Shown: positions 1 to 64,000 of the stretch, in pieces | How positions within the stretch are numbered: position 1 is the first letter of the stretch | Layout of the letters: each line of letters opens with the position of its first letter | Notes under the pieces: model-generated | Told to the model about the DNA's origin: nothing | The model's database searches: none | The model's input: the letters and a program-made list of their open reading frames with translations, nothing else | NCBI RefSeq assembly: GCF_907165195.1 | Contig: NZ_OU015584.1 | Location: 682,001 to 746,000, forward strand | Length of the DNA stretch: 64,000 nt | DNA from: Parvicella tangerina | GTDB lineage: Bacteria > Bacteroidota > Bacteroidia > Flavobacteriales_D > Parvicellaceae | Direction: 5' to 3' | Translations under genes and position numbers: made by a program

Positions 1-171
1 TCAGAAGATGTAACTGCCTTCTCTAGAAACTTATTGCAGCTCGTTGAAAATAAAAGCATGAGAGATGCATTTGCAAGTGGTGGAAGTCATGTGTTGTCAA
101 ACTTCCATTATAAACGACTTTGTGCAGATTTTGAAAAGATTTATTTAAATGATTACAAGGATACTTTGTGA
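1..171 (+). CDS. C-terminal end of a glycosyltransferase (5' end outside window)
   Basis: An open frame enters from the left edge and ends at TGA 169-171, leaving 56 residues. The visible part is an amphipathic helical stretch (LLQLVENKSMRDAFASGG, then a helix and a short Tyr/Asp-rich tail). This resembles the last helices of GT4-type glycosyltransferases, where a residue-count loop, a small-residue GG turn and a final helix pack back on the nucleotide-binding domain. The position directly upstream of a polysaccharide export gene supports that reading. No catalytic residue is in view, so the family call is an inference. Confidence 0.45.
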   Translation, partial: SEDVTAFSRNLLQLVENKSMRDAFASGGSHVLSNFHYKRLCADFEKIYLNDYKDTL

Positions 172-203
172 TACAAAGTTCTTTTTATTTTAAAATTATT
201 ATT

Positions 204-211
204 TACATTTG
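204..211 (+). promoter_or_regulatory. -7 promoter element TACATTTG upstream of the export lipoprotein gene
   Basis: TACATTTG matches the Bacteroidota -7 consensus TAnnTTTG and ends 17 bases before the ATG at 229. It lies in the 57-base gap after the glycosyltransferase stop, so the export/kinase genes probably have their own start of transcription. I do not see a clear upstream element. Confidence 0.5.
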
Positions 212-228
212 TCTCAAATTAATATTCT

Positions 229-1011
229 ATGTTTAAATATTCGATTGTAATATCATTAGCCATAGTTGCACTAATATCCAGTTGCACGGTGAATTCCCAT
301 GTCATGCTAAAGACGCCAAAGGATTTCGTTTTCGATTCCATTCCGTCTGTACAAAGTGATCAATACGTTATCACTCCAGGAGACTTGTTACAATTCAGGT
401 TATATTCAAATGGAGGATTTTCTGTGATTGATATTACCTCAGGTACTAGTGGGAGTAATGGAGGAAACATAGCGATGGCCCGAGGTTTAAGTGTTTCTTA
501 TTTAGTTCAGAATGATGGAAATGTCAAAATTCCAATTTTAGGTGAGACACCAATAACGGGTAAGACTATTTTGGAGGCTCAATCTTATTTGGAAGAACTT
601 TATAGTGAATTTTATGTGGAACCGTTTCTGCAGCTAAATGTTGTTAATAAACGGGTGATTGTCTTTCCGGGAGGAGGAAGTAATGCTCAGGTCGTAACTT
701 TACAAAATAACACATCTACTCTTCTAGAAGTACTAGCTCAAGTTGGAGGTATATCTCAAAACAGCAAGGCAAGTACGATTAAGGTTATGAGGCTGATCGA
801 AGGAAAGGAGAAAAGAGAAGTTTACAAAATTGACCTTAGTAAAATTTCGGGATTGCCAGATGGTGATATGGTCATTTTAGCTGATGATATCATCTACGTT
901 GAGCCGAATGCTAATATAGCGAGGGAGGTTTTACAGGATATCAGCCCGATCATTTCATTGGTATCATCAACGATTGTGTTCTATTTCTCACTAAGAAATT
1001 TAGCCAACTAA
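229..1011 (+). CDS. Polysaccharide export outer-membrane lipoprotein (Wza/GfcE-like)
   Basis: The 260-residue protein starts with a lipoprotein signal whose lipobox is LISSC (Cys19), so it should be lipidated. The poly-export domain follows (VITPGDLLQFRLYS, about residues 46-130), with the typical phrase on a non-zero signal for export (VQNDGNVKIPILGE). An SLBB-like segment is at about 150-210 (NNTSTLLEVLAQVGGI). The C-terminus has one hydrophobic helix (about 238-255), as in Wza proteins that cross the outer membrane. The stop is 9 bases from the next gene, a Wzc-like kinase, and the two would form the export channel and its inner-membrane partner. Length is normal for Bacteroidota homologues. 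Confidence 0.9.
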   Translation: MFKYSIVISLAIVALISSCTVNSHVMLKTPKDFVFDSIPSVQSDQYVITPGDLLQFRLYSNGGFSVIDITSGTSGSNGGNIAMARGLSVSYLVQNDGNVKIPILGETPITGKTILEAQSYLEELYSEFYVEPFLQLNVVNKRVIVFPGGGSNAQVVTLQNNTSTLLEVLAQVGGISQNSKASTIKVMRLIEGKEKREVYKIDLSKISGLPDGDMVILADDIIYVEPNANIAREVLQDISPIISLVSSTIVFYFSLRNLAN

Positions 1012-1020
1012 GGTTACTCT

Positions 1021-3492
1021 ATGATAAGAGAGGATATTGATAGTGGAAACTCAAACTTTGAAAGTTACAGGCAGAGAATTACTAATTTTAGTAACGACTT
1101 TGAGTTTGGAGTATTTATTTTTCTGTTAAGAAAGTCATTGTGGTTTCTAGTAGTTGCAACTCTATTGGGAGCCGTTTGTGCTTTTCTGTACCTGAGGTAT
1201 ACGCCTAATGTGTATCAAAGTAAATCCGTAATTCAGATTAATATCACGAACCAAGCTGCTGACATTCTTAATGTTGGATACGGTTTTGAGGGAGTGGATG
1301 AGTTAAAAACCCAAGTAGAGTTAATTCGTTCACCAATGTTGGTTGAGCGAACAATTGAATCTATGGATCTTGATGTTGGTTATTATACAAAAGGACAAGT
1401 TCTTGAGGATAACAAATATGGTTCAAACTCTTTTTTAGTATATGACCTTAGTATAGATGATTCAACTCAGGTTGGTAAAAAGTTTTACCTTAATCAAGGT
1501 GATAAAGGTAAGTTTAGTATCGAGTCATTTGACTCTGGAAAGAAGTCTGAAGAGTTTATACAGAATGAGTTGATTGAATTAAATGGAGTAAGTTTTCGAA
1601 TCAAAATAATTTCACCCAAGCAATTAAGTCAAGAACTTCAAACTGATAGAGTCTATTTTCGATTTCAGTCTCCAAGGATTTTGCTTTCAGAGATATCTCC
1701 TAATCTAGATGTAAACGTGCTCAATCCTGGCGCAAAAACGATAGAGGTTTCTCTAAAACATACGAATCCAAAATTCGCTGCTGATTTTGTTAATGAACTG
1801 GTTAAAACCTACGATGAGCATATTTTGAATAAGAAAGGAGTTTCTTCGGATAATATCCTCTCCTTTATCCAGTCTCAGAAGGACTCGGTTGAAGTTCGCT
1901 TAAAAGAAAATGAGAAATTAATTCAAGCGTTTCAAAAGGCTAACGATTTTAAGGGGTCCGCAGGACTGACAACATCTTATTTGAATCAGTTAGAGACCAT
2001 GAAAAAAGATGTAATCAATGAGAAGGTGGAAAGAAGTATCCTTGAGGAGTTAAGGAAGCAAATAAATGAGTTTGACGAAACAACTCAAGTAGATGACATT
2101 ATACCTCTTTTTATAGGACAGAGTTTTGAGTCTACTTTGCAACAACTGATTGTTAAACTACAAAAATTAGTTGATGAGAAGGAAACATTGCTAGCATCCG
2201 CAACTACGGAGAATTATAAGGTGCTGCAGATTGACAATCAAATCAAGTCTCAAATCAATATAGTTTTAAAGGCAATAGATGTTATAGATGCTCAGAGCCT
2301 TGCTAAAATTCACTCCATGGAGACAAGTATTCAACTTTTGGAAGCGGAACTTTATTCTTTGCCAGAGAAGGAGCTGGAATTAACCAGACTGAATAGGGTG
2401 ATGGGGATTAACAATAAGTACTTCACAATGCTGCTGCAGAAAGAAACAGAATATAAACTTTCGCAGCAGGGTATTACAACATACAATGAAGTATTGTCTG
2501 AGGCAACCGTATCTGATTCTCCAGTAGCCCCGAGAAGGATCATGGTTTATGTAATTGCGGCAATTATTGTGTTAGTTGTTTTTATTATCTATGTTCTGGC
2601 TACCTATATTATGCACGACAGAATAACAACTTTGAATGAAATTACAAAGCTGTCTAATGCATCAATAGGAATTCTGGGGATTGTTCCAAAGTATAGTAGT
2701 AAAATCCCCGTCTCTCAGTTGATTATTGATAAAAGTCCGAAGTCTCTGATTGCTGAATCATTCAGGACTATTCGAACTAACTTGCAATTTTTATCCACAA
2801 GTGATGGCCCCAAAACTTTGGCTGTTACGAGTACTATTTCTGGTGAGGGAAAGACTTTTGTCGCATTAAATTTAGCGGGTATTATCGCATACTCTGGTAA
2901 GAAAGTAGTGGTACTTGATCTTGATATGAGAAAGCCAAAGATTCATCTAGGTTTTGGCGGGGAGAACCTTAATGGAATGTCTACTATTCTTATCGGTAAA
3001 GACAAGGTCATGGATTGCATCAATCAAAGTTCGTTAGAAAACCTAGATTTTATTACAGCCGGACCAATTCCTCCGAACCCTGCTGAGCTCATAATAAATG
3101 GTAGACTCAACGATGTCCTGAATGAACTAAAGCAACACTATGATATGATCATTATAGATAATCCGCCTGTTGGTCTCGTTACAGATGGAATTCCGATTAT
3201 TAAGAGTGTTGATTACCCACTGTACATATTTAGGTCTGAGTATTCAAGGAAGAATTTCGTTCAAAATGTGGATAGACTGATCAATGAGAATGGTATTAAG
3301 CGATTGTCAGCGATTCTAAATAGTGTAAATGCGAACAGGAAAGGGTATGGAGGGTACTATGGTTACGGCTATGGTTACGGTTATGGCTATGGTTATGGCT
3401 ATGGAGGCGGTACTTATGGAGGATATTACACCGAAGAAGAAAAAGAGAGTCGCTGGTCACGAATTCTTAAATTTTTGAGATTGAAGTCATAA
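1021..3492 (+). CDS. Wzc-like polysaccharide co-polymerase with BY-kinase domain
   Basis: The 823-residue inner-membrane protein controls chain length and export of a surface polysaccharide. A Wzz-type N-terminus has a membrane helix at about 38-58. A long periplasmic coiled-coil region runs to about 500, and a second membrane helix lies at about 507-530. The cytoplasmic BY-kinase domain carries the Walker A motif ISGEGKT (Lys611), an A' motif VVVLDLDMRKPK and a Walker B motif MIIIDNPPVG. The tail has 13 tyrosines in a Gly-Tyr repeat; in this family tail tyrosines are autophosphorylated in trans and their state sets oligomerisation. No low-molecular-weight tyrosine phosphatase (Wzb) is in view. 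It lies 9 bases after the export lipoprotein gene and 12 bases or so before the rfbC -7 box. Confidence 0.93.
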   Translation: MIREDIDSGNSNFESYRQRITNFSNDFEFGVFIFLLRKSLWFLVVATLLGAVCAFLYLRYTPNVYQSKSVIQINITNQAADILNVGYGFEGVDELKTQVELIRSPMLVERTIESMDLDVGYYTKGQVLEDNKYGSNSFLVYDLSIDDSTQVGKKFYLNQGDKGKFSIESFDSGKKSEEFIQNELIELNGVSFRIKIISPKQLSQELQTDRVYFRFQSPRILLSEISPNLDVNVLNPGAKTIEVSLKHTNPKFAADFVNELVKTYDEHILNKKGVSSDNILSFIQSQKDSVEVRLKENEKLIQAFQKANDFKGSAGLTTSYLNQLETMKKDVINEKVERSILEELRKQINEFDETTQVDDIIPLFIGQSFESTLQQLIVKLQKLVDEKETLLASATTENYKVLQIDNQIKSQINIVLKAIDVIDAQSLAKIHSMETSIQLLEAELYSLPEKELELTRLNRVMGINNKYFTMLLQKETEYKLSQQGITTYNEVLSEATVSDSPVAPRRIMVYVIAAIIVLVVFIIYVLATYIMHDRITTLNEITKLSNASIGILGIVPKYSSKIPVSQLIIDKSPKSLIAESFRTIRTNLQFLSTSDGPKTLAVTSTISGEGKTFVALNLAGIIAYSGKKVVVLDLDMRKPKIHLGFGGENLNGMSTILIGKDKVMDCINQSSLENLDFITAGPIPPNPAELIINGRLNDVLNELKQHYDMIIIDNPPVGLVTDGIPIIKSVDYPLYIFRSEYSRKNFVQNVDRLINENGIKRLSAILNSVNANRKGYGGYYGYGYGYGYGYGYGYGGGTYGGYYTEEEKESRWSRILKFLRLKS
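3343..3429 (+). repeat. GGN-TAY codon repeat encoding the Tyr-rich kinase tail
   Basis: The last part of the kinase gene contains a run of alternating Gly and Tyr codons, with seven consecutive Gly-Tyr units in the middle and 13 tyrosines in all. The third codon positions vary between T and C, so the DNA is an imperfect hexanucleotide repeat. This argues for selection on the peptide rather than recent slippage. Confidence 0.85.
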
Positions 3493-3499
3493 GTTTTCG

Positions 3500-3507
3500 T
3501 AATTTTG
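3500..3507 (+). promoter_or_regulatory. -7 promoter element TAATTTTG upstream of rfbC
   Basis: TAATTTTG fits TAnnTTTG and ends 9 bases before the ATG at 3517. It lies just after the kinase stop codon, so rfbC may be transcribed from its own promoter with almost no leader, as well as by read-through. The TTG inside this box is in frame with rfbC and is a tempting but probably false start. Confidence 0.5.
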
Positions 3508-3516
3508 TCTGCCCTG

Positions 3517-4068
3517 ATGCAGGTTTTAGAGACAAATATTGACGGAGTTCTTGTATTGGAACCAAAAGTTTTTGGGGATAGCAGAGGGTATTTTCTAGAG
3601 TCTTTTAATCAATTGGTTTTTAAGAAGGAAACGGGTCTGGAAGTAAATTTCGTTCAGGATAACGAATCAATGTCTGCTAAGAATGTTTTAAGGGGACTGC
3701 ATTTTCAATCCCCTCCGCATGATCAGGGTAAACTGATCAGGGTAGTGCAAGGTAGCGTAAGAGATATTGTTGTTGATATTCGCAAAGATTCTGCTACTTA
3801 TGGAAAGCACTTTAGCATAGAGTTGGATGGCACTGCAAAAAAAATGCTTTGGGTTCCTCCCGGAATGGCGCATGGGTTTGCAAGTTTGGAGGATAATACG
3901 ATTTTTGCCTATAAATGTACAAACTATTATGAGCCTAGTGCTGAAGGTTGCATTATGTGGAATGATGCTGACCTGAATATTGATTGGGGCATTGAAGATC
4001 CCATCATTTCTGAAAAAGATCAGAATGGAGAACTTTTCAAAGATTTTAAATCACCCTTTGAATTCTAA
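3517..4068 (+). CDS. rfbC: dTDP-4-dehydrorhamnose 3,5-epimerase
   Basis: RfbC converts dTDP-4-dehydro-6-deoxyglucose to the L-lyxo form in dTDP-rhamnose synthesis. The 183-residue protein has the family's cupin pattern: a conserved start with GVLVLEPKVFGDSRGYFLES, the substrate segment NVLRGLHFQ with the catalytic His, and KLIRVVQGSVRDIVVDIR. It also has WVPPGMAHGF and the final NDADLNIDW. I place the start at ATG 3517 because the in-frame TTG at 3505 lies inside the -7 box and would add four residues the family lacks. The other rhamnose genes (rfbA, B, D) are not in this window. It is 7 bases upstream of the WecA-like gene and belongs to the polysaccharide locus. Confidence 0.95.
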   Translation: MQVLETNIDGVLVLEPKVFGDSRGYFLESFNQLVFKKETGLEVNFVQDNESMSAKNVLRGLHFQSPPHDQGKLIRVVQGSVRDIVVDIRKDSATYGKHFSIELDGTAKKMLWVPPGMAHGFASLEDNTIFAYKCTNYYEPSAEGCIMWNDADLNIDWGIEDPIISEKDQNGELFKDFKSPFEF

Positions 4069-4075
4069 TTGGTAA

Positions 4076-5155
4076 ATGGAAAGTACTCAATATATATTTG
4101 TGGTTTTCGCCACCTTTTTTGTGTCGATTGTGTTTTTTTCTCTATTTATCAATGCAATCCTCATCAAGTTTGCAACCACATTAGGTATTAGAGAAAGAGA
4201 AGCGCCAATTATTCGTTGGAGCAGCGTTTCAAAACCTGCATTGGGAGGTCTTTCTTTCTACATTGCTTTTTTACTTTCAATGGCCTCCTTTTCGGTGTTT
4301 TTTGAGCCTGATCTGATATTCAAGCACTCGGAAACCCTTGGTCTTCTGGGTTCTACGGCAATCGCCTTCCTAATGGGGCTAGCTGACGATGCCTACGATA
4401 CAAAGCCGCTGTTGAAATTTGGTGTTCAGATTCTTTGTGGAGTCATTCTAATTCTCTCAGGGACTGTTATTGATTTAGTTAGTCTTGAATGGGTTAACTA
4501 CTTGATTACAATACTCTGGGTGATCGGAATCATGAACTCCATTAATATGCTTGATAACATGGATGGTATAACAACATCTGTTTCCCTCGCAATTATTATT
4601 ATCTGCCTGATTTCCTTGTCTTTTCAAAACGGATTCGCAAGTTTTGATTATATGGTAATGCTTGGAATTTGTGCTTCCCTAATCGGATTTTTATTCTTCA
4701 ATTGGCATCCCTCAAAAATGTTTATGGGAGACACTGGAAGTCAGTTCTTAGGAATGTTTTTGGCATATATCGGAATTAAGTACTTGTGGAATGGAACACT
4801 TTACTCTGGAGAGAATCAGGCTATGCAACAGATCGTTCAAGTGCTAATAGCTTTCATTATTCCTATTGTAGATACCACAAGTGTGGTTATTAACAGATTA
4901 TCTAGAGGGCAATCGCCTTTTGTTGGGGGAAAAGATCATACAACACATCATTTATCTTATTTGGGATTCTCCGATAGTCAGGTTGGATTTACTTTTTTAG
5001 GCTTGAGTGTACTGTCTATGCTGATATCTGTTGGGATTTATAGATTTATAGATGTTTGGCTTTGGTATCATACCTTGATTTTTGTTACCTACTTTTTGAT
5101 TGTTTTTGTTACTTTGTTTTCAGTTACTCAAAAGAATAAAGACAAAAGAAAGTAA
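4076..5155 (+). CDS. WecA/MraY-family undecaprenyl-phosphate sugar-phosphate transferase
   Basis: This 359-residue integral membrane enzyme (about 10-11 helices) would attach the first sugar phosphate to undecaprenyl phosphate, starting lipid-linked glycan assembly. Family motifs are visible in order: the Asp pair in GLADDAYDTKP (about 97-107), the Mg/catalytic motif MNSINMLDNMDGI (about 147-159), FMGDTGSQFLG, and the cytoplasmic His motif GGKDHTTHHLSYLG. The substrate cannot be read from sequence; GlcNAc-1-phosphate is most usual for the WecA branch, and MraY is less likely because no murein genes adjoin it. It starts 7 bases after rfbC and its stop is 10 bases from the next start. Confidence 0.9.
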   Translation: MESTQYIFVVFATFFVSIVFFSLFINAILIKFATTLGIREREAPIIRWSSVSKPALGGLSFYIAFLLSMASFSVFFEPDLIFKHSETLGLLGSTAIAFLMGLADDAYDTKPLLKFGVQILCGVILILSGTVIDLVSLEWVNYLITILWVIGIMNSINMLDNMDGITTSVSLAIIIICLISLSFQNGFASFDYMVMLGICASLIGFLFFNWHPSKMFMGDTGSQFLGMFLAYIGIKYLWNGTLYSGENQAMQQIVQVLIAFIIPIVDTTSVVINRLSRGQSPFVGGKDHTTHHLSYLGFSDSQVGFTFLGLSVLSMLISVGIYRFIDVWLWYHTLIFVTYFLIVFVTLFSVTQKNKDKRK

Positions 5156-5165
5156 CATCTATCCA

Positions 5166-6185
5166 ATGAGCAGATACTATTCGATGATCATAATTGCTAT
5201 TAGCAGTGCCTTGTTGTTTTATTCCTGTGGTAAAAGTCATTCAGAAGAAGTTGTTCAGAATGATAATTCCGATAAGGAAATAGAAGAACTGCCCATAAAA
5301 AAAGACAAGCAACTGTCATATTCGCAACAAGTAATTGCTAACTATCAAGTATACGCAATGCCAACTCCCGCGAGTTTGACCTTTGCTGGGGAAAAAGTGC
5401 CATTGCAAAATATTATCGTGAAAGAAGCCTTAGATAGGGAACTGCATTCAAATACTTACTGGCACTCCAATACCTTTTATTACTTGAAAAGAGCCAATAG
5501 ATGGTTTCCTGTGATAGAGAAAATTCTCGAAGAGCAAGGTATCCCTGATGATTTTAAATACCTGGCTGTGATAGAATCAGGCTTATTGAATGTAACGTCA
5601 CCAAGTGGAGCGAAAGGGTTTTGGCAGTTTATGAAAAAGACAGCTCTCGGACATTCATTGGAGGTTTCTGAAGATGTTGATGAAAGACTTCATCTTGAAA
5701 AGGCTACGATGGCAGCTTGTGAGTACCTGAAGACTTCATACAATAAGTTTGGTAATTGGACGCTCGCAGCGGCATCTTATAATATGGGAAAGGCTGGATT
5801 GAATGGCCAACTTGCTAAACAGAAGGCAGACAATTATTATGACCTTCTGTTAAATATTGAAACGGGTCGATATGTGTATCGGATACTCGCAGTTAAATGC
5901 ATCTTTGAAAACCCTCAACAGTACGGGTTTAACTTTAGGCAAGAAGATCTTTATCCACCTTATCAGACGAAAACCATTGAAGTAGATTCGAGTATTACCA
6001 ACATCGTGAACTTTGCCCATGAGGCTGGAACTAACTATAAGACGTTAAAAATGTTAAATCCCTGGTTACGAACAAATAAGCTGGATAACTCATCGGGTAA
6101 AGTCTATGAATTACTTATTCCCGTGAGTGGAGAGGGGCTTGATCAGGTCGGGGAATTTTCAATGAAATTTGTGCAGAATGATTGA
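5166..6185 (+). CDS. Lipoprotein lytic transglycosylase (SLT domain, MltD-like)
   Basis: It would cleave the MurNAc-GlcNAc bond in peptidoglycan, forming the 1,6-anhydro product, from a membrane-anchored position. The start is ATG 5166, giving 339 residues; it yields a clean lipoprotein signal with lipobox LFYSC, whereas the upstream in-frame codons overlap the previous gene. The SLT fold includes the catalytic Glu in [10 protein letters not shown], the [10 protein letters not shown] motif and [13 protein letters not shown]. The last 50 residues ([22 protein letters not shown]) look like a degenerate LysM or peptidoglycan-binding segment. It overlaps the uvrA start by 8 bases, so the two are probably co-transcribed although functionally unrelated. 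Confidence 0.9.
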
Positions 6186-9003
6186 GGTAGAAGAAGGAAA
6201 TATTGAAATATACGGTGCTCGAGAGCATAACCTGAAGGACATTGATGTCTCAATTCCCAGAAATAAACTGGTGGTGATTACAGGTCTAAGTGGTAGTGGT
6301 AAGTCATCACTAGCGTTTGATACCATCTTTGCTGAAGGTCAACGTAGGTACATAGAAACTTTTTCAGCCTATGCTCGTCAGTTTTTAGGCGGGTTGTCCA
6401 GACCAGATGTAGACAAGATTACTGGACTTTCTCCTGTGATTTCTATTGAGCAAAAAACAGTTAGCAAAAATCCAAGAAGTACGGTTGGAACAATCACAGA
6501 GATATATGACTTTTTGAGGTTGTTATTTGCTAGGGCGAGTACAGCGTATAGCCCCGCGACAGGAGAACCGATGATCAAATACTCTGAGAAGGAAATTTTA
6601 GAGTTGATCAAAGCTACCTATGATGGCAAAAGGATCATCATCCTTTCTCCTCTGGTAAAAGCAAGAAAAGGTCATTACAAAGATCTCTTCGAAAAATCAC
6701 GAAAGCAAGGCTTTCTTAAAGTTAGAGTTGATGGGGAACTAAGGGATATTGTTCCACTAATGAAAGTGGATCGATACAAAACACATGACATCGAATTAGT
6801 TATCGATAAACTGCAGGTGGATGACGCTTCTCAGAGTCGATTGTCTAAAGCGATAACCTTAGCACTCAAGAGAGGAAAAGGGGAATTGCTGATTCTCGAT
6901 TATGACGAGGATAAAGTAAAGCATTACTCAAGGTCATTGATGTGTCCGTCTTCAGGGTTTTCTTTGCCAGAACCAGAGCCCAATATTTTTTCGTTTAACT
7001 CTCCTCACGGTGCTTGTAGAAACTGCAATGGACTAGGTGTAGTAAGCGAAGTAGATATGGATAAAATTATTCCTGATGCTAATCTCTCTGTCAAAAAAGG
7101 TGGAATAGCCCCTTTAGGAAAGTTCAGTAATTCGTGGATATTTAGACAGGTTGAAGTGCTGTTGAAGAGCGAAGATTGCTCACTTTCTACAAAAGTGAAA
7201 GATATACCGGAAGATCTGCTCAAGAAGATCCTTTACGGTACGGATGAAATAATCAAAGTCCTGGGAAATTCAGGTATTCATGAAGTGGTTTCAACTTTTG
7301 AAGGTGTGATCAACTTTGTGATGAGGCAAAAAGACGATGATTCTTCAAGGAGTATCCAGCGATGGGCTGAAGGCTTTACGAATGTAGTGACTTGTGACAA
7401 GTGCCAAGGTACTCGGTTGAAGAGTGATTCGCTGATGTTTAAGATCGGTGAGTTGAGTATTGGTGAAGTGGCAGCTATGGACTTGCTTGATCTCAATAAT
7501 TGGATCGATGATGCTGACAAAAGTTTTACTAAATCACAGAAACAGATAGCGAAAGACGTTGTTAAAGAGATCAAAGACAGAATCGACTTCTTGCTTAAAG
7601 TCGGTTTAGGTTACTTAAACTTGAATCTTGGCGCCAAAACTTTATCCGGTGGGGAAGCGCAGCGAATCAGATTAGCGACTCAAATTGGGTCAGAGTTAAC
7701 AGGTGTGCTATATATACTCGATGAGCCATCAATTGGCCTTCACCAGAGAGATAATGATAGGTTGATTAAGTCACTCAAGAATTTGAGGGATATTGGTAAT
7801 TCTGTAATTGTTGTCGAGCATGATAGGGATATTATGCTGAATGCGGATTATATTCTTGATATCGGTCCTGGAGCAGGTATTCACGGGGGAGAAGTGGTCT
7901 CAGAAGGACCTCCTCAAAAACTCATAAACGAACATAGTTCCACGGCTAAGTATATTACTGGGGAAGAAAAGATTGAGGTTGGAGAAGAACGAAGGAAAGG
8001 GAATGGTAAAGTCCTTACCATAAAAGGAGCTACAGGGCACAACCTAAAAGCTGTTGATGTTGATTTTCCTTTGGGTAAATTTATTTGTGTAACTGGAGTC
8101 TCGGGAAGTGGAAAATCTTCCTTGGTCAATGAAACGCTTTACCCGATCTTAAGTCAACACTTTTACCGCAGTATTAAGAAGCCGTTGCCTTATAAATCTG
8201 TGAAAGGACTTGAACATTTAGATAAGGTCATAGAAATTGATCAATCTCCTATTGGAAGAACTCCACGTTCTAACCCAGCTACTTATACAGGAGTTTTTAC
8301 CGATATTCGAGATCTTTTTACACAATTGCCTGAATCCAAGATCAGAGGCTACAAAAAAGGAAGGTTCTCTTTTAATGTAAAAGGAGGGCGTTGTGAAGAC
8401 TGTAAAGGAGGAGGTCTAAAACTTATTGAGATGAACTTCCTGCCGGATGTATATGTGCCCTGTGATACTTGTCATGGTCAACGATACAATAGAGAGACAC
8501 TTGAGGTTAGGTATAAAGGAAAGTCAATTAACGATGTCCTGGAGATGTCCATCTCTGAAGCCTGTGAGTTTTTCAAACATATCCCTAAGATCTACCAGCG
8601 ACTGATTACGTTAGAACAGGTTGGTCTAGGCTATGTGAAATTGGGACAACCGAGTACAACACTCTCTGGAGGTGAAGCTCAGCGAACGAAACTGGCTACC
8701 GAGCTTTCGAAATCGGAAACGGGAAATACATTCTATATTTTAGACGAGCCTACAACGGGACTTCACTTTGATGATATAAAAATGTTGTTAGAAGTACTCA
8801 ATAGGTTAGTTGATAACGGAAATACAGTGCTTGTCATCGAACACAACCTAGATATTATTAAAGTCGCTGATCACATTATCGATGTTGGTCCAGAAGGCGG
8901 TAAAGGAGGTGGAGAAATACTTTTCACTGGGCTCCCCGAAGAACTGGTAAAAGTAAATGCAAGTTATACAGCGAAATATTTGAAAGAAGAATTAAAGCGT
9001 TGA
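6178..9003 (+). CDS. uvrA: Excinuclease ABC subunit A
   Basis: UvrA is the damage-sensing ATPase of nucleotide excision repair and loads UvrB. The protein is 941 residues, the usual length for UvrA. It contains two ABC modules: Walker [10 protein letters not shown] (Lys42) and a second GVSGSGKSS, the signature LSGGEAQR twice, and Walker B segments [11 protein letters not shown] and [11 protein letters not shown]. Zinc-binding pairs are CRNCNGLG with CDKCQGTR, and CEDCKGGG with CDTCHGQR. The UvrB-binding region (about 130-245) is present, which distinguishes it from drug-resistance ABC-F relatives. The true start is ATG 6178; a TTG at 6169 would only add three residues. It overlaps the transglycosylase gene. 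Confidence 0.97.
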
Positions 9004-9027
9004 TCACATAATTAAAGGTAAAATATG

Positions 9028-9046
9028 ATGCTTTGTTCGAAAGCAT
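9028..9046 (+). other. Perfect 7-bp hairpin between uvrA and the LOG-family gene
   Basis: ATGCTTT and AAAGCAT pair perfectly around the loop GTTCG. The following bases are only moderately T-rich, so it may be a weak terminator for uvrA or a processed leader hairpin. It lies 28 bases before the ATG of the next gene and has no evident TAnnTTTG box; TAAATTTA just after the stem has one mismatch to that consensus. Confidence 0.35.
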
Positions 9047-9074
9047 TAAATTTATCGTCATTTTTAGAAAAAAT

Positions 9075-9785
9075 ATGGAAGAAGAAAGAGATAGGATAAG
9101 AGAAGCATTCGAGCATAAGGATTGGAATGAGATCAAAACTAATGATAGTTGGGCCGTCTTTAAAATCATGTCTGAGTTTGTTGAAGGATATGAAAGATTA
9201 TCTAAGATTGGTCCGTGCGTTTCTATATTTGGATCTGCAAGAACTAAAGAGGATCATCCTTATTATAAATTAGCGGAAGAAATTGCTTTTAAACTGACAA
9301 AAAACGGCTATGGCGTGATTACTGGCGGAGGTCCGGGAATTATGGAAGCCGGTAATAAGGGAGCCGCAAAAGGAAAAGGAATTAGCGTTGGACTTAATAT
9401 CGATTTGCCTTTTGAGCAGCACTATAACCCTTACATTGACAATGATAAAATGTTGAATTTCGACTATTTCTTTGTTAGAAAAGTAATGTTCGTGAAATAT
9501 GCTCAAGGATTTATTGTGTTGCCAGGAGGATTTGGAACACTGGATGAACTCTTTGAAGCAATGACCCTGATCCAAACAAATAAAACAGGGAGATTTCCTA
9601 TAATATTGGTTGGTAGAGCTTTCTGGCAAGGCTTATTCGACTGGGTGCGAGAAGTAGTTTTAGAAAAGGAATCAAATATTAGCCCAGAGGATATGGATTT
9701 GGTGAAACTTGTTGATACCGCTGATGAAGCCGTTGAGGAGATCAATAGATTCTACAAAAAGTACATGCTAACGCCTAACTTCTAG
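9075..9785 (+). CDS. LOG-family protein (nucleoside 5'-monophosphate phosphoribohydrolase type)
   Basis: The 236-residue cytosolic protein has the LOG (LONELY GUY; TIGR00730) signature: the nucleotide-binding loop GGGPGIMEAGNKGA and the catalytic motif PGGFGTLDELFE. Proteins of this family release a free base from nucleoside 5'-monophosphates. Older annotation calls them lysine decarboxylases, which is not supported by motif or by experiment in the family. The start is ATG 9075. An upstream in-frame TTG at 9033 would add a hydrophobic, unconserved stretch that overlaps the hairpin at 9028-9046. The gene stands alone between uvrA and a calcium-binding surface protein, so the context does not point to a substrate. 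Confidence 0.88.
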   Translation: MEEERDRIREAFEHKDWNEIKTNDSWAVFKIMSEFVEGYERLSKIGPCVSIFGSARTKEDHPYYKLAEEIAFKLTKNGYGVITGGGPGIMEAGNKGAAKGKGISVGLNIDLPFEQHYNPYIDNDKMLNFDYFFVRKVMFVKYAQGFIVLPGGFGTLDELFEAMTLIQTNKTGRFPIILVGRAFWQGLFDWVREVVLEKESNISPEDMDLVKLVDTADEAVEEINRFYKKYMLTPNF

Positions 9786-9807
9786 TCCAAATTTGTAAGT
9801 ACATTTT

Positions 9808-9825
9808 CTTTTTCGAAAGAAAAAG
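9808..9825 (+). terminator. AT-rich hairpin after the LOG-family gene, possible weak terminator
   Basis: CTTTTTC and GAAAAAG pair over a GAAA tetraloop, 22 bases after the stop codon. Stem stability is low and only three T follow, so termination is uncertain. It sits directly before the next gene's -7 box. Confidence 0.3.
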
Positions 9826-9827
9826 TT

Positions 9828-9835
9828 TAAATTTG
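9828..9835 (+). promoter_or_regulatory. -7 promoter element TAAATTTG upstream of the barrel/EF-hand gene
   Basis: TAAATTTG fits TAnnTTTG. It is 79 bases from the ATG at 9915, a longer leader than most genes here. The stretch between holds an out-of-register reading frame but nothing I recognise. Confidence 0.45.
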
Positions 9836-9914
9836 TTTGTTGAAGGTGTGAAATCCTTCTACAAAACACGTGTTTCTTTCTACTAATGGGAAGAAATTAA
9901 AAACTACTGTCAAG

Positions 9915-11213
9915 ATGAAAAAAGTACTACTACTTTTATCTGTGTTCGTTATGGGGAATGGCTTTGCGCAGTTCCTTGAAGAAGAAATGCCTGATGTGCT
10001 TACTATTGGAGCTGGTGCTGGGTTTTCTTCTTTTGTCGGAGACTTAACATTTGAATCAAATGTTTCTAAGTTGTCTAACATTCGACCTTCCTATACTTTT
10101 AATTTGGAAAGAAGGTTTGGAGAGATTGTAGGGGTTCAACTTGAAGGGTTCTATGGTAAACTCGCTTCTAACGAAAGAAGTAAAACTATTGAGCATAACC
10201 GAAATTTTGAATCTAAGCTGATTCAGGTTGGCGCTAACTTTGTTTTTCACTTTGATAACGATTTGGTCATCCATAAAAAATCGCCTTTCTCTCCGTATAT
10301 TTCTGCTGGATTTCACTGGATGAGTTTTGACGCTTACGGAGATCTTAAGGATAAAAATGGAGTAGAGTATAACTACTGGGATAACGGAACGATATGGGAT
10401 GTTAGTCAGGGAGATACAGCTGGTGGAGCAGGTAATCAAATCTATAGGGATTATGATTATGAAACTCAACTAACGGATTCTGTTGAGAATTATAATAGAT
10501 GGACTTTCGCAGTTCCTCTTACGTTTGGATTGAAGTGGAAGTTTACGCCTAGATTACAGGGGCGCGTTTTTGGAACTTATAACCTCACTTTTACGGATTG
10601 GATCGATAATGTTAGTGCAAACGATAACAATGACAAGTATTTGTACGCAGGATTTTCTGTTCATTACGTCATTAAGAAAAAAGATCATACCTATGATGAT
10701 GTAGATTTTGACGCTCTGGATAACTCAGACAAAGATCAGGATGGAGTAGTGGATACTGAAGATTTTTGTCAGAACACACCTTCAGGAATTGAAGTAGATA
10801 ACAGTGGTTGTCCATTGGATGCTGATAAAGACGGTGTGCCTGACTACATGGATAAAGAACCAAATACTCCGGCAGGTGTGGTAGTGGATGAGGAAGGAAG
10901 AGAGTTGACCGATGAGTTGCTAGCTGAACGATTGGCTGAGAAAGAGAAAATTGTTGAAGAAAGAAAACAATCGTTCTCCGAAGATGCTTCCCAGCAGAAG
11001 TTAGATCAAATATCTTCTGAAATAGAAAAGAATGCTGGTCAGAATGGAGGTCAGTCAAATATTCCTCTTGAATTGCAAGAGGCAGATCTTGACGGAAATG
11101 GCATCATTTCTTCTAAGGAAATCTCTGCTGCAATTGATGGTTTCTTTGAAGGAAGTAATAACTTCTCAGTTAGATTGCTGCATGAGTTAATCGATTACTT
11201 CTTTGAACAATAA
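9915..11213 (+). CDS. Outer-membrane beta-barrel protein with TSP3 and EF-hand calcium motifs
   Basis: The 432-residue protein has a clear signal peptide (MKKVLLLLSVFVMGNGFAQ), which is why I start at ATG 9915 rather than at an upstream in-frame ATG at 9870. Residues 30-260 alternate like an outer-membrane barrel (GAGAGFSSFVGDL, later LYAGFSVHYVIKKK). Thrombospondin type 3-like Asp repeats follow (DKDQDGVVDTEDFC and DADKDGVPDYMD, about 275-310), then a charged coiled-coil stretch. A single EF-hand loop DLDGNGIISSKE lies near residue 395. The expected OmpA peptidoglycan-binding domain, common after TSP3 repeats, is absent. No function is known to me. A strong terminator follows, so it is monocistronic. 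Confidence 0.75.
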   Translation: MKKVLLLLSVFVMGNGFAQFLEEEMPDVLTIGAGAGFSSFVGDLTFESNVSKLSNIRPSYTFNLERRFGEIVGVQLEGFYGKLASNERSKTIEHNRNFESKLIQVGANFVFHFDNDLVIHKKSPFSPYISAGFHWMSFDAYGDLKDKNGVEYNYWDNGTIWDVSQGDTAGGAGNQIYRDYDYETQLTDSVENYNRWTFAVPLTFGLKWKFTPRLQGRVFGTYNLTFTDWIDNVSANDNNDKYLYAGFSVHYVIKKKDHTYDDVDFDALDNSDKDQDGVVDTEDFCQNTPSGIEVDNSGCPLDADKDGVPDYMDKEPNTPAGVVVDEEGRELTDELLAERLAEKEKIVEERKQSFSEDASQQKLDQISSEIEKNAGQNGGQSNIPLELQEADLDGNGIISSKEISAAIDGFFEGSNNFSVRLLHELIDYFFEQ

Positions 11214-11237
11214 GATAGTTTATTTTTGATTTAAAGG

Positions 11238-11266
11238 CCCTCAGTGAATCAACGCTGGGGGTTTTT
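11238..11266 (+). terminator. Rho-independent terminator after the barrel/EF-hand gene
   Basis: A 9-bp stem (CCCTCAGTG with CGCTGGGGG, two G-U pairs) closes on the loop AATCAA and is followed by TTTTT. This is the clearest plus-strand terminator in the first 20 kb and separates the gene from the WD40-caspase promoter. Confidence 0.85.
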
Positions 11267-11275
11267 AATACGTAA

Positions 11276-11314
11276 TTTTTCGTAGATATAGGTTTCTTAT
11301 TTCGCTTAACTTTG
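11276..11314 (+). promoter_or_regulatory. Promoter with TTTTTCGTA box, 22-bp spacer and TAACTTTG -7 element
   Basis: TTTTTCGTA (11276-11284), exactly 22 bases, then TAACTTTG (11307-11314), 18 bases before the WD40-caspase ATG. The same layout with an ACGTA-type box recurs before 14602, 30569, 39094 (minus) and 58531. A second CGTA lies at 11271-11274, so the extended sequence resembles that at the 39094 promoter at 14 of 16 positions. Confidence 0.6.
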
Positions 11315-11332
11315 AGTGCTATTATCGCTGCA

Positions 11333-14300
11333 ATGAAAAGGTTATTTATACTAAGTCTGTCACTTCTGCTCTTGTTTCTGACACACGCTCAAGACGGAGC
11401 TGTATTTATGAGAATAAACCCTAAGGGGCACATGAGCCAAATACGAACGATCAATGTGTCATCAGATGGAAAATACATTGTCTCAGGTGGTTTCGATAAG
11501 ACAGCGATAAAGTGGAAAACGAAATCTGGAAAAATTGAACAGACATTCAGAGGTGAGATTGGCATCGGCAGTGAAGGAATGATCTACCATTCAGCATTGT
11601 CTCCAGACAACAAGTATTTGGCACTGGCAGGATGGTTCGGTGCAGATGATGAAACTGAAGTCCTTGGGGATGTGCGTTTGTTTGATTTTGAGACAGGAGA
11701 ATTAGTTCGGGTATTTAAAGGTTTAGGTTACACGCCTGTAGGAATCGGTTTCTCAAAGGATGGAAAGTACATCGTTTGTGGTGACGAAAATAGTGATATC
11801 CTGAAGTGGGAGGTAGAATCAGGTAAACTTGTTGATCGGTTTGATTATCACTCAAAAGAGTACAATGAAACACTATTTAAATTAGCTATTAATAATGATA
11901 GAATGGTTTCAATTGATTGGCGCGGGCATGTGTGTCTTTGGGATTTAAATAAGCCTGGCCGTCCAATAGCAATTGATGATCAATTTATTAAAGAGGCACT
12001 GACTAACGATATAGGACCTGTTGCTATTCATCCTTCAGGAGAGGAAGTATTGATTAGCCTAAATAATGTGATTGTTGTCCTAGACGAAAAACTGAGATAT
12101 GTTGAATACTTTGAGAAGCCTGAAGGACATCCAGGTTTTCTCAAGTATAATCAATCAGGCTCAATGTTTTTAACAGGAATTGTTGGTAGCGGTACGAATG
12201 CAAAGCCATGCTCCGTGTATAAAAAAGTTGATGGAGCCTATGTCGAAATCTGTCAATATCGAGGACATACAAATACAGTTCTCGCAGGAGATTTTATTGA
12301 CGATCACCACATGGTCACTGCAGGAGGCGAAATGGAAGAAATCCATGTCTGGAAATTGAATGACGATAATACCACGACATTTGTCAATGAGTTGAAAGGC
12401 GAGGGTGAGCCCTATTATTCTGCTGGAAAAAACACTGAAAAAATCGGTTTCACCAACAATTGGTCAGCAAATGAAGGAAGGTCTGTGCTGCAAAAAGAGT
12501 TTGATCTTGTGACGAAAGATGTCTACTCAATTGAAGTTGACGATTATCGAAAACCTCGATTCGAATGGAAAGCGACACGAATTTCTCCAATATCATATTA
12601 TACTACTGATGACGGTTTAGAAATTAAGGAAGACAGAACTGTAATTGACACCATACTGAGACAATATTGGGATGGTAGTCGTCATAACGCATATACATTT
12701 TCTGATAATGGTTATATTATCTCTGGAGGAAGTTATGGGATCATTACAGCTCATAATCGAGAGGGGGTTATGACCAACAGGTTCGTGTCTCATGAAGGGG
12801 AGATTTGGAGTTGTAGAATTTCAAATGATGGGAAAAATCTGGTGACTTGCGGTACGGATAAGACAATACGTATTTGGCCGCTTGATAAACTAGGAATACA
12901 GAACCCTTCAAGTCCAGAGAAGTCTGTAAGAGAAGTAATGGATGAACTGTATGTGCCGCTTAGCGAAGATCCTTACAAGTCTATTTTTCAAATGGAGAAG
13001 ATCACGAAATACGCAGACGACCGAACATTTGAATCTTGGGAACTCATTATCAATAAACTTAAGAAAGGGGATTGGCCATGTCAATTCTTAGAAGATCGTC
13101 TGAACTTCTATAAAAGTACAATCATCTATCCAACAATTTCGATTTACATGAATGATGATAACGAGTGGATTATCTGGAATCATGATGGATATTTTACTTC
13201 TTCACGAAATGGTGCCAAATACGTAGGGTATCACGTCAACCAAGGTCAGGATAAGGAAGCAAAGTTCTACCCGTTTGAACAGTTTGATCTTAAGTATAAT
13301 AGACCCGATATCATCCTTAAAGACCTTGACCTAGGTTACGATAATTTAATTAAATACTACTACAAGCTATATCAGAAGCGGTTAAAAAAGCATGGTATGA
13401 CAGAAGCTGATTTGCAGAAGGAAATCCATGCTCCCAAGTTGGAGCTAATAGATGTCTCAAAAGAAGAAGGTAGTGATTGGGCAACGATCAGATTGCGCGC
13501 AGAGGATAGTAAGTATTCACTGAGTAAGGTGATGGTATACTTAAATGGAGTTCCAGTTCATGGAAGTAATGGAACTGCGGCTAATTTTGTGAAAGGAGAG
13601 CAGGAGATAGACGTAGAGTTGGTGAAAGGAACCAATAAATTTGAGTTTTCGGTTCTGAATGATCGAGGAGTGGAATCCTTGAAGGTCTACCATGAGATGG
13701 AAAATGGCGAAGTTGGCGAAAGGCCTAACCTTTTCATCGTTTCAATCGGAACCTCAAAATACCTCGAAAGTGAGTTCAACTTGAAGTATGCGGCCAAAGA
13801 TGCCCAGGATGTTGTAGAGCTTTTTAAGGGAGATGCTAAGTATGAGCAAGTTTATAGCAAGATATTAACCGATGAAGAAGTTACTAAAGAGAATATTGAT
13901 CGATTAAAAGGATTTCTAATGGGAGCCGGAAGAAATGATGTGGTTATGGTTTTTGTAGCTGGACATGGAGTGCTGGATGAGTCATTCAATTATTATTATG
14001 GTACACATGACATTGATTTTAATGATCCGGAAAAGAATGGAGTTCCTTACGAAGAAATTGAGGCACTTGTAGAAGGTCTTAGAGCTTTGAAAAAAGTTTT
14101 GATTATGGATACCTGTCATAGTGGAGAACTCGACAAAGAAGACGTAGAATTAGCAGAAGAACAATCCACTGAAGAAACGGATGTGATGTTCAGAAATGTG
14201 GGTCGAGCTGTCAAGGAGAAGACAGTTGGAATGGGGAATAATGCACAAATGATGAAGGAGCTGTTTGTTGACCTAAGGAAAGGAACAGGAGCAACGGTAA

Positions 14301-14539
14301 TTGCTAGTTCTGGAGGTGCTGAGTTTAGTATGGAAAGCGATGAATGGAAAAATGGCCTGTTTACCTATTGCCTGATCAATGGGATCAAAACGAAAGAAGC
14401 TGATATAGACCGTAATGGGATTATCCATCTTTCAGAAGTAAAAAGCTATGTGCAAGATAAAGTGTATGAATTAAGTGGAGGAAGACAAACGCCAAGTTCT
14501 AGAATTGAGAATTTGACGTATGATTTTCAAGTGTGGTAA
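11333..14539 (+). CDS. Secreted WD40-repeat caspase-like protease (peptidase C14)
   Basis: The 1068-residue protein begins with a signal peptide (MKRLFILSLSLLLLFLTHA). WD40 repeats form a propeller over about 20-530, with recurring SxDGKYIVSGGxD and IRIWPL phrases. A linker with an Ig-like segment follows. A caspase/metacaspase p20-like domain runs from about 797 and has catalytic His878 in VAGHG and Cys928 in MDTCHSG. An acidic loop after the Cys could be a processing or calcium site. The start is ATG 11333, because the TTG at 11312 is part of the -7 box. Export argues against an intracellular death or defence role; its substrates are unknown. It is followed by a barrel protein gene with the same promoter type. 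Confidence 0.88.
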   Translation: MKRLFILSLSLLLLFLTHAQDGAVFMRINPKGHMSQIRTINVSSDGKYIVSGGFDKTAIKWKTKSGKIEQTFRGEIGIGSEGMIYHSALSPDNKYLALAGWFGADDETEVLGDVRLFDFETGELVRVFKGLGYTPVGIGFSKDGKYIVCGDENSDILKWEVESGKLVDRFDYHSKEYNETLFKLAINNDRMVSIDWRGHVCLWDLNKPGRPIAIDDQFIKEALTNDIGPVAIHPSGEEVLISLNNVIVVLDEKLRYVEYFEKPEGHPGFLKYNQSGSMFLTGIVGSGTNAKPCSVYKKVDGAYVEICQYRGHTNTVLAGDFIDDHHMVTAGGEMEEIHVWKLNDDNTTTFVNELKGEGEPYYSAGKNTEKIGFTNNWSANEGRSVLQKEFDLVTKDVYSIEVDDYRKPRFEWKATRISPISYYTTDDGLEIKEDRTVIDTILRQYWDGSRHNAYTFSDNGYIISGGSYGIITAHNREGVMTNRFVSHEGEIWSCRISNDGKNLVTCGTDKTIRIWPLDKLGIQNPSSPEKSVREVMDELYVPLSEDPYKSIFQMEKITKYADDRTFESWELIINKLKKGDWPCQFLEDRLNFYKSTIIYPTISIYMNDDNEWIIWNHDGYFTSSRNGAKYVGYHVNQGQDKEAKFYPFEQFDLKYNRPDIILKDLDLGYDNLIKYYYKLYQKRLKKHGMTEADLQKEIHAPKLELIDVSKEEGSDWATIRLRAEDSKYSLSKVMVYLNGVPVHGSNGTAANFVKGEQEIDVELVKGTNKFEFSVLNDRGVESLKVYHEMENGEVGERPNLFIVSIGTSKYLESEFNLKYAAKDAQDVVELFKGDAKYEQVYSKILTDEEVTKENIDRLKGFLMGAGRNDVVMVFVAGHGVLDESFNYYYGTHDIDFNDPEKNGVPYEEIEALVEGLRALKKVLIMDTCHSGELDKEDVELAEEQSTEETDVMFRNVGRAVKEKTVGMGNNAQMMKELFVDLRKGTGATVIASSGGAEFSMESDEWKNGLFTYCLINGIKTKEADIDRNGIIHLSEVKSYVQDKVYELSGGRQTPSSRIENLTYDFQVW

Positions 14540-14550
14540 GAAAATAAGGA

Positions 14551-14590
14551 ATTTTACGTATTTCTGATTTTTATCGAAACCTTAAATTTG
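14551..14590 (+). promoter_or_regulatory. Promoter with ATTTTACGTA box, 22-bp spacer and TAAATTTG -7 element
   Basis: ATTTTACGTA (14551-14560), 22 bases, TAAATTTG (14583-14590), then 11 A-rich bases to the ATG at 14602. It is the same arrangement as before the upstream caspase gene, so the two adjacent genes look co-regulated but separately transcribed. Confidence 0.6.
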
Positions 14591-14601
14591 AAAAAAAAGC
14601 A

Positions 14602-15510
14602 ATGAAAAACCTACTTTATACCATTCTTCTTGCGTGTTCCGCTTTTACTGCCTATGCTCAACCAGAATCTTATGTCGTGATCGGTTATGGAGCAGAATTT
14701 AACAGTTTTAGTAAGGCTTATAAGAATTGGAACTCGGCATTTAATAGTCAAAATGCGCAGCCAGTTACCATAATGAATAGTGATGGTACAACCCAAACGG
14801 ACTACACCCCTGTTGAATTTGATAAGGATAAGTTTAACACAACCAACTGGGTGTTTAAAATGGGGGTCTTGACAGAAGGATTTTATTTTGAAAGTGATAT
14901 GTCTATGCTTATGCAGGAGTTGTTTGCAGTGGGTTATGAGTGGGTGGCCGACAAAGACCTCAAACCAACCTTACACTACGGTACAGCGAAACTTAGAAAA
15001 ATTGACGAAAATACAGGCATAGATTCAGCCTACGGCCTTGGCAGTGCAGGGAATTTATGGAACCTTGACTTTGGTTTTGGAGGAAACTTTATGGTAGGTC
15101 CGTACACAGGATTTTCAGCACTTAGTACGCACGCTTTTGATAATGTAGGTTCTATTTATGCGACTAACCAAGAAACTTATAGGTTGTTTGATGATGGAAT
15201 GGTCTTCGGTAGTTTAGGAATTGGGTTTCACATGAATATTGAAAATCAAGCATTGGTTAGTCTCAGAGTCAACAGGATTAGAACAAGGTCCAAAAAAGGA
15301 TTTTTCTCAAATGATGAGTACGAACCATGGAGAGGAATTGAGATATACCCTTCACTAAAAGTTTGGGGTGGTGATGAGGCTGGCATTTACCTTGAGGTCT
15401 TTGGTAAATATTATATTTTTCCAGAATATGAAAATCCAGAGGTGATCATGCCTGGCTTTAATTTTAGTACTGTTGGAGTCTCTCTTGGCTTCTACATCCC
15501 TTACTATTAG
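14602..15510 (+). CDS. Predicted outer-membrane protein of unknown function
   Basis: I do not recognise the family. The 302-residue protein has a signal peptide (MKNLLYTILLACSAFTAYA). Amphipathic strands rich in Gly and aromatic residues run to a C-terminus ending in Tyr-Tyr after FSTVGVSLGFYIP, the usual look of a Bacteroidota outer-membrane barrel. Strand-like stretches include NLDFGFGGNFMVGPYTGFSAL and MVFGSLGIGFHMN. It shares its promoter type with the WD40-caspase gene upstream and could be its surface partner, but that is only inferred from position. The radical SAM gene begins 24 bases after its stop. Confidence 0.7.
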   Translation: MKNLLYTILLACSAFTAYAQPESYVVIGYGAEFNSFSKAYKNWNSAFNSQNAQPVTIMNSDGTTQTDYTPVEFDKDKFNTTNWVFKMGVLTEGFYFESDMSMLMQELFAVGYEWVADKDLKPTLHYGTAKLRKIDENTGIDSAYGLGSAGNLWNLDFGFGGNFMVGPYTGFSALSTHAFDNVGSIYATNQETYRLFDDGMVFGSLGIGFHMNIENQALVSLRVNRIRTRSKKGFFSNDEYEPWRGIEIYPSLKVWGGDEAGIYLEVFGKYYIFPEYENPEVIMPGFNFSTVGVSLGFYIPYY

Positions 15511-15534
15511 ACTTCATTTGGTACCGTTGTGTGT

Positions 15535-16419
15535 ATGTTTGGATTCCCGATTACCTACCATGAACCTTTGTTTAGACCCCCAAGTGAGGGTCGGTCTTTG
15601 ATCATTCAGGTAACGCTTGGCTGTTCATGGAACAAGTGTTCGTTCTGTGAAATGTATACCAGTAAACATTTTACTGTAAGAAAACAAGAGGACGTTTTTC
15701 AAGATATTGAAGCATTTAAACCCTGGGCTGATCAAATCACAAAAGTTTTTCTGGCAGATGGAGACCCATTAGTATTGTCGAATAAGAAACTGATGCCCAT
15801 TTTGGAAAAGATCAATGCTACTTTTCCAAACTTAAGACGCATCTCAACTTATGCCTCTCCTTCAAATATTAATCGAAAATCAGACGAGGACTTGAAGGAG
15901 CTTCAGGATGCAGGACTTCAGCTGCTTTATGTCGGCATTGAATCAGGTGATGATGCAACTTTAGAGGCTATTCAAAAGGGGGAGACTTTTGAAAGCACAG
16001 TTACAGGAATTAACAAGGCGCAAAGGGTCGGGATGGATACGTCAGTAATGATTATTACTGGAGTCGGGGGTAGATACCACACAGAGCAACATGCTGTCCG
16101 ATCTGCGGAAGTCTTGAACGCTATTCAACCCAAGTTCGCTTCAACTTTGGTGCTTACAGCCCATAAAGGACTAGAGCATTATAAATCACGTTTTAAAGGT
16201 GAGTTTATTGAGCTCAATCTCACTGAGCAATTAGATGAGATGAAGAGGTTTATGGAGAAAGTGGAGTTAAAGAATACGATCTTTAGAAGCGATCATGCTT
16301 CCAATCGTTTGGTGCTTAAAGGCGTTTTAGGTAAGGATAAAGAGAGGTTTCTTGCTCAAATCGAACAGGCTATTCAAGACCCGTATGGTAAAACGAGGCA
16401 AGTGTATGGAGGTTACTAG
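15535..16419 (+). CDS. Radical SAM protein
   Basis: The 294-residue protein has the 4Fe-4S cysteine cluster as GCSWNKCSFC (Cys spacing 4 then 2 residues), near residue 25. That spacing is typical of a B12-free COG1032-like subgroup rather than the classical 3-then-2. Downstream are the TIM-barrel phrases VFLADGDPL, RRISTYASPSNI and LLYVGIESGDD, which bind S-adenosylmethionine. The subfamily is usually annotated simply as radical SAM with unknown substrate. I use ATG 15535; a GTG at 15529 would add two residues. It converges with the acyltransferase gene, with 4 bases between the two stops, and I see no terminator there. Confidence 0.85.
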   Translation: MFGFPITYHEPLFRPPSEGRSLIIQVTLGCSWNKCSFCEMYTSKHFTVRKQEDVFQDIEAFKPWADQITKVFLADGDPLVLSNKKLMPILEKINATFPNLRRISTYASPSNINRKSDEDLKELQDAGLQLLYVGIESGDDATLEAIQKGETFESTVTGINKAQRVGMDTSVMIITGVGGRYHTEQHAVRSAEVLNAIQPKFASTLVLTAHKGLEHYKSRFKGEFIELNLTEQLDEMKRFMEKVELKNTIFRSDHASNRLVLKGVLGKDKERFLAQIEQAIQDPYGKTRQVYGGY

Positions 16420-16423
16420 TCAA

Positions 16424-18388
16424 TTAAAGAAGTTTATGCTCAATTAAGAAAGAGTAAAAATGATCCAACATGAGTAGAGCTCCTTCTTTTGTAAGGTGGT
16501 GAGTGTCTCTGAACGCAATTACTCCTTCAATTGTACGAGGACAATTATCACCCTCAGGGCAGTAGATGGGAAGGGGGTTGAACAAAAATAAATGAGAATT
16601 CTCCTGACTCAATTGCTTCATTTTAGCATACCATTTTTCTGGGAAACGACTTTCCAGAAAGTCCTTTTTAGCGACTGGATTGCATTCTGGAGAGATATTT
16701 CTAAACCATTGAGGAGTGCATATCTCTGTATTATTAGGTACTGGAACGTCAAACTCAACATTCGGAAGAAAGAGAATTACATTGATACCTCTTTCTCTGG
16801 TTTTGTTTAGGACTTCAGTTAGTTCTTTTACCCACATATCATATCCAAACCCTTGCTCCAATTTAATTTCTGAGTGGTCAATATACTTTTCCCCAGATCC
16901 ATTTAGATAAGGAATTTCATAAAGGTAGCGCATTCGGCTTGACAAAATTAAAATGTCATCTTTTTTGAGAGAGGCAAGCGCAGCATCTAGTTTTGGCATA
17001 TCTTCCATAGTTCCATTAGGAATCAAGATATAGTTTGGGTCATTGTTCTTGATGATTTCAATGCCATATTTATCCGCAATTACCTTAAGCATCGGTAGAA
17101 TGTGAATAGAGTGAGAATTCCCAAAAACTCGTATTTTACTACATTTCGGATTGTCAATAGTAGGTTCCAGGCTATTATGATGCTCGTCTACAGTTACCTC
17201 CTGTACTTTTCCCGCATAAAATCTATTAATAGTAGAGAACTTAAAAGAATATACAATTAGCAAGAAAGGAACCATCAAAAGACCTAAGGTTAGTTTCGGT
17301 TTGATTTCCCTGCGCCAACTCGTATGTCTTAATGGCATTTCAATTAAATGATAGGAAATCATAGAAAGCCCAAAAAACAGTACAATCAAAATGGGAAGAG
17401 TTGTTATGCTAACTCCAATAGTCCATCGAGCAATCGTTAGAATCACCCAGTGCCAGAGGTAAAGTGAATAGGATATCTTCCCCAAATAAACCATCAACGG
17501 ATTGTCGAGAACTTTGAATTCTCGCAGTTTATCAAGTTCGCAAAGCTTTATTTTTAAGATAGTGAGATATGAAACAAAACCAATCGATAAAGTTGTCCAA
17601 CCAGTATCATTTTTTGGTAACAAAAATATCATAAGGGTGATTAAAAGAAGAAATGTTAGCGGTGTCTTGTAAATAATACGACTTACCAGATCATTATTAC
17701 CTCTTTTTAAGTGAAAGAAAAGTAAGCAGCCTAATCCTATTTCCCAAAACCTGAAAGGCATTAAAAAATATGCACCCATAGGATTTGTATCGATGGTATA
17801 TAAATAGAGGCCAAGAGATACTAAACTAAGTATGAATATTGTTGCAAAGAGGCTTTTTGAATGGTCCTTTTCTTTAGCGGTTCGTCTGGCGAAGAGCAAC
17901 CATATAATAAGCGGGTAGAAATAATAGAACTGTTCTTCTACCGCCAAAGACCATGTATGGGTGAAAGGGTTTAGTTTGGAAGACTCCCCCCAATAGTCAA
18001 CTGCATTGAGGTAGAGATTGAAGTTTGAAAGCCCTGGTATAGACAAGAGCCCTGTGCTTATATATCGATTAGGTTGTAGAGAAAAAAAACTGATGCATAA
18101 GGACGCAATAACAAAACAAAAAAGTAACGCTGGAACAAGTCTTTTTACCCTTCTTTTATAAAAACCAATAAAAAAACTTTTTAAATCTGTTTTTTTTCGG
18201 TTCAAAAGTGAAGATGTTATTACAAATCCTGAAATAACAAAGAATACATCTACACCCAAATAACCGCTGGGTAATAGAAAATCCTTGAAGTGATTAATAA
18301 TTACCGCGAGAACTGCAATGGCTCTGAGTCCATCAATTGGGATGCTGTACTTTTTGAGATTGATAGAACTGTGTGAATCTTTGATCAT
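16424..18388 (-). CDS. OafA-type acyltransferase 3 with C-terminal SGNH domain
   Basis: The 654-residue protein would O-acylate a surface glycan. Residues 10-360 form the ten-helix acyltransferase 3 domain (IDGLRAIAVLAVIINHF, FFVISGFVITSSLL, THTWSLAVEEQFYYFYP), with the His and Glu-Gln-Phe motifs used for acyl transfer. A periplasmic SGNH hydrolase-like domain follows (VFGNSHSIHILPML for the Gly/Asn-His-Ser block; FRDTHHLTKEGA for the terminal Asp-x-x-His). The first block reads GNSHS rather than GDSHS, so the SGNH Asp is replaced by Asn. The start is ATG at 18388: an upstream TTG lies inside the -7 box. It is monocistronic and convergent with the radical SAM gene. Confidence 0.9.
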   Translation of the reverse strand: MIKDSHSSINLKKYSIPIDGLRAIAVLAVIINHFKDFLLPSGYLGVDVFFVISGFVITSSLLNRKKTDLKSFFIGFYKRRVKRLVPALLFCFVIASLCISFFSLQPNRYISTGLLSIPGLSNFNLYLNAVDYWGESSKLNPFTHTWSLAVEEQFYYFYPLIIWLLFARRTAKEKDHSKSLFATIFILSLVSLGLYLYTIDTNPMGAYFLMPFRFWEIGLGCLLFFHLKRGNNDLVSRIIYKTPLTFLLLITLMIFLLPKNDTGWTTLSIGFVSYLTILKIKLCELDKLREFKVLDNPLMVYLGKISYSLYLWHWVILTIARWTIGVSITTLPILIVLFFGLSMISYHLIEMPLRHTSWRREIKPKLTLGLLMVPFLLIVYSFKFSTINRFYAGKVQEVTVDEHHNSLEPTIDNPKCSKIRVFGNSHSIHILPMLKVIADKYGIEIIKNNDPNYILIPNGTMEDMPKLDAALASLKKDDILILSSRMRYLYEIPYLNGSGEKYIDHSEIKLEQGFGYDMWVKELTEVLNKTRERGINVILFLPNVEFDVPVPNNTEICTPQWFRNISPECNPVAKKDFLESRFPEKWYAKMKQLSQENSHLFLFNPLPIYCPEGDNCPRTIEGVIAFRDTHHLTKEGALLMLDHFYSFLIEHKLL

Positions 18389-18406
18389 TGAAAAATTAAT
18401 CAGGCT

Positions 18407-18414
18407 CAAATATA
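18407..18414 (-). promoter_or_regulatory. -7 promoter element TATATTTG upstream of the acyltransferase
   Basis: On the minus strand TATATTTG fits TAnnTTTG, with 18 bases to the ATG at 18388. Its TTG is in frame with the acyltransferase gene and would be mistaken for a start. Confidence 0.5.
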
Positions 18415-18499
18415 GAAATAATAAGTATTGTGTATGAATTCATCTCAAAAGTGCTTCATGTGGTAAAGTCTAAGTATTCAAATGAACATAGATAAAATG

Positions 18500-18527
18500 A
18501 AAAAAAGCCTCACTTTCGTAAGGCTTT
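18500..18527 (-). terminator. Rho-independent terminator immediately after tRNA-Leu
   Basis: On the minus strand AAAGCCTTAC pairs with GTGAGGCTTT (10 bp, one G-U) over a GAAA tetraloop and runs into a T tract. The stem starts 2 bases beyond the tRNA discriminator base, so the trailer is minimal. The rest of the 344-base gap 18389-18732 holds only the tRNA and promoter elements. Confidence 0.85.
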
Positions 18528-18528
18528 G

Positions 18529-18610
18529 TACCGAAGGTCGGGGTCGAACCGACACTCCCGAAGGAACACGAGTTTGAGTCGTGCGCGTCTACCAATTCCG
18601 CCACTTCGGC
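18529..18610 (-). tRNA. tRNA-Leu (anticodon CAA)
   Basis: The 82-base minus-strand sequence folds as a class II tRNA. The acceptor arm is GCCGAAG with CTTCGGT (one G-U). The D region is GGCGGAATTGGTAGACGC, the anticodon arm CACGA-CTCAAAC-TCGTG gives anticodon CAA, and a short variable arm is present. The T arm carries GTTCGA. It reads UUG codons. The 3' CCA is not encoded (the bases after A73 are CAA), so it must be added by nucleotidyltransferase. Confidence 0.95.
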
Positions 18611-18628
18611 TGTTTGAAAATTGGACTG

Positions 18629-18636
18629 CGAAATTA
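18629..18636 (-). promoter_or_regulatory. Possible -7 element TAATTTCG for tRNA-Leu
   Basis: On the minus strand TAATTTCG differs from TAnnTTTG at one position and ends 18 bases before the tRNA. No other candidate is nearer. Confidence 0.3.
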
Positions 18637-18732
18637 ACACAACTTTAAAAATTGAACAAGAAAAATTAAATAATAATTACAAACCCATCTTTTATTGGAT
18701 ATTTAATACCTTCGACCTTGTAATTAGATGAA

Positions 18733-19512
18733 ATGTTAATAGATACCCATTCCCATTTGTACGCCTCCCAGTTTGACGAAGATAGAGAGGATGAGTTGAA
18801 CAGGTGCCTTTCTAATGGTATAGAAAAAGTATTGTTACCCAATATAGACTCTGAATCTATTCAATCGATGCATGATTTAGTTGATTCTAACCCGGGAGTC
18901 TGTTACCCAATGATGGGAGTACACCCGTGCTCAATTCAGCCAGAAACATGGAAAGAAGAACTGGCACTTGCAAAGAAACACCTCTTTGAAGGGGCAAGGA
19001 ATTATATCGCTGTTGGAGAGATCGGAATTGATCTGTATTGGGATAAATCTACGCTCGAAATTCAACAACAAGCTTTTGGAGAACAGATCCAATGGGCTAA
19101 GGAGAAAAACCTTCCCGTTGTGATTCACGCACGAGACTCTTTTGAAGAAATCTTTGAAGTGGTTGATCAGTATAATGACGAAAGACTCCGGGGTGTTTTT
19201 CATTGCTTCACTGGTGGAATTGAAGAGGCAACAAGAATCATGGACTTCGGTGGATTTTTAATGGGCTTAGGTGGAGTTTTAACTTTTAAGAATGGTGGGC
19301 TAGATAAAACAGTGGCTCACATTGAACTGAAACATTTTGTTCTCGAAACAGATGCGCCTTACTTAGCTCCCACACCTCATAGAGGAAAGAGAAACCAAAG
19401 TAGCTATCTAAATCTCGTAGCTTTGAAGCTTGCTGACATTAAAGGTTGCTCTTTACCGGAAGTTGCTGAGATTACATCATCTAACGCTAAAGTAATGTTT
19501 GGACTATCATGA
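18733..19512 (+). CDS. tatD: TatD-family metal-dependent hydrolase (DNase)
   Basis: The 259-residue TIM-barrel hydrolase has the family metal ligands: DTHSHL at the start, the Glu in AVGEIGIDLYWDKS, HARDS, HCFTGG and the Asp in LETDAPYL. TatD proteins act as Mg-dependent 3'-5' exonucleases and D-aminoacyl-type hydrolases, mostly cytosolic. The length is typical. The stop overlaps the next start by four bases (ATGA), so translation is probably coupled to the DUF4105 gene. I find no strong promoter; TACCTTCG about 20 bases upstream is a one-mismatch -7 candidate. Confidence 0.93.
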   Translation: MLIDTHSHLYASQFDEDREDELNRCLSNGIEKVLLPNIDSESIQSMHDLVDSNPGVCYPMMGVHPCSIQPETWKEELALAKKHLFEGARNYIAVGEIGIDLYWDKSTLEIQQQAFGEQIQWAKEKNLPVVIHARDSFEEIFEVVDQYNDERLRGVFHCFTGGIEEATRIMDFGGFLMGLGGVLTFKNGGLDKTVAHIELKHFVLETDAPYLAPTPHRGKRNQSSYLNLVALKLADIKGCSLPEVAEITSSNAKVMFGLS

Positions 19513-20702
19513 AAAAGATGCTGATCATACTGAGCTTATTGCTTAACCTACTTTCTTTCGCTCAATTAAGTGAGAATAGTAAGATTTACTTGATAACATG
19601 TGAGGTTGGTGACGAAATTTATACGCAGTTCGGTCATAGTGCTTTGCGGGTAGTTGATCCTGCTTCAGGGCAAGACATAACCTTTAATTGGGGGGTGTTT
19701 GAGGTGCCAGAAGATCAAGTTGATTTCATGTATAAGTTCGCAAAAGCGACATTGCCTTATTACATGGATGTTACGTCAACTAAGCAGTTCGTTTATCCGT
19801 ATTGGGAAATCGAAAAAAGGGAGGTAAGACAGCAAGAACTTAACCTTAATCTGGAACAAAAGAATAAGATATGGAAGATGTTACAAACCAACGCACTTCC
19901 CGAAAATAAATACTATAAGTATGATTTTTTCTTTGATAACTGTGCAACGCGTATTCGTGATATTTTCAACGAAGCACTAGGTCAGGATATTATCTGGGCA
20001 GAACATCCAGAGGCTGGTGAACATACTTTTAGAGAAATGATTGATCAGGGGTATGCTTCTCATCCATGGCTTGATTTCGGTATTGACCTCGTATTAGGCT
20101 ATAGAATAGACCAGCAAGTGAATAATATGAACTTGATGTTTAATCCTTTCTACATGGAGGAGATCTTTGAAGAGTCCCAGATTCAAACAGGTTCAGGGCT
20201 ACAAAACCTCGTGTTATCCAATGAGATAGTAACTCCTGGCACAAAGAGATCTGAAGCGTCAGGTGTTTGGTTCACACCATTAGTACTAACCATTAGTATT
20301 CTTGTCATCACACTGATATTTGCTTTCTTTAGGTTGGACGTGTTATTGAAAATTTGGGCTTCATTGTTACTGTTCATCACGGGGCTGTTAGGGATCTTGC
20401 TCATTTTTATGTGGGTCGGAACTGATCACGTGGCGACTAAAGGAAATCTCAACTTGTTATGGGCGAATCCACTATGGCTCGTACTGATGGTTTTGTTATG
20501 GGTAAAGAAATGGCAGGTTAAGTTAGCATCTACCTACCTTTATCTTTCCTTAGGGATGTTGGCCTTGGTGCTATTTTTCTTAATGCTTCCACAAGAATTT
20601 CACGTAGGATCCAGAGTCCTGATCATTAACTGGACCATCTTATTTTACTTCTTCTACAGAAATCAGATCATGAAAGAGAAGAAGGATCAAACGTCACTAT
20701 AA
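19509..20702 (+). CDS. DUF4105 (Lnb N-terminal periplasmic domain) membrane protein
   Basis: The 397-residue protein has a signal peptide (MKKMLIILSLLLNLLSFAQ). The DUF4105 domain runs to about 215, with the family phrases FGHSALRVVDP, FNWGVFE and YKYDFFFDNCATRIRDI. The His and Cys in these phrases form a likely Cys-His catalytic pair as in NlpC/P60-like folds. The C-terminal third has about five membrane helices (from residue 255). Function is uncertain; in other bacteria related domains sit beside lipoprotein N-acyltransferase activity. It overlaps tatD by four bases and converges with the next minus-strand gene, overlapping its end by 16 bases. Confidence 0.85.
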   Translation: MKKMLIILSLLLNLLSFAQLSENSKIYLITCEVGDEIYTQFGHSALRVVDPASGQDITFNWGVFEVPEDQVDFMYKFAKATLPYYMDVTSTKQFVYPYWEIEKREVRQQELNLNLEQKNKIWKMLQTNALPENKYYKYDFFFDNCATRIRDIFNEALGQDIIWAEHPEAGEHTFREMIDQGYASHPWLDFGIDLVLGYRIDQQVNNMNLMFNPFYMEEIFEESQIQTGSGLQNLVLSNEIVTPGTKRSEASGVWFTPLVLTISILVITLIFAFFRLDVLLKIWASLLLFITGLLGILLIFMWVGTDHVATKGNLNLLWANPLWLVLMVLLWVKKWQVKLASTYLYLSLGMLALVLFFLMLPQEFHVGSRVLIINWTILFYFFYRNQIMKEKKDQTSL

Positions 20703-21271
20703 AGCGTTTCGATCATTTTTTTAATCGTATTTAAACGGGTGGAATCACAAGAAGAACAATGGTCTTGTGACATCGCCACCATGCTTATGATTGGGATGGA
20801 ATCCTGCGCAACTTTATAATGAAGCTCTTCCTTTAATCGGTCATTCCAAAAATCAAGTTCTAACACAGTTGCGGAGTCAAAATGGTTAATAACCTCATTT
20901 GGATGAAACATTAACATATTAAAAATGGCGATTCCAAACTTATAGTGTAAACTAGAAGGAATGTCGTCATACGTTTCATTATACATTGAGATGGCTTCAT
21001 AATGACGGTTTCTCCATAATGAATCTTCATGGGGGATGCTGTCAGCAATAATCGATACCATTTCTGGTTGAATTTGTTTAGCGTAACCCAATAAGATCAT
21101 GGATGACAAAGCACGGGCGCCTCCCTGATCTAAAGCTTCCTGATACTCTTGTCCATCTACTTCACTAAATAGCAAATCTTCCGTTGGATCTTCCTCTTCT
21201 TTGGTGAAATCAAATTCACAGGAAACCAGTCCAAAAGTTATTAAAATTAGTCCGATAACTAGTTCTTTCAT
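20687..21271 (-). CDS. Hypothetical lipoprotein
   Basis: I do not recognise this 194-residue protein. It begins with a lipoprotein signal (LITFGLVSCEFDF; lipobox Cys18), followed by a very acidic linker (KEEEDPTEDL). A mostly helical domain follows, ending in SMSQ-like and CSSCDST segments that hold two close cysteines. The start overlaps the ctaA stop by four bases, so it is translated with heme A synthase. The Cys-x-x-Cys near the C-terminus could bind a metal or heme or form a disulfide, and the context with ctaA makes a cytochrome oxidase role possible, but this is inference. Confidence 0.7.
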   Translation of the reverse strand: MKELVIGLILITFGLVSCEFDFTKEEEDPTEDLLFSEVDGQEYQEALDQGGARALSSMILLGYAKQIQPEMVSIIADSIPHEDSLWRNRHYEAISMYNETYDDIPSSLHYKFGIAIFNMLMFHPNEVINHFDSATVLELDFWNDRLKEELHYKVAQDSIPIISMVAMSQDHCSSCDSTRLNTIKKMIETLYSDV

Positions 21272-22263
21272 CGTTTCAGGTTTTGCAAAAACAAACTGTA
21301 CATCGTAGCAAACAATAGTAACGACAACAGCAGGTGAGTAGGCTGTAGCGCTGCAGGCATACCTAGCAAATCGAATAATTTGCCAGTAAGTGCTTCAGCC
21401 AAAATAATACCCACTAAAAGGTACGCATGTTTTTGATGAATATTGTGCTTTCTGGCGACATAAACAATGCTTACTCCCAGCAAAATCAAAGCAATTGCGG
21501 TGCTTCGGTGAACATAAAAGATACCTTCTAATTGATCCATCCAAGAGCTACGCTCGGAGACTTTTGCTAACATATCAATTTGCTGACGTACTTGTGTGCC
21601 CCAAAGTGTTTGAAGAACCATAATGACAACTCCTGCAAGTGCCAGCCAAAATAGTGTTTTGTTAGATGAGGTAAATTTCTTTTCGCGAACAAGGTTCAGA
21701 ATGTGTAATTGAATAATGATCATAACCAATGCAAGTAACATGTGCACCGTTAGGACCCATGGAACAATATTAGTAGCAACAACCATGGCGCCAAACCACG
21801 CTTGAAATAGCGTGATCAGCAATAAGACAAATGTCAGTATAGCCAAAAGCTTTCGTTTCTTAAACTGGGCAAAGGCGAGAATCATCTGTGCCAAAATGAA
21901 AAGACCAGCTAAAGCTCCTGTTAATCGATTGATGTATTCTGTCCAGGTATTAAAGGCATTGAAATCCTGCTCTTCTAATAAGGATTTATCTGCCAAGAGC
22001 TCTTGAGCTTTTTTTTCAAACCCCAGAGAGGTCAGGAAGTCTGCAAAGCGATGAAGCTTTTCCTTTCGTTTTTCTGAGTAGATCTGTTTGTAATTTTCAG
22101 GAAGTTGAGAGACGTCAGTAGGAGGAATGTAGCAGTCAAAGCATTTCGGCCAATCCGGACAGCCCATTCCTGAACCGGTCATTCTTACCACTCCTCCAGC
22201 AATAACTACTAAAAAAATGGATACTAATGTGATCCATGCTAATCTTACTGAAAACTTAAGCAT
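21268..22263 (-). CDS. ctaA: Heme A synthase (COX15/CtaA)
   Basis: CtaA converts heme O to heme A for the aa3-type cytochrome oxidase. The 331-residue, eight-helix protein opens with the family signature VRMTGSGMGCPDWPKCFDCYI, which carries the conserved extracytoplasmic cysteines. Heme-binding His residues follow in EKLHRFADFL, VLTVHMLLAL, HRSTAIALILLG and QPTHLLLSLLL. The duplicated four-helix halves are easy to see. It lies between two lipoprotein genes, with 1 base upstream and a 4-base overlap downstream, making a three-gene operon. No ctaB or cox genes are in the window. Confidence 0.93.
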   Translation of the reverse strand: MLKFSVRLAWITLVSIFLVVIAGGVVRMTGSGMGCPDWPKCFDCYIPPTDVSQLPENYKQIYSEKRKEKLHRFADFLTSLGFEKKAQELLADKSLLEEQDFNAFNTWTEYINRLTGALAGLFILAQMILAFAQFKKRKLLAILTFVLLLITLFQAWFGAMVVATNIVPWVLTVHMLLALVMIIIQLHILNLVREKKFTSSNKTLFWLALAGVVIMVLQTLWGTQVRQQIDMLAKVSERSSWMDQLEGIFYVHRSTAIALILLGVSIVYVARKHNIHQKHAYLLVGIILAEALTGKLFDLLGMPAALQPTHLLLSLLLFATMYSLFLQNLKR

Positions 22264-22264
22264 T

Positions 22265-22654
22265 TTATTCGATCAGTTTCATTTCATCAAGAATAACAGG
22301 CATGGATTGCAAGCATACGGTCTGCGTTACTTTAGAACCTCTAAATTTAACGTACACAATATTTCCATCTTCTCTGTACGGTACAAATTCGCTTTGCCAC
22401 TGAACTGGCTTGTAGAGCTTCTTCTCACTCAAATCTTGCAGCACGAATCCACATTCATCTTCAGTGCCCATATCCACCACTTCACATTTCTTATAACCGG
22501 CTGATAGAATCATTTTTTCGCGTTCTTCTTCTTTAGAGATTTCCTTTTCGGTTTCTGTTGAGTTGTTCTCTCCTGATGAAGTCGTGTTTTGAGTTCCTGT
22601 GCACGAAACCAAAAATATCAAAAGAAGTGTTGTTATGCTAAAGACTATTTTCAT
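22265..22654 (-). CDS. Small lipoprotein upstream of ctaA
   Basis: The 129-residue protein starts with a lipoprotein signal (MKIVFSITTLLLIFLVSC). A Ser/Thr/Glu-rich linker follows, then a compact C-terminal domain with three more cysteines (KKCEVVDMGTEDECGFVLQDL and a later Cys). The start is the ATG at 22654: an upstream in-frame GTG at 22699 overlaps the -7 box and adds unconserved residues. The domain resembles the small copper or disulfide-stabilised lipoproteins of respiratory loci, but I cannot assign it. It is the first gene of the ctaA operon. Confidence 0.65.
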   Translation of the reverse strand: MKIVFSITTLLLIFLVSCTGTQNTTSSGENNSTETEKEISKEEEREKMILSAGYKKCEVVDMGTEDECGFVLQDLSEKKLYKPVQWQSEFVPYREDGNIVYVKFRGSKVTQTVCLQSMPVILDEMKLIE

Positions 22655-22676
22655 GTCTGTGTTTTGTTTTGAAATA

Positions 22677-22684
22677 CAAAGATA
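22677..22684 (-). promoter_or_regulatory. -7 promoter element TATCTTTG for the ctaA operon
   Basis: Minus-strand TATCTTTG fits TAnnTTTG, 22 bases upstream of the ATG at 22654. It is back to back with a matching box for the glycyl-tRNA synthetase at 22761. Confidence 0.5.
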
Positions 22685-22760
22685 GTTCCAATGGTCCACA
22701 AAAGATTGACAAAAGTCAGATAATCGATCAATTATTAATTCTTAGGACAAACATATCTTT

Positions 22761-22768
22761 TATCTTTG
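22761..22768 (+). promoter_or_regulatory. -7 promoter element TATCTTTG for glycyl-tRNA synthetase
   Basis: TATCTTTG fits TAnnTTTG and ends 10 bases before ATG 22779 or 22 bases before ATG 22791. The box is identical to that of the divergent ctaA operon. Confidence 0.55.
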
Positions 22769-22778
22769 CCGCCATAAA

Positions 22779-24326
22779 ATGAAAATGACCATGGCAAACA
22801 ACGAAGATGTATTCAAAAAGGTAATTTCTCACGCAAAAGAGTTTGGATTCGTGTTCCCAAGCAGTGAGATTTATGATGGATTGAGCGCAACGTATGATTA
22901 TGCGCAGAATGGGGTGGAGCTAAAGAATAACATCAAGCAATACTGGTGGATGGCAATGGTTCAGATGCACGAGAATATCGTTGGATTAGATGCAGCTATT
23001 TTTATGCACCCAACTACCTGGAAAGCCTCTGGTCACGTTGATGCTTTTAATGATCCTTTGATCGATAATAAGGACTCAAAAAAGCGTTATAGAGCGGATG
23101 TTCTCGTTGAGGACCACATGGCAAAGATCGAGGCAAAGATCCAGAAGGATGTGGATAAGGGAAAGAAGCGTTTTGGTGATGATTTTGATGAAGAACAGTT
23201 TAGAGCGACAAATCCTAACGTTTTAAGGAGAGTTGCTGAAATGGATAAGATCAGAGAAGAATTGAAGCGTGTGCAAGAGGAAGAAGATCTACCAGGTTTT
23301 AAGGCTTTGATAGAAGATTTAGGAATTGTTTGTCCTGTTAGTGGGTCTAAAAACTGGACAGAAGTTCGTCAGTTCAACTTAATGTTTGGAACAGAATTGG
23401 GTTCGGTGGCTGGAGATGCTGCAACGATATACCTTAGACCAGAGACGGCACAAGGTATTTTCGTTAACTACTTGAATGTTCAGAAAACGGGAAGGATGAA
23501 GCTTCCTTTTGGAATTGCTCAGATCGGGAAGGCGTTTAGAAATGAAATTGTGGCTAGACAGTTCATCTTCAGAATGAGGGAGTTCGAACAAATGGAAATG
23601 CAATACTTCATTAAGCCTGGAACCCAAATGAAATGGTACGAATACTGGAAGGAAGAAAGAATGAAATGGCACAAGGCGCTTGGTTTAGGTGACGATAACT
23701 ACCGTTTCCATGATCATATTAAATTAGCGCATTACGCTGATGCTGCTGCGGATATTGAGTTTAAATATCCATTCGGGTTTAAAGAGTTGGAGGGAATTCA
23801 CTCCAGAACTGATTTTGATTTAGGTGGTCACGAAAAAGAGTCTGGGAAGAAATTGAGATACTTTGATCCTGAAACAAATGCAAGTTATGTTCCTTATGTA
23901 TTGGAAACCTCTATAGGACTGGATAGAATGTTTCTGGCAGTGCTATCTGCATCATTTAAGGAAGAACAATTAGAAGATGGTTCTGAACGAGTAGTGTTAA
24001 ATATTCCGCCTGCTTTGGCACCTGTTAAGGCGGCTGTTCTTCCATTGGTGAAGAAGGATGGGTTACCAGAAAAGGCAAGAGAAATAATCGATACCTTGAA
24101 GTTTGATCACAATTGTCAATACGAAGAGAAGGATTCGATTGGAAAACGTTACCGCAGACAGGATGCGATTGGAACGCCATACTGTATAACAGTTGATCAT
24201 CAGACATTAGAAGATAATACCGTAACCATTAGAGAGAGAGACTCAATGGAGCAAGAGCGTGTTGCTATTGCTGACCTTGAAAGAATCATCGGTGATCGAG
24301 TGAGTATGAAGAAGTTGTTGGTTTAG
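22779..24326 (+). CDS. glyS: Glycyl-tRNA synthetase, single-chain (dimeric) type
   Basis: The enzyme charges tRNA-Gly. It has the class II catalytic core of the eukaryote-like alpha2 type rather than the alpha-beta tetramer: KVISHAKEFGFVFPSSEIYDG, motif 2 with the Arg in GIAQIGKAFRNEI, and motif 3 with SIGLDRMFLAVL. The anticodon-binding domain at the end begins with PALAPVKAAVLP. Length (515 residues) matches Bacteroidota enzymes. Three in-frame ATGs lie within 12 bases; the third (22791, MANNEDVFKK) best matches family starts. It has its own promoter and converges with the T9SS propeller genes. Confidence 0.95.
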   Translation: MKMTMANNEDVFKKVISHAKEFGFVFPSSEIYDGLSATYDYAQNGVELKNNIKQYWWMAMVQMHENIVGLDAAIFMHPTTWKASGHVDAFNDPLIDNKDSKKRYRADVLVEDHMAKIEAKIQKDVDKGKKRFGDDFDEEQFRATNPNVLRRVAEMDKIREELKRVQEEEDLPGFKALIEDLGIVCPVSGSKNWTEVRQFNLMFGTELGSVAGDAATIYLRPETAQGIFVNYLNVQKTGRMKLPFGIAQIGKAFRNEIVARQFIFRMREFEQMEMQYFIKPGTQMKWYEYWKEERMKWHKALGLGDDNYRFHDHIKLAHYADAAADIEFKYPFGFKELEGIHSRTDFDLGGHEKESGKKLRYFDPETNASYVPYVLETSIGLDRMFLAVLSASFKEEQLEDGSERVVLNIPPALAPVKAAVLPLVKKDGLPEKAREIIDTLKFDHNCQYEEKDSIGKRYRRQDAIGTPYCITVDHQTLEDNTVTIRERDSMEQERVAIADLERIIGDRVSMKKLLV

Positions 24327-24336
24327 AAAGTACAAT

Positions 24337-24355
24337 ACTTTTTACTCGAAAAAGT
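24337..24355. terminator. Weak bidirectional hairpin between convergent genes
   Basis: ACTTTTT and AAAAAGT pair over a five-base loop between the stop of glyS and the stop of the minus-strand propeller gene. The A and T runs would act in either direction, but the stem is weak. Confidence 0.4.
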
Positions 24356-24367
24356 AAACTAGATAAG

Positions 24368-25627
24368 CTATAGTTGAACAACTATTTTTACTGTAACTAT
24401 TGATTCTCTTTCATCGAAGCACTTAATTAAATAAACCCCTTCATTAAGATTTCGTACTCTTATTTGGGTTTCACTTCCAATTTGTTTCTCTTGAATAATG
24501 TTTCCATAAAGATCATAGATTTGAATGAATTTAACTCTCATAGAGTTATTGAGAGTGATCCAGAATTCACCGCTATTCGGATTGGGATAAGTAAGAATAG
24601 AGCTCAAACCTGATTCTTCAACTGATACATCCAAAAATTGTCCTCCTCCATTATTTGTTTTAATGATAAAACCACTATATCCACAGGCTATGCATGAATC
24701 TTGATTAATACATTTAACATTTGTCAGGTAGGGATAAGTAGGGAGTACAACACTGAAATCTTGCGGGTGCCAAGACTGTCCTCTGTCGGTAGATTTATAG
24801 ATGCTATAGTGATAACTTCCTTGTGATACTCCTACGGCAATAATTGTACTGTCATTCACAATTGTAACATCGATGAATTTATTTATTTCATAGACCTCTA
24901 CCGTTGTCCATGAATTGCCATTATCAACAGATGTAGCAATGACTCCTTTGTTTTGACCAGATTGGTTTTGTCCGACACATGAAATTAGGTCGGGAGTGGC
25001 AGAAACTTCTTGAAAGAGGCTTATCTGAGGATCTATTATTGATTCTGTCCAGGTGTCTCCATAATCGCTGGAGATATAAAATAGTGCGTTGCCTGTATGT
25101 CCAATAGTTTCACTGTCTTCTATATAAAAAAGACTTTCACCACCCAGCATAGGGTTATAAGTTAAGGATAAGTCAGAAAGCGTGTCCCATGTAACGCCCC
25201 CATCTACAGTCCTGAATGTGCCAGCACCATTATTAGCAAATGTAAAAAACCCCAAAGTGTCATTGATAAACAGGATGTCTCGGTTTGGGTAATCCGTATT
25301 TAGGGAGGAGTTAACAAAGAACCAGTTTACCCCCCCATCAGTAGTTTTTAGTATTCCACTTGGCAAATTGACTGCGTATCCAGTGTCCCTATTGATAAAG
25401 CTTAGTTCAGCAAACTCCTTAGAGACATCATTTTGAATAGTGTCCAATGAATTTACACTAAAATCATAATGATAAACATGATTAAAGCTTGAAATTAGAA
25501 ATTCATTTTCATCAGTAATTTCTACATCAATAATATTATTCTGACCATCGTACGCAACAGTATCCCATTGCGCTTGAGCATGAATACAGGTTGAAACTAG
25601 TAGTATCTTAACTGGCACTAACCTCAT
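24368..25627 (-). CDS. Secreted YCF48/BNR-like propeller protein with T9SS sorting domain
   Basis: The 419-residue protein has a short signal-like N-terminus, then repeats of the sortilin/YCF48 type (TTDGGVNWFFVNSS, SSDYGDTWTES, STDRGQSWHPQDF, TNNGGGQFLDV). It ends with a type A T9SS sorting domain (ILTYPNPNSGEFWITL, KFIQIYDLYGNIIQEKQI). A CINQDSCIACG cysteine cluster lies before the sorting domain. It is paralogous to the gene just upstream and overlaps that gene's stop by four bases (ATGA), so it is translationally coupled. Ligand unknown; the protein should end up on the cell surface or in the medium. Confidence 0.85.
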   Translation of the reverse strand: MRLVPVKILLVSTCIHAQAQWDTVAYDGQNNIIDVEITDENEFLISSFNHVYHYDFSVNSLDTIQNDVSKEFAELSFINRDTGYAVNLPSGILKTTDGGVNWFFVNSSLNTDYPNRDILFINDTLGFFTFANNGAGTFRTVDGGVTWDTLSDLSLTYNPMLGGESLFYIEDSETIGHTGNALFYISSDYGDTWTESIIDPQISLFQEVSATPDLISCVGQNQSGQNKGVIATSVDNGNSWTTVEVYEINKFIDVTIVNDSTIIAVGVSQGSYHYSIYKSTDRGQSWHPQDFSVVLPTYPYLTNVKCINQDSCIACGYSGFIIKTNNGGGQFLDVSVEESGLSSILTYPNPNSGEFWITLNNSMRVKFIQIYDLYGNIIQEKQIGSETQIRVRNLNEGVYLIKCFDERESIVTVKIVVQL

Positions 25628-26877
25628 AACTTTTGCACCTTCTTTTGGATAGTGCCTGTGTCAGTTGTGATGGAAAGAACATACAACCCTTTAGCGTAGT
25701 TCGAAAAATCAAGAGAAACGTTTTTCCCAGAAGTAATAGCACTTTTTAAAAGTTGACCTTGGATGTTGTAAATGTTGATAGACTTGATTTCAGATAGTGA
25801 TTCAATAAACACAGTTGATGAAACAGGATTAGGATAAAGGCTGATCTGATCTAGTTCACTCTCATCAACACTAACATCCATAAACGCTCCTCCTCCGTTG
25901 GTTGTTCTTAGCACTTTCCCCCATGTGCCACAAACAAAGCAGACATCTTCAGAGAGGCATTCAATACGGTGATATCTAAGAGAACCAACTGGAGCACTAA
26001 CATAACCTTGAGGGTGCCAAGATATTCCACCATCAATAGTTTTATAAACAGCTATTTGAGTTCCTTGAGGTTGTCCTGTAATGTATCCAACACTATCATT
26101 AACCATTTCAATATCAAGAAACCTGTTCATTGAAAAAATATCCTGAAATGACCATGTTTCCCCATAATCTGTTGATACTGCAATAGCTCCAAAATTCATT
26201 GATTGAGATTGGTCGTAACCTTGCCCTACAAAAATCATCCTCCCATCATTCTCACTTTTAAAAACATCTGAAAACCACCTATCGTTAATTGTTTGATAAT
26301 AATCAGCATACCATGTAGTTCCAGTGTCGGAAGTTACAAAGGCTCCATTTTCGTCAACACTAAGTAATGTGTCGTTAAACACCACTAATTCATTTCCTCC
26401 AACGTTAGAAGTAGCACCTACCTGTATCCAATTCAACCCTTTGTTTACCGTTTTAAACATTCTGGTTGTGCCGTTTTGATCTTCACAGACAAAGCCGACA
26501 GAGTCAGTAACAAAATGTATATCAGTCAATAAGGAAAATATTGACAAATCTGAAATAAGTTTGGATGAGCTAGAGAAGTCATCAATAGAATAAAAAAGTT
26601 CTCCTATATCAGTTAGAAGCCAAGAAGCTGTATCGGAAAATTGATGAATTGCAACGGGTAATGAGGTAGTAGGTACTAACCTCTCTTGAAGGGTAGAAGT
26701 ATTAAACTTTATATAGCCCGAAGTATCTCCAATATCTCCAAGTACAAGTAGTGAGTCAGAATTATCACATAACTTTAACTCATAAAACTCTCTTTCAATA
26801 TCACTTTTGATTTCTTCCCATTGAGCAAAGTGGTGATGGACAAAAAAGGAAAAGAGAAATATCAATAATAGTTTCAT
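25624..26877 (-). CDS. Secreted YCF48/BNR-like propeller protein with T9SS sorting domain (paralogue)
   Basis: 417 residues with signal peptide MKLLLIFLFSFFVHHHFAQ, propeller-type repeats (KTVNKGLNWIQVG, TSDTGTTWYADY, STDYGETWSFQD, KTIDGGISWHPQGY) and CLSEDVCFVCG. The type A sorting domain is ISLYPNPVSSTVFIES then INIYNIQGQLLKSAI, ending KKVQKL. Large parts align by eye with the 24368-25627 product, including the cysteine cluster and the TNGGGAFMDVSVDE segment. Its start overlaps the stop of a truncated third copy by four bases and its stop overlaps the next start, with the same CAAAA-TTATGA type junction each time. Confidence 0.88.
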   Translation of the reverse strand: MKLLLIFLFSFFVHHHFAQWEEIKSDIEREFYELKLCDNSDSLLVLGDIGDTSGYIKFNTSTLQERLVPTTSLPVAIHQFSDTASWLLTDIGELFYSIDDFSSSSKLISDLSIFSLLTDIHFVTDSVGFVCEDQNGTTRMFKTVNKGLNWIQVGATSNVGGNELVVFNDTLLSVDENGAFVTSDTGTTWYADYYQTINDRWFSDVFKSENDGRMIFVGQGYDQSQSMNFGAIAVSTDYGETWSFQDIFSMNRFLDIEMVNDSVGYITGQPQGTQIAVYKTIDGGISWHPQGYVSAPVGSLRYHRIECLSEDVCFVCGTWGKVLRTTNGGGAFMDVSVDESELDQISLYPNPVSSTVFIESLSEIKSINIYNIQGQLLKSAITSGKNVSLDFSNYAKGLYVLSITTDTGTIQKKVQKL

Positions 26878-27263
26878 AATTTTTGGACTTTCTTTTGAAA
26901 GATACCATCATCACAGACAATAGTTAGCATGTACAATCCCTTTGAATAACGTGAGAAATCTATAGAAGTTTCCTTTCCTGAACACATAATATTTTCTATA
27001 AGACGTCCCCTTGTATCAAAAATGGATACATTCTTGACATAATGTTGACTTTTTAAAACAAGGAGTTCAGACACTGGGTTAGGGAAAACGATTATATCAG
27101 TTAATTCAAATTCATCTATACCAACACCAATTTGTCCACCTGGAGAGTTAATATCTGCTAATGTAAACCTTGCTCCAAAAGAGGCTGAGTATCCAATTGA
27201 GTTGAAATAATCGGGTGTACCGGGACCAAGAATGAATTCATTTAGGTCATAAGGGTAGGGAGA
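26874..27263 (-). pseudogene. Truncated T9SS gene: C-terminal remnant of a third paralogue
   Basis: Directly after the murQ stop the same frame stays open for 129 residues but has no plausible start. It codes for DYFNSIGYSASFGARFTLAD, then IIVFPNPVSELLVLK and a type A sorting domain ending KKVQKL, the same end as the neighbouring gene. A GTG at 27074 would give only the last 66 residues and no signal peptide, which could not be exported. The N-terminal part seems to have been lost by deletion, leaving murQ fused up to the break. Transcription probably passes through it, since its stop still overlaps the next ATG. Confidence 0.8.
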
Positions 27264-28070
27264 CTAATGTCGTTTACTCTCAATTGCAGCTCTCACACTT
27301 CCATGATCCATAAGTAGTTGGTTGGCTTCTTCGTAAGAAATATTCAGCGCATCCATCACCATTTTGGTGCCTCGATCAACCAATTTGTTATTGCTGAGTT
27401 GCATGTCAACCATTCTATTTCCTTTTACTCTCCCAAGTTTGATCATCACAGAAGTGGAGATCATATTTAAGGTCAATTTCTGTGCGGTGCCAGATTTCAT
27501 TCGGGTACTCCCTGTAACAAATTCTGGTCCGACAACAGCAACCATGGGGTGTTGAGCTACTTGATCTAAGGGTGAACCAGGGTTACATGTTATGCCACCA
27601 GTTAAAATACCTTTTTCATTACATTTTTCGAGTGCGCCCAATACGTAAGGAGTCGTTCCTGAAGCTGCAATACCGACCACAGTGTCATCTGAGTTGATCT
27701 CATGTTCTAAGAGGTCTTTCCAGCCCATTTCTTTGCTATCCTCTGCAAACTCAACGGCTTTGCGCATTGCTCCGTCACCACCTGCCATTAGACCAACTAC
27801 CCATCCATGAGGAACTCCATAGGTTGGAGGGCATTCAGAAGCATCAACGACTCCCAATCGTCCGCTCGTTCCTGCACCTAGATAGAATAATCGACCTCCA
27901 CGTTCCATTCTTGGGTGTAATTCGTCTACAAAGTTTTGGATGCTTGGAATTATTTTTTCAACGGCTAGAGCTACCTTTTGATCTTCCTTGTTGATATTAG
28001 TGAGTAATTCAAGCGTAGACATTTTGTCCAGGTCATTATAAAGTGATGTCGATTCGGTGATCTTTTCCAT
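27264..28070 (-). CDS. murQ: N-acetylmuramic acid 6-phosphate etherase
   Basis: MurQ removes D-lactate from MurNAc-6-phosphate to give GlcNAc-6-phosphate in peptidoglycan recycling or use. The 268-residue SIS-domain enzyme shows LFYLGAGTSGRLGVVDASECPPTYG, GIAASGTTPYVLGAL and GSTRMKSGTAQKLTLNM, the sugar-phosphate-binding and catalytic segments of the family. It is complete. A transporter or MurNAc kinase is not adjacent. The stop TAG is also the in-frame boundary of the T9SS remnant downstream. A divergent Nudix gene starts within 100 bases upstream. Confidence 0.95.
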   Translation of the reverse strand: MEKITESTSLYNDLDKMSTLELLTNINKEDQKVALAVEKIIPSIQNFVDELHPRMERGGRLFYLGAGTSGRLGVVDASECPPTYGVPHGWVVGLMAGGDGAMRKAVEFAEDSKEMGWKDLLEHEINSDDTVVGIAASGTTPYVLGALEKCNEKGILTGGITCNPGSPLDQVAQHPMVAVVGPEFVTGSTRMKSGTAQKLTLNMISTSVMIKLGRVKGNRMVDMQLSNNKLVDRGTKMVMDALNISYEEANQLLMDHGSVRAAIESKRH

Positions 28071-28166
28071 GGCATTAATATTTCCAAATAAAATTACAGG
28101 AACAGGTTGGAATCAAGTCGGATTACCAGTAATTTTATCACCAGTCAACTTTTAAAAGCTTATTTT

Positions 28167-28799
28167 TTGAAGGATATCGAAAAGATCAGATTTAACCTGT
28201 CGCAAGAACTGCCTGGAGTTGCTGCTCATCAGCTCATGGCACCATATCAGCGAAAATCAGCTGATGATGTGGTTAAGGAGAAAAAGGATTGCCGAAGAGC
28301 GGCTACGCTGATGTTATTATACCCTAAGAATGATGAGTGGTTCTTTGCCTTGATGTTAAGACCAGACTATGATGGAGTACATGGAGGTCAGGTTAGTTTT
28401 CCTGGAGGAAAAATCGAGCAAGGTGAAACTCCTGAAGAAGCTGCTTTGAGAGAGTGTGAGGAAGAAATAGGAGTAGATCAGAATAGAATAAATCTACTTG
28501 GAAAACTGACGGATGTCTACATTCCTCCTAGCAATATCTTAGTTAATCCATTCGTAGGTTTTATTGATTACGAGCCTGTCTTTTATCCAGATGCGACTGA
28601 GGTGGAGCGGATTATAGAGGTGCCTCTTGCAGATGTTTTTAAGGAAGATCTAGTCAAACAAAAAAAAATCAAAGTAGGACGCTATTCGGATAAACCGTTT
28701 ACTATTGAAGTGCCCTACTTTGAATTTTGCTACGAAACCGTTTGGGGAGCTACGGCTCTAATGATATCTGAGTTTAGAGAAATGCTTAAGAAAGCTTAA
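28167..28799 (+). CDS. Nudix hydrolase, CoA pyrophosphatase type (NudL-like)
   Basis: The enzyme should hydrolyse coenzyme A or its derivatives to 3',5'-ADP and phosphopantetheine. It has the Nudix box GKIEQGETPEEAALRECEEE plus IGV, all catalytic Glu residues present, and just before it the CoA-subgroup signature LMLRPDYDGVHGGQVSFPGG. No ATG lies before the domain. I choose TTG 28167, giving MKDIEKIRFNLSQELPG, the usual distance from the ELPG-MAP start of homologues. A longer in-frame start at TTG 28107 would add 20 residues and cannot be excluded. It converges with the DUF2911 gene 3 bases away and has no visible terminator. Confidence 0.85.
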   Translation: MKDIEKIRFNLSQELPGVAAHQLMAPYQRKSADDVVKEKKDCRRAATLMLLYPKNDEWFFALMLRPDYDGVHGGQVSFPGGKIEQGETPEEAALRECEEEIGVDQNRINLLGKLTDVYIPPSNILVNPFVGFIDYEPVFYPDATEVERIIEVPLADVFKEDLVKQKKIKVGRYSDKPFTIEVPYFEFCYETVWGATALMISEFREMLKKA

Positions 28800-28802
28800 C
28801 TC

Positions 28803-29639
28803 TTATTTACTCCATTCATCTATTGACTTCTGAATATAGCTAGCCCAGCCTTCTTCATTATTGTTTTTCGCATGATCAAGTGCTTTTTCAGCAAACTTGA
28901 TGGCAGCTTTAGTGTCTCCCTTCGCTTCCAAAATACGCGCTTTGTAGAATAGATTGTTATGTGCGGATTTTTCGTCAATAGACTTTTCAATAAAAGTCAA
29001 AGCTTGCTCATAGTCTTTTGCTGTAAGGTAGTATTTGGCTGCATTGTAGTAGACCTTGTTAAGATCTTCGCCCTTTTCGATCGCGTTCGAAATATTTTTT
29101 TCAGCAAGCTCTTTGGTATTCACTATAAAAGGTAGTTCGATCATGGTTTTTTCCCAACGAATTACAATGCTACCAGAGTTAATAGTAAGATTCTCAATGC
29201 TGATTTCTAAGGACTCTTTAAGAGGAGCTTCTTGAGTCTTGGCAACAACAGAAACAGCGTTTTTGGTTTCATCATACTCACTGGTTCCCCACTGTTCCAC
29301 TACTGTATTGAAGTGAATTTCCCACTTTTTTTCAGAAGGATAGGCAAACATAGAATAGGTCCCTGGTTTTAGTATCTGATCGCCAAACTTTAAATATTGA
29401 TCTATGGTTATCTTAGTCGAAGCGTTCGCTCCCAAACGCCATATTTCATTAAAAGGAACTACTTCGCCAAAGATTTTCCTTCCCTTGACACTTGGTCTGG
29501 AATAATCAATGGAAATGTTTGTTAATCCAACAGTTTGTTCAATTTTTCCTCGTGGACTTGCTTGTGGCAATTCCTGAGCGGTTGCTCCAAAGATAAATCC
29601 AGATAGGATTAATGTAAATGTAAGTTTTAAGATTTTCAT
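28803..29639 (-). CDS. DUF2911 protein with C-terminal TPR repeats
   Basis: The 278-residue secreted or periplasmic protein has the signal peptide MKILKLTFTLILSGFIFGATA. The DUF2911 domain follows (SPRGKIEQTVGLTNISIDYSRPSVKGRKI, IWRLGANASTKI, GTYSMFAYPSEKKWEIHFN). Two or three TPR-like helical pairs come after it (VYYNAAKYYLTAKDYEQALTFIEK and later). DUF2911 is common in Bacteroidota and has no known activity. The start is ATG 29639; an upstream ATG would add a charged non-signal stretch. Its -7 box lies in the 56-base gap after the inositol phosphatase gene. Confidence 0.85.
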   Translation of the reverse strand: MKILKLTFTLILSGFIFGATAQELPQASPRGKIEQTVGLTNISIDYSRPSVKGRKIFGEVVPFNEIWRLGANASTKITIDQYLKFGDQILKPGTYSMFAYPSEKKWEIHFNTVVEQWGTSEYDETKNAVSVVAKTQEAPLKESLEISIENLTINSGSIVIRWEKTMIELPFIVNTKELAEKNISNAIEKGEDLNKVYYNAAKYYLTAKDYEQALTFIEKSIDEKSAHNNLFYKARILEAKGDTKAAIKFAEKALDHAKNNNEEGWASYIQKSIDEWSK

Positions 29640-29665
29640 TTTAGTTGTTTTTTTATGCTTGTCAA

Positions 29666-29673
29666 CAAATTTA
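29666..29673 (-). promoter_or_regulatory. -7 promoter element TAAATTTG upstream of the DUF2911 gene
   Basis: Minus-strand TAAATTTG fits TAnnTTTG, 26 bases before the ATG at 29639. It gives the DUF2911 gene its own transcription start downstream of the phosphatase gene. Confidence 0.5.
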
Positions 29674-29695
29674 GTTCCACTTTGTTTAATTTGCA

Positions 29696-30487
29696 CTATT
29701 CATGATCTTTTATTGAGTTTAAGATTTGTTCATGAACTTTTAGGTTTGAACTGACAAGAGATTTTCCATAGATATAAGCTTGTCCACCAGAGAAATCAGT
29801 ACATTGCCCTCCAGCTTCCTTTACAATGATACTTCCAGCAGCAACATCCCATGGTTGGAGCGCTAACTCAAAAAAGGCGTCAAATCGTCCGCAGGCTACA
29901 TAACAGAGGTCGAGTGCAGCTGCACCAATCCTACGAATACCCCTAGTATTTTTCATGAGATGTTTTAATAGTTCCATATAGTTGTCCATTCGATCAAAAT
30001 AATCGTAGGGGAAACCTGTGGCAAGAAGACTACTTTTTAGATCATTAGTGTTGGTGACTTGAATTCTTATACCATTTAAAAAAGCGCCACCACCTTCAAA
30101 AGCATAGAAACATTCCTTTCGATTGGGTTCATAAATTACTCCAAGAATGATCTGTCCTTCTTTTTCTAGCGCAACACTTGTGCAATAGGCCGGAACTCCA
30201 TGGATGTAGTTCGTTGTGCCATCCAGTGGATCGATGATCCATCTGAGGTCTTCGTTCTCACTTTTATTATCCACGCCTTCTTCTCCAAGTATACCAGCGG
30301 TTGGCAGTATTTTGTTTAAACCTTCAACAAAACGTTTTTCAGATTCTTCGTCAACATAAGATACTAAGTTGTTAAAACTTTTTGATTCAATTCGTTCTTC
30401 TGAAAACTGTTTTCGTTCGTCAAACATCCAATCGCCAATTGATCTGGATAAGTCGATTACTTCCTTTATGATTCGTTCAAGTTCCAT
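29696..30487 (-). CDS. Inositol monophosphatase-family phosphatase
   Basis: The 263-residue enzyme has all metal-binding motifs of the IMPase fold: GEEG (about 68), WIIDPLDGTTNY (about 85-96) and WDVAAGSIIVKEAGG (about 212-226), with the Gly-Ala-Ala lysine-free core. Members dephosphorylate inositol-1-phosphate, 3'-phosphoadenosine 5'-phosphate or fructose-1,6-bisphosphate; the substrate cannot be read here, and SuhB-like activity is most usual. It is 96 bases from the divergent giant T9SS type B gene and would share the intergenic region with it. Confidence 0.93.
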   Translation of the reverse strand: MELERIIKEVIDLSRSIGDWMFDERKQFSEERIESKSFNNLVSYVDEESEKRFVEGLNKILPTAGILGEEGVDNKSENEDLRWIIDPLDGTTNYIHGVPAYCTSVALEKEGQIILGVIYEPNRKECFYAFEGGGAFLNGIRIQVTNTNDLKSSLLATGFPYDYFDRMDNYMELLKHLMKNTRGIRRIGAAALDLCYVACGRFDAFFELALQPWDVAAGSIIVKEAGGQCTDFSGGQAYIYGKSLVSSNLKVHEQILNSIKDHE

Positions 30488-30527
30488 ATTTCCTAAATTG
30501 TGCTTGAGAAAGCAACGAAACTACAGA

Positions 30528-30567
30528 TTTTACGTCTATCTTAGTGTAATCACGGAAAATAACTTTG
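30528..30567 (+). promoter_or_regulatory. Promoter with TTTTACGTC box, 23-bp spacer and TAACTTTG -7 element
   Basis: TTTTACGTC (30528-30536), 23 bases, TAACTTTG (30560-30567). Only one base separates the -7 box from the ATG at 30569, so the transcript would begin at or within the start codon unless another promoter is used. The box is the same type as at 11276, 14551, 39147 (minus) and 58482. Confidence 0.5.
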
Positions 30568-30568
30568 C

Positions 30569-33500
30569 ATGTACAAAATTTTACTTTTGTTTATCGGCCT
30601 AACAGCTTTCTTTCGAATAAACGCATCCCATATTCCAGGAGGGAATATTACCTATGAATGCCTGGGAAATGATCAGTATGTGATTACGCTTACCCTTTTT
30701 GAAGATTGTGGTACTGCTTTTATTGCAAACGGACCTATCAATATTGATGTCAGCAATGACTGTGGAATTACTGGCTTAACACAAGCCACCTTGCAAAATG
30801 TGATCTACGCAGAGGAAGTATCTCAATTATGTGACGCTCAGCTACCTTTTAGCGAATGTAATGGTAACAATATGCCTGGGATCTACATGCACCAATGGAC
30901 GGATACCCTAACACTGAGTGATCAATGTGATGCATGGACCTTTAGTTATGAGATTTGCTGTAGGAATGCTTCTGATAACGTAATTGGTGCGGATGGTGCT
31001 TCGTTTTATATTGAAACAACGCTAAACAATCAAGATGCTCCTTGTAATAGCTCTCCTTCTGTTACCACTCAAATGATTCCCTATATCTGTGTCAATCAGC
31101 CTTTAATCTATAACCTTGGTGTTTATGAACCTGATGGAAATACATTGGTTTATTCGTTGATTGATGGTCAGAATGGAGGAGCAGGTGGAGCACTGAATTA
31201 TGCCCCACCAAACACAGGTGCAGCGCCAATTCCCGGTATTTCCATAAATAGTTCAACTGGGGATCTTTCATTCACACCCACTCAGGTTGGTAATTATGTT
31301 GTAGTTGTTTTAGTTGAGGAATATGATGAAAATGGCGTCTTAATCGGATCGCTTACGCAAGATTTTCAGTTCGAAGTGATCAATTGTCCGGCAAATACGA
31401 ACCCCGTTGAACCAGCTGGGATAACCAATTATAGCGGTGATGGAGTGCAGTTGTCAAGTAATGAGATTGAAGTCTGTCCAGGAGACCAGTTCTGTTTTCA
31501 ATTAGAATTTACGGATTTAAACGCGGGAGATTCTATCTTCATTTCCTCGAACCTTGATGTGGCATTGCCAGGAGCAACATTTACCCAGTTAACTTTTCAG
31601 TCACCGGCTGTGGCTGAGATTTGTTGGACCGCAACGTCTACTGTGCCGAGCAATACCAGTGTCGTTTTTAATGCAAGAGATAATGCTTGTCCGATGTTTG
31701 GAATTACTTTTTTTCCACTGAGTGTGTTCATTAACCCTGGAACTGATGCGGGGCCCGATGTTACTCTTTGCGCTGGTGATACTACGGATCTCTATGCTAC
31801 AGGTGGAACCAGCTTTACGTGGGAAGCACTTCCCGGAGGAGATCCTATCAGTGTAGGGAATAACTTCGAGTGTGAAACTTGTCAAGGAACGTATGCACTG
31901 CCTTCTGTTACAACTCAATATGAGGTGACCAGTGATTTAACGGGGCTCTGTAGTAATAAAGATACGGTTGAAGTTGAGGTAGTGCCTGATTTTGCTTATA
32001 CCTTGTCACAGAGCGCGGAAACTTCGTGCATTGGTTCTGATGTTAGTTTTGAATTGGTAATGAACCCTATAGATGTTTATGATATTCAGTGGACTCCAGG
32101 TAGTGGGTTAGATGATCCCAACTCAGCAACACCAGTTTTGACGACTTCTGCACCCGGTAATTATGCTTATGCCGTGAGCATTGAGTCTCCAATGGGGTGT
32201 GTAAGATACGATACGTTGGAAGTTACAGTTGCTCCTGCTACATCCCCTGATTATGAAGTACTCGTTTCTCAAACCGATCTTGATTGTGGTGATACGGTGT
32301 TTTTTGATGTGAATATTCTAAGTGCTCCCCCAGCTATTTGCGATTTGAGCATAAATACAATTTGTGATGGTCCAGAATCAAACTATCAGGTTGGTTCGTT
32401 TGATACACAGAACACGTTAACATCATGGCCAGCGCCTTTTGGAAACTGGTATAGGAATGCAAAACATCAGTTTTTGTTCACGGCTGCAGAGTTATTAGCA
32501 GCTGGATTACAACCGGGAAAGATTACCGAAATAGCCTGGGATGTTACCGAAATCAATGGTGATACCATTTATTATGATTATACGATAAACATGGGGTGTA
32601 CTTCCACGAGTGATTTGAATACATGGGAAACAGGTTTGTCTAATGTTTTCACTCCTCAAAACGTGGAAGTGAACCTGGGAACAAATACACTTGTTTTTTC
32701 TTCTGCTTACGAATGGGATGGTGTTTCAAATCTTGTTGTTGAGATATGTTATGATAATCGTCATTTGAACTGGTCGAATAATTCAGTGACTCCATTAACG
32801 AACACGAGCTTTAATTCTTCACTAGTTTACATTAGTGATAATTTAGCGGCTTGTCCTGCGATAAACGTCAGCCAGACTTCTAATCAACGTCCAGTAACCT
32901 ATTTTTCTAATTGCTCATTAGAACCTGACCCCAACAATTTTACATTTAACTGGCAATCGACAGCAGACCCCGTTGATGATCCTGCGTCTGATAGCACCTT
33001 TGCAATAGTATCTAATGATGGTGATTTTGAGGTTTTTGTTACAAATTTACTAGGTGGTTGTGTTGATTCAACCACAATTAGCGTTACGGCTGAGTGCTGT
33101 GGATTCGATGAAGTGATCATTGATGATGTGACTTGTTTTGGAGGTGTAGATGGCGGATTATCAATTATACCTTATAGCAACCATGTCACAACATTTGAGG
33201 TGCTTGTAACGGAAACGTCATCAGGTTCAACAGTTTACAACCAAGCAGGTATAGTAGATACGGCATTCGTAAATGGCTTAGCTGCTGGTGACTATACCAT
33301 TCAAATGATGACAAATGATGGATGTATGTCGGATACTTCGATCACGATTGAACAACCTGTCGAGTTTGTGGTAAGCATTGAAGGAGATTCCGTGATGTGT
33401 ATTGGTGACTCTTTACAGCTTAGTGCTGATGGAGGAGTTGTTTTTGATTGGACAAACGCTGTAAGCTTTGCTGATAATAGCTTGGATACTGTTTGGTACA

Positions 33501-36397
33501 TTGGTAATACATCGGAAATGATCTATTTGCAGGCAACTGATGCAACAGGTTGTATTGCCGTGGATTCATTACAAATGACGGTAAATGCATTGCCCATGAT
33601 TTCGCTGTCTAATGACACTACGATTTGCGAAAATGATACGACTACTTTGGTTGCATCAGGTGGAGATTCGTACACCTGGACACCGAATATAGATATATCA
33701 ACAACTATGGGCTCTAGTGTGGAGGTATGGCCTTCCGGCACAGCTGTTTATCAAGTAACTGTTGAGGATGCCAATGGTTGTTTAGATAGCGCAAGTGTTA
33801 CCGTTACGATTCAGTCGTTACCTTCAATTGATGCAGGTCCGGATATTGAAATTTGTTTCGGTGATACTGCAATTCTGAATGGTTTAGGTAGTGATGTAAA
33901 TACTTGGATACTTGGAGATTCAATATTGGATCCAATGAATGAGGTAACTGAGGCGTGGCCCTCTACGAGTAATACGTATGTGCTGGAAGGAACTGATCTA
34001 TTGGGTTGTGTTAATTATGACACCATGGAGGTGACTGTGAACTCGCTTCCAACGGTAGACGCAGGTTCAGACCTTTGGGTTTGTCCGAGTAGTACCGTTC
34101 AGCTGCAGGGTTCAAGTGATGGGGCTGTTTTTAGTTGGACTCCAACGGCAGATTTGAATGATCCTAGTATATTGATGCCTGATGCTTCTCCAGATGATAC
34201 TACCGTCTACTATTTAACCGTGCAAAGTGCTGTTGGATGTGAGCAAGTAGATTCAATGATCGTTTTTGCCGGAGGGCCTGTCCCAACAGATGCAGGAATT
34301 AATGACACGATCTGTGAAGGAGATAGTGTAATGATTGGGGCGGCACCCACCGCTGTTGCTGGTACTTTGTTTGACTGGCAACCAGCCGCTTCAATCGTTG
34401 ACAATACTTTGGATAATCCTGTTGTTTACCCATCTAGTGACACTTGGTTCGTGGTAAACACGGCTAACGACACCTGTACAGGAGTGGATTCAGTATTCGT
34501 AAAAGTACATCCATACCCATTGGCAAATGCAGGTGCTGATATCGCCATTTGTATAGGAGATACAGCTCAGTTAAATGCAACAGGTGGAGTGAGTTATTCT
34601 TGGAATACAGAAACGAACTTATCAGATAGTACGATTGCTGATCCAATTATATACCCGACCTCAACTACTGACTTTAGCGTGACAGTGACGGATGCACTTG
34701 GGTGTTCGCAAAGCGATACTATGGAGGTCATTGTTAACCCATTGCCGATAGCTGATGCTGGTCAAAATGATACAATTTGTTTTGGAGATACTACACAGCT
34801 GAGCGCTTCTGGTGGCGTTGGGTTTCTGTGGAGTCCAAATGATTCGATTTCAGATGAATTGGTTTTTGATCCGTCAGTATGGCCTTCTACCACTACAGAT
34901 TATATCGTAGAAGTAACTGATGCGAATAGTTGTATCAATGCAGATACGATTCGTATAGTAGTTAACCCATTGCCTATTGTAGATGCAGGCTTGGATTTAG
35001 AGATGTGTATTTACGATTCAATTCAGCTTAATGTTACTGGGGCGGTCGATTACATTTGGAGTCCAGATTCTACATTGAGTCAGAATGATATTTCAAACCC
35101 TTTTAGCAATGCGCTGGATTCAGAGACATTTGTTGTATTAGGTACAGATGCCAACGGGTGTCAGAATACAGATACGATGGAGTTGATAGTTCATGACCTC
35201 CCAATAGTGATGGCTTCTCAAGATACGGCTATCTGTATTTATGACACTGCCTCCATTGGGGCTACTGGTGCACTGCAGTATGAATGGTCTCCTTCAGCAG
35301 ACCTTGCTGCACCCAACGATGCAATGACGTTGGCATATCCACAAGACACAACTGTATATATTGTTGAGGGAACTGATGCTAACGGATGTGTAAATGTAGA
35401 TTCATTGATTTTAACTGTAGATCCTTTGCCTATTGCAAATGCTGGTATAGATGTGGATATCTGTAGAGGTGATTCTACTCAACTAACAGCCAGTGGAGGC
35501 GAGAGTTATTATTGGACTCCAATGGATTCAATTGTTGATGAAAATGTGTTTAATCCGATTGTTTATCCTGATACTACAACGGAATATATCGTAACTGTAG
35601 TGGATTCTAATGCTTGTGTGAATTACGACTCAGTTAATGTGAATGTATTCAGGGTGGCAACGATCCCAGATACATCCATCTGTCTTACGGATAGCATTCA
35701 ATTAGCTGTTTATGGTTCTCCAGGGAATCAATTCGTCTGGACTCCTTCCGATGGATTGAGCGAATCAAATTTACCTAATCCAATGGCTTCTCCTGAAAAC
35801 AGCACTACCTATACCGTCACAGTATCTGACGTAGCAGGGTGCGTAGATCAAGCATCTGTGAATATTACTGTTTTTGATATTCCGATTATAGGGTTTAGCT
35901 ATGTTTTAACACCTGATTGTGATGGGGTATTGGTTGAGTTCTCAGATAGTAGTAGTTATGCAGATGATTATAGGTGGTCATTTAGCAATGGTCAAGAGGT
36001 AGATGACATAGAGCCAACTACACTGTTTGAATATGATTCTGAGGCGGGCGTTGACTTGTTGCTATCAAATGATTTTGGTTGTTCAACGGATTCTACTTTT
36101 GCCATCAGTTTAACCGACTTCGACTCTTTCTATGACATTCATATTCCGAATGTATTTACGCCAAATGGAGATGGGCAGAATGACTATTTCTGGGTTCAGG
36201 TTCCTGGAAATCTGGCCGAGTGTTTAGATTTGAAGGTGTACAACCGATGGGGTATGTTGATCTTCAATTCGTTCGGTGGCATAACTGCTTGGGACGGCAA
36301 GAACTCAGACGGTGATGAAGTTCCAGACGGCACTTATATGTTCACTATTGAAATTGAAGATTATACCTACGAAGGTACAGTCACAATATTCAGGTAA
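30569..36397 (+). CDS. Giant surface protein with Ig-like repeats and T9SS type B C-terminal domain
   Basis: The 1942-residue protein has the signal peptide MYKILLLFIGLTAFFRINA and an N-terminal region rich in Cys pairs (about 20-350, NITYECLGN, FEDCGTAF, EICCRN). A glycoprotein-like insert spans about 590-800 (INTICDGPESNYQVGSFDT). Ten tandem Ig/PKD-like repeats and one PKD-like domain follow (VLVEFSDSSSYADDYRWSF). The end is a CHU_C/type B sorting domain (NVFTPNGDGQNDYFWV, LKVYNRWGMLIF, WDGKNSDGDEVPDGTYMF, EDYTYEGTVTIFR). It should be exported through T9SS and used as an adhesin or gliding-type surface fibre. It is flanked on the other side by the inositol phosphatase gene. Confidence 0.9.
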   Translation: MYKILLLFIGLTAFFRINASHIPGGNITYECLGNDQYVITLTLFEDCGTAFIANGPINIDVSNDCGITGLTQATLQNVIYAEEVSQLCDAQLPFSECNGNNMPGIYMHQWTDTLTLSDQCDAWTFSYEICCRNASDNVIGADGASFYIETTLNNQDAPCNSSPSVTTQMIPYICVNQPLIYNLGVYEPDGNTLVYSLIDGQNGGAGGALNYAPPNTGAAPIPGISINSSTGDLSFTPTQVGNYVVVVLVEEYDENGVLIGSLTQDFQFEVINCPANTNPVEPAGITNYSGDGVQLSSNEIEVCPGDQFCFQLEFTDLNAGDSIFISSNLDVALPGATFTQLTFQSPAVAEICWTATSTVPSNTSVVFNARDNACPMFGITFFPLSVFINPGTDAGPDVTLCAGDTTDLYATGGTSFTWEALPGGDPISVGNNFECETCQGTYALPSVTTQYEVTSDLTGLCSNKDTVEVEVVPDFAYTLSQSAETSCIGSDVSFELVMNPIDVYDIQWTPGSGLDDPNSATPVLTTSAPGNYAYAVSIESPMGCVRYDTLEVTVAPATSPDYEVLVSQTDLDCGDTVFFDVNILSAPPAICDLSINTICDGPESNYQVGSFDTQNTLTSWPAPFGNWYRNAKHQFLFTAAELLAAGLQPGKITEIAWDVTEINGDTIYYDYTINMGCTSTSDLNTWETGLSNVFTPQNVEVNLGTNTLVFSSAYEWDGVSNLVVEICYDNRHLNWSNNSVTPLTNTSFNSSLVYISDNLAACPAINVSQTSNQRPVTYFSNCSLEPDPNNFTFNWQSTADPVDDPASDSTFAIVSNDGDFEVFVTNLLGGCVDSTTISVTAECCGFDEVIIDDVTCFGGVDGGLSIIPYSNHVTTFEVLVTETSSGSTVYNQAGIVDTAFVNGLAAGDYTIQMMTNDGCMSDTSITIEQPVEFVVSIEGDSVMCIGDSLQLSADGGVVFDWTNAVSFADNSLDTVWYIGNTSEMIYLQATDATGCIAVDSLQMTVNALPMISLSNDTTICENDTTTLVASGGDSYTWTPNIDISTTMGSSVEVWPSGTAVYQVTVEDANGCLDSASVTVTIQSLPSIDAGPDIEICFGDTAILNGLGSDVNTWILGDSILDPMNEVTEAWPSTSNTYVLEGTDLLGCVNYDTMEVTVNSLPTVDAGSDLWVCPSSTVQLQGSSDGAVFSWTPTADLNDPSILMPDASPDDTTVYYLTVQSAVGCEQVDSMIVFAGGPVPTDAGINDTICEGDSVMIGAAPTAVAGTLFDWQPAASIVDNTLDNPVVYPSSDTWFVVNTANDTCTGVDSVFVKVHPYPLANAGADIAICIGDTAQLNATGGVSYSWNTETNLSDSTIADPIIYPTSTTDFSVTVTDALGCSQSDTMEVIVNPLPIADAGQNDTICFGDTTQLSASGGVGFLWSPNDSISDELVFDPSVWPSTTTDYIVEVTDANSCINADTIRIVVNPLPIVDAGLDLEMCIYDSIQLNVTGAVDYIWSPDSTLSQNDISNPFSNALDSETFVVLGTDANGCQNTDTMELIVHDLPIVMASQDTAICIYDTASIGATGALQYEWSPSADLAAPNDAMTLAYPQDTTVYIVEGTDANGCVNVDSLILTVDPLPIANAGIDVDICRGDSTQLTASGGESYYWTPMDSIVDENVFNPIVYPDTTTEYIVTVVDSNACVNYDSVNVNVFRVATIPDTSICLTDSIQLAVYGSPGNQFVWTPSDGLSESNLPNPMASPENSTTYTVTVSDVAGCVDQASVNITVFDIPIIGFSYVLTPDCDGVLVEFSDSSSYADDYRWSFSNGQEVDDIEPTTLFEYDSEAGVDLLLSNDFGCSTDSTFAISLTDFDSFYDIHIPNVFTPNGDGQNDYFWVQVPGNLAECLDLKVYNRWGMLIFNSFGGITAWDGKNSDGDEVPDGTYMFTIEIEDYTYEGTVTIFR
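33596..35879 (+). repeat. Ten tandem Ig-like repeats (about 76 residues each) in the type B protein
   Basis: Ten units share the frame DAGxD-x-ICxGDTxxLxATGG, a Trp-Thr/Ser-Pro strand, a PxxTTxYxV strand, a DxxGC turn and VNPLP linkers. Average unit length is about 228 bases. The DNA of the units has diverged well, so the array is old, with no sign of recent amplification. Confidence 0.8.
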
Positions 36398-36406
36398 AAA
36401 AAAGAA

Positions 36407-36435
36407 AAGCCGATCCACATAAGATGAATCGGCTT
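36407..36435 (-). terminator. Rho-independent terminator for the OmpA/PD40 gene
   Basis: An 8-bp stem (AAGCCGAT with ATCGGCTT, 13-base loop) is followed on the minus strand by TTTTCTTTTTTTT, whose complement includes the stop codon of the plus-strand giant gene. It can serve both genes but the T tract is stronger in the minus direction. Confidence 0.75.
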
Positions 36436-36460
36436 CTTAACCAGCTGAAAAAACCTACTC

Positions 36461-39094
36461 TTAATTGGTCAAGATCGTAAACTCTACTCTTCTGTTTTGA
36501 GCTTGACCTTCAGCTGTATCATTGCTTGCTACGGGTTTGTCTTCACCGTAACCTACTGCTTTTAATCTGCTTTCATCAATACCTTGCTCCACTAAATAGG
36601 TCTTACATGAAGCAGCCCTGTCTTGTGATAGCTTTTTGTTTGATGCGGCATTCCCAACATTGTCCGTATGCCCAGAAAGTTCGATCGTCATTGCTGGGTT
36701 TTGGTTCAATAATTCAACTACTCGATTTAGCTCATTGTAAGATTCATCCTTCAGCTCAGATTTACCTGTTTCAAAGAAGATGTTATTAAGCCTTACTGTA
36801 GATCCTACTTCAATTGGAACAAGGTACAGATCTCTCACAATCTCTTTATACTCTCCAACTTCAGTAAGGTCCATTGTTTCTGAAATACCGATGAAGTTAG
36901 CAGCGTTTGCGCTGAAATCATATTTCTTACCATACGGAAGAACGATTTTGTACTCACCGGTAGCAGGGTTTGTTCTTGCAATACCATAATTCACCCCATC
37001 CAATAGGCCGTTGTAAGCAATGTTCGCCTCAAGTGGAGAGTTGTCTTTAGCATTTAACACCTTACCTGTGATCAGTACTACCGGATCTGGTTGTACCTCT
37101 TGCTCTAATTCTATTCTAACAATATCTGTTAGTCCCACAGAGTTTTCGCTCGAAACCATGTAAGCATATTCCCCTTTCGCATCTATGGTGTAGTATGCAT
37201 CGAAATTCTCCGAGTTAATTTCTGATCCCATGTTTACTGGTTCGCTCCATTTTGTCCAGCTATCATCCATTCGCTGTGTGAAATAGATGTCATAACCACC
37301 TTCACCACCTTCACGGTTTGACGAGAAGTATAATGTTTTGCCATCAGAAGCAAGGAAAGGCGAGTGTTCTCCTGCATCTGTGTTGATGTCCGGACCTAAG
37401 TTCTTAGGTTTAGACCAAGATCCATCAGCTTGCAACTCTGAGATATACATGTCCTGAAGATCATCAGTGCTGCTCTCAGACAAGCTCAAGATCATTTTCT
37501 TACCATCTTGGGTCCAGTAAGCACCAACATAACTCCCTTTTGCCATAGATTTATAGTCTTTAATATCTAGTCCTTCTGGCTTACTCCAGCCATCTTTAGT
37601 TCTATAGATGATAGAGTAACCAATGCCATCAGGCTCCCCATTTTTGTAGTACCCTTTGATTACCATTGAGTTTTCATCTGGACTTACTCCAACAACGGCA
37701 TTATAGTTTCCTTCGTTAAAAGGTGCTCCAAGATGTTTTGCAGTAGCCTTGTCCAGCCCTTTGTCAATGTCTGAACTTACCCAGATGTCTTGCGTGTTAC
37801 TTGCTCCTTCAACATTTAGAGGATGATCTCCCCTTACAAAATAGAGTGTTTTTCCATCTGGTGTAATTCTTGGAAGAAGCTCTTCATAGGTAGTGTTCAA
37901 GTGAGGGTCCATGGTAGCCATCAATTCCTCTTCAAATGTTGGGTAGTCCTTAACTTCTTGCTTTCCACCAAATTTATAATTCACCGTAAGTTGAATCCCC
38001 AGGTTAGAAACACTTGACTTTAGGTCATCAACATCTCCACCACCATAAGCGAGTTGGGGATTAGCTTCATCTACCGAAGTGAAATCCATTTTTGGAAAAT
38101 TAATTTGCCAGTAAGGTGTTACACCAAACATAACGGGCAAACTTTCAGGGTTAATCATCAATCCAGCTTTGTACTTCACACCAAAGTTAGAAACGTTGTC
38201 TCCAATTTTTTCATACTTGTTATCGGTCAGACTAGAACGATGCTTTACACCTCCCATATTGTACTGGAATCCAAAACCTTGAACAAAGGATATAAACTGC
38301 GGTTGCTGCATCCACATGAAGTCAAGATTGATGTTGTTCATTGAGAATTTGATATCTTTTGTCCACGCTTCTGGTGATTCTCCTCCACCTGAAGCAACCG
38401 TAGCTCTTCGTTGAAAGTAGATATCCATATACATGGTGTTGGATAATTTAAGTCCTGCACCAAGCGTAAACCCTTTGAATCCTCCTGGACTATTGAGTTC
38501 TTCACTTAACGTGTATAATGTGCCACCTGGCCCCACTTTTGTCGTCCACCCATTGTAAGCATCTACATACGTGCTAAGTCCTTTGAAGGCCGAGTAAGCC
38601 AGGTCAAGTCCTCCACCAGCATAAAGTAGACCAAAGTTCTTAACTTCTTTTTTAAACAAATAACCAGCGCTTCCTGGTTTGAAATCTCTAATTGCTGGTA
38701 AACTTGGAGCAATCGCATGATAAGTCTCTCGATCTAAAAACCAAGCGATTTCCTGTTGCCATTCATCTTTCATTAATCCTAAAACTTTGATGGCGTAACT
38801 CGCGCCACATTCCTTAAGACCTTGTGCTACCTTTGATCGATCTGCTGATGTCAAAATTCCAGAGATGTTTGTCTGAAGATCTTTGTTTTTAAGGGACTCA
38901 TCATACAAATAAATAAGCGCAGCTCCGTACTGACCTGAGTTCAAGTCGTTGAAGGTCTCAACAGGGGTGTAGTTTTTTACCAGAACGTCATAGTGCGGTT
39001 TATACGCTTCCTTATAATGTTCATAAGATAATTGGCAGTAGCCAACTCCTCCCAAGAGGATCAGCAATGCGAAGAGTAGATTTCTTAATTTCAT
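36461..39094 (-). CDS. OmpA-family protein with barrel-like N-terminus, PD40 propeller and CRD
   Basis: 877 residues with signal peptide MKLRNLLFALLILLGGVGYC. Residues 20-380 include a region like a porin or outer-membrane barrel (FTLGAGLKLSNTMYMDIYF, VKYKAGLMINPE). PD40/WD40-like repeats follow (ITPDGKTLYFVRG, SPDENSMVIKG, FLASDGKTLYFSSNREGGEGGYDIY). A carboxypeptidase-regulatory-like segment comes at about 680-760 (ITGKVLNAKDNSPLEANIAY). The OmpA peptidoglycan-binding domain is at about 775-877 (NNIFFETGKSELKDES, ELSGHTDNVGN, RRVEFTI). Bacteroidota proteins with PD40-CRD-OmpA order, such as PorE, anchor the T9SS to peptidoglycan. The barrel-like extension is the unusual part. It has its own ACGTA-type promoter and a strong terminator. 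Confidence 0.85.
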   Translation of the reverse strand: MKLRNLLFALLILLGGVGYCQLSYEHYKEAYKPHYDVLVKNYTPVETFNDLNSGQYGAALIYLYDESLKNKDLQTNISGILTSADRSKVAQGLKECGASYAIKVLGLMKDEWQQEIAWFLDRETYHAIAPSLPAIRDFKPGSAGYLFKKEVKNFGLLYAGGGLDLAYSAFKGLSTYVDAYNGWTTKVGPGGTLYTLSEELNSPGGFKGFTLGAGLKLSNTMYMDIYFQRRATVASGGGESPEAWTKDIKFSMNNINLDFMWMQQPQFISFVQGFGFQYNMGGVKHRSSLTDNKYEKIGDNVSNFGVKYKAGLMINPESLPVMFGVTPYWQINFPKMDFTSVDEANPQLAYGGGDVDDLKSSVSNLGIQLTVNYKFGGKQEVKDYPTFEEELMATMDPHLNTTYEELLPRITPDGKTLYFVRGDHPLNVEGASNTQDIWVSSDIDKGLDKATAKHLGAPFNEGNYNAVVGVSPDENSMVIKGYYKNGEPDGIGYSIIYRTKDGWSKPEGLDIKDYKSMAKGSYVGAYWTQDGKKMILSLSESSTDDLQDMYISELQADGSWSKPKNLGPDINTDAGEHSPFLASDGKTLYFSSNREGGEGGYDIYFTQRMDDSWTKWSEPVNMGSEINSENFDAYYTIDAKGEYAYMVSSENSVGLTDIVRIELEQEVQPDPVVLITGKVLNAKDNSPLEANIAYNGLLDGVNYGIARTNPATGEYKIVLPYGKKYDFSANAANFIGISETMDLTEVGEYKEIVRDLYLVPIEVGSTVRLNNIFFETGKSELKDESYNELNRVVELLNQNPAMTIELSGHTDNVGNAASNKKLSQDRAASCKTYLVEQGIDESRLKAVGYGEDKPVASNDTAEGQAQNRRVEFTILTN

Positions 39095-39121
39095 TTTGTA
39101 AGTTTTTATTTACTTACAAAA
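39094..39121 (-). repeat. 10-bp perfect inverted repeat ending in the start codon of the OmpA/PD40 gene
   Basis: TTTTGTAAGT (39094-39103) and ACTTACAAAA (39112-39121) are perfect inverted copies with an 8-base spacer. The first base of the arm is also the first base of the ATG. In RNA this makes a stem that reaches the initiation codon. It could also be a protein-binding palindrome, because it overlaps the 3' part of the -7 region (39117-39124). Confidence 0.7.
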
Positions 39122-39155
39122 GTCTTTCATATCTGTTTTTTACCACTACGTAAAA
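39117..39155 (-). promoter_or_regulatory. Promoter with TTTTACGTA box, 22-bp spacer and GACTTTTG -7-like element
   Basis: On the minus strand TTTTACGTA (39147-39155) is followed by exactly 22 bases and GACTTTTG (39117-39124), a variant of TAnnTTTG with G at position 1. The box is extended upstream as TACGCAATTTTACGTA. The -7 element overlaps the inverted repeat at the start codon of the OmpA/PD40 gene. The rest of the 134-base gap up to 39228 shows nothing else. Confidence 0.5.
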
Positions 39156-39228
39156 TTGCGTATTTTAATGAAGTCCATCTTCAGGATTCTTTGATTATGA
39201 GAAGTGAATTAAGGACTACTACCGCCTT

Positions 39229-42200
39229 TTACTTAATGACTTTATAGGTCACTTTCCCCTTGTCAGAAGTAACTTTCAGCTCATAGAGACCTCTGCTAAG
39301 AGATGATAAATTCTCAATAATCAATAGATCTGCTCCAGCTGTGACACTTGATCGATAGACGAGGCGACCGGTCATGTCAACTAATTCTACAAAACTGATA
39401 CTACCGAGTTGAGATAACCCAGAAACGGTGATGTTATTTTCAAATGGGTTAGGATAAACATGGAGTTCCAAACTATGAGTATTAATACCTGTACTGTTAT
39501 CTAATACAGTAATTACAAAATTGGTGGTGTCGTTTGCGCATCCATTCGTCATAGCGATTAACTCGACATCGTACGTGCCAACTGAACCGTAATTATTCCA
39601 AGGGTTAGCATCTGTACTGGTACTGCCATCACCGAAGTCCCATGAGTAGTTTGTGGCGTTTGCGCTATTATTTGTAAATGAAACTACCGCGTTGGGGAGA
39701 TACACAGTATCATTACTAGGTGTAGCAGCAGCGATTGGCCCAGGTGATACTGTTATCGAAATGTTTTGGCTAGACTGATCCGTTCCTCCTGGCCCAGAGG
39801 CTACTAGTGTTACGTTGTAGCTTCCTGAGGAAGAGAAGGTGACATAAGGGTTGTTTGCAGTATTGTCGTTCAATATTCCTCCTGCAACAGACCATAAATA
39901 ACTGGTCGCATTCTGAGAGTTGTTGATCAATTGTATCGAATCACCCTCACAAATCGTAGTTGTTCCTGGAGAGAATCCTGCAACTGGCGGTTGAGTTGGG
40001 TTTTCGAGTAGTTGACCATCGCTATCTGTAGCTGTGCTCACTAAACCTGCACCATTAGTAGTTCTTACACTTACATAATAGGTCGTTCCATAAGAAAGAC
40101 TTAATCCTGACTCTGTAAAAGATGTTGCGGTACCATTGTTTGTCCAACTAATGATGTCACTTCCTCCTTGAGAAGTTCCAACGGCATATTCATAAAAGTC
40201 AATGTCACTGTGCGCATCAAAACTTACGGACCAGTTTCCAGATATTTCGGTATCGATGTTAAATACATCAATGTCTGTAGAAAGTCCATCGCTCACCGTA
40301 ACCATTGATGGCTCAGTCCAATCTACGTCTACAAGGTCCGAGGCAACTGAACTCCAATTATCTGCCGCGTCAATGTTAATCGATCTGATATCTCCGGCTG
40401 GTGTCATTGGATTTGGGTTTTGATATCGTAACATGTCGGTACTTGAGCCTATTGATATCATTTCAGATGAAGAACGGCCGAGATAAACCCTAAAGTCATA
40501 GTAGACTCCATAGCAGTTTCCAGTTCTGAGAGAAATTCCATCAGCAGCCGTAAGTGGAGAGGGATCCGTCCATTCGGAGACTAGCTCGTCATCCAAGAAT
40601 GCTTGAATTAACCCAGACGAAGGATCATAGAGTATTTTAAAATCGTAGGTAGTGTTTGGATCAACAACCACATCATCGTTCGTCATTAACGGAATATTGG
40701 TCCCGTCTGACTTGTATATCTGGCATTTGTCATTATCTACTCGCCAATAAACCATATAAGAATTTCCTCTTTGTGTAGAAGTTGCATCGTCACAAAAGAA
40801 GTGGATTCCTGCTCTTCGGTTAGTTCCAGATCCATTAATCTCACCTTTCCAATGATATAGGTAAACGTGTTGGTCATCTTGTGCGAGTGATGCGTTGAGG
40901 TTGGTGTTGGCTTCATTTTCATCAGTCTGTTCTAATGTGCCATTTACAAGCGTCCAGCTTCCTACGCTATTTGTCCAGTCTGGACTCAAAGAAGCTTGAT
41001 TAAACTCATCGTTGAAGAATCCGAGGTCAGCATTTGCGCTCCAATTATTACCGTCATAGTCCGCTACGTTGTAGAAAGCGTAAGCCACTGCATTGTTATC
41101 GTTATCTGTAAATGTTGCTGTGAAATCTTGTGTTTCCCAAGAGTTTGGATGAGAAACAGCAGTTGTGGGAGCTGTGATGTCTGCATTACATGTCCAGTTT
41201 GCCACAAACCCAGGTGCTACAGTCGCTCCATCTGATGTCCACCTAAATGTTACCGCTCCTGTAGAAGATGTGAATGTACCAGGAGAAGTTGTGCCGGTAA
41301 ATGGAGAACCTGGTATTTGTGTGGCGTTAACATCAGGACCATCGTAAATATAGAGATAGTCGTAGTTAGCTTCTACATCAAATGAAGTGAAGTCAAAGGT
41401 GATGGCTGTTGTACCCGGAGGATCGATTGTCCAGATATAATCTTCATTATTGTAATAACTCTTCGTTGGCCCACCAAAATCGTGTATTGTTCCAGTGCAA
41501 GCATCTTCTTGACAGTCTGTTAAGTGAGTTTCAATGGCATCCCATAATTCGGTATATCCATCATCATAACCTAGTGCCCAGATTCCAATCCCACCAATAT
41601 CAGTTCTTTCGACAAATTCAAGCCGTTTATTAAATCCGTCCTCTAATGTTATGAAACACTGTTTGTTCTGACCATCGTTAAAAGCGTAAATGTCCGTGTA
41701 GCTGTCTGCATCCCACGTATAGTTTGCTGGAGTATAATATCCTGAGCTATTATTTTTAACTGATGAATATGTTTTGGCAATACCACTTCCAGTAGTGCTT
41801 GAAGGAATGGTTAGATTGGTTGTTGGCCATTGATAACCATAATAGGGTAGACCTAGGATAAACTTGTCTTTTGGACATCCTTGATCGAGGTAGTATGAGG
41901 TGGTTTTCGACAATGTGTAGTTGTATGATGATCCAAAATGATATAATGGGTCACAAGGACCAGTATTATTGCTTCCTTGATAATAATAGGCATAACCCAT
42001 AACAATGTAGTGGTCTACTTCAGGCTCCATGATTGAAAAGTCAAATACATTATTCCAGTCTACCGCATATAACACGGTGCTTACTTCTGAACCAGGGATT
42101 GCTGTATGCATTTGATTGGCCAGACTAACCATCCAATTGGCAAAATTGGTTCTTTGACCAGAAGGTAACCCTTCAAAATCAATTTGTACTCCATGAGCAC

Positions 42201-42675
42201 CTCTTGATTGAACAAGAGTGATTAAATTATCGATCAATGTTTGTTGAGCGGTGCTGCTACCGAAAAACGTGTTATGCCCAGAGAATAATGTGACACACAA
42301 GGTCACTTTGGTGTTTCCGCTTGCCAGTGCTGCATCTACCGCAGATGAAGTTGCCCAACCGTGAGTTGAATTGGCTTCACCAGTGGCTGCGTCTACGTCA
42401 TACGAGAAAAAAGAGAAGTGTGAAAGTAAGTCCCAATCGTAATTTTGGTAGGCACTTCCAATCCAATAGGGATGCCAGCCGTAAACTACTTTATCTAGGT
42501 TACAAGCTGATTTTTCTCTTGGAGGCATCACGGCAGCTGTGGTATTTTGTTCATAATACACGGCATCATCGTTACCCAGTGAGTTGTAATGCTCTAATTG
42601 TTCTTGGTGAATACTTTGGGCAATGAAAGGCGCAGCACAAAGCATCATTAAAAATGATAAAACTTGTTTTTTCAT
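39229..42675 (-). CDS. Secreted GH18 glycosidase with CUB, PKD and T9SS sorting domain
   Basis: The 1148-residue protein has signal peptide MKKQVLSFLMMLCAAPFIAQ and a GH18 domain (about 60-390). The catalytic motif reads HGVQIDFEGLPS with the Glu at 168 and Asp at 166, and barrel strands VVYGWHPYWIG, IVMGYAYYYQG and GGIGIWALGYDD are visible. A CUB domain follows (about 400-500), then a module shared with the amidase next door, an Fn3-like region, two PKD domains and a type A T9SS sorting domain (LELHVYPNPFENNITVSG). GH18 acts on chitin or other GlcNAc polymers, including peptidoglycan in some members. It starts 21 bases after the amidase stop. Confidence 0.88.
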   Translation of the reverse strand: MKKQVLSFLMMLCAAPFIAQSIHQEQLEHYNSLGNDDAVYYEQNTTAAVMPPREKSACNLDKVVYGWHPYWIGSAYQNYDWDLLSHFSFFSYDVDAATGEANSTHGWATSSAVDAALASGNTKVTLCVTLFSGHNTFFGSSTAQQTLIDNLITLVQSRGAHGVQIDFEGLPSGQRTNFANWMVSLANQMHTAIPGSEVSTVLYAVDWNNVFDFSIMEPEVDHYIVMGYAYYYQGSNNTGPCDPLYHFGSSYNYTLSKTTSYYLDQGCPKDKFILGLPYYGYQWPTTNLTIPSSTTGSGIAKTYSSVKNNSSGYYTPANYTWDADSYTDIYAFNDGQNKQCFITLEDGFNKRLEFVERTDIGGIGIWALGYDDGYTELWDAIETHLTDCQEDACTGTIHDFGGPTKSYYNNEDYIWTIDPPGTTAITFDFTSFDVEANYDYLYIYDGPDVNATQIPGSPFTGTTSPGTFTSSTGAVTFRWTSDGATVAPGFVANWTCNADITAPTTAVSHPNSWETQDFTATFTDNDNNAVAYAFYNVADYDGNNWSANADLGFFNDEFNQASLSPDWTNSVGSWTLVNGTLEQTDENEANTNLNASLAQDDQHVYLYHWKGEINGSGTNRRAGIHFFCDDATSTQRGNSYMVYWRVDNDKCQIYKSDGTNIPLMTNDDVVVDPNTTYDFKILYDPSSGLIQAFLDDELVSEWTDPSPLTAADGISLRTGNCYGVYYDFRVYLGRSSSEMISIGSSTDMLRYQNPNPMTPAGDIRSINIDAADNWSSVASDLVDVDWTEPSMVTVSDGLSTDIDVFNIDTEISGNWSVSFDAHSDIDFYEYAVGTSQGGSDIISWTNNGTATSFTESGLSLSYGTTYYVSVRTTNGAGLVSTATDSDGQLLENPTQPPVAGFSPGTTTICEGDSIQLINNSQNATSYLWSVAGGILNDNTANNPYVTFSSSGSYNVTLVASGPGGTDQSSQNISITVSPGPIAAATPSNDTVYLPNAVVSFTNNSANATNYSWDFGDGSTSTDANPWNNYGSVGTYDVELIAMTNGCANDTTNFVITVLDNSTGINTHSLELHVYPNPFENNITVSGLSQLGSISFVELVDMTGRLVYRSSVTAGADLLIIENLSSLSRGLYELKVTSDKGKVTYKVIK

Positions 42676-42696
42676 AAGAATGGTTTCTATCTAATC

Positions 42697-45600
42697 TTAC
42701 TTGTTGTAGATGATCTTTTTGTGAATAGCTCCTGTGCTATTTGATATTTTTAATTGATAAATTCCGTTAGCGAGCTGAGAGTTATTTAAGTTGATTGCGA
42801 CTTGATTAACCCCATTCGTTAACTGTTTTATAAAGAGTGTCTTTACTTTTTTGCCCGTGATGTCAAAGAGCTCACCTGTATAAGTGGTAGAAACCTCTAC
42901 GTCTAAAGAGACGATAAATTTACCATTGGATGGGTTCGGGTAGATGGAGATAGAATGAACTCCATTCAGTTCCTCTATTGAGCTATTATCCATTACATTG
43001 ACCACTGTAGTTGCAGTGTCATTGGGACATGTACCGTTGATGGCCACTAAGGTGACGGTATATTGTCCAGCGGCACCAAAGGTATTCCATGGATTTTCAT
43101 CGGTACTTGTGTTGCCATCACCAAAGTCCCAAATATAGCCATTAGCATTACTGGAGCTATTTGTGAATGTAACAACATCATTGATTAAAGGTGTACTGTT
43201 ACTAACCGTCATGTTGGCCGTAGGTTCTTGACTAACGGTTACGTTGATCGTTTGCGTGTCAGTGTCGCTTCCGCCAGGTCCAGTTGCTACCAATGTTACA
43301 TCATAGGCTCCACTAGAAGGGAATATGATATAGGGGTTTGAATCCGTATTTGACGAAAGTGTAGCGCCAGAAACAGACCAAACGTATGAGGTCGCATCGG
43401 TACTCGAGTTAGTCAGTTGAATTGAATCACCTGCACAAAGATTAGTGTTGTTATAGTTAAAGCTAGCAACGGGTGGGTCAATTGGGGTGTCAATGGTCAC
43501 ACCATCGGAAGTAACTGCGGTATTCACCAAACCTGCTCCGTTTTCCGTTTTAACGGATATGTAGTACGTGCTACCATAGTTCAAGTTCAATCCAGTATGT
43601 GTAAAGGAAGTATTGAACCAATTGTCAGTCCAGTTTACAATGTCCGTTCCACCAGGGGAAGAGCCTATAGCGTACCAATAACGTCCAATGTCAGAGTGTT
43701 GGTCCAGACTTGCTCCCCAATTTGCAGAAAGTTGGGTGTTATTCGTTTGGTTGTCAATGTCAGAACCTGTACCATCGTTTAAGGAAGTTACTTGACTAGG
43801 AACCGTCCAATCTACATTCACATCTTTAAATGCTACGCTGGAAATGTTCTGAGCAGAATCAATAATGATAGATTTGACTCTTCCAGAAGGAACTGTAGGA
43901 GCAGTGTTTTGATAACGAATATCTCCATTTGTTCCTACGGTGATTGTTTCGGAAGAAGATCTGTTGTGGTAGACTTTAATATTGTTTGCGCTGATGTAGG
44001 AATTACCACTTCTAAAAGAAATCGCATTCCCCAAAGAGAGCGGGGTAGGGTCTGTCCAAGATGCGGCATGTTCATTGTCCACCCAAACATGAATCTCTCC
44101 ACTGGTTTTATCAAATGTGATTTTCACATCATACCATTGGTTGTTGTTTAGTGTAAATGGTTCGTCTACTTCAAGGTTGAAAACGTTATTCGTTGTCTTG
44201 TAGATTTGGATTTTATCATCATCGGTTCTAAACCATACAAAGTAGGAGTTTCCCCTTTCTGTTTGAGTGGCATCATCACACATGAAGTGAAAACCAGCTC
44301 TTCGGTTATAAGTACCCGATCCATCTACGTTAATAGCGTAGTGATACAACCATTCGTCATAATTATTCTGGTCAACAGCTGCATAAATATTGGTGTTTCC
44401 TTCCGTCTCGTCTGATTGGTCCAAGAAACCGTTGACTAAACTCCATGTCCCCACAAGTGAAGTCCAATCTGAGTGAATGGCAGATTGATCAAAGTTATCA
44501 GAAAAGAATCCATTATCACTATTAGCTCTCCAGTCTGAACCATCAAAATCGATAACTTGATAAAATACGTTATCAACACCACTGCCTCCGGTATTATCAG
44601 AATCAGCAAAAGAGGCTGTAAAGTCAGCGGTAACCCAATTGCTAGGTGAGCTCACAGAGGTGGTTGGAGCAATATCATCAGATGTGCCTGTTCCTCCACC
44701 TGCACTGTTCCACACAATCTCCCAACCTGGGCTGGTTGTTGCACAATCTGAGCGAAATTCGATCAATAAAGCTCCTCCAGTTGAGGAAATTGTTCCAGGA
44801 TTCGTGTTGCCTGTAAAGGCTCCTAATAATGGATCGTCTGTGGTTGAACCATCATAAACAAACATATAATCCCAGTTAGCTTCAATATCAAATGAGTTAA
44901 AAGTGATGGTGACGTTCGAAGCACCTGTTGGTTGGATGAGCCATAAATATCTTTCATCGTCCGTGTAGTTTCCGCTTGCTCCACCAGAGTCATATAAGGT
45001 CCCAGAAGCATTTGATTCAGTAGTAATATTCGGATTATCATTGATGAGGTGATAATATCTTGGCCAATCCCAGTTAATGCCTGGGTCAGTGTGAGACTGA
45101 TTGGGGTAATGTTGATGTCCTTTGATTTTGGTACACCCACCAAGCGTATTGAGTCCAGAACTACTCGCTCCGTAATAGGTTCTAAACGGATTCAACCCGT
45201 AACCGCTGTTTACAACATCTTTACAAATATCCGCTGACGCTTCATAGAGCGCAGTGGTGTACCATGAAGGATCACTGACATATCCATCGTGTTCAATACC
45301 TATAGTGTACGGATTTTCGCTACCTACGTGCCAACCCTTATCAGCTTCTAGTACCATTTGGGTAACCTGTCCGTCTGAACTTCTTACAACATAGTGATAA
45401 CTCACATTCGCGTTACAGTTTTGCGCCCATGAAATCGCACCAGCATAAGTACCTTGTATGGTGTGGATAGTCATGGCTGAAACAGCTGTTCCGCTTCTGG
45501 AAGAATAATTACACGATGGAGTAGCTGTCCAAAAAGCTGGTGGATAGTCTGGAGATTTCAAGTTCATCGGAACATAAGTGCTTCCAGAACCTGATGTTAT

Positions 45601-46224
45601 TGCAGAATCTATGGAAATGGATGAGGCACTAAGTACTTCGAAATTTTGTCCGAAGATATCTGCGAGATCCATGTTATAATCAGGGATGTTATAGGCAGTT
45701 TTATATTCCGTTTTAGTGATGAATTTTAAAACCGAATAGATATGTGCATTAAGCGCAAAGCTATTCGCTGGATTGTGGTCATAGGGTATTTCACACAAAG
45801 CCTGCAAAACTAATAAGTGATCTTTTGGATTATTTGAAGTAATCTGATATTGGTTTAGTAACTCATCATAAGCAGCAGCGAATGCCATGATATTTTTCTG
45901 AGGGTTCGATTTTATTTCTTGAACGGTGTAGCCACTCAAGTTGGATACTTCAATTAGATTGTCTCTGAAATATCCCTCACCATCTTCTGTAAGGCCCATT
46001 ACACCATAAGTTCTTGGTATGCCGGTGCAAGATGCAGGCGTGCTTTCATCCAAATGAGCAAAATGGGTCATGGTGAAGGACCATCCTTCTAAAACTCCTT
46101 TCGGAACATTGGGATAAGCAGCATAGGCGTTATCCATTTCTTGCTGATAGGTATTAAAGATGGCTTGAGAAAACACTTCAGTACAAGCCGTTAGAATTGA
46201 TACAACGAGTAAAATTTTTTTCAT
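42697..46224 (-). CDS. Secreted N-acetylmuramoyl-L-alanine amidase with CUB, PKD and T9SS sorting domain
   Basis: 1175 residues with signal peptide MKKILLVVSILTACTEVFSQ. The Amidase_2 (PGRP-like) domain lies at about 215-395. Its first zinc-ligand His is in SAMTIHTIQG, a mid-domain GIEHDGYV follows, and GHQHYPN with SHTDPGINWDW supplies the second His and the Asp. CUB, an ADSDNTGGSG-type module, Fn3-like, two PKD domains (SSGAYDVTLVATGPGG, SSSNANGYIWDFGDG) and a type A sorting domain (SISIYPNPSNGKFIVSLD) follow. The last 700 residues parallel the GH18 protein downstream almost domain by domain. It should cut the MurNAc-L-Ala bond of peptidoglycan outside the cell. The promoter with TAACTTTG starts this two-gene unit. 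Confidence 0.9.
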   Translation of the reverse strand: MKKILLVVSILTACTEVFSQAIFNTYQQEMDNAYAAYPNVPKGVLEGWSFTMTHFAHLDESTPASCTGIPRTYGVMGLTEDGEGYFRDNLIEVSNLSGYTVQEIKSNPQKNIMAFAAAYDELLNQYQITSNNPKDHLLVLQALCEIPYDHNPANSFALNAHIYSVLKFITKTEYKTAYNIPDYNMDLADIFGQNFEVLSASSISIDSAITSGSGSTYVPMNLKSPDYPPAFWTATPSCNYSSRSGTAVSAMTIHTIQGTYAGAISWAQNCNANVSYHYVVRSSDGQVTQMVLEADKGWHVGSENPYTIGIEHDGYVSDPSWYTTALYEASADICKDVVNSGYGLNPFRTYYGASSSGLNTLGGCTKIKGHQHYPNQSHTDPGINWDWPRYYHLINDNPNITTESNASGTLYDSGGASGNYTDDERYLWLIQPTGASNVTITFNSFDIEANWDYMFVYDGSTTDDPLLGAFTGNTNPGTISSTGGALLIEFRSDCATTSPGWEIVWNSAGGGTGTSDDIAPTTSVSSPSNWVTADFTASFADSDNTGGSGVDNVFYQVIDFDGSDWRANSDNGFFSDNFDQSAIHSDWTSLVGTWSLVNGFLDQSDETEGNTNIYAAVDQNNYDEWLYHYAINVDGSGTYNRRAGFHFMCDDATQTERGNSYFVWFRTDDDKIQIYKTTNNVFNLEVDEPFTLNNNQWYDVKITFDKTSGEIHVWVDNEHAASWTDPTPLSLGNAISFRSGNSYISANNIKVYHNRSSSETITVGTNGDIRYQNTAPTVPSGRVKSIIIDSAQNISSVAFKDVNVDWTVPSQVTSLNDGTGSDIDNQTNNTQLSANWGASLDQHSDIGRYWYAIGSSPGGTDIVNWTDNWFNTSFTHTGLNLNYGSTYYISVKTENGAGLVNTAVTSDGVTIDTPIDPPVASFNYNNTNLCAGDSIQLTNSSTDATSYVWSVSGATLSSNTDSNPYIIFPSSGAYDVTLVATGPGGSDTDTQTINVTVSQEPTANMTVSNSTPLINDVVTFTNSSSNANGYIWDFGDGNTSTDENPWNTFGAAGQYTVTLVAINGTCPNDTATTVVNVMDNSSIEELNGVHSISIYPNPSNGKFIVSLDVEVSTTYTGELFDITGKKVKTLFIKQLTNGVNQVAINLNNSQLANGIYQLKISNSTGAIHKKIIYNK

Positions 46225-46253
46225 TCTTGCTGAATTTGAACTTACAAGGGGAG

Positions 46254-46261
46254 CAAAGTTA
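46254..46261 (-). promoter_or_regulatory. -7 promoter element TAACTTTG for the amidase-GH18 pair
   Basis: Minus-strand TAACTTTG fits TAnnTTTG and is 29 bases upstream of the amidase ATG. The box has no ACGTA element 22 bases upstream, unlike five other promoters here. The remaining bases up to the 46350 stop show nothing further. Confidence 0.5.
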
Positions 46262-46349
46262 AAGGAAAATGAGAAGAAAAGAAAGGATGAACGGAATAAA
46301 CATCTGGTTAAAAGGCTTTATATTTTCGATGAACGGCAACAATCTGTCG

Positions 46350-46940
46350 TTAAAACCCTATGCTAACTCCTCCTCTGGCGATAATGGGCAATCCACTTGA
46401 GCCAAAGAGGTAAGCATTTTGATATGGGCTGTTGACGTGATCGATTAAATCGTACAGTAGCATCAAAGAAAAGTTTAAACCACTACTATTGCCTGAACTA
46501 TATCCAGCGCCCACAAACCACATGTAAGCCATGGCTCTGTCGTTATAGTTCGGGCCAGCATAGTTGTAAGATTGTAATGCTTCAAATTCGGTGTGCAGAA
46601 AAACCTGTGGAATTACCTTGTATCTGGCAAAAACACTTCCTCCGTAATTTGACCAGTTTTCTTTCGTACTTAAGTTCCTGATCAATGAATAACGCAGACC
46701 AATACCAGCTCCTAGTTTTTCCGTAAGTCGATATCCAACAATTGGGGCTAGGTCGAGAAACAGATAGTTTTGAAAGATATTGAAGCCTAGGTTTCCACCA
46801 GTGAAAATGCGATCCCTAAAGGTTAGGTCACTTAAAGAGTTGGAGCTCTTTTTTTCATCTTCTTTAGTATATTGAGCTACTGTTTGATCGGATAGGCCAA
46901 GCAAAATCAGCAATGTTAATATGTAGGTGATTTTTTTCAC
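46350..46940 (-). CDS. Hypothetical outer-membrane barrel protein
   Basis: The 196-residue protein has a signal peptide (MKKITYILTLLILLGLSDQTVAQ) and amphipathic strands (FTGGNLGFNIFQNYLFLDLAPIVG, GGSVFARYKVIPQVFLHTEFE) ending in GGVSIGF, the aromatic C-terminus of many barrel proteins. I do not know the family. It starts with GTG at 46940, overlapping the YceI stop by one base (TAGTG), so the frame and coupling are clear. It is the last gene of the ten-gene run. Confidence 0.7.
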   Translation of the reverse strand: MKKITYILTLLILLGLSDQTVAQYTKEDEKKSSNSLSDLTFRDRIFTGGNLGFNIFQNYLFLDLAPIVGYRLTEKLGAGIGLRYSLIRNLSTKENWSNYGGSVFARYKVIPQVFLHTEFEALQSYNYAGPNYNDRAMAYMWFVGAGYSSGNSSGLNFSLMLLYDLIDHVNSPYQNAYLFGSSGLPIIARGGVSIGF

Positions 46941-47611
46941 TATTGTTTTACCAGTTCTGTGTAAAAGGATACCGTTACATGGTCTCCTGCGTCACTTTCC
47001 ATTCCATATTTCTCAGGGTTGAATTCGAAAGATCCCTTGAATACTTCGGTGTTTTCTTTGCCGTTGGCACTGCCCTTATAGGTAAACGGAAATTCGATCG
47101 ATTTGGTATTTCCAAGAAAAGTAATGTCTCCTTTTACCCGATAACCATCTTCGCTTTTTACAATCTCATTCGATGAGAACGAAATTTTACCGTACTTATC
47201 AGCATTGAAGAATTCTTCTCCTTTAAGGTGTTTGTCTCTTGTAGATTCAGCCGTGTAGATGCTAAACACATCAATGATAACATTGATAGAAGCTTGATCA
47301 GTTCCGTTAAAAGTAGCCGAAACCTCAAGGTCTTTAAACGTTCCCTGAGTAGCGGTCGTTCCATACGTTTCAAACAATAGCTCCGTTGTTGGCGGATCTG
47401 TTTTTACAGATTTGTAAGTTCCGTTGAGGTGATCAAAGTGATTGATCGTTGCACCTGAATCTGTTTTTTCTTGTGAACCGCTTACCGTAGTTTCCGTCTC
47501 TTGAACGTTACTATCATATTTGTTGTGCTTGACGTAGCTCTTAAAGCCAAACCAACCTGTCATGGCCACTGCAATGAGCAGTACAATTGCGTTGAATATC
47601 CTATTGTTCAT
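46940..47611 (-). CDS. YceI-family lipocalin-like protein with N-terminal membrane helix
   Basis: The 223-residue protein has an N-terminal signal anchor (IFNAIVLLIAVAMTGWFGF) followed by a Ser/Thr-rich linker and a YceI domain of about 150 residues (NHFDHLNGTYKSVKTD, LKGEEFFNADKYGKISFSSNEI, VKGDITFLGNTKSIEFPFTY). YceI folds bind isoprenoids or similar lipids in a barrel. The anchor would hold it at the periplasmic face, whereas many homologues are free. A -7 box lies 4 bases upstream of the ATG. Confidence 0.85.
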   Translation of the reverse strand: MNNRIFNAIVLLIAVAMTGWFGFKSYVKHNKYDSNVQETETTVSGSQEKTDSGATINHFDHLNGTYKSVKTDPPTTELLFETYGTTATQGTFKDLEVSATFNGTDQASINVIIDVFSIYTAESTRDKHLKGEEFFNADKYGKISFSSNEIVKSEDGYRVKGDITFLGNTKSIEFPFTYKGSANGKENTEVFKGSFEFNPEKYGMESDAGDHVTVSFYTELVKQ

Positions 47612-47615
47612 AATA

Positions 47616-47623
47616 CAAATCTA
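47616..47623 (-). promoter_or_regulatory. -7 promoter element TAGATTTG directly before the YceI gene
   Basis: Minus-strand TAGATTTG fits TAnnTTTG and ends 4 bases before the ATG at 47611, inside the 19-base gap after the upstream gene. If used, the transcript has almost no leader. Confidence 0.4.
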
Positions 47624-47630
47624 TAGAATT

Positions 47631-48224
47631 TTAAAAACTTGTGATTGGTTCATTAAATCGGCCCTTAAATAGATTTCCTTCCTTGTCTGAGATGAGGAAC
47701 TCTCCGCAAAGGGTATTGCTGCTCATGCCATGATCTAAAATCGTTACTTTCCCCTCAAAAATTTCAAGAAACAAATCTCCATTGGGAGCACCGTTCGTTA
47801 AGTTCTTAAAGCTAAGAGTCGCATATTTAGTAGTGCTTTTAGCCTTGTCAGGATACTCTCCGGTTTCAATTTGAAAACTTCCAGCTTCATACACTTCTAG
47901 TGAAAGAATAATATCTGTTCTGGAGAATATAATTTTGAGTGTCGAACTGTTGCTAATAGTACATTCAAATCCTTCAGGGATAATTGTTTGGCCAGATCTT
48001 TCAATGGCCTCTATAACTGAATTTTCCTTACAATTGAGTTGAGCATTTATTGTTCCATCAGGGGAGACTTTAGGTACACTTCCTTTCATGTCCTCTGCCG
48101 TCTTTTTGTTTGCTGAATTTTGCTCCTCCTCATCATTGATAGTTGTAGTGTTTTTAGCTTCGCCACAGGTAGTAAAACAAGTGAGAATTAATAAAGAAAG
48201 TGCGGTCAATAATATTAGTTTCAT
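47631..48224 (-). CDS. Hypothetical lipoprotein
   Basis: I do not recognise the family. The 197-residue protein has a lipoprotein signal (LLILTCFTTC, lipobox Cys21; a second Cys sits five residues earlier), then an Asn/Glu-rich linker. A domain with TINAQLNCKENSVIEAIERSG follows, and a beta-rich end (YATLSFKNLTNGAPNGDLFLEIFEGKVTILDHG, NTLCGEFLISD). Three Cys remain in the mature domain. It overlaps the DUF4442 gene by four bases and so is translated from the same run. Confidence 0.65.
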   Translation of the reverse strand: MKLILLTALSLLILTCFTTCGEAKNTTTINDEEEQNSANKKTAEDMKGSVPKVSPDGTINAQLNCKENSVIEAIERSGQTIIPEGFECTISNSSTLKIIFSRTDIILSLEVYEAGSFQIETGEYPDKAKSTTKYATLSFKNLTNGAPNGDLFLEIFEGKVTILDHGMSSNTLCGEFLISDKEGNLFKGRFNEPITSF

Positions 48225-48691
48225 GCTGGGGTATAAGTCTTTTTACGAATATAGACTTCTTTCGAAACATTGGCAATTACATTTTGATGTTCGTCCAAAA
48301 TTTGCGTGTCAAAAGTATAGGTGGATTTACCGATCTCATTGATCTCCTCTTTGATCGTATTGATGCGCTCGGGAGATATTTTTATTTCTACAAATACTTT
48401 CCCTTTTCCTGGTTTAACAAATTCAATATTGGCAGATTTATCCCAAACGATATATTCATTACCCATGTTCATGATGAGAATAAAAGCATAGAAAGGATCT
48501 GTCATTGAATAGAGCGAGCCACCGTATTGGGTTCCAAATAGGTTTCTATTTCTACTTGTTAACCGGAGACTAATCAAGAATCGTGTACGCTCCTGATTAA
48601 CTTCTTTTATTTTGATGCCCGCGCCAACAAACGGAGGCCAGTAATTGATAAGTTTAATATGTTTTGTAAGCACCTTGGTCTTGAGCTTCAT
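48221..48691 (-). CDS. DUF4442 hotdog-fold thioesterase-like protein
   Basis: The 156-residue cytosolic protein resembles the DUF4442/PaaI-type hotdog family. The core helix and strands read INYWPPFVGAGIKIKEVNQERTRFLISLRL, then NLFGTQYGGSLYSMTDPFYAFIL and IVWDKSANIEFVKPGKGKVFVEI. The Asn-Leu-Phe-Gly-Thr-Gln segment lies where thioesterases place the catalytic Asn or Asp, and activity is likely but not proven. It is between aroC (1-base gap) and a lipoprotein gene (4-base overlap). Confidence 0.75.
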   Translation of the reverse strand: MKLKTKVLTKHIKLINYWPPFVGAGIKIKEVNQERTRFLISLRLTSRNRNLFGTQYGGSLYSMTDPFYAFILIMNMGNEYIVWDKSANIEFVKPGKGKVFVEIKISPERINTIKEEINEIGKSTYTFDTQILDEHQNVIANVSKEVYIRKKTYTPA

Positions 48692-48692
48692 A

Positions 48693-49766
48693 TTAGATCA
48701 TGGTTGTCTTATTCAGCAAGTAATAATCAAGGATGACCATAGCTGCCATAGCATCTACAATTGGAACTGCTCTAGGCAAAACACAGGGGTCGTGTCTACC
48801 TTTGCCTTTCACGAGGGTCTCGTTTCCTTCTTGGTCAATGGACTGTTGATCTTGCATAATGGTTGCCACTGGTTTGAAGGCTACATTAAAGTAAATGTCT
48901 TGTCCATTACTTATTCCTCCTTGAATACCTCCACTATAATTTGTTTTTGTGGTAACACCTGATTCTCTCTTTTCAAACATGTCATTATGATCAGAACCTT
49001 TCATTTTAGTTCCAGAAAATCCAGACCCATATTCAAAGCCTTTCACAGCGTTGATTGAAAGCATTGCGCTGCCTAATGCAGCGTGAAGTTTGCCAAACAC
49101 AGGTTGTCCTAAACCAACTGGACATCCTTTGATCAGACATTGGATAGTACCACCAATGCTGTCTCCTTCTTTTCTAACTTTATCAACAAAGGTTATCATT
49201 TCTTGGGCTATCTCTAAGTTGGGACAGCGGATGATCGTTTGATCAATTTTAGTGGTGTCAATTTGTTCAGGAGGTAAATTCAACTCTAAAGGTCCAACGG
49301 ATTTAACGAACGAAGCGATTTCTATTCCTTTACTAGCAAGTAGTTGTTTGGCAATGGCACCAGCAACAACACGTGCGGCTGTTTCTCGGGCACTAGATCT
49401 CCCCCCACCACGATAGTCGCGGTGACCATACTTTTTGGTATAGGTATAGTCTGCGTGCGAAGGCCTGAATTGCTCCTTGATGTGCGAATAATCTTTTGAT
49501 CGTTGGTTCGTGTTTTTGATGACAAACCCGATGGGAGCACCTGTCGTCTTACCCTCAAAAATGCCAGATTGAAATTCAACAATGTCGCTCTCTTTGCGTT
49601 GGGTTACAATTTTACTTTGACCAGGTTTTCTTCGGTCTAACTCATGCTGAATGCTACCCAGATCAAGCTCGAACCCAGCCGGACATCCATCAATGACACC
49701 TCCAATACTTAGCCCATGCGATTCTCCAAAGGAAGTCAGTCTAAATATGTTCCCAAAAGTATTCAA
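48693..49766 (-). CDS. aroC: Chorismate synthase
   Basis: AroC makes chorismate from EPSP at the end of the shikimate pathway, using reduced FMN. The 357-residue enzyme is complete, with [21 protein letters not shown] at the start, the [19 protein letters not shown] core and the C-terminal [12 protein letters not shown]-type segment with [11 protein letters not shown]. The start codon is TTG at 49766: the only alternative in frame is the stop of the preceding gene 6 bases away. Family members begin MNTFGNIFR, so TTG is convincing. It belongs to the ten-gene minus-strand run. Confidence 0.96.
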
Positions 49767-49772
49767 ATTAAG

Positions 49773-50225
49773 TTACGCTGGAAATATAGGCGTGTTGTCA
49801 TCACTCCATTTAGGACCCCATTGAAGTTCAGAGGCTTCGTCCAGATCAAACCAAATGTTGAGACTCTCTTCTTCTAATTTAATCACTTTATCTTTTTCTG
49901 ATACTTCTTCAACTTCAAAATCAAGATGTCCCATTTCCTTTATTAAAGCAGCAACCTCATCAAGGGATTTTCCTACTACCTCTTTACCATTCAGTTTAAA
50001 AGATTCATCACTACCGGCAATCATGATTAACCTCCAATCGTCAGCTTCATCAAATGAAAGAGATAGTTCTTGATCATCATAATGCCATACTTCCGTCAGG
50101 TCATCTTCGTCTTCAGAATAGGAAAATAATTCCTTTTCTGTAGGCTCTCCCAAAAGCTGTTGAATTTTGTTCCGGTCCATGCCGAACTTGATTTGATCTA
50201 AACCAATTCCGATTTTAATTTCCAT
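49773..50225 (-). CDS. Small acidic protein of unknown function
   Basis: The 150-residue soluble protein is very acidic, with a Gly-Ile-Gly start (MEIKIGIGLDQIKFGMDRNKIQQLLGEP) and strands with Trp and Asp (EDDLTEVWHYDDQELSLSFDE, LQWGPKWSDD). The opening resembles the BamE/SmpA-like fold where MxxxxVxxLLGxP is common, and some immunity-like proteins in Bacteroidota look similar. I cannot assign it. It lies 29 bases after the SpoIIE gene and 6 bases before aroC. Confidence 0.7.
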   Translation of the reverse strand: MEIKIGIGLDQIKFGMDRNKIQQLLGEPTEKELFSYSEDEDDLTEVWHYDDQELSLSFDEADDWRLIMIAGSDESFKLNGKEVVGKSLDEVAALIKEMGHLDFEVEEVSEKDKVIKLEEESLNIWFDLDEASELQWGPKWSDDNTPIFPA

Positions 50226-50254
50226 TGCTTGTAAAGTTTAAATGTAAAGATAGC

Positions 50255-53200
50255 TTAAATTTCAATCCCCATTACCAGGACGTCATCCATCTGTTGACGC
50301 TCTCCTTTCCATTCATAAAAGAAGTCTTTAATTGAATTGCTCTGTTCTTTCATATCTTGTTGACAGATTTGATCCAGCAATTCTTGAAATACTTTCATTT
50401 TCATTTTGTGGTTTGAAGGACCACCAAATTGGTCTGCATATCCATCGGAGAAAATATAGAGTTTATCTCCTTTTCTGATTTCAATTTCTTTGGTTTCAAA
50501 GCTTTTTGTGCCAAGAATACCTCCAATTGAGTAGCGATCTCCTTTTACAATATTTCGATTGCCATTTCGGTAAACATACAATGGACGCATGGCACCAGCA
50601 AATTTGACAATGTTCTTTTCTTCATCGAGAACGATAATGGCTACATCCATACCATCTCGGTTACTGTCCAGGTCATCCGTTTGTTTCAGAACCTTTACAA
50701 TGCTATCATTAATCTGGCGTAGAATCATGGCGGGGTTATCCAATGATTCTGGATTCAAGGATTCTCTGAGTAGAATGTGAGAAATCATACTCATAAACCC
50801 TCCGGGAACACCATGGCCGGTACAGTCTGCACAAATAAGTATTTTCTTTCCGTCTATTTCCGAACACCAATAGAAATCTCCCGAAACGATATCTCTGGGT
50901 CTAAAGAATACAAATGATTTTGGAAACAATTCATTGAGGTACTGATCTGTTGGTAGAATGGCACTCTGTATACGCTGTGCATAATTTATACTGTCTGTGA
51001 GGTCCTTATTGATTTCTTCAATTTTATTCTTTTGTTCTACCACTTCGCGTGTTCTTAAAGCTAAATCATGCTTCAACTTTTCCTGGTACCTGATAAATGA
51101 ACGCTCACGGTACTTGATTACGCCAAAAACTGCCAATGCTAATACGGTGAAACACGAGATATAAAACCACCACTCTTTCCAATAGGGCTTGTCTACTACA
51201 ATTTTGATGGTTACCACATTCCCCTCTGTGCCGTCAGCATTAAAACTTTTTACCTTAAAGATGTACTCACCGTCATACATCCCAGTGTAATAGATCGAGT
51301 TTTTGTCGGTTTTATTAGACCATTTATCATCATACCCTTCGAGCATGAATTGAAAGGTGACTTTTTTTGAACCCTTCAAGGTTAAACCAGCAAGACCAAA
51401 GCCAAATTTGTAAGAGCCGTAAGGCAAGTGAATCTCCTCTTGAATGTCGTAAACGCTGTCGTTAATGTTAATGTATTTCAAACTGGTAATCGGAGGAACA
51501 GTGTTTAGAGAGTCTTTGTCTTCATCATAAAGAACTAAGCCATTCTCCGTTCCTAGCCACAACTCATTCTTGAATAAGTTTGCTGAGGCTCTGAGGAAAC
51601 GATCATTCAGTCCAAAATACTCGTCATAAGTTGTACAGGTTTTTTCGTTGTTGTTCCATTTAGACAATCCTTCGTTATGTGAGACCCAGATTCTTCCGTT
51701 AGACAATACACGTATTGCATTACAATAGTTTGAGATCAGACCGTCAAGTGTGGTGATGTTATCGCATCCTCCTTCTTCGTTGAGTTTGAAGAATCCGTTA
51801 CCATTTGAGCAAAACCAGATATTCCCCTCATCGTCTTCATGAATGTCGTTAACTTCAACTACTTGCTGTCCGTCATATATTGGAAGGTTGGTGATTTCAT
51901 CATCTACAATCTTTGATATATAAGCACTGTTTGTGCCGATATATAATTCGCCAGAGCTGGATAAATAAAATGCTCCGATGGCATTGTGGGGAAGTCCAGT
52001 TGTAATGTTGTAAATACGAATTCCCTTGGTGTTCAGGTTATATTTGTAGGCTCCATTGAGCGTTCCTACGTAGAGGTCATCTCCTACCAACTCCAGGTCT
52101 GTGACGGTCTGAGCTAAATTATCCGTGGAAAGGTTGATCGCTTCAAACACATTTGATTCTTTCTTTTTCATAAGAACCCCATTCAGCGCAGTTCCGACAA
52201 ACAACGTTGAGTCTTTATCAAAGATCATGGATGTAATTTGATCATTTGGAAGCCCGTGGTGGATGTCAAATGAGTTAATGACACTTGAATGTTGCTTGTC
52301 ATAATGAGTAATGGTTCCTTTAGAAGCGAAATAAATATCCACATCATTCACCAATACCTGATACGCTGGTTTGTTTTTTGTTCCAGAAGGTGTTTTGAAA
52401 TAGTAGGTGAAGATGTCATCTTCTTTGGATACCAAGCCTTCGCCAAAAGTACCGATCCAAAGTACTCCCTCCCGATCCACAAAACTGGTCTTCACAGCAT
52501 TTGTTTTTAAACCACTATTCTGATTGAATTTTTCCTTGATAAAAAGACTATTGTTGTCAAAGGAACATTTGAATAATCCGCTCTGAAACGTGCTGATCCA
52601 AATATTGTCTTTATCGGTTGAAGCCTCCGTAACTAAGAGCGTTTCGTTGTTGTTCACGAAAGAGATTTCCTTAGCGTCATAGTAACCATTTTCATAAAAG
52701 ATTTCAAAGATGCGACCTGTGTTACTGAATGCTAAGGTGTGGTTGTTAAAGTCAATGATATCAACAATTTGCGTTTCTGGGATGTTTCCAATTTGTTGGG
52801 TCTTGCTCAATGTATTCCCATCTGTTTCATTGTAGAAAATAAAAACTTCAACTCCTTGATCGGTGCCGATTAAAAAGTGGTTGTCTTTTTTTATTTTGAG
52901 ACAATAATATTGACGATCTTTCGAGAGGTCTGGGAAAAAATCTTTATCAATATCTTCTGTGTAGAAGTAAAGACCATAGTTTTGAGCTACGAACCAAATT
53001 CTGCCTTCTTCATCCTCCTCGATGTCGTTGATTTGTGAGTCAATACCTGCACCCACATGCACCTTTCCAAAGCTACCGTCATAAAATATGCTGCTACCAC
53101 CCTGAATATGACCGAACCAGATGTTCCCATTTTTATCTTTGTAGCTTTTCGTAATGTAGTTATCTACTAAATGATCAGCTTTAGTGTACATCTCAACTTT

Positions 53201-53386
53201 TTCGCCATTGTACAATCCGATACCTTCTCCAGTGCTGATAAATAAGAAACCGCGATTATCTTGAATGATGTCATTCACGAAAGTGTTAGATAGCCCCTTA
53301 GATTGAGAAATATATTGGAAGTTATATATCTGTGCATGCGAGACAATGCTGCCAATTAGGAATATAAGACCTAGTAATAACCTCAT
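50255..53386 (-). CDS. Transmembrane Reg_prop sensor with SpoIIE/PP2C phosphatase domain
   Basis: The 1043-residue protein has a signal-like N-terminus and a periplasmic pair of seven-bladed propellers built of two-component regulator propeller repeats (IIQDNRGFLFISTGEGIGLYNGE, DDEGNIWFCSNGNGFFKL). A Y_Y_Y Ig-like domain follows, then one membrane helix at about 745-765 (EWWFYISCFTVLALAVFGVI) and a coiled-coil. The SpoIIE-type PP2C phosphatase runs from about 800 to the end, with metal-site phrases RDIVSGDFYW, ADCTGHGVPGGFMS, FSDGYADQFGG and MDDVLVMGIEI. An outside signal would switch a Ser/Thr phosphatase inside. SiaA and RsbU/P share this phosphatase domain, though their sensors differ. It is 4 bases after the 53391-54356 gene. 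Confidence 0.9.
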   Translation of the reverse strand: MRLLLGLIFLIGSIVSHAQIYNFQYISQSKGLSNTFVNDIIQDNRGFLFISTGEGIGLYNGEKVEMYTKADHLVDNYITKSYKDKNGNIWFGHIQGGSSIFYDGSFGKVHVGAGIDSQINDIEEDEEGRIWFVAQNYGLYFYTEDIDKDFFPDLSKDRQYYCLKIKKDNHFLIGTDQGVEVFIFYNETDGNTLSKTQQIGNIPETQIVDIIDFNNHTLAFSNTGRIFEIFYENGYYDAKEISFVNNNETLLVTEASTDKDNIWISTFQSGLFKCSFDNNSLFIKEKFNQNSGLKTNAVKTSFVDREGVLWIGTFGEGLVSKEDDIFTYYFKTPSGTKNKPAYQVLVNDVDIYFASKGTITHYDKQHSSVINSFDIHHGLPNDQITSMIFDKDSTLFVGTALNGVLMKKKESNVFEAINLSTDNLAQTVTDLELVGDDLYVGTLNGAYKYNLNTKGIRIYNITTGLPHNAIGAFYLSSSGELYIGTNSAYISKIVDDEITNLPIYDGQQVVEVNDIHEDDEGNIWFCSNGNGFFKLNEEGGCDNITTLDGLISNYCNAIRVLSNGRIWVSHNEGLSKWNNNEKTCTTYDEYFGLNDRFLRASANLFKNELWLGTENGLVLYDEDKDSLNTVPPITSLKYININDSVYDIQEEIHLPYGSYKFGFGLAGLTLKGSKKVTFQFMLEGYDDKWSNKTDKNSIYYTGMYDGEYIFKVKSFNADGTEGNVVTIKIVVDKPYWKEWWFYISCFTVLALAVFGVIKYRERSFIRYQEKLKHDLALRTREVVEQKNKIEEINKDLTDSINYAQRIQSAILPTDQYLNELFPKSFVFFRPRDIVSGDFYWCSEIDGKKILICADCTGHGVPGGFMSMISHILLRESLNPESLDNPAMILRQINDSIVKVLKQTDDLDSNRDGMDVAIIVLDEEKNIVKFAGAMRPLYVYRNGNRNIVKGDRYSIGGILGTKSFETKEIEIRKGDKLYIFSDGYADQFGGPSNHKMKMKVFQELLDQICQQDMKEQSNSIKDFFYEWKGERQQMDDVLVMGIEI

Positions 53387-53390
53387 TAAT

Positions 53391-54356
53391 TTATTTAGTC
53401 GGTTTTACGATGAGATTACCTTTGTATTTAGGAATACCTCCAATAGGTATGGTATAAAAAGGCATCGCCTGACCATACTGGTTAGTTACATAAAACACAA
53501 GGTTATTATTCGGACTGTCTTTCGCACTCTTAATGATCTGAATGTCGAGTGAGGTCCCTTTTTCTCTTGAGTTGATATTGTAAACACTCTCAGCACTTTC
53601 ATTATCTCCAGAAAGGGCTAGTTCAACATCTTTGCTTCTAACGCTGAATAGCTTCAGTTCGCCATCATCATCCCCGTCAAAGTTATGCTGCTTTACAGAG
53701 ATTACATTTTCATCTACAAATGGATAGATGTGCGAAATTTGTTTGTGACTTTTATGGAGGCGGAACGTGTATTCAAAAGTAAATGCATTTCCTCCAGGAA
53801 CAGGAATGTTTTCGTTTGGTGAAGTACTTAAAAAGTAACGGTATAAGTTTCCGTCATCACCAGACGTTCCCTCACAAATTAACTTGAAGATGTAGCCAAA
53901 ATATTGTTCGGCATATTCACCCTGCTGAGCATTAAACGGTCCAATAGTCGTCCATTTATTATCATACTTCTCATCGCTGCCAAACTCTTTTTTATAAAGT
54001 AGATTACCACTTTTAAATTGTCCCATTGGGTCAACTTCTCTGGCATCTTGTTCGCTAATACAGCCTTTACCACCATAAAAAGAGAAAAGTGTTGTTGTAT
54101 TGAAGTTTTTTACGCGTTCATCATTCTCTCCTCCCGTTTCTGGGTCAAATATTCGAATGTAAAAAGGTTTGGTGTAGGTTTTAGGAATTGAAAAGAAAAA
54201 CGTTTGACAATGGTCATCGTCACCATACTTTTTAGGTGCTTCATTGCCAAAAGTAACAAGGAATGGAATATTCTCTTCTGGCGCAGGCACACCTTGCCCT
54301 AAACTATTTAGTGTCATTAAACCTAGAATCGCTATTATCAGTACCGCTTTGATCAT
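53391..54356 (-). CDS. Secreted protein of unknown function
   Basis: The 321-residue protein has signal peptide MIKAVLIIAILGLMTLNSLGQ and mostly beta structure (KTYTKPFYIRIFDPETGGENDE, IFKLICEGTSGDDG, FTFEYTFRLHKSHKQISHIYP). I do not recognise it. It lies between the PD40/PKD gene (4-base overlap) and the SpoIIE sensor (4-base gap), so it is probably made together with them and may bind the sensor's propeller. That is an inference from gene order. Confidence 0.7.
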   Translation of the reverse strand: MIKAVLIIAILGLMTLNSLGQGVPAPEENIPFLVTFGNEAPKKYGDDDHCQTFFFSIPKTYTKPFYIRIFDPETGGENDERVKNFNTTTLFSFYGGKGCISEQDAREVDPMGQFKSGNLLYKKEFGSDEKYDNKWTTIGPFNAQQGEYAEQYFGYIFKLICEGTSGDDGNLYRYFLSTSPNENIPVPGGNAFTFEYTFRLHKSHKQISHIYPFVDENVISVKQHNFDGDDDGELKLFSVRSKDVELALSGDNESAESVYNINSREKGTSLDIQIIKSAKDSPNNNLVFYVTNQYGQAMPFYTIPIGGIPKYKGNLIVKPTK

Positions 54357-55738
54357 TCTGCCATGTTTATTGTTTGTCTAAGTCCAATTACTTGATTACT
54401 CTCTCCTGAGTTCCATAGAACGGCTTTTATGACAATTGGTTTCGAGAGAGGCAATGGAATTTGTATTTTTTGATCGGGAATGGTTTGATCATTCACAATC
54501 CAGTAGTGTTCTGAGAAGGATTTTCTGGACCATTTTTGCTCGAGAAAAATTTCGAGATGTTCATCGTTAATTTGTTGGTAAGAAATGACGGGGTATTCAG
54601 CAAAAACACTAATTGACCCTTTAATAATGTCTTCTTCAATTTCAAGCGTTTCATTATCCATTAAGTGACATGAAACCTCGTAAACGCCAGTGTCTTTGTA
54701 GCAATGTTCTATTATAGCACCGTTTTTCTTGGTGCCGTCCCCCAACTCCCACATGTAATCGTATCGGTTTTTATCGAGTATAATCTCATCCTGAAGGGTA
54801 TAGCAAAAATCGATGTTACTCTCTATAAAATCACTAGGTAAAGGAAGGTCTCTTTGAAAGCGGAAGATTCGGTCTTTGCCGTTCTGTCTATTTGACGAGA
54901 AAAAACCTGCTGAGCCAGAAACACTAAAAAATAGAAAATCGTCTGCTGCGGAGTTTATCGGTTCTGGCATCGCGGTTATTTCTCCAGTTTTATTGTTTGA
55001 AAATAAACAACGATAAATATCCAACCCTCCTTTTCCCCCAGGACGATCACTGGCAAAATATAAGGTAGTGCCACATAATCTTGGAAACGTTTCGTTATGG
55101 AGTGTGTTTAATCCATCAATTGGGCTGGGTTGAGACCATCCCTGTTCAGTACGTTTTGTGAAATATAAGTTTGATGTTGTGTCGGTTAGTCCAGTAAATG
55201 AAAAGACCATGGTTTGACCATCTTCACTGATCGTAGGGTTTGAATAGTTCCCATCACCTAAGTTTAGCGGTATTATTTCTCGTTCAGTATATGTGTCAGA
55301 TTCTTGTTCAAAAGATGTTTTGTAAATTGCCAAAGAGAGCTGGGTGCTGTCAGTTTTTAAATTAGAACTAAAAAAACCTTCTCCGGTTTGCTTATGAAAA
55401 AAAATAGGTCCCTCATTCAAAGTAGAGTTTACTTGGGAGGAAAGCATAGTTGCGCTGGACTTTTTTTCAGGAGTGAAGTCACTTTTACAGTCAATTTTGT
55501 ACAAGTTAAGAAAGCGAGAGTTGTTTTCATTTACTACATGTTTAGCTTTTTTTGCTTTAGCATTGCTGCAGTAATAAAGTTCACCGTAGTGATAGTCAGT
55601 TGCGAAAACCTGTTCAGAGCCTCGTCCAACCTTAACCATCTTCACCTCATAGGCCTGCGCATGGTGAGTAGCGTTCAAAGCACTACAAACACTCAGGAAT
55701 AAAACAATAATATATGTATTGATTTTTGCTTTACGCAT
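54353..55738 (-). CDS. Secreted PD40 propeller protein with PKD-like domain
   Basis: The 461-residue protein has signal peptide INTYIIVLFLSVCSALNATHHA. PD40/WD40-like repeats follow (TISEDGQTMVFSFTG, CGTTLYFASDRPGGKGGLDIYRC), then a PKD-like domain (DYMWELGDGTKKNGAIIEHCY, TGVYEVSCHLMD) and a C-terminal Ig-like segment. There is no OmpA or T9SS sorting domain. I start at ATG 55738; TTG 55747 would add three residues. It is the first gene of the minus-strand run that contains the SpoIIE sensor, and it may report or anchor an envelope state to the sensor, as PD40 proteins do in T9SS-linked operons. Confidence 0.75.
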   Translation of the reverse strand: MRKAKINTYIIVLFLSVCSALNATHHAQAYEVKMVKVGRGSEQVFATDYHYGELYYCSNAKAKKAKHVVNENNSRFLNLYKIDCKSDFTPEKKSSATMLSSQVNSTLNEGPIFFHKQTGEGFFSSNLKTDSTQLSLAIYKTSFEQESDTYTEREIIPLNLGDGNYSNPTISEDGQTMVFSFTGLTDTTSNLYFTKRTEQGWSQPSPIDGLNTLHNETFPRLCGTTLYFASDRPGGKGGLDIYRCLFSNNKTGEITAMPEPINSAADDFLFFSVSGSAGFFSSNRQNGKDRIFRFQRDLPLPSDFIESNIDFCYTLQDEIILDKNRYDYMWELGDGTKKNGAIIEHCYKDTGVYEVSCHLMDNETLEIEEDIIKGSISVFAEYPVISYQQINDEHLEIFLEQKWSRKSFSEHYWIVNDQTIPDQKIQIPLPLSKPIVIKAVLWNSGESNQVIGLRQTINMAE

Positions 55739-55835
55739 TCTTGTCAAACACTCACTACAATTCTAAAGATACTAACAATTGTATACTCGGCAAAATTCGT
55801 TCCGAAAAAGAAATTTTACTTTGGCAAAATAATTG

Positions 55836-55843
55836 TAAATTCG
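55836..55843 (+). promoter_or_regulatory. Possible -7 element TAAATTCG upstream of the DUF4197 gene
   Basis: TAAATTCG has one mismatch to TAnnTTTG and is 20 bases before ATG 55864. The 125-base gap between divergent genes 55739-55863 shows no other clear element for either gene; TATCTTTA at the minus side is also one off consensus. Confidence 0.35.
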
Positions 55844-55863
55844 AAGCAATAAAATTTTAAATC

Positions 55864-56610
55864 ATGAAAAAAATAATTCTCTCTATAGCGGTTGCGAGTT
55901 CATTGGTGATGACCAGTTGTGATGTGTTAACAGAGGTTGCGGATACAGCGATTGGTGCTACTACAAATGGCTCTGGAACTGCTGCACCTTCTTTAACGAA
56001 TGATGAGGTAATTGCAGGTCTTAAAGAAGCTTTAACAGTGGGGATCAAAAATGGAGCTGGAATGGCTTCAAAGATGGATGGATTTCTAAAAAATTCAGAA
56101 ATTCGACTACCTTTCCCGCCAGATGCTCAAAAAGTAAAGGAAAAAGCAATTGATCTTGGGCTCCAGAATAAGGTAGATGAATTTGAAACTACGCTTAACA
56201 GAGCTGCAGAAGAAGCTTGTAAGGAGGCTGCACCGATTTTTGTGGATGCGATCAAAAATATGTCTATTGCCGATGGCTTTTCTATTTTGAAAGGTGAGGA
56301 TAATGCAGCAACGAATTACCTAAAAGATAAAACGACAGCAAGCCTGAAGACTGCGTTTGCGCCAAAAGTTCAGGCTGCTATTGATAAGGTGCAACTGACT
56401 AAATACTGGGAGCCGCTTACTAAGGCATATAATACCTCAACCATGTTCTCAGGAAAAGAGGAAGTGAATACCGACCTCAATGAGTATGTAACAGACAGAG
56501 CGATCAGTGGATTGTTTTTATTAGTTGAAAAAGAAGAGAAAAAGATTAGAAAGGATCCTGTAGCCAGAGTTACGGACATCCTTCAAAAGGTGTTTAGTAC
56601 GTTGGATTAA
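55864..56610 (+). CDS. DUF4197 family lipoprotein
   Basis: The 248-residue protein has a lipoprotein signal (VASSLVMTSC, lipobox Cys19). A helical DUF4197 domain follows (LTNDEVIAGLKEALTVGIKNGAG, IRLPFPPDAQKVKEKAIDLG, FSILKGEDNAATNYLKDKTT, TDRAISGLFLLVEKEEKKIR). The family is frequent in Gram-negative bacteria and of unknown function. A strong terminator follows at 56635-56664. The gene stands alone and diverges from the PD40-SpoIIE run. Confidence 0.9.
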   Translation: MKKIILSIAVASSLVMTSCDVLTEVADTAIGATTNGSGTAAPSLTNDEVIAGLKEALTVGIKNGAGMASKMDGFLKNSEIRLPFPPDAQKVKEKAIDLGLQNKVDEFETTLNRAAEEACKEAAPIFVDAIKNMSIADGFSILKGEDNAATNYLKDKTTASLKTAFAPKVQAAIDKVQLTKYWEPLTKAYNTSTMFSGKEEVNTDLNEYVTDRAISGLFLLVEKEEKKIRKDPVARVTDILQKVFSTLD

Positions 56611-56634
56611 TACTAATTATCAGGATATCAAACT

Positions 56635-56664
56635 AAACGCTATTGTTTTCAATGGCGTTTTTTT
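56635..56664 (+). terminator. Rho-independent terminator between the DUF4197 and nucleoside phosphorylase genes
   Basis: AAACGCTATTG pairs with CAATGGCGTTT (11 bp, one T-G pair) over a TTTT loop, followed by seven T. The T tract ends 11 bases before the ATG of the next gene, so little room is left for that gene's own promoter. Confidence 0.85.
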
Positions 56665-56675
56665 ATTTTTACAAA

Positions 56676-57566
56676 ATGATAAGAACAGAAGTTAGGCATT
56701 CACAGCCCATAGCACCGTCTGAATTGATTATAACCCCAGAGGGGGCGATCTATCACCTTAACCTACGTCCTGAACAGATCGCTAAAAATGTTATTGTGGT
56801 GGGAGATCAATACCGTGTTGAAAGAATATCTAGTCATTTCGATAAGGTAGATCATAAAGTTAGTAAGCGGGAATTTGTTACCCATACTGGTTGGTACAAA
56901 GGGAAACATATTACGGCCCTGTCTACGGGAATAGGTTGCGACAATGTGGACATTGTCATCAATGAACTTGATGCGCTTGCTAATATTGACCTTAACTCAA
57001 GATTACCTAAAGATAGCCATACCTCATTGAATATTGTTCGTTTAGGTACTAGTGGGGCTCTTCAAGAGGATATTCCCGTTGATTCTTTTGTGGCTTCTAC
57101 TCATGGTCTTGGGTTTGATGGTTTAATGGGTTTTTATGATGCTCGTTTTGAAGAGGATGAAATCGAGTTGTTGCAATCGTTTAAACAACAAGTGGACTGG
57201 CCAGCGGATTGTAACCCTCCTTATATCGTCAAAGCAAGTGAAGATTTGTTGAGTAGAATAGGGAATGATATGTATCAAGGAATTACCGCCACGGCAAACG
57301 GATTTTACGGTCCACAGGGGAGGTCATTAAGGTTGAAGCCAAAAGTTGATGATCTCAATGAAAGACTGAACAAATTTGAGCACAATGGTCATCGCATTAC
57401 CAACTTTGAAATGGAGACTTCTGCGTTGTATAGTTTGTCATCCATGCTAGGGCATCATGCAGTTACGGTTTGTGCAATTATTGCAAACAGGTTCGCAAAA
57501 ACCTATAGTAAAGATTATCATATACCGGTGGATGAACTGATCGTAAAAGTGTTAGATCGAATATAA
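56676..57566 (+). CDS. Nucleoside phosphorylase (uridine phosphorylase-like, PNP/UDP family)
   Basis: The 296-residue enzyme has the PNP/UDP family pattern: IVVGDQYRVERISSHFDKV (phosphate-binding Gly-Asp-x-x-Arg), ALSTGIGCDNVDIVINEL, IVRLGTSGALQ, and the Glu and Arg in FEMETSALYSLSSMLG near the end. It would split a nucleoside with phosphate to base and ribose-1-phosphate. Pyrimidine preference is likely from the uridine phosphorylase resemblance, but not certain. The start is ATG 56676, since an upstream TTG-based start would be in the terminator. It is followed 1 base later by the transglutaminase-like gene. Confidence 0.9.
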   Translation: MIRTEVRHSQPIAPSELIITPEGAIYHLNLRPEQIAKNVIVVGDQYRVERISSHFDKVDHKVSKREFVTHTGWYKGKHITALSTGIGCDNVDIVINELDALANIDLNSRLPKDSHTSLNIVRLGTSGALQEDIPVDSFVASTHGLGFDGLMGFYDARFEEDEIELLQSFKQQVDWPADCNPPYIVKASEDLLSRIGNDMYQGITATANGFYGPQGRSLRLKPKVDDLNERLNKFEHNGHRITNFEMETSALYSLSSMLGHHAVTVCAIIANRFAKTYSKDYHIPVDELIVKVLDRI

Positions 57567-57567
57567 T

Positions 57568-58407
57568 TTGAAGGGAAATCAAGAAATAGAAGCGCTCATC
57601 AATTTAGTGGATGATGAGGATGAGAGTATATATTTTCAGGTAAAGGAGAAGTTACTGAGCTACGGCACAGATGCGGTTCCTTATCTGGAAAAAGCTTGGG
57701 AGACGTTAAGGTTTGGAGAAGACTTTCAGAACCGAATTGAGCTGATTATTCACGAAATTCAATTCAAAGATGTACGAGAAGGTTTAAAACAGTGGATTGA
57801 AAGCGGAGGGAAGGATTTACTCAAAGGAGTGCTCTTAATCAATAAACATCAGTACCCGGATTTGGATGTGATGAATATTAGAGCCCAGATCTTGGATATA
57901 GCCGCAATCATTAAGTCTTCTTTCACAGAGAATATGAGTGATCTTCAGAAGGTTTCAACTATTAATAAAGGACTATACGGTCATTTTGGGTTTAGAGGAG
58001 ATAACGATACGTATTACTCGCCTAAAAACTCAATTCTAAGTGACGTGCTGGAAAGGAAAAAGGGGAATCCCTTATTGCTTTCCATACTATATATAGAGGT
58101 AGCCAGAATACTCGAACTGAATGTGGTTGGGATAAATTTACCCCGACACTTTGTGGTCGCCTTGAAAAAAGATGAACAGATCAGTTACTACCTCTCTCCG
58201 TTTAATAGAGGAACAGTCCTAACTTTAGAGGATTTGCATACTTACCTTAAAAAATTGAACTTGCCTATAGAGAATCAGTTTCTGGGCGAGTGTAGTAACT
58301 TGGACATTATTAAACGTGTTCTGCTCAATCTGATCAATAGTTACATGAAGGAAAAAAACAAGGAAAAGCAGGAAGAAGTGAGTAGTTTGTACGAATTATT
58401 CACGTAG
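57568..58407 (+). CDS. Transglutaminase-like SirB1-family protein
   Basis: The 279-residue cytosolic protein has an N-terminal helical part and a transglutaminase-like SirB1_N domain (about 105-200), with FGFRGDNDTYYSPKNSILSDVL, KKGNPLLLSILYIEVA and INLPRHFVVAL. The place of the usual Cys in the core segment is taken by KGNPLLLS, as in many SirB1 proteins, so catalytic activity is doubtful. The start is TTG 57568, one base after the phosphorylase stop; no ATG occurs before the domain. SirB1 proteins often flank prmC/sirB-type loci elsewhere; the link here is only proximity. Confidence 0.82.
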   Translation: MKGNQEIEALINLVDDEDESIYFQVKEKLLSYGTDAVPYLEKAWETLRFGEDFQNRIELIIHEIQFKDVREGLKQWIESGGKDLLKGVLLINKHQYPDLDVMNIRAQILDIAAIIKSSFTENMSDLQKVSTINKGLYGHFGFRGDNDTYYSPKNSILSDVLERKKGNPLLLSILYIEVARILELNVVGINLPRHFVVALKKDEQISYYLSPFNRGTVLTLEDLHTYLKKLNLPIENQFLGECSNLDIIKRVLLNLINSYMKEKNKEKQEEVSSLYELFT

Positions 58408-58481
58408 ATTCATACTTTAAAACGTCCCATTCATCATCAATACGACCACTAATCAACATTTAGTTTGTGAATTAAATGGAA

Positions 58482-58519
58482 ATCAACGTAAGAAGTAATA
58501 GTTACGTTTTATATATTTG
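58482..58519 (+). promoter_or_regulatory. Promoter with ATCAACGTA box, 21-bp spacer and TATATTTG -7 element before siaB-siaC
   Basis: ATCAACGTA (58482-58490), 21 bases, TATATTTG (58512-58519), then 11 bases to ATG 58531. The box shares ACGTA with the other four promoters of this type; a further GTTACGTTTTA lies inside the spacer. Confidence 0.5.
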
Positions 58520-58530
58520 AGAATCATTTA

Positions 58531-59109
58531 ATGAAAACCTCGCCAAATAGCACCCTGGAAATTTGTCAGGAAAGGTTTGACAAACTTGTCTCATTACACG
58601 TTGATGGGAGTGGTGGGAGTATCTATACTTCTCATGTTGGTGAATTCACCCAAGACTATGTAAATTCTATTTCTGCTGAACTCGAAGAAAGAATGTTTGA
58701 GGATGGAGAGAAGAAAGGGGTTGTTAAAAAGGTTTTCAGTATAATAGTTGAAGGTCTTCAGAATGTGAGGATCCATGGTGAAGAGGATAGTGAAGGGAAT
58801 CAGTCGTCCTTCTTTTTAATTATCCGGGATGATGAATCATTTACCATCTATTTGGGGAATTTAATTCCTTCCAAAATTGAAAAAGATATCCAGAAACGGG
58901 TAGATACCGTGAATAGTCTTGAAAGAGCAGAGCTGAAAGAACTCTATATGAATGTATTGACCAATGGGGTGATTAGCAGCAAAGGCGGAGCAGGATTGGG
59001 TTATATCACGATGTCAATGAAGTCTGGCAATCCACTTGGATGTAATTTCGAGAAAGTGACTGATGAATTAAGTTTGTATGACCTTAAAATCACAGTGAAT
59101 AGAGCGTGA
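58531..59109 (+). CDS. SiaB-family protein kinase (DUF6272)
   Basis: The 192-residue protein belongs to the SiaB group of HATPase-like protein kinases. The N-box helix reads IVEGLQNVRIHGEE with Glu74, Asn78 and His82. The G2 loop is KGGAGLGYITM (about 151-161). Between them is a strand pair (FFLIIRDDESFTIYLGN). In Pseudomonas SiaB phosphorylates SiaC; here the next gene, overlapping by four bases (GTGA), encodes a SiaC homologue. There is no SiaD diguanylate cyclase beside the pair, and the usual SiaA phosphatase is replaced, if at all, by the SpoIIE sensor at 50255-53386. It is transcribed from an ACGTA-type promoter. Confidence 0.85.
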   Translation: MKTSPNSTLEICQERFDKLVSLHVDGSGGSIYTSHVGEFTQDYVNSISAELEERMFEDGEKKGVVKKVFSIIVEGLQNVRIHGEEDSEGNQSSFFLIIRDDESFTIYLGNLIPSKIEKDIQKRVDTVNSLERAELKELYMNVLTNGVISSKGGAGLGYITMSMKSGNPLGCNFEKVTDELSLYDLKITVNRA

Positions 59110-59480
59110 GTACTTTGGAGAGAAATAAGACGAAAAACACACCTGAAATAAAAGCTAGTTTAACGGGTAACAAAGGCGTGATCGAAATCGTAGGAAACTC
59201 GTTTCCAGAGAATGCTAAAAGCTTCTATGCAGATTTGGTTGATTGGCTGAAGTCGAATGAGGAAACGTTGAAAGAAGTGGAGTTCAACAGTGACTTTCAT
59301 TACATGGCAAGTTCTTCCTTGATCTGTTTTTTAGATGTCTTAAGAACAGCAATACAGATTGCAGGAGATGAGAATTGCACATTGAATTGGAAGTACGAAG
59401 AGGATGATGATGATATACTAAAAGTAGGGCAAAACTTCAGTAAAATCCTGTCGCTTAAGATTAACTTGATCCCTTACTAA
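59106..59480 (+). CDS. SiaC-family regulatory phosphoprotein (DUF1987)
   Basis: The 124-residue protein has the DUF1987 pattern: GNSFPENAKSFYADLVDWLKS, then a strand-turn with the phosphorylation site, and FLDVLRTAIQIAG. In studied SiaC the switch residue is a threonine in a Thr-Ser-Ser-type segment. Here the segment reads MASSS at 67-71 (numbered from GTG 59106), so the Thr appears to be replaced by Ala and a Ser would have to be the acceptor. The start is GTG, overlapping the SiaB stop. The 3' end overlaps the convergent membrane protein gene by 20 bases. Confidence 0.85.
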   Translation: MSTLERNKTKNTPEIKASLTGNKGVIEIVGNSFPENAKSFYADLVDWLKSNEETLKEVEFNSDFHYMASSSLICFLDVLRTAIQIAGDENCTLNWKYEEDDDDILKVGQNFSKILSLKINLIPY

Positions 59481-59907
59481 TGTCTTCCCGTAGTTTCTTT
59501 TTGCCATGAGCGAGGAAGTTAACTGCTACAAGTAATAGGTTTAAGATAAGCCAATAATAGTAGCCAGCTCTTAATATTTCTAGGCTTCCATACCTAAAAA
59601 TCCAACTGGAAGAGCCTATAAGTACGGCTATTCCTACCAAGACTATGGCTATGAGATTGATTTGCTTTCTTAAAAGCCAGAAAATCAATACAATGTCCAA
59701 CACTGGTGTAATTAATAAAAATACTTTCCATAAATACTCAGCGTAAGAAGTTGAGCTCAATACACTTACCCCTTGCATCACAAAAGCTTCAAAACCATTG
59801 AGCGTTACTCCAAAGCTAAAATCAAGTACGGGTAAGAAAAAGCCAATTATGAAGAGAGCCAGGAGAATCGCTACAAGTATGATATTTTTAGTTTTATCGT
59901 TTGTCAA
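59461..59907 (-). CDS. Small integral membrane protein of unknown function
   Basis: The 148-residue protein has about four membrane helices (IILVAILLALFIIGFFLPVL, LWKVFLLITPVLDIVLIFWLL, LIAIVLVGIAVLIGSSSWIF, YYWLILNLLLVAVNFLA) and a positively charged C-terminus. I do not recognise it. It is the last gene of the TonB receptor-DUF4249-HMG-CoA lyase set, with a four-base overlap upstream, and its 3' end overlaps siaC by 20 bases. Mutual antisense transcription is therefore possible. Confidence 0.7.
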   Translation of the reverse strand: MTNDKTKNIILVAILLALFIIGFFLPVLDFSFGVTLNGFEAFVMQGVSVLSSTSYAEYLWKVFLLITPVLDIVLIFWLLRKQINLIAIVLVGIAVLIGSSSWIFRYGSLEILRAGYYYWLILNLLLVAVNFLAHGKKKLREDISKGSS

Positions 59908-60770
59908 TGGGGAAATATTTTTAATGCCATATGCATTGATCTCGCAAACTCCTCTTCATCCAACCCATGAGATAGATTGTTTTGATTTAGATATTCAATT
60001 AAGTGTTCAGTTGGCATATTGCCAGTAAGGTCGTCTTTCGCCATTGGACAACCACCGTAGCCCTTAATGGCGCTGTCAAATCGTTTGCAGTTGTTTTGAA
60101 TGGAAGCATGAATTTTTTCCTCCCATTTATCTGGTGTTGTATGCAGATGTGCACCAATTTCTACATCAGGGAATTTAGGTATAAGATGACTGAAGATCCA
60201 TTTGATGGTTTCAGGAGAAGAACTTCCTATGGTGTCAGACATGGATAGAATTTTTACGCCATATTCTTCCACTAATCTATGCGCCCATTCCGCCACAATT
60301 TCTGCATTCCATGGATCGTCATACGGGTTGCCAAATGCCATGGAGAAGTAAGTGACTACCTCTTTGTTGTGCTTGTAAGCCGTTTCACTCACAGCTTCTA
60401 AGCGAGATAATGATTCTTCGATGGTAGAATTAATGTTTCTTTTCTGAAATGTAGCAGAAATCGAGAATGGAAAGCCCAGATATTTAATCTCATCATATGC
60501 TGCGGCTGCTTCCGCTCCGCGTTTATTAGCTACGATAACCAATAGTTTAGAAATCGTGTCATTCAGATCTAGTTTTTTGATGACATCACCAGTATCCCTC
60601 AGTTGGGGAATCGCCTTAGGAGAAACAAAACTCCCCATATCTAACGTGTCAAAGCCTACTTTCAGCAATTGATTGATGTAAGCAGCTTTCACCTCTGTAG
60701 GGATAAACTCCTTTAGACCTTGCATTGCATCTCTAGGGCACTCGATTATTTTTATCCTATTCTCACTCAT
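59904..60770 (-). CDS. Hydroxymethylglutaryl-CoA lyase-like protein
   Basis: The 288-residue TIM-barrel enzyme of the HMGL-like family splits HMG-CoA to acetyl-CoA and acetoacetate in leucine breakdown. The start reads IKIIECPRDAMQGL, with the family's metal-binding Asp and Arg. Further segments are VIKKLDLNDTISKLLVIVANKRGAEAA, SMSDTIGSSSPETIKWIFSHL, GAHLHTTPDKWEEKI (metal His pair) and GYGGCPMAKDDLTGNMPTEHL. The last segment supplies the catalytic Cys of the HMG-CoA lyase loop (GCPMAxxxTGN). It overlaps the DUF4249 stop by one base. Confidence 0.93.
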   Translation of the reverse strand: MSENRIKIIECPRDAMQGLKEFIPTEVKAAYINQLLKVGFDTLDMGSFVSPKAIPQLRDTGDVIKKLDLNDTISKLLVIVANKRGAEAAAAYDEIKYLGFPFSISATFQKRNINSTIEESLSRLEAVSETAYKHNKEVVTYFSMAFGNPYDDPWNAEIVAEWAHRLVEEYGVKILSMSDTIGSSSPETIKWIFSHLIPKFPDVEIGAHLHTTPDKWEEKIHASIQNNCKRFDSAIKGYGGCPMAKDDLTGNMPTEHLIEYLNQNNLSHGLDEEEFARSMHMALKIFPH

Positions 60771-61762
60771 TATTCACAAATCAAGGTGTCATAAGCAGGA
60801 GCATACCCCGCCCAGATACCAATTCCTCCTTCTATATTGAAAGGCAAGTTGCCTGGAGAAGCAAAAGGACTTCCAGCTGTGGCAGCTTGATTCTCTAATG
60901 CACGAATATATAGAAAATTTTCACGAGTTGTAGAGCAGAATTTAATCACTACCGTGTCACCACTTTTAAAATATCCTTCTTCTGGACCTTCATCATCCGG
61001 GCCTTCTAAGTTGCCAATTTCTCCTCTGCTATAGGCAAAGTCGAATGTCAGACCGTTAAAGAACTTATCATCCACAATTGAACCAAAGGGAGCAATTGGG
61101 AAAGGATCTTTCATTTGTCCGTAAACATCTGGTTCATAATCTGGGTAGCTGTAATCGTAAACGTTTATTCTTTGTGCATACCAACGGTAATAATTTCCAA
61201 CGGTATCGGGGTCGGTTAAGTAAGCCCAAACGAAGCCAAGTGAATCTAGATCTCCTTCTACTTCAAACCAAGTGCTGTCTAGCGGAACTGCCCACGGAAT
61301 TTTGGTAGAACTTTTTAGTTGTTGACCATCAATGTCTATATCCAGGTGATAATATACGTTCTCTTCCCCTAAGGCATCTGGATCGAATGAGGTATAGACG
61401 CAATAGTCAAAAGCACCCAGGCTCCCAGCGGGAATTCCTGTTAGAGCACTTACATCATCTAATAATGAATCTGGTATGCTACTTGAGCAAATTTCTGTTA
61501 GCGGAAAAGTGTCTCCGTTTGATGTGCTCATGTTAATCGTAGCGCCATGAACGAAAGTTCCGAAAACTGATTCTACAGAAGCTTCATCAAAGTACCCTTG
61601 AGTTTCAGAGAGGATCACAATAGGAGGGGTTCCTAGTTCTATACGCCCTTCAACTACATAGTCCTGATCAACTTCGGGTAGATCAACCTCAATGGCTTTT
61701 TGACAACTGATCAATGCAAGAACAGCTATAACGAGTATTGCTATGTTTTTTGTCATGTTCAT
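60770..61762 (-). CDS. DUF4249 lipoprotein, partner of the TonB-dependent receptor
   Basis: The 330-residue protein has a lipoprotein signal (IAVLALISC, lipobox Cys20) and the DUF4249 N-terminus (KAIEVDLPEVDQDYVVEGRIELGTPPIVILSETQ). A beta-rich body follows (PDTVGNYYRWYAQRI, FNGLTFDFAYSRGEIG), with a C-terminal FLYIRALENQ segment. DUF4249 lipoproteins are regularly found next to TonB-dependent receptors in Bacteroidota and may assist uptake, but the cargo is unknown. It overlaps the receptor stop by one base and the HMG-CoA lyase start by one base, so the set is translationally coupled. Confidence 0.88.
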   Translation of the reverse strand: MNMTKNIAILVIAVLALISCQKAIEVDLPEVDQDYVVEGRIELGTPPIVILSETQGYFDEASVESVFGTFVHGATINMSTSNGDTFPLTEICSSSIPDSLLDDVSALTGIPAGSLGAFDYCVYTSFDPDALGEENVYYHLDIDIDGQQLKSSTKIPWAVPLDSTWFEVEGDLDSLGFVWAYLTDPDTVGNYYRWYAQRINVYDYSYPDYEPDVYGQMKDPFPIAPFGSIVDDKFFNGLTFDFAYSRGEIGNLEGPDDEGPEEGYFKSGDTVVIKFCSTTRENFLYIRALENQAATAGSPFASPGNLPFNIEGGIGIWAGYAPAYDTLICE

Positions 61763-64000
61763 CAGAATTTAAAGTTCCATGTTATCGATGGTAGAATGGG
61801 GAATAAACTAATTTGATATCCATTTACATCCAGCGTGTTATTGGAGAGGTCTCCAGAGTAATCAAAGAAGAGAAAATAAGGATTTCTACGATTGTAAACA
61901 TTATAAACGGAGAAGTTCCAGCTAGAATGTAAACGCTTTTTCTTTTGCATTTTTTCGCCTGTGTCTGGGTCGATAAACTCTTTTGTTGTTTTTCCAGTAT
62001 AAGTCACAGAGATGTCGCCACGATGATAAGGGATCATTCGATAACCGTTTCTTGTGCTCCAAACTGTAATTAGTCGATTCTCTGTAAAAGAATAGAACCT
62101 TCTTTCAGGAAGAGAAATAGCATTTCCAGTGGCGTACACAAAGATCACGCCTACGTTCCACTGATCAGTAATGTCATACTGCAGTGCAACAGATAAGTCA
62201 TGTCTTCGGTCATACTTGGCGGGAAACTCCAAACCACCATCGATATCATCAAATGTTCTCATCGTGCGTGACCAAGTGTAGCCTATCCATCCGTTGAATT
62301 TTCCTTTTGCTTTCTTTACAAAGAATTCTGCGCCATAACTGTAGCCATTACCAAACGTCAATTGATTATCTACGTTGTCTGCTACATTGTCCTCTGGTTG
62401 TGCATTCTCTTTGTATTCGATGAGGTTCTTCAAATCCTTGTAATATACTTCAACGGAGGTCTCCCAAGCATTGTTGTTGAAGTTTCTGAAATAACCTAAA
62501 CTGTATTGAGTGCCGATTTGTGGTTTTACGAGTTCAGATGATGGAAACCATAGATCCGTTGGGAGTGATACAGATGAAATAGATGCGAGGTGAACGTATT
62601 GATAATTATGCGCAAAACCAGCTTTGATAGAAGATTTGTCTGGCAGTAGGTATCGCATCGAGAACCGAGGTTCCCAACCATCATAAAAAACTACTTGCTC
62701 TCCCTTACCATAAGTTGTGGTGGAGTCTGTTTTTCCATTTATGGGATTTTTGTGATACCTTGTAAAGGGACCAATTTGCTGAAACAGCGAGTAGCGTAAT
62801 CCGAAGTTCAAGGTAAAGTTCTCGTTCACGTCAAATTCGTCTTGAATATAAGCAGCACCTTCGTAGGCGAATATTTTTACCGTCTCACCAGTGTCAAACT
62901 CGGTTTCACCGCTACTCGCAGAAACGCTCGTTGGGATAAAACGATGATGAATAAAATTCCAGCCGGCTTGGATCTCATTTCTGGTGCTCATAAAGTAGGT
63001 GAGATCCTGCTTGAAATTCCAATCTTGAATTCCAGATGAGATTTCAAATCGAAAGTCATCTACGCTTGATGAAAAGCCAAAATCAAAATCAGTGAATATC
63101 GCTGTTGTATTCAGAAAGAGTTTATCATTAAACAAATGATTCCAGCGCAATGAACCTGTTGCATTTCCCCAAGGGACATCAAAGTTGATTCCAATGTTTT
63201 TGTCTTTGTAAGTAAACACATCTCGACCAAAGTACCCGCTTAAGAATAGCCTGTCTTTATCGGATACAATCCAGTTGAACTTGGCCGTGAGATCATAAAA
63301 GTAATAGCCAGAACCTTTGATAGCCGCTGTCTCTTTGATGAATGGATCAACCAGCACATCAATGTAAGTTCGTCTTGCTGAGATGATGAAGGATGCGGTG
63401 TCTTTTTTTATTGGCCCTTCCAACGTGAATCTTGAAGCAATTAATCCAATGCCACCTTCACCGTGAAACTCTTTGTAGTTCCCATCTTTCATTGTGATAT
63501 CGAGTACAGATGCTAGTTTGGTTCCGTATTTTGCGGGCATACCTCCCTTGATCATGTTGATGTTCTTGATTGCGTCAGCATTAAAAACGGAGAAGAATCC
63601 GAAGAGGTGAGAAGCATTATACACGGGTGCTCCATCCAATAAAATGAGGTTTTGATCGGGACCACCACCTCGAACGTAAAACCCTGTATTCCCTTCCCCA
63701 GAAGATTGAACACCCGGCAAAAGTTGTATGGTTTTGAGAACATCTACCTCACCCATGAATGCAGGAAGTGACTTAATCTTGTCCACGTTCAGGTCAATTT
63801 GCCCCATTTGCGTGGAATTCGTGTTGTCATTTGCTTTCCCTTCGACAATGACCTCTTCCATGACTTGAGAACTTTCGCCTAATTCTACGTTTAATTTAAC
63901 GTCTTCATTGAGGTCAATTTGTTTAGTAACTTCCTCATATCCAACAAAAGAATAGGTTACGTCATAAGATCCTTCAGGAACAGTCAATGAATAAAATCCA
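61762..64000 (-). CDS. TonB-dependent receptor with CarboxypepD_reg-like domain (start outside window)
   Basis: The frame stays open to the right edge of the window, leaving about 745 residues. It contains the end of a carboxypeptidase-regulatory-like domain (YSLTVPEGSYDVTYSFVGYEE) and a TonB plug (IDLNVDKIKSLPAFMGEVDVLKTIQLLPGV, GFYVRGGGPDQNLILLDGAPV). A 22-strand barrel follows to the C-terminus (LPSITWNFKF). The outer-membrane receptor would take up a ligand with energy from TonB. Substrate is unknown. It is the first gene seen of the set with DUF4249, HMG-CoA lyase and a small membrane protein. Confidence 0.92.
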   Translation of the reverse strand, partial: GFYSLTVPEGSYDVTYSFVGYEEVTKQIDLNEDVKLNVELGESSQVMEEVIVEGKANDNTNSTQMGQIDLNVDKIKSLPAFMGEVDVLKTIQLLPGVQSSGEGNTGFYVRGGGPDQNLILLDGAPVYNASHLFGFFSVFNADAIKNINMIKGGMPAKYGTKLASVLDITMKDGNYKEFHGEGGIGLIASRFTLEGPIKKDTASFIISARRTYIDVLVDPFIKETAAIKGSGYYFYDLTAKFNWIVSDKDRLFLSGYFGRDVFTYKDKNIGINFDVPWGNATGSLRWNHLFNDKLFLNTTAIFTDFDFGFSSSVDDFRFEISSGIQDWNFKQDLTYFMSTRNEIQAGWNFIHHRFIPTSVSASSGETEFDTGETVKIFAYEGAAYIQDEFDVNENFTLNFGLRYSLFQQIGPFTRYHKNPINGKTDSTTTYGKGEQVVFYDGWEPRFSMRYLLPDKSSIKAGFAHNYQYVHLASISSVSLPTDLWFPSSELVKPQIGTQYSLGYFRNFNNNAWETSVEVYYKDLKNLIEYKENAQPEDNVADNVDNQLTFGNGYSYGAEFFVKKAKGKFNGWIGYTWSRTMRTFDDIDGGLEFPAKYDRRHDLSVALQYDITDQWNVGVIFVYATGNAISLPERRFYSFTENRLITVWSTRNGYRMIPYHRGDISVTYTGKTTKEFIDPDTGEKMQKKKRLHSSWNFSVYNVYNRRNPYFLFFDYSGDLSNNTLDVNGYQISLFPILPSITWNFKF

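Follow-up and report, generated by a model that had tools for sequence, protein, structure and literature searches.

A SiaB-SiaC pair in Parvicella tangerina, a genome without a recognisable diguanylate cyclase, and a putative SiaC-docking stalk on other signalling enzymes of Bacteroidota

SiaC, a DUF1987 protein, is known from work in Pseudomonas as an activator of a diguanylate cyclase. A stretch of 64,000 nt from P. tangerina (NZ_OU015584.1, positions 682,001 to 746,000; here called the window) contains genes for SiaB-type and SiaC-type proteins with no GGDEF gene near them, which raises the question of what SiaC may control in this bacterium.

The two ORFs overlap by 4 bp (Table 1), and the families assigned to them in the first-pass annotation were confirmed. 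SiaB exceeds the cut-offs of the subfamily model NF038262 (112.9 bits vs. 85) and of PF19788 (107 bits vs. 26.6). It can be aligned with P. aeruginosa SiaB (6kko_A, E=1.8e-8), and the alignment includes the GHKL N box with Glu74/Asn78 and the G2 loop GGAGLG, both of which had been recognised before. SiaC scores 85.4 bits with PF09345 (curated cut-off 24.5), and both proteins are alignable to the P. aeruginosa SiaB-SiaC crystal structure 6kko. When an AlphaFold model of SiaC (pLDDT 85, built from an alignment of two sequences only) was used in Foldseek, ranks 1-8 were occupied by P. aeruginosa SiaC (TM 0.77-0.83), followed by the RsbV-type proteins 6m36 and 1vc1. The narrower P. aeruginosa equivalog cut-offs are reached by neither SiaB nor SiaC (for SiaC, 54.5 bits vs. 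150 with NF038265). Judged by sequence and predicted structure, the pair consists of genuine SiaB and SiaC family members in a new setting.

Table 1. Positions in the window of the siaBC genes, their neighbours and the candidate phosphatase operon, with the stalk loci found in other genomes
Feature	Position	Strand	Basis and remarks
siaB-type protein kinase	58531..59109	+	192 aa; NF038262, PF19788, alignment with 6kko_A
siaC-type phosphoprotein, STAS-like fold	59106..59480	+	124 aa; PF09345, 6kko_C/6k4f by sequence, AlphaFold/Foldseek
Switch segment A68-S69-S70-S71	59307..59318	+	Ser69 corresponds to Thr68 of P. aeruginosa
SirB1-like transglutaminase-core protein	57568..58407	+	Directly upstream of siaB; PF13369; 9 other loci
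Nucleoside phosphorylase family protein	56643..57566	+	PF01048; same position in 9 other loci
DUF4197 protein, upstream neighbour	55864..56610	+	PF13852; same position in 8 other loci
SiaA-like sensor phosphatase	50255..53386	-	NF038263 C-terminal match; 6k4e SiaA PP2C
Secreted 321-aa protein, phosphatase operon	53391..54356	-	4-bp gap to phosphatase; kept in genus relative L061
PD40/PKD protein, first gene of phosphatase operon	54353..55747	-	Pfam PD40 and PKD; kept in L061 and L138
Stalk loci, usually beside SiaC	L069-L073, L076, L077, L079-L081, L093-L095, L099-L102, L104-L106		Histidine kinases, class III cyclases, PP2C, GGDEF, or alone

It had been proposed that the usual Thr of the switch segment is replaced by Ala within MASSS, and that the switch is changed. 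This reading was out of register. With phmmer, Y66-M-A-S-S-S-L of the window protein is aligned to Y65-L-N-T-S-S-I of Pseudomonas, so that Y66 corresponds to Y65, M67 to L66, A68 to N67, S69 to T68, S70 to S69 and S71 to S70. The number 68 is common to the Ala in the window and the Thr in P. aeruginosa by chance, because the numbering of the two proteins differs by one residue. In Pseudomonas SiaC, the phosphorylated residue is found where helix 2 begins (PMC7647112). In the predicted structure of the window SiaC, helix 2 comprises residues 69-86 and thus has a Ser as a possible acceptor at its N-terminus, while Ala as the acceptor residue is ruled out by the alignment and the predicted structure. 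The acceptor position holds Ser in all members of a paralogue clade of 12 SiaC sequences with the segment [AS]SSS[LIV][IM] (support 100/98). Besides the window protein, this clade includes sequences from two genomes of the same genus, from the family and from one further family; the underlying tree was made from few columns and its deep forks are not resolved. Compared to P. aeruginosa, the change seen in the sequence is T68S plus N67A, in other words a conservative exchange of the acceptor and an Ala one residue earlier. In Pseudomonas, biofilm formation was still restored by SiaC single mutants including N67A and by the T68A/S69A double mutant, whereas SiaC with all three exchanges, N67A/T68A/S69A, failed to bind SiaD (PMC8457831). 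Since Ser69 is the equivalent of the acceptor and the first residue of helix 2, the switch looks intact. A paralogue in the same genome (L043:7374-7772; genome positions 3233373-3233771) has Ile at the position of Thr68 (YFNISSSK), and the usual site may therefore not be phosphorylated in that protein.

While the SiaB-SiaC pair itself stands, it is less isolated than assumed, since a SiaA-like PP2C phosphatase, overlooked in the first-pass annotation, is encoded in the same window. This protein has a signal peptide, a Reg_prop propeller, a Y_Y_Y domain, a transmembrane helix, a linker and a SpoIIE/PP2C domain, the signal peptide and the transmembrane helix being judged by eye from the sequence. 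Its C-terminal 275 aa match NF038263 (E=1.3e-56), at 192 bits compared to an equivalog cut-off of 700. The match to the PP2C domain of SiaA (6k4e) has E=1.7e-35, and the metal-site motifs GDFY, DCTGHGVPG, SDG and DD are aligned with those of 6k4e. The secreted protein of the phosphatase operon gave no match in a Pfam search. In Flavobacteriales bacterium M30B75 (L061), the phosphatase, the two other operon genes and the SiaBC side are found in the same order, the phosphatase frame of this metagenome-assembled genome ending prematurely. No SiaA-like phosphatase was detected in the flanks examined around the clade SiaC loci in other genera. Because of this, and since the phosphatase gene lies on the opposite strand at a distance of approximately 5 kb, its pairing with SiaBC is uncertain, and we regard it as a candidate partner.

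The genome of P. tangerina (one contig of 3.98 Mb, 99.8% complete) allowed us to ask whether a diguanylate cyclase is present outside of the window. No GGDEF protein exceeds the Pfam cut-off, neither near siaBC, as already noted in the first-pass annotation, nor elsewhere in the genome. A hidden diguanylate cyclase was also considered and rejected: the single GGDEF match below threshold (genome positions 2663765-2665204) has a TackOD1 domain and no GGDEF motif. This TackOD1 protein (L046:3766-5205), whose end resembles a degenerate GGDEF domain, is flanked by a gene for a family 2 glycosyltransferase and an HlyD-like gene. SiaC therefore cannot have SiaD as its output in a genome without diguanylate cyclase. 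Six SiaC and three SiaB proteins are encoded in the genome, together with 32 SpoIIE phosphatases, two class III cyclases, one short RsbW-like kinase and three STAS matches (one of them within a frame of 578 aa). At one paralogue locus (genome positions 3870381-3873723) the genes for a phosphatase, SiaB and SiaC are adjoining. At the level of the genome, the 32 SpoIIE-type phosphatases face six SiaC proteins and three STAS matches as candidate substrates.

SiaC was found in 18 of 296 sampled genomes of the phylum. Among these, six genomes, all belonging to one family, gave several strong GGDEF matches. Seven others gave one weak match each (about 1e-11 to 1e-18), and the remaining five, all from the class of P. 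tangerina, gave none over the cut-off. In its order, 244 of 299 sampled genomes have a SiaC-family match, and the two SiaC genomes checked for GGDEF (that of P. tangerina and G045) lack a match over the cut-off. Three genomes of one genus of the order (G393, G459 and G461) contain 12 to 14 SiaC-family matches each, and in G045 a 364-aa protein that reads as two tandem SiaB-like units (L063:4720-5814) is encoded next to SiaC. No relatives were found in the viral contigs searched.

If SiaD is missing, what could serve as a target? The survey of SiaC gene neighbourhoods across Bacteroidota revealed that most loci outside of the class have no GGDEF partner, and that the gene adjoining SiaC repeatedly encodes a helical segment with the pattern EYxxLxxxYxxLL.....K[LI]T[KR][IV][SG]DxxQxKL. 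Among PDB entries, a profile built from ten such segments, which we call the stalk profile, matched P. aeruginosa SiaD best (7e6g, E=0.017), while a single stalk as query gave nothing useful. The alignment covers the SiaD segment that contains S82, D83 and Q86 and, weakly, a second segment containing S50 and Q54; all five residues are mapped contacts to SiaC (PMC8457831). In 17 SiaC genomes it matched 22 proteins from 12 genomes with E<=2e-9, twelve of them outside the set used to build the profile. A stalk gene is located within about 2.5 kb of 16 of the 20 SiaC genes outside of the class, which according to a rough binomial estimate is far beyond chance. The 22 stalk proteins comprise nine histidine kinases (eight assigned by Pfam and the ninth from its sequence), five class III cyclases, two GGDEF proteins and one PP2C phosphatase, besides four proteins that are small or stand alone and a short unassigned frame. 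The motif and the adjacency suggest that SiaC may also bind stalks other than that of SiaD. We did not find this stalk-effector arrangement described in the literature searched, most subscription papers falling outside of it.

In the genome of P. tangerina the stalk profile had no match at E<=10, and none was obtained at E<=0.1 in four relatives of the same class that possess SiaC; one SiaC genome outside of the class (G109) also remained without match. With neither a GGDEF protein nor a recognisable stalk in the genome, the output should therefore be something other than SiaD or a recognisable stalk effector. In line with this, the target-facing residues are unlike those of stalk-binding SiaC proteins: in the canonical SiaC of the order, positions that contact the stalk carry the exchanges D29R, Y31I, D79K, L107A and D114I, each in about 30 of 31 sequences, and the clade of the window protein is altered differently, with N67 replaced by Ala or Ser and K72 by Ile or Met. 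Such altered and strongly conserved contact positions fit a different conserved partner, without proving it. The linkers of SpoIIE proteins (..ITDSINYAKRIQ..) were considered as a SiaC-binding stalk. Their motif is faintly stalk-like but is likewise seen where SiaC is accompanied by stalk partners, and the profile comparison gave no match (probability 2%, one column), so they were rejected. The inspected neighbours of the order's canonical SiaBC, mostly housekeeping genes (coaE, cmk, truA), were likewise discarded as outputs.

It is possible, and we tentatively keep this explanation in mind, that the target is still a stalk-type effector such as a histidine kinase, a class III cyclase or a PP2C phosphatase, with a stalk that has diverged beyond the profile. 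The frequent stalk neighbours and their outputs outside of the class would be in agreement with it, as would the two class III cyclases of P. tangerina and the core segment NTSSSK, which is retained in 29 of 31 canonical SiaC sequences of the order; moreover, a profile search that returns nothing could miss a much-diverged stalk. However, the empty searches at permissive thresholds, the lack of a stalk beside any of the SiaC genes examined in the order and the altered contact positions argue against it.

Direct control of a conserved neighbour, namely the transglutaminase-core protein, the nucleoside phosphorylase or the DUF4197 protein, appears unlikely. The gene order DUF4197, nucleoside phosphorylase, transglutaminase-core protein, SiaB, SiaC is kept in about 9-10 loci of the window's SiaC clade, corresponding to about nine genomes of the family, and it was suggested that modulation of adjacent proteins is a general property of DUF1987 proteins (Chen et al., PMC8457831). 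On the other hand, siaB is separated from the upstream genes by a gap of 123 bp, the clade members at L147 and L159 are without these neighbours in the stretch examined, and synteny alone is weak evidence. Finally, action of SiaB-SiaC on a sigma factor or an anti-sigma factor in the manner of RsbV/RsbW is very improbable, since despite the resemblance of the SiaC fold to RsbV, sequence and fold match SiaC and SiaB first, and the genome encodes separate genuine STAS proteins and an RsbW-like kinase.

Thus, we favour, with a probability of roughly 70%, a SiaABC-type partner switch that has been rewired to a target other than a diguanylate cyclase. From the family memberships we infer that SiaB would phosphorylate SiaC on Ser69, and that the SiaA-like phosphatase, responding through its extracytoplasmic propeller sensor to a signal from the envelope, would remove this phosphate; others among the 32 SpoIIE phosphatases could perhaps do so as well. 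We predict that unphosphorylated SiaC then takes hold of a helical element in a signalling protein outside of the known stalk type, as it does with the stalk of SiaD, and gripping would change the oligomeric or active state of the target. The earlier proposal of a partner switch with a new output is thus upheld as far as an output other than SiaD is concerned, in view of the missing GGDEF proteins and the altered surface, and has to be abandoned with respect to a changed switch residue. Our confidence in any particular SiaC target in this genome is low. For Bacteroidota as a whole, we lean towards the view that SiaC acts generally as a clamp under the control of phosphorylation, and that by gripping a portable helical stalk it switches diguanylate cyclases, histidine kinases, PP2C phosphatases and class III cyclases; in the order of P. 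tangerina, SiaC may have moved to a further class of targets with a different binding surface.

These observations matter for several reasons. The SiaC family is near-universal in the order, in which a diguanylate cyclase is missing from both SiaC genomes checked, and elsewhere in the phylum the putative SiaC-docking stalk is found on four kinds of signalling enzyme. The role of DUF1987 in the absence of SiaD becomes a set of testable protein pairs, with predicted links from a phosphatase to a histidine kinase and from a phosphatase to a cyclase.

The closest known system is SiaABCD of P. aeruginosa (PMC7647112, PMC8457831), with which the window shares the SiaB kinase and SiaC phosphoprotein families, a SiaA-type PP2C phosphatase with matching motifs and an acceptor where helix 2 begins. 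In contrast to that system, the genome of P. tangerina has neither SiaD nor a SiaD-type stalk, the acceptor is Ser instead of Thr, Asn67 is replaced by Ala, the phosphatase carries a propeller sensor and belongs to a separate operon, and all three proteins score below the P. aeruginosa equivalog cut-offs. The loci with SiaABC and a stalk effector in other Bacteroidota (L069-L081, L093-L106) have the same SiaA-SiaB-SiaC set and mostly also lack a GGDEF partner, but they possess the stalk, attached to a histidine kinase, a class III cyclase, a PP2C phosphatase or a GGDEF protein or standing alone. The RsbU/RsbV/RsbW and SpoIIE/SpoIIAA/SpoIIAB systems are similarly composed of a PP2C phosphatase, a GHKL kinase and a STAS-like switch protein, whereas SiaC and SiaB constitute separate families, and no link to a sigma factor was seen at the window.
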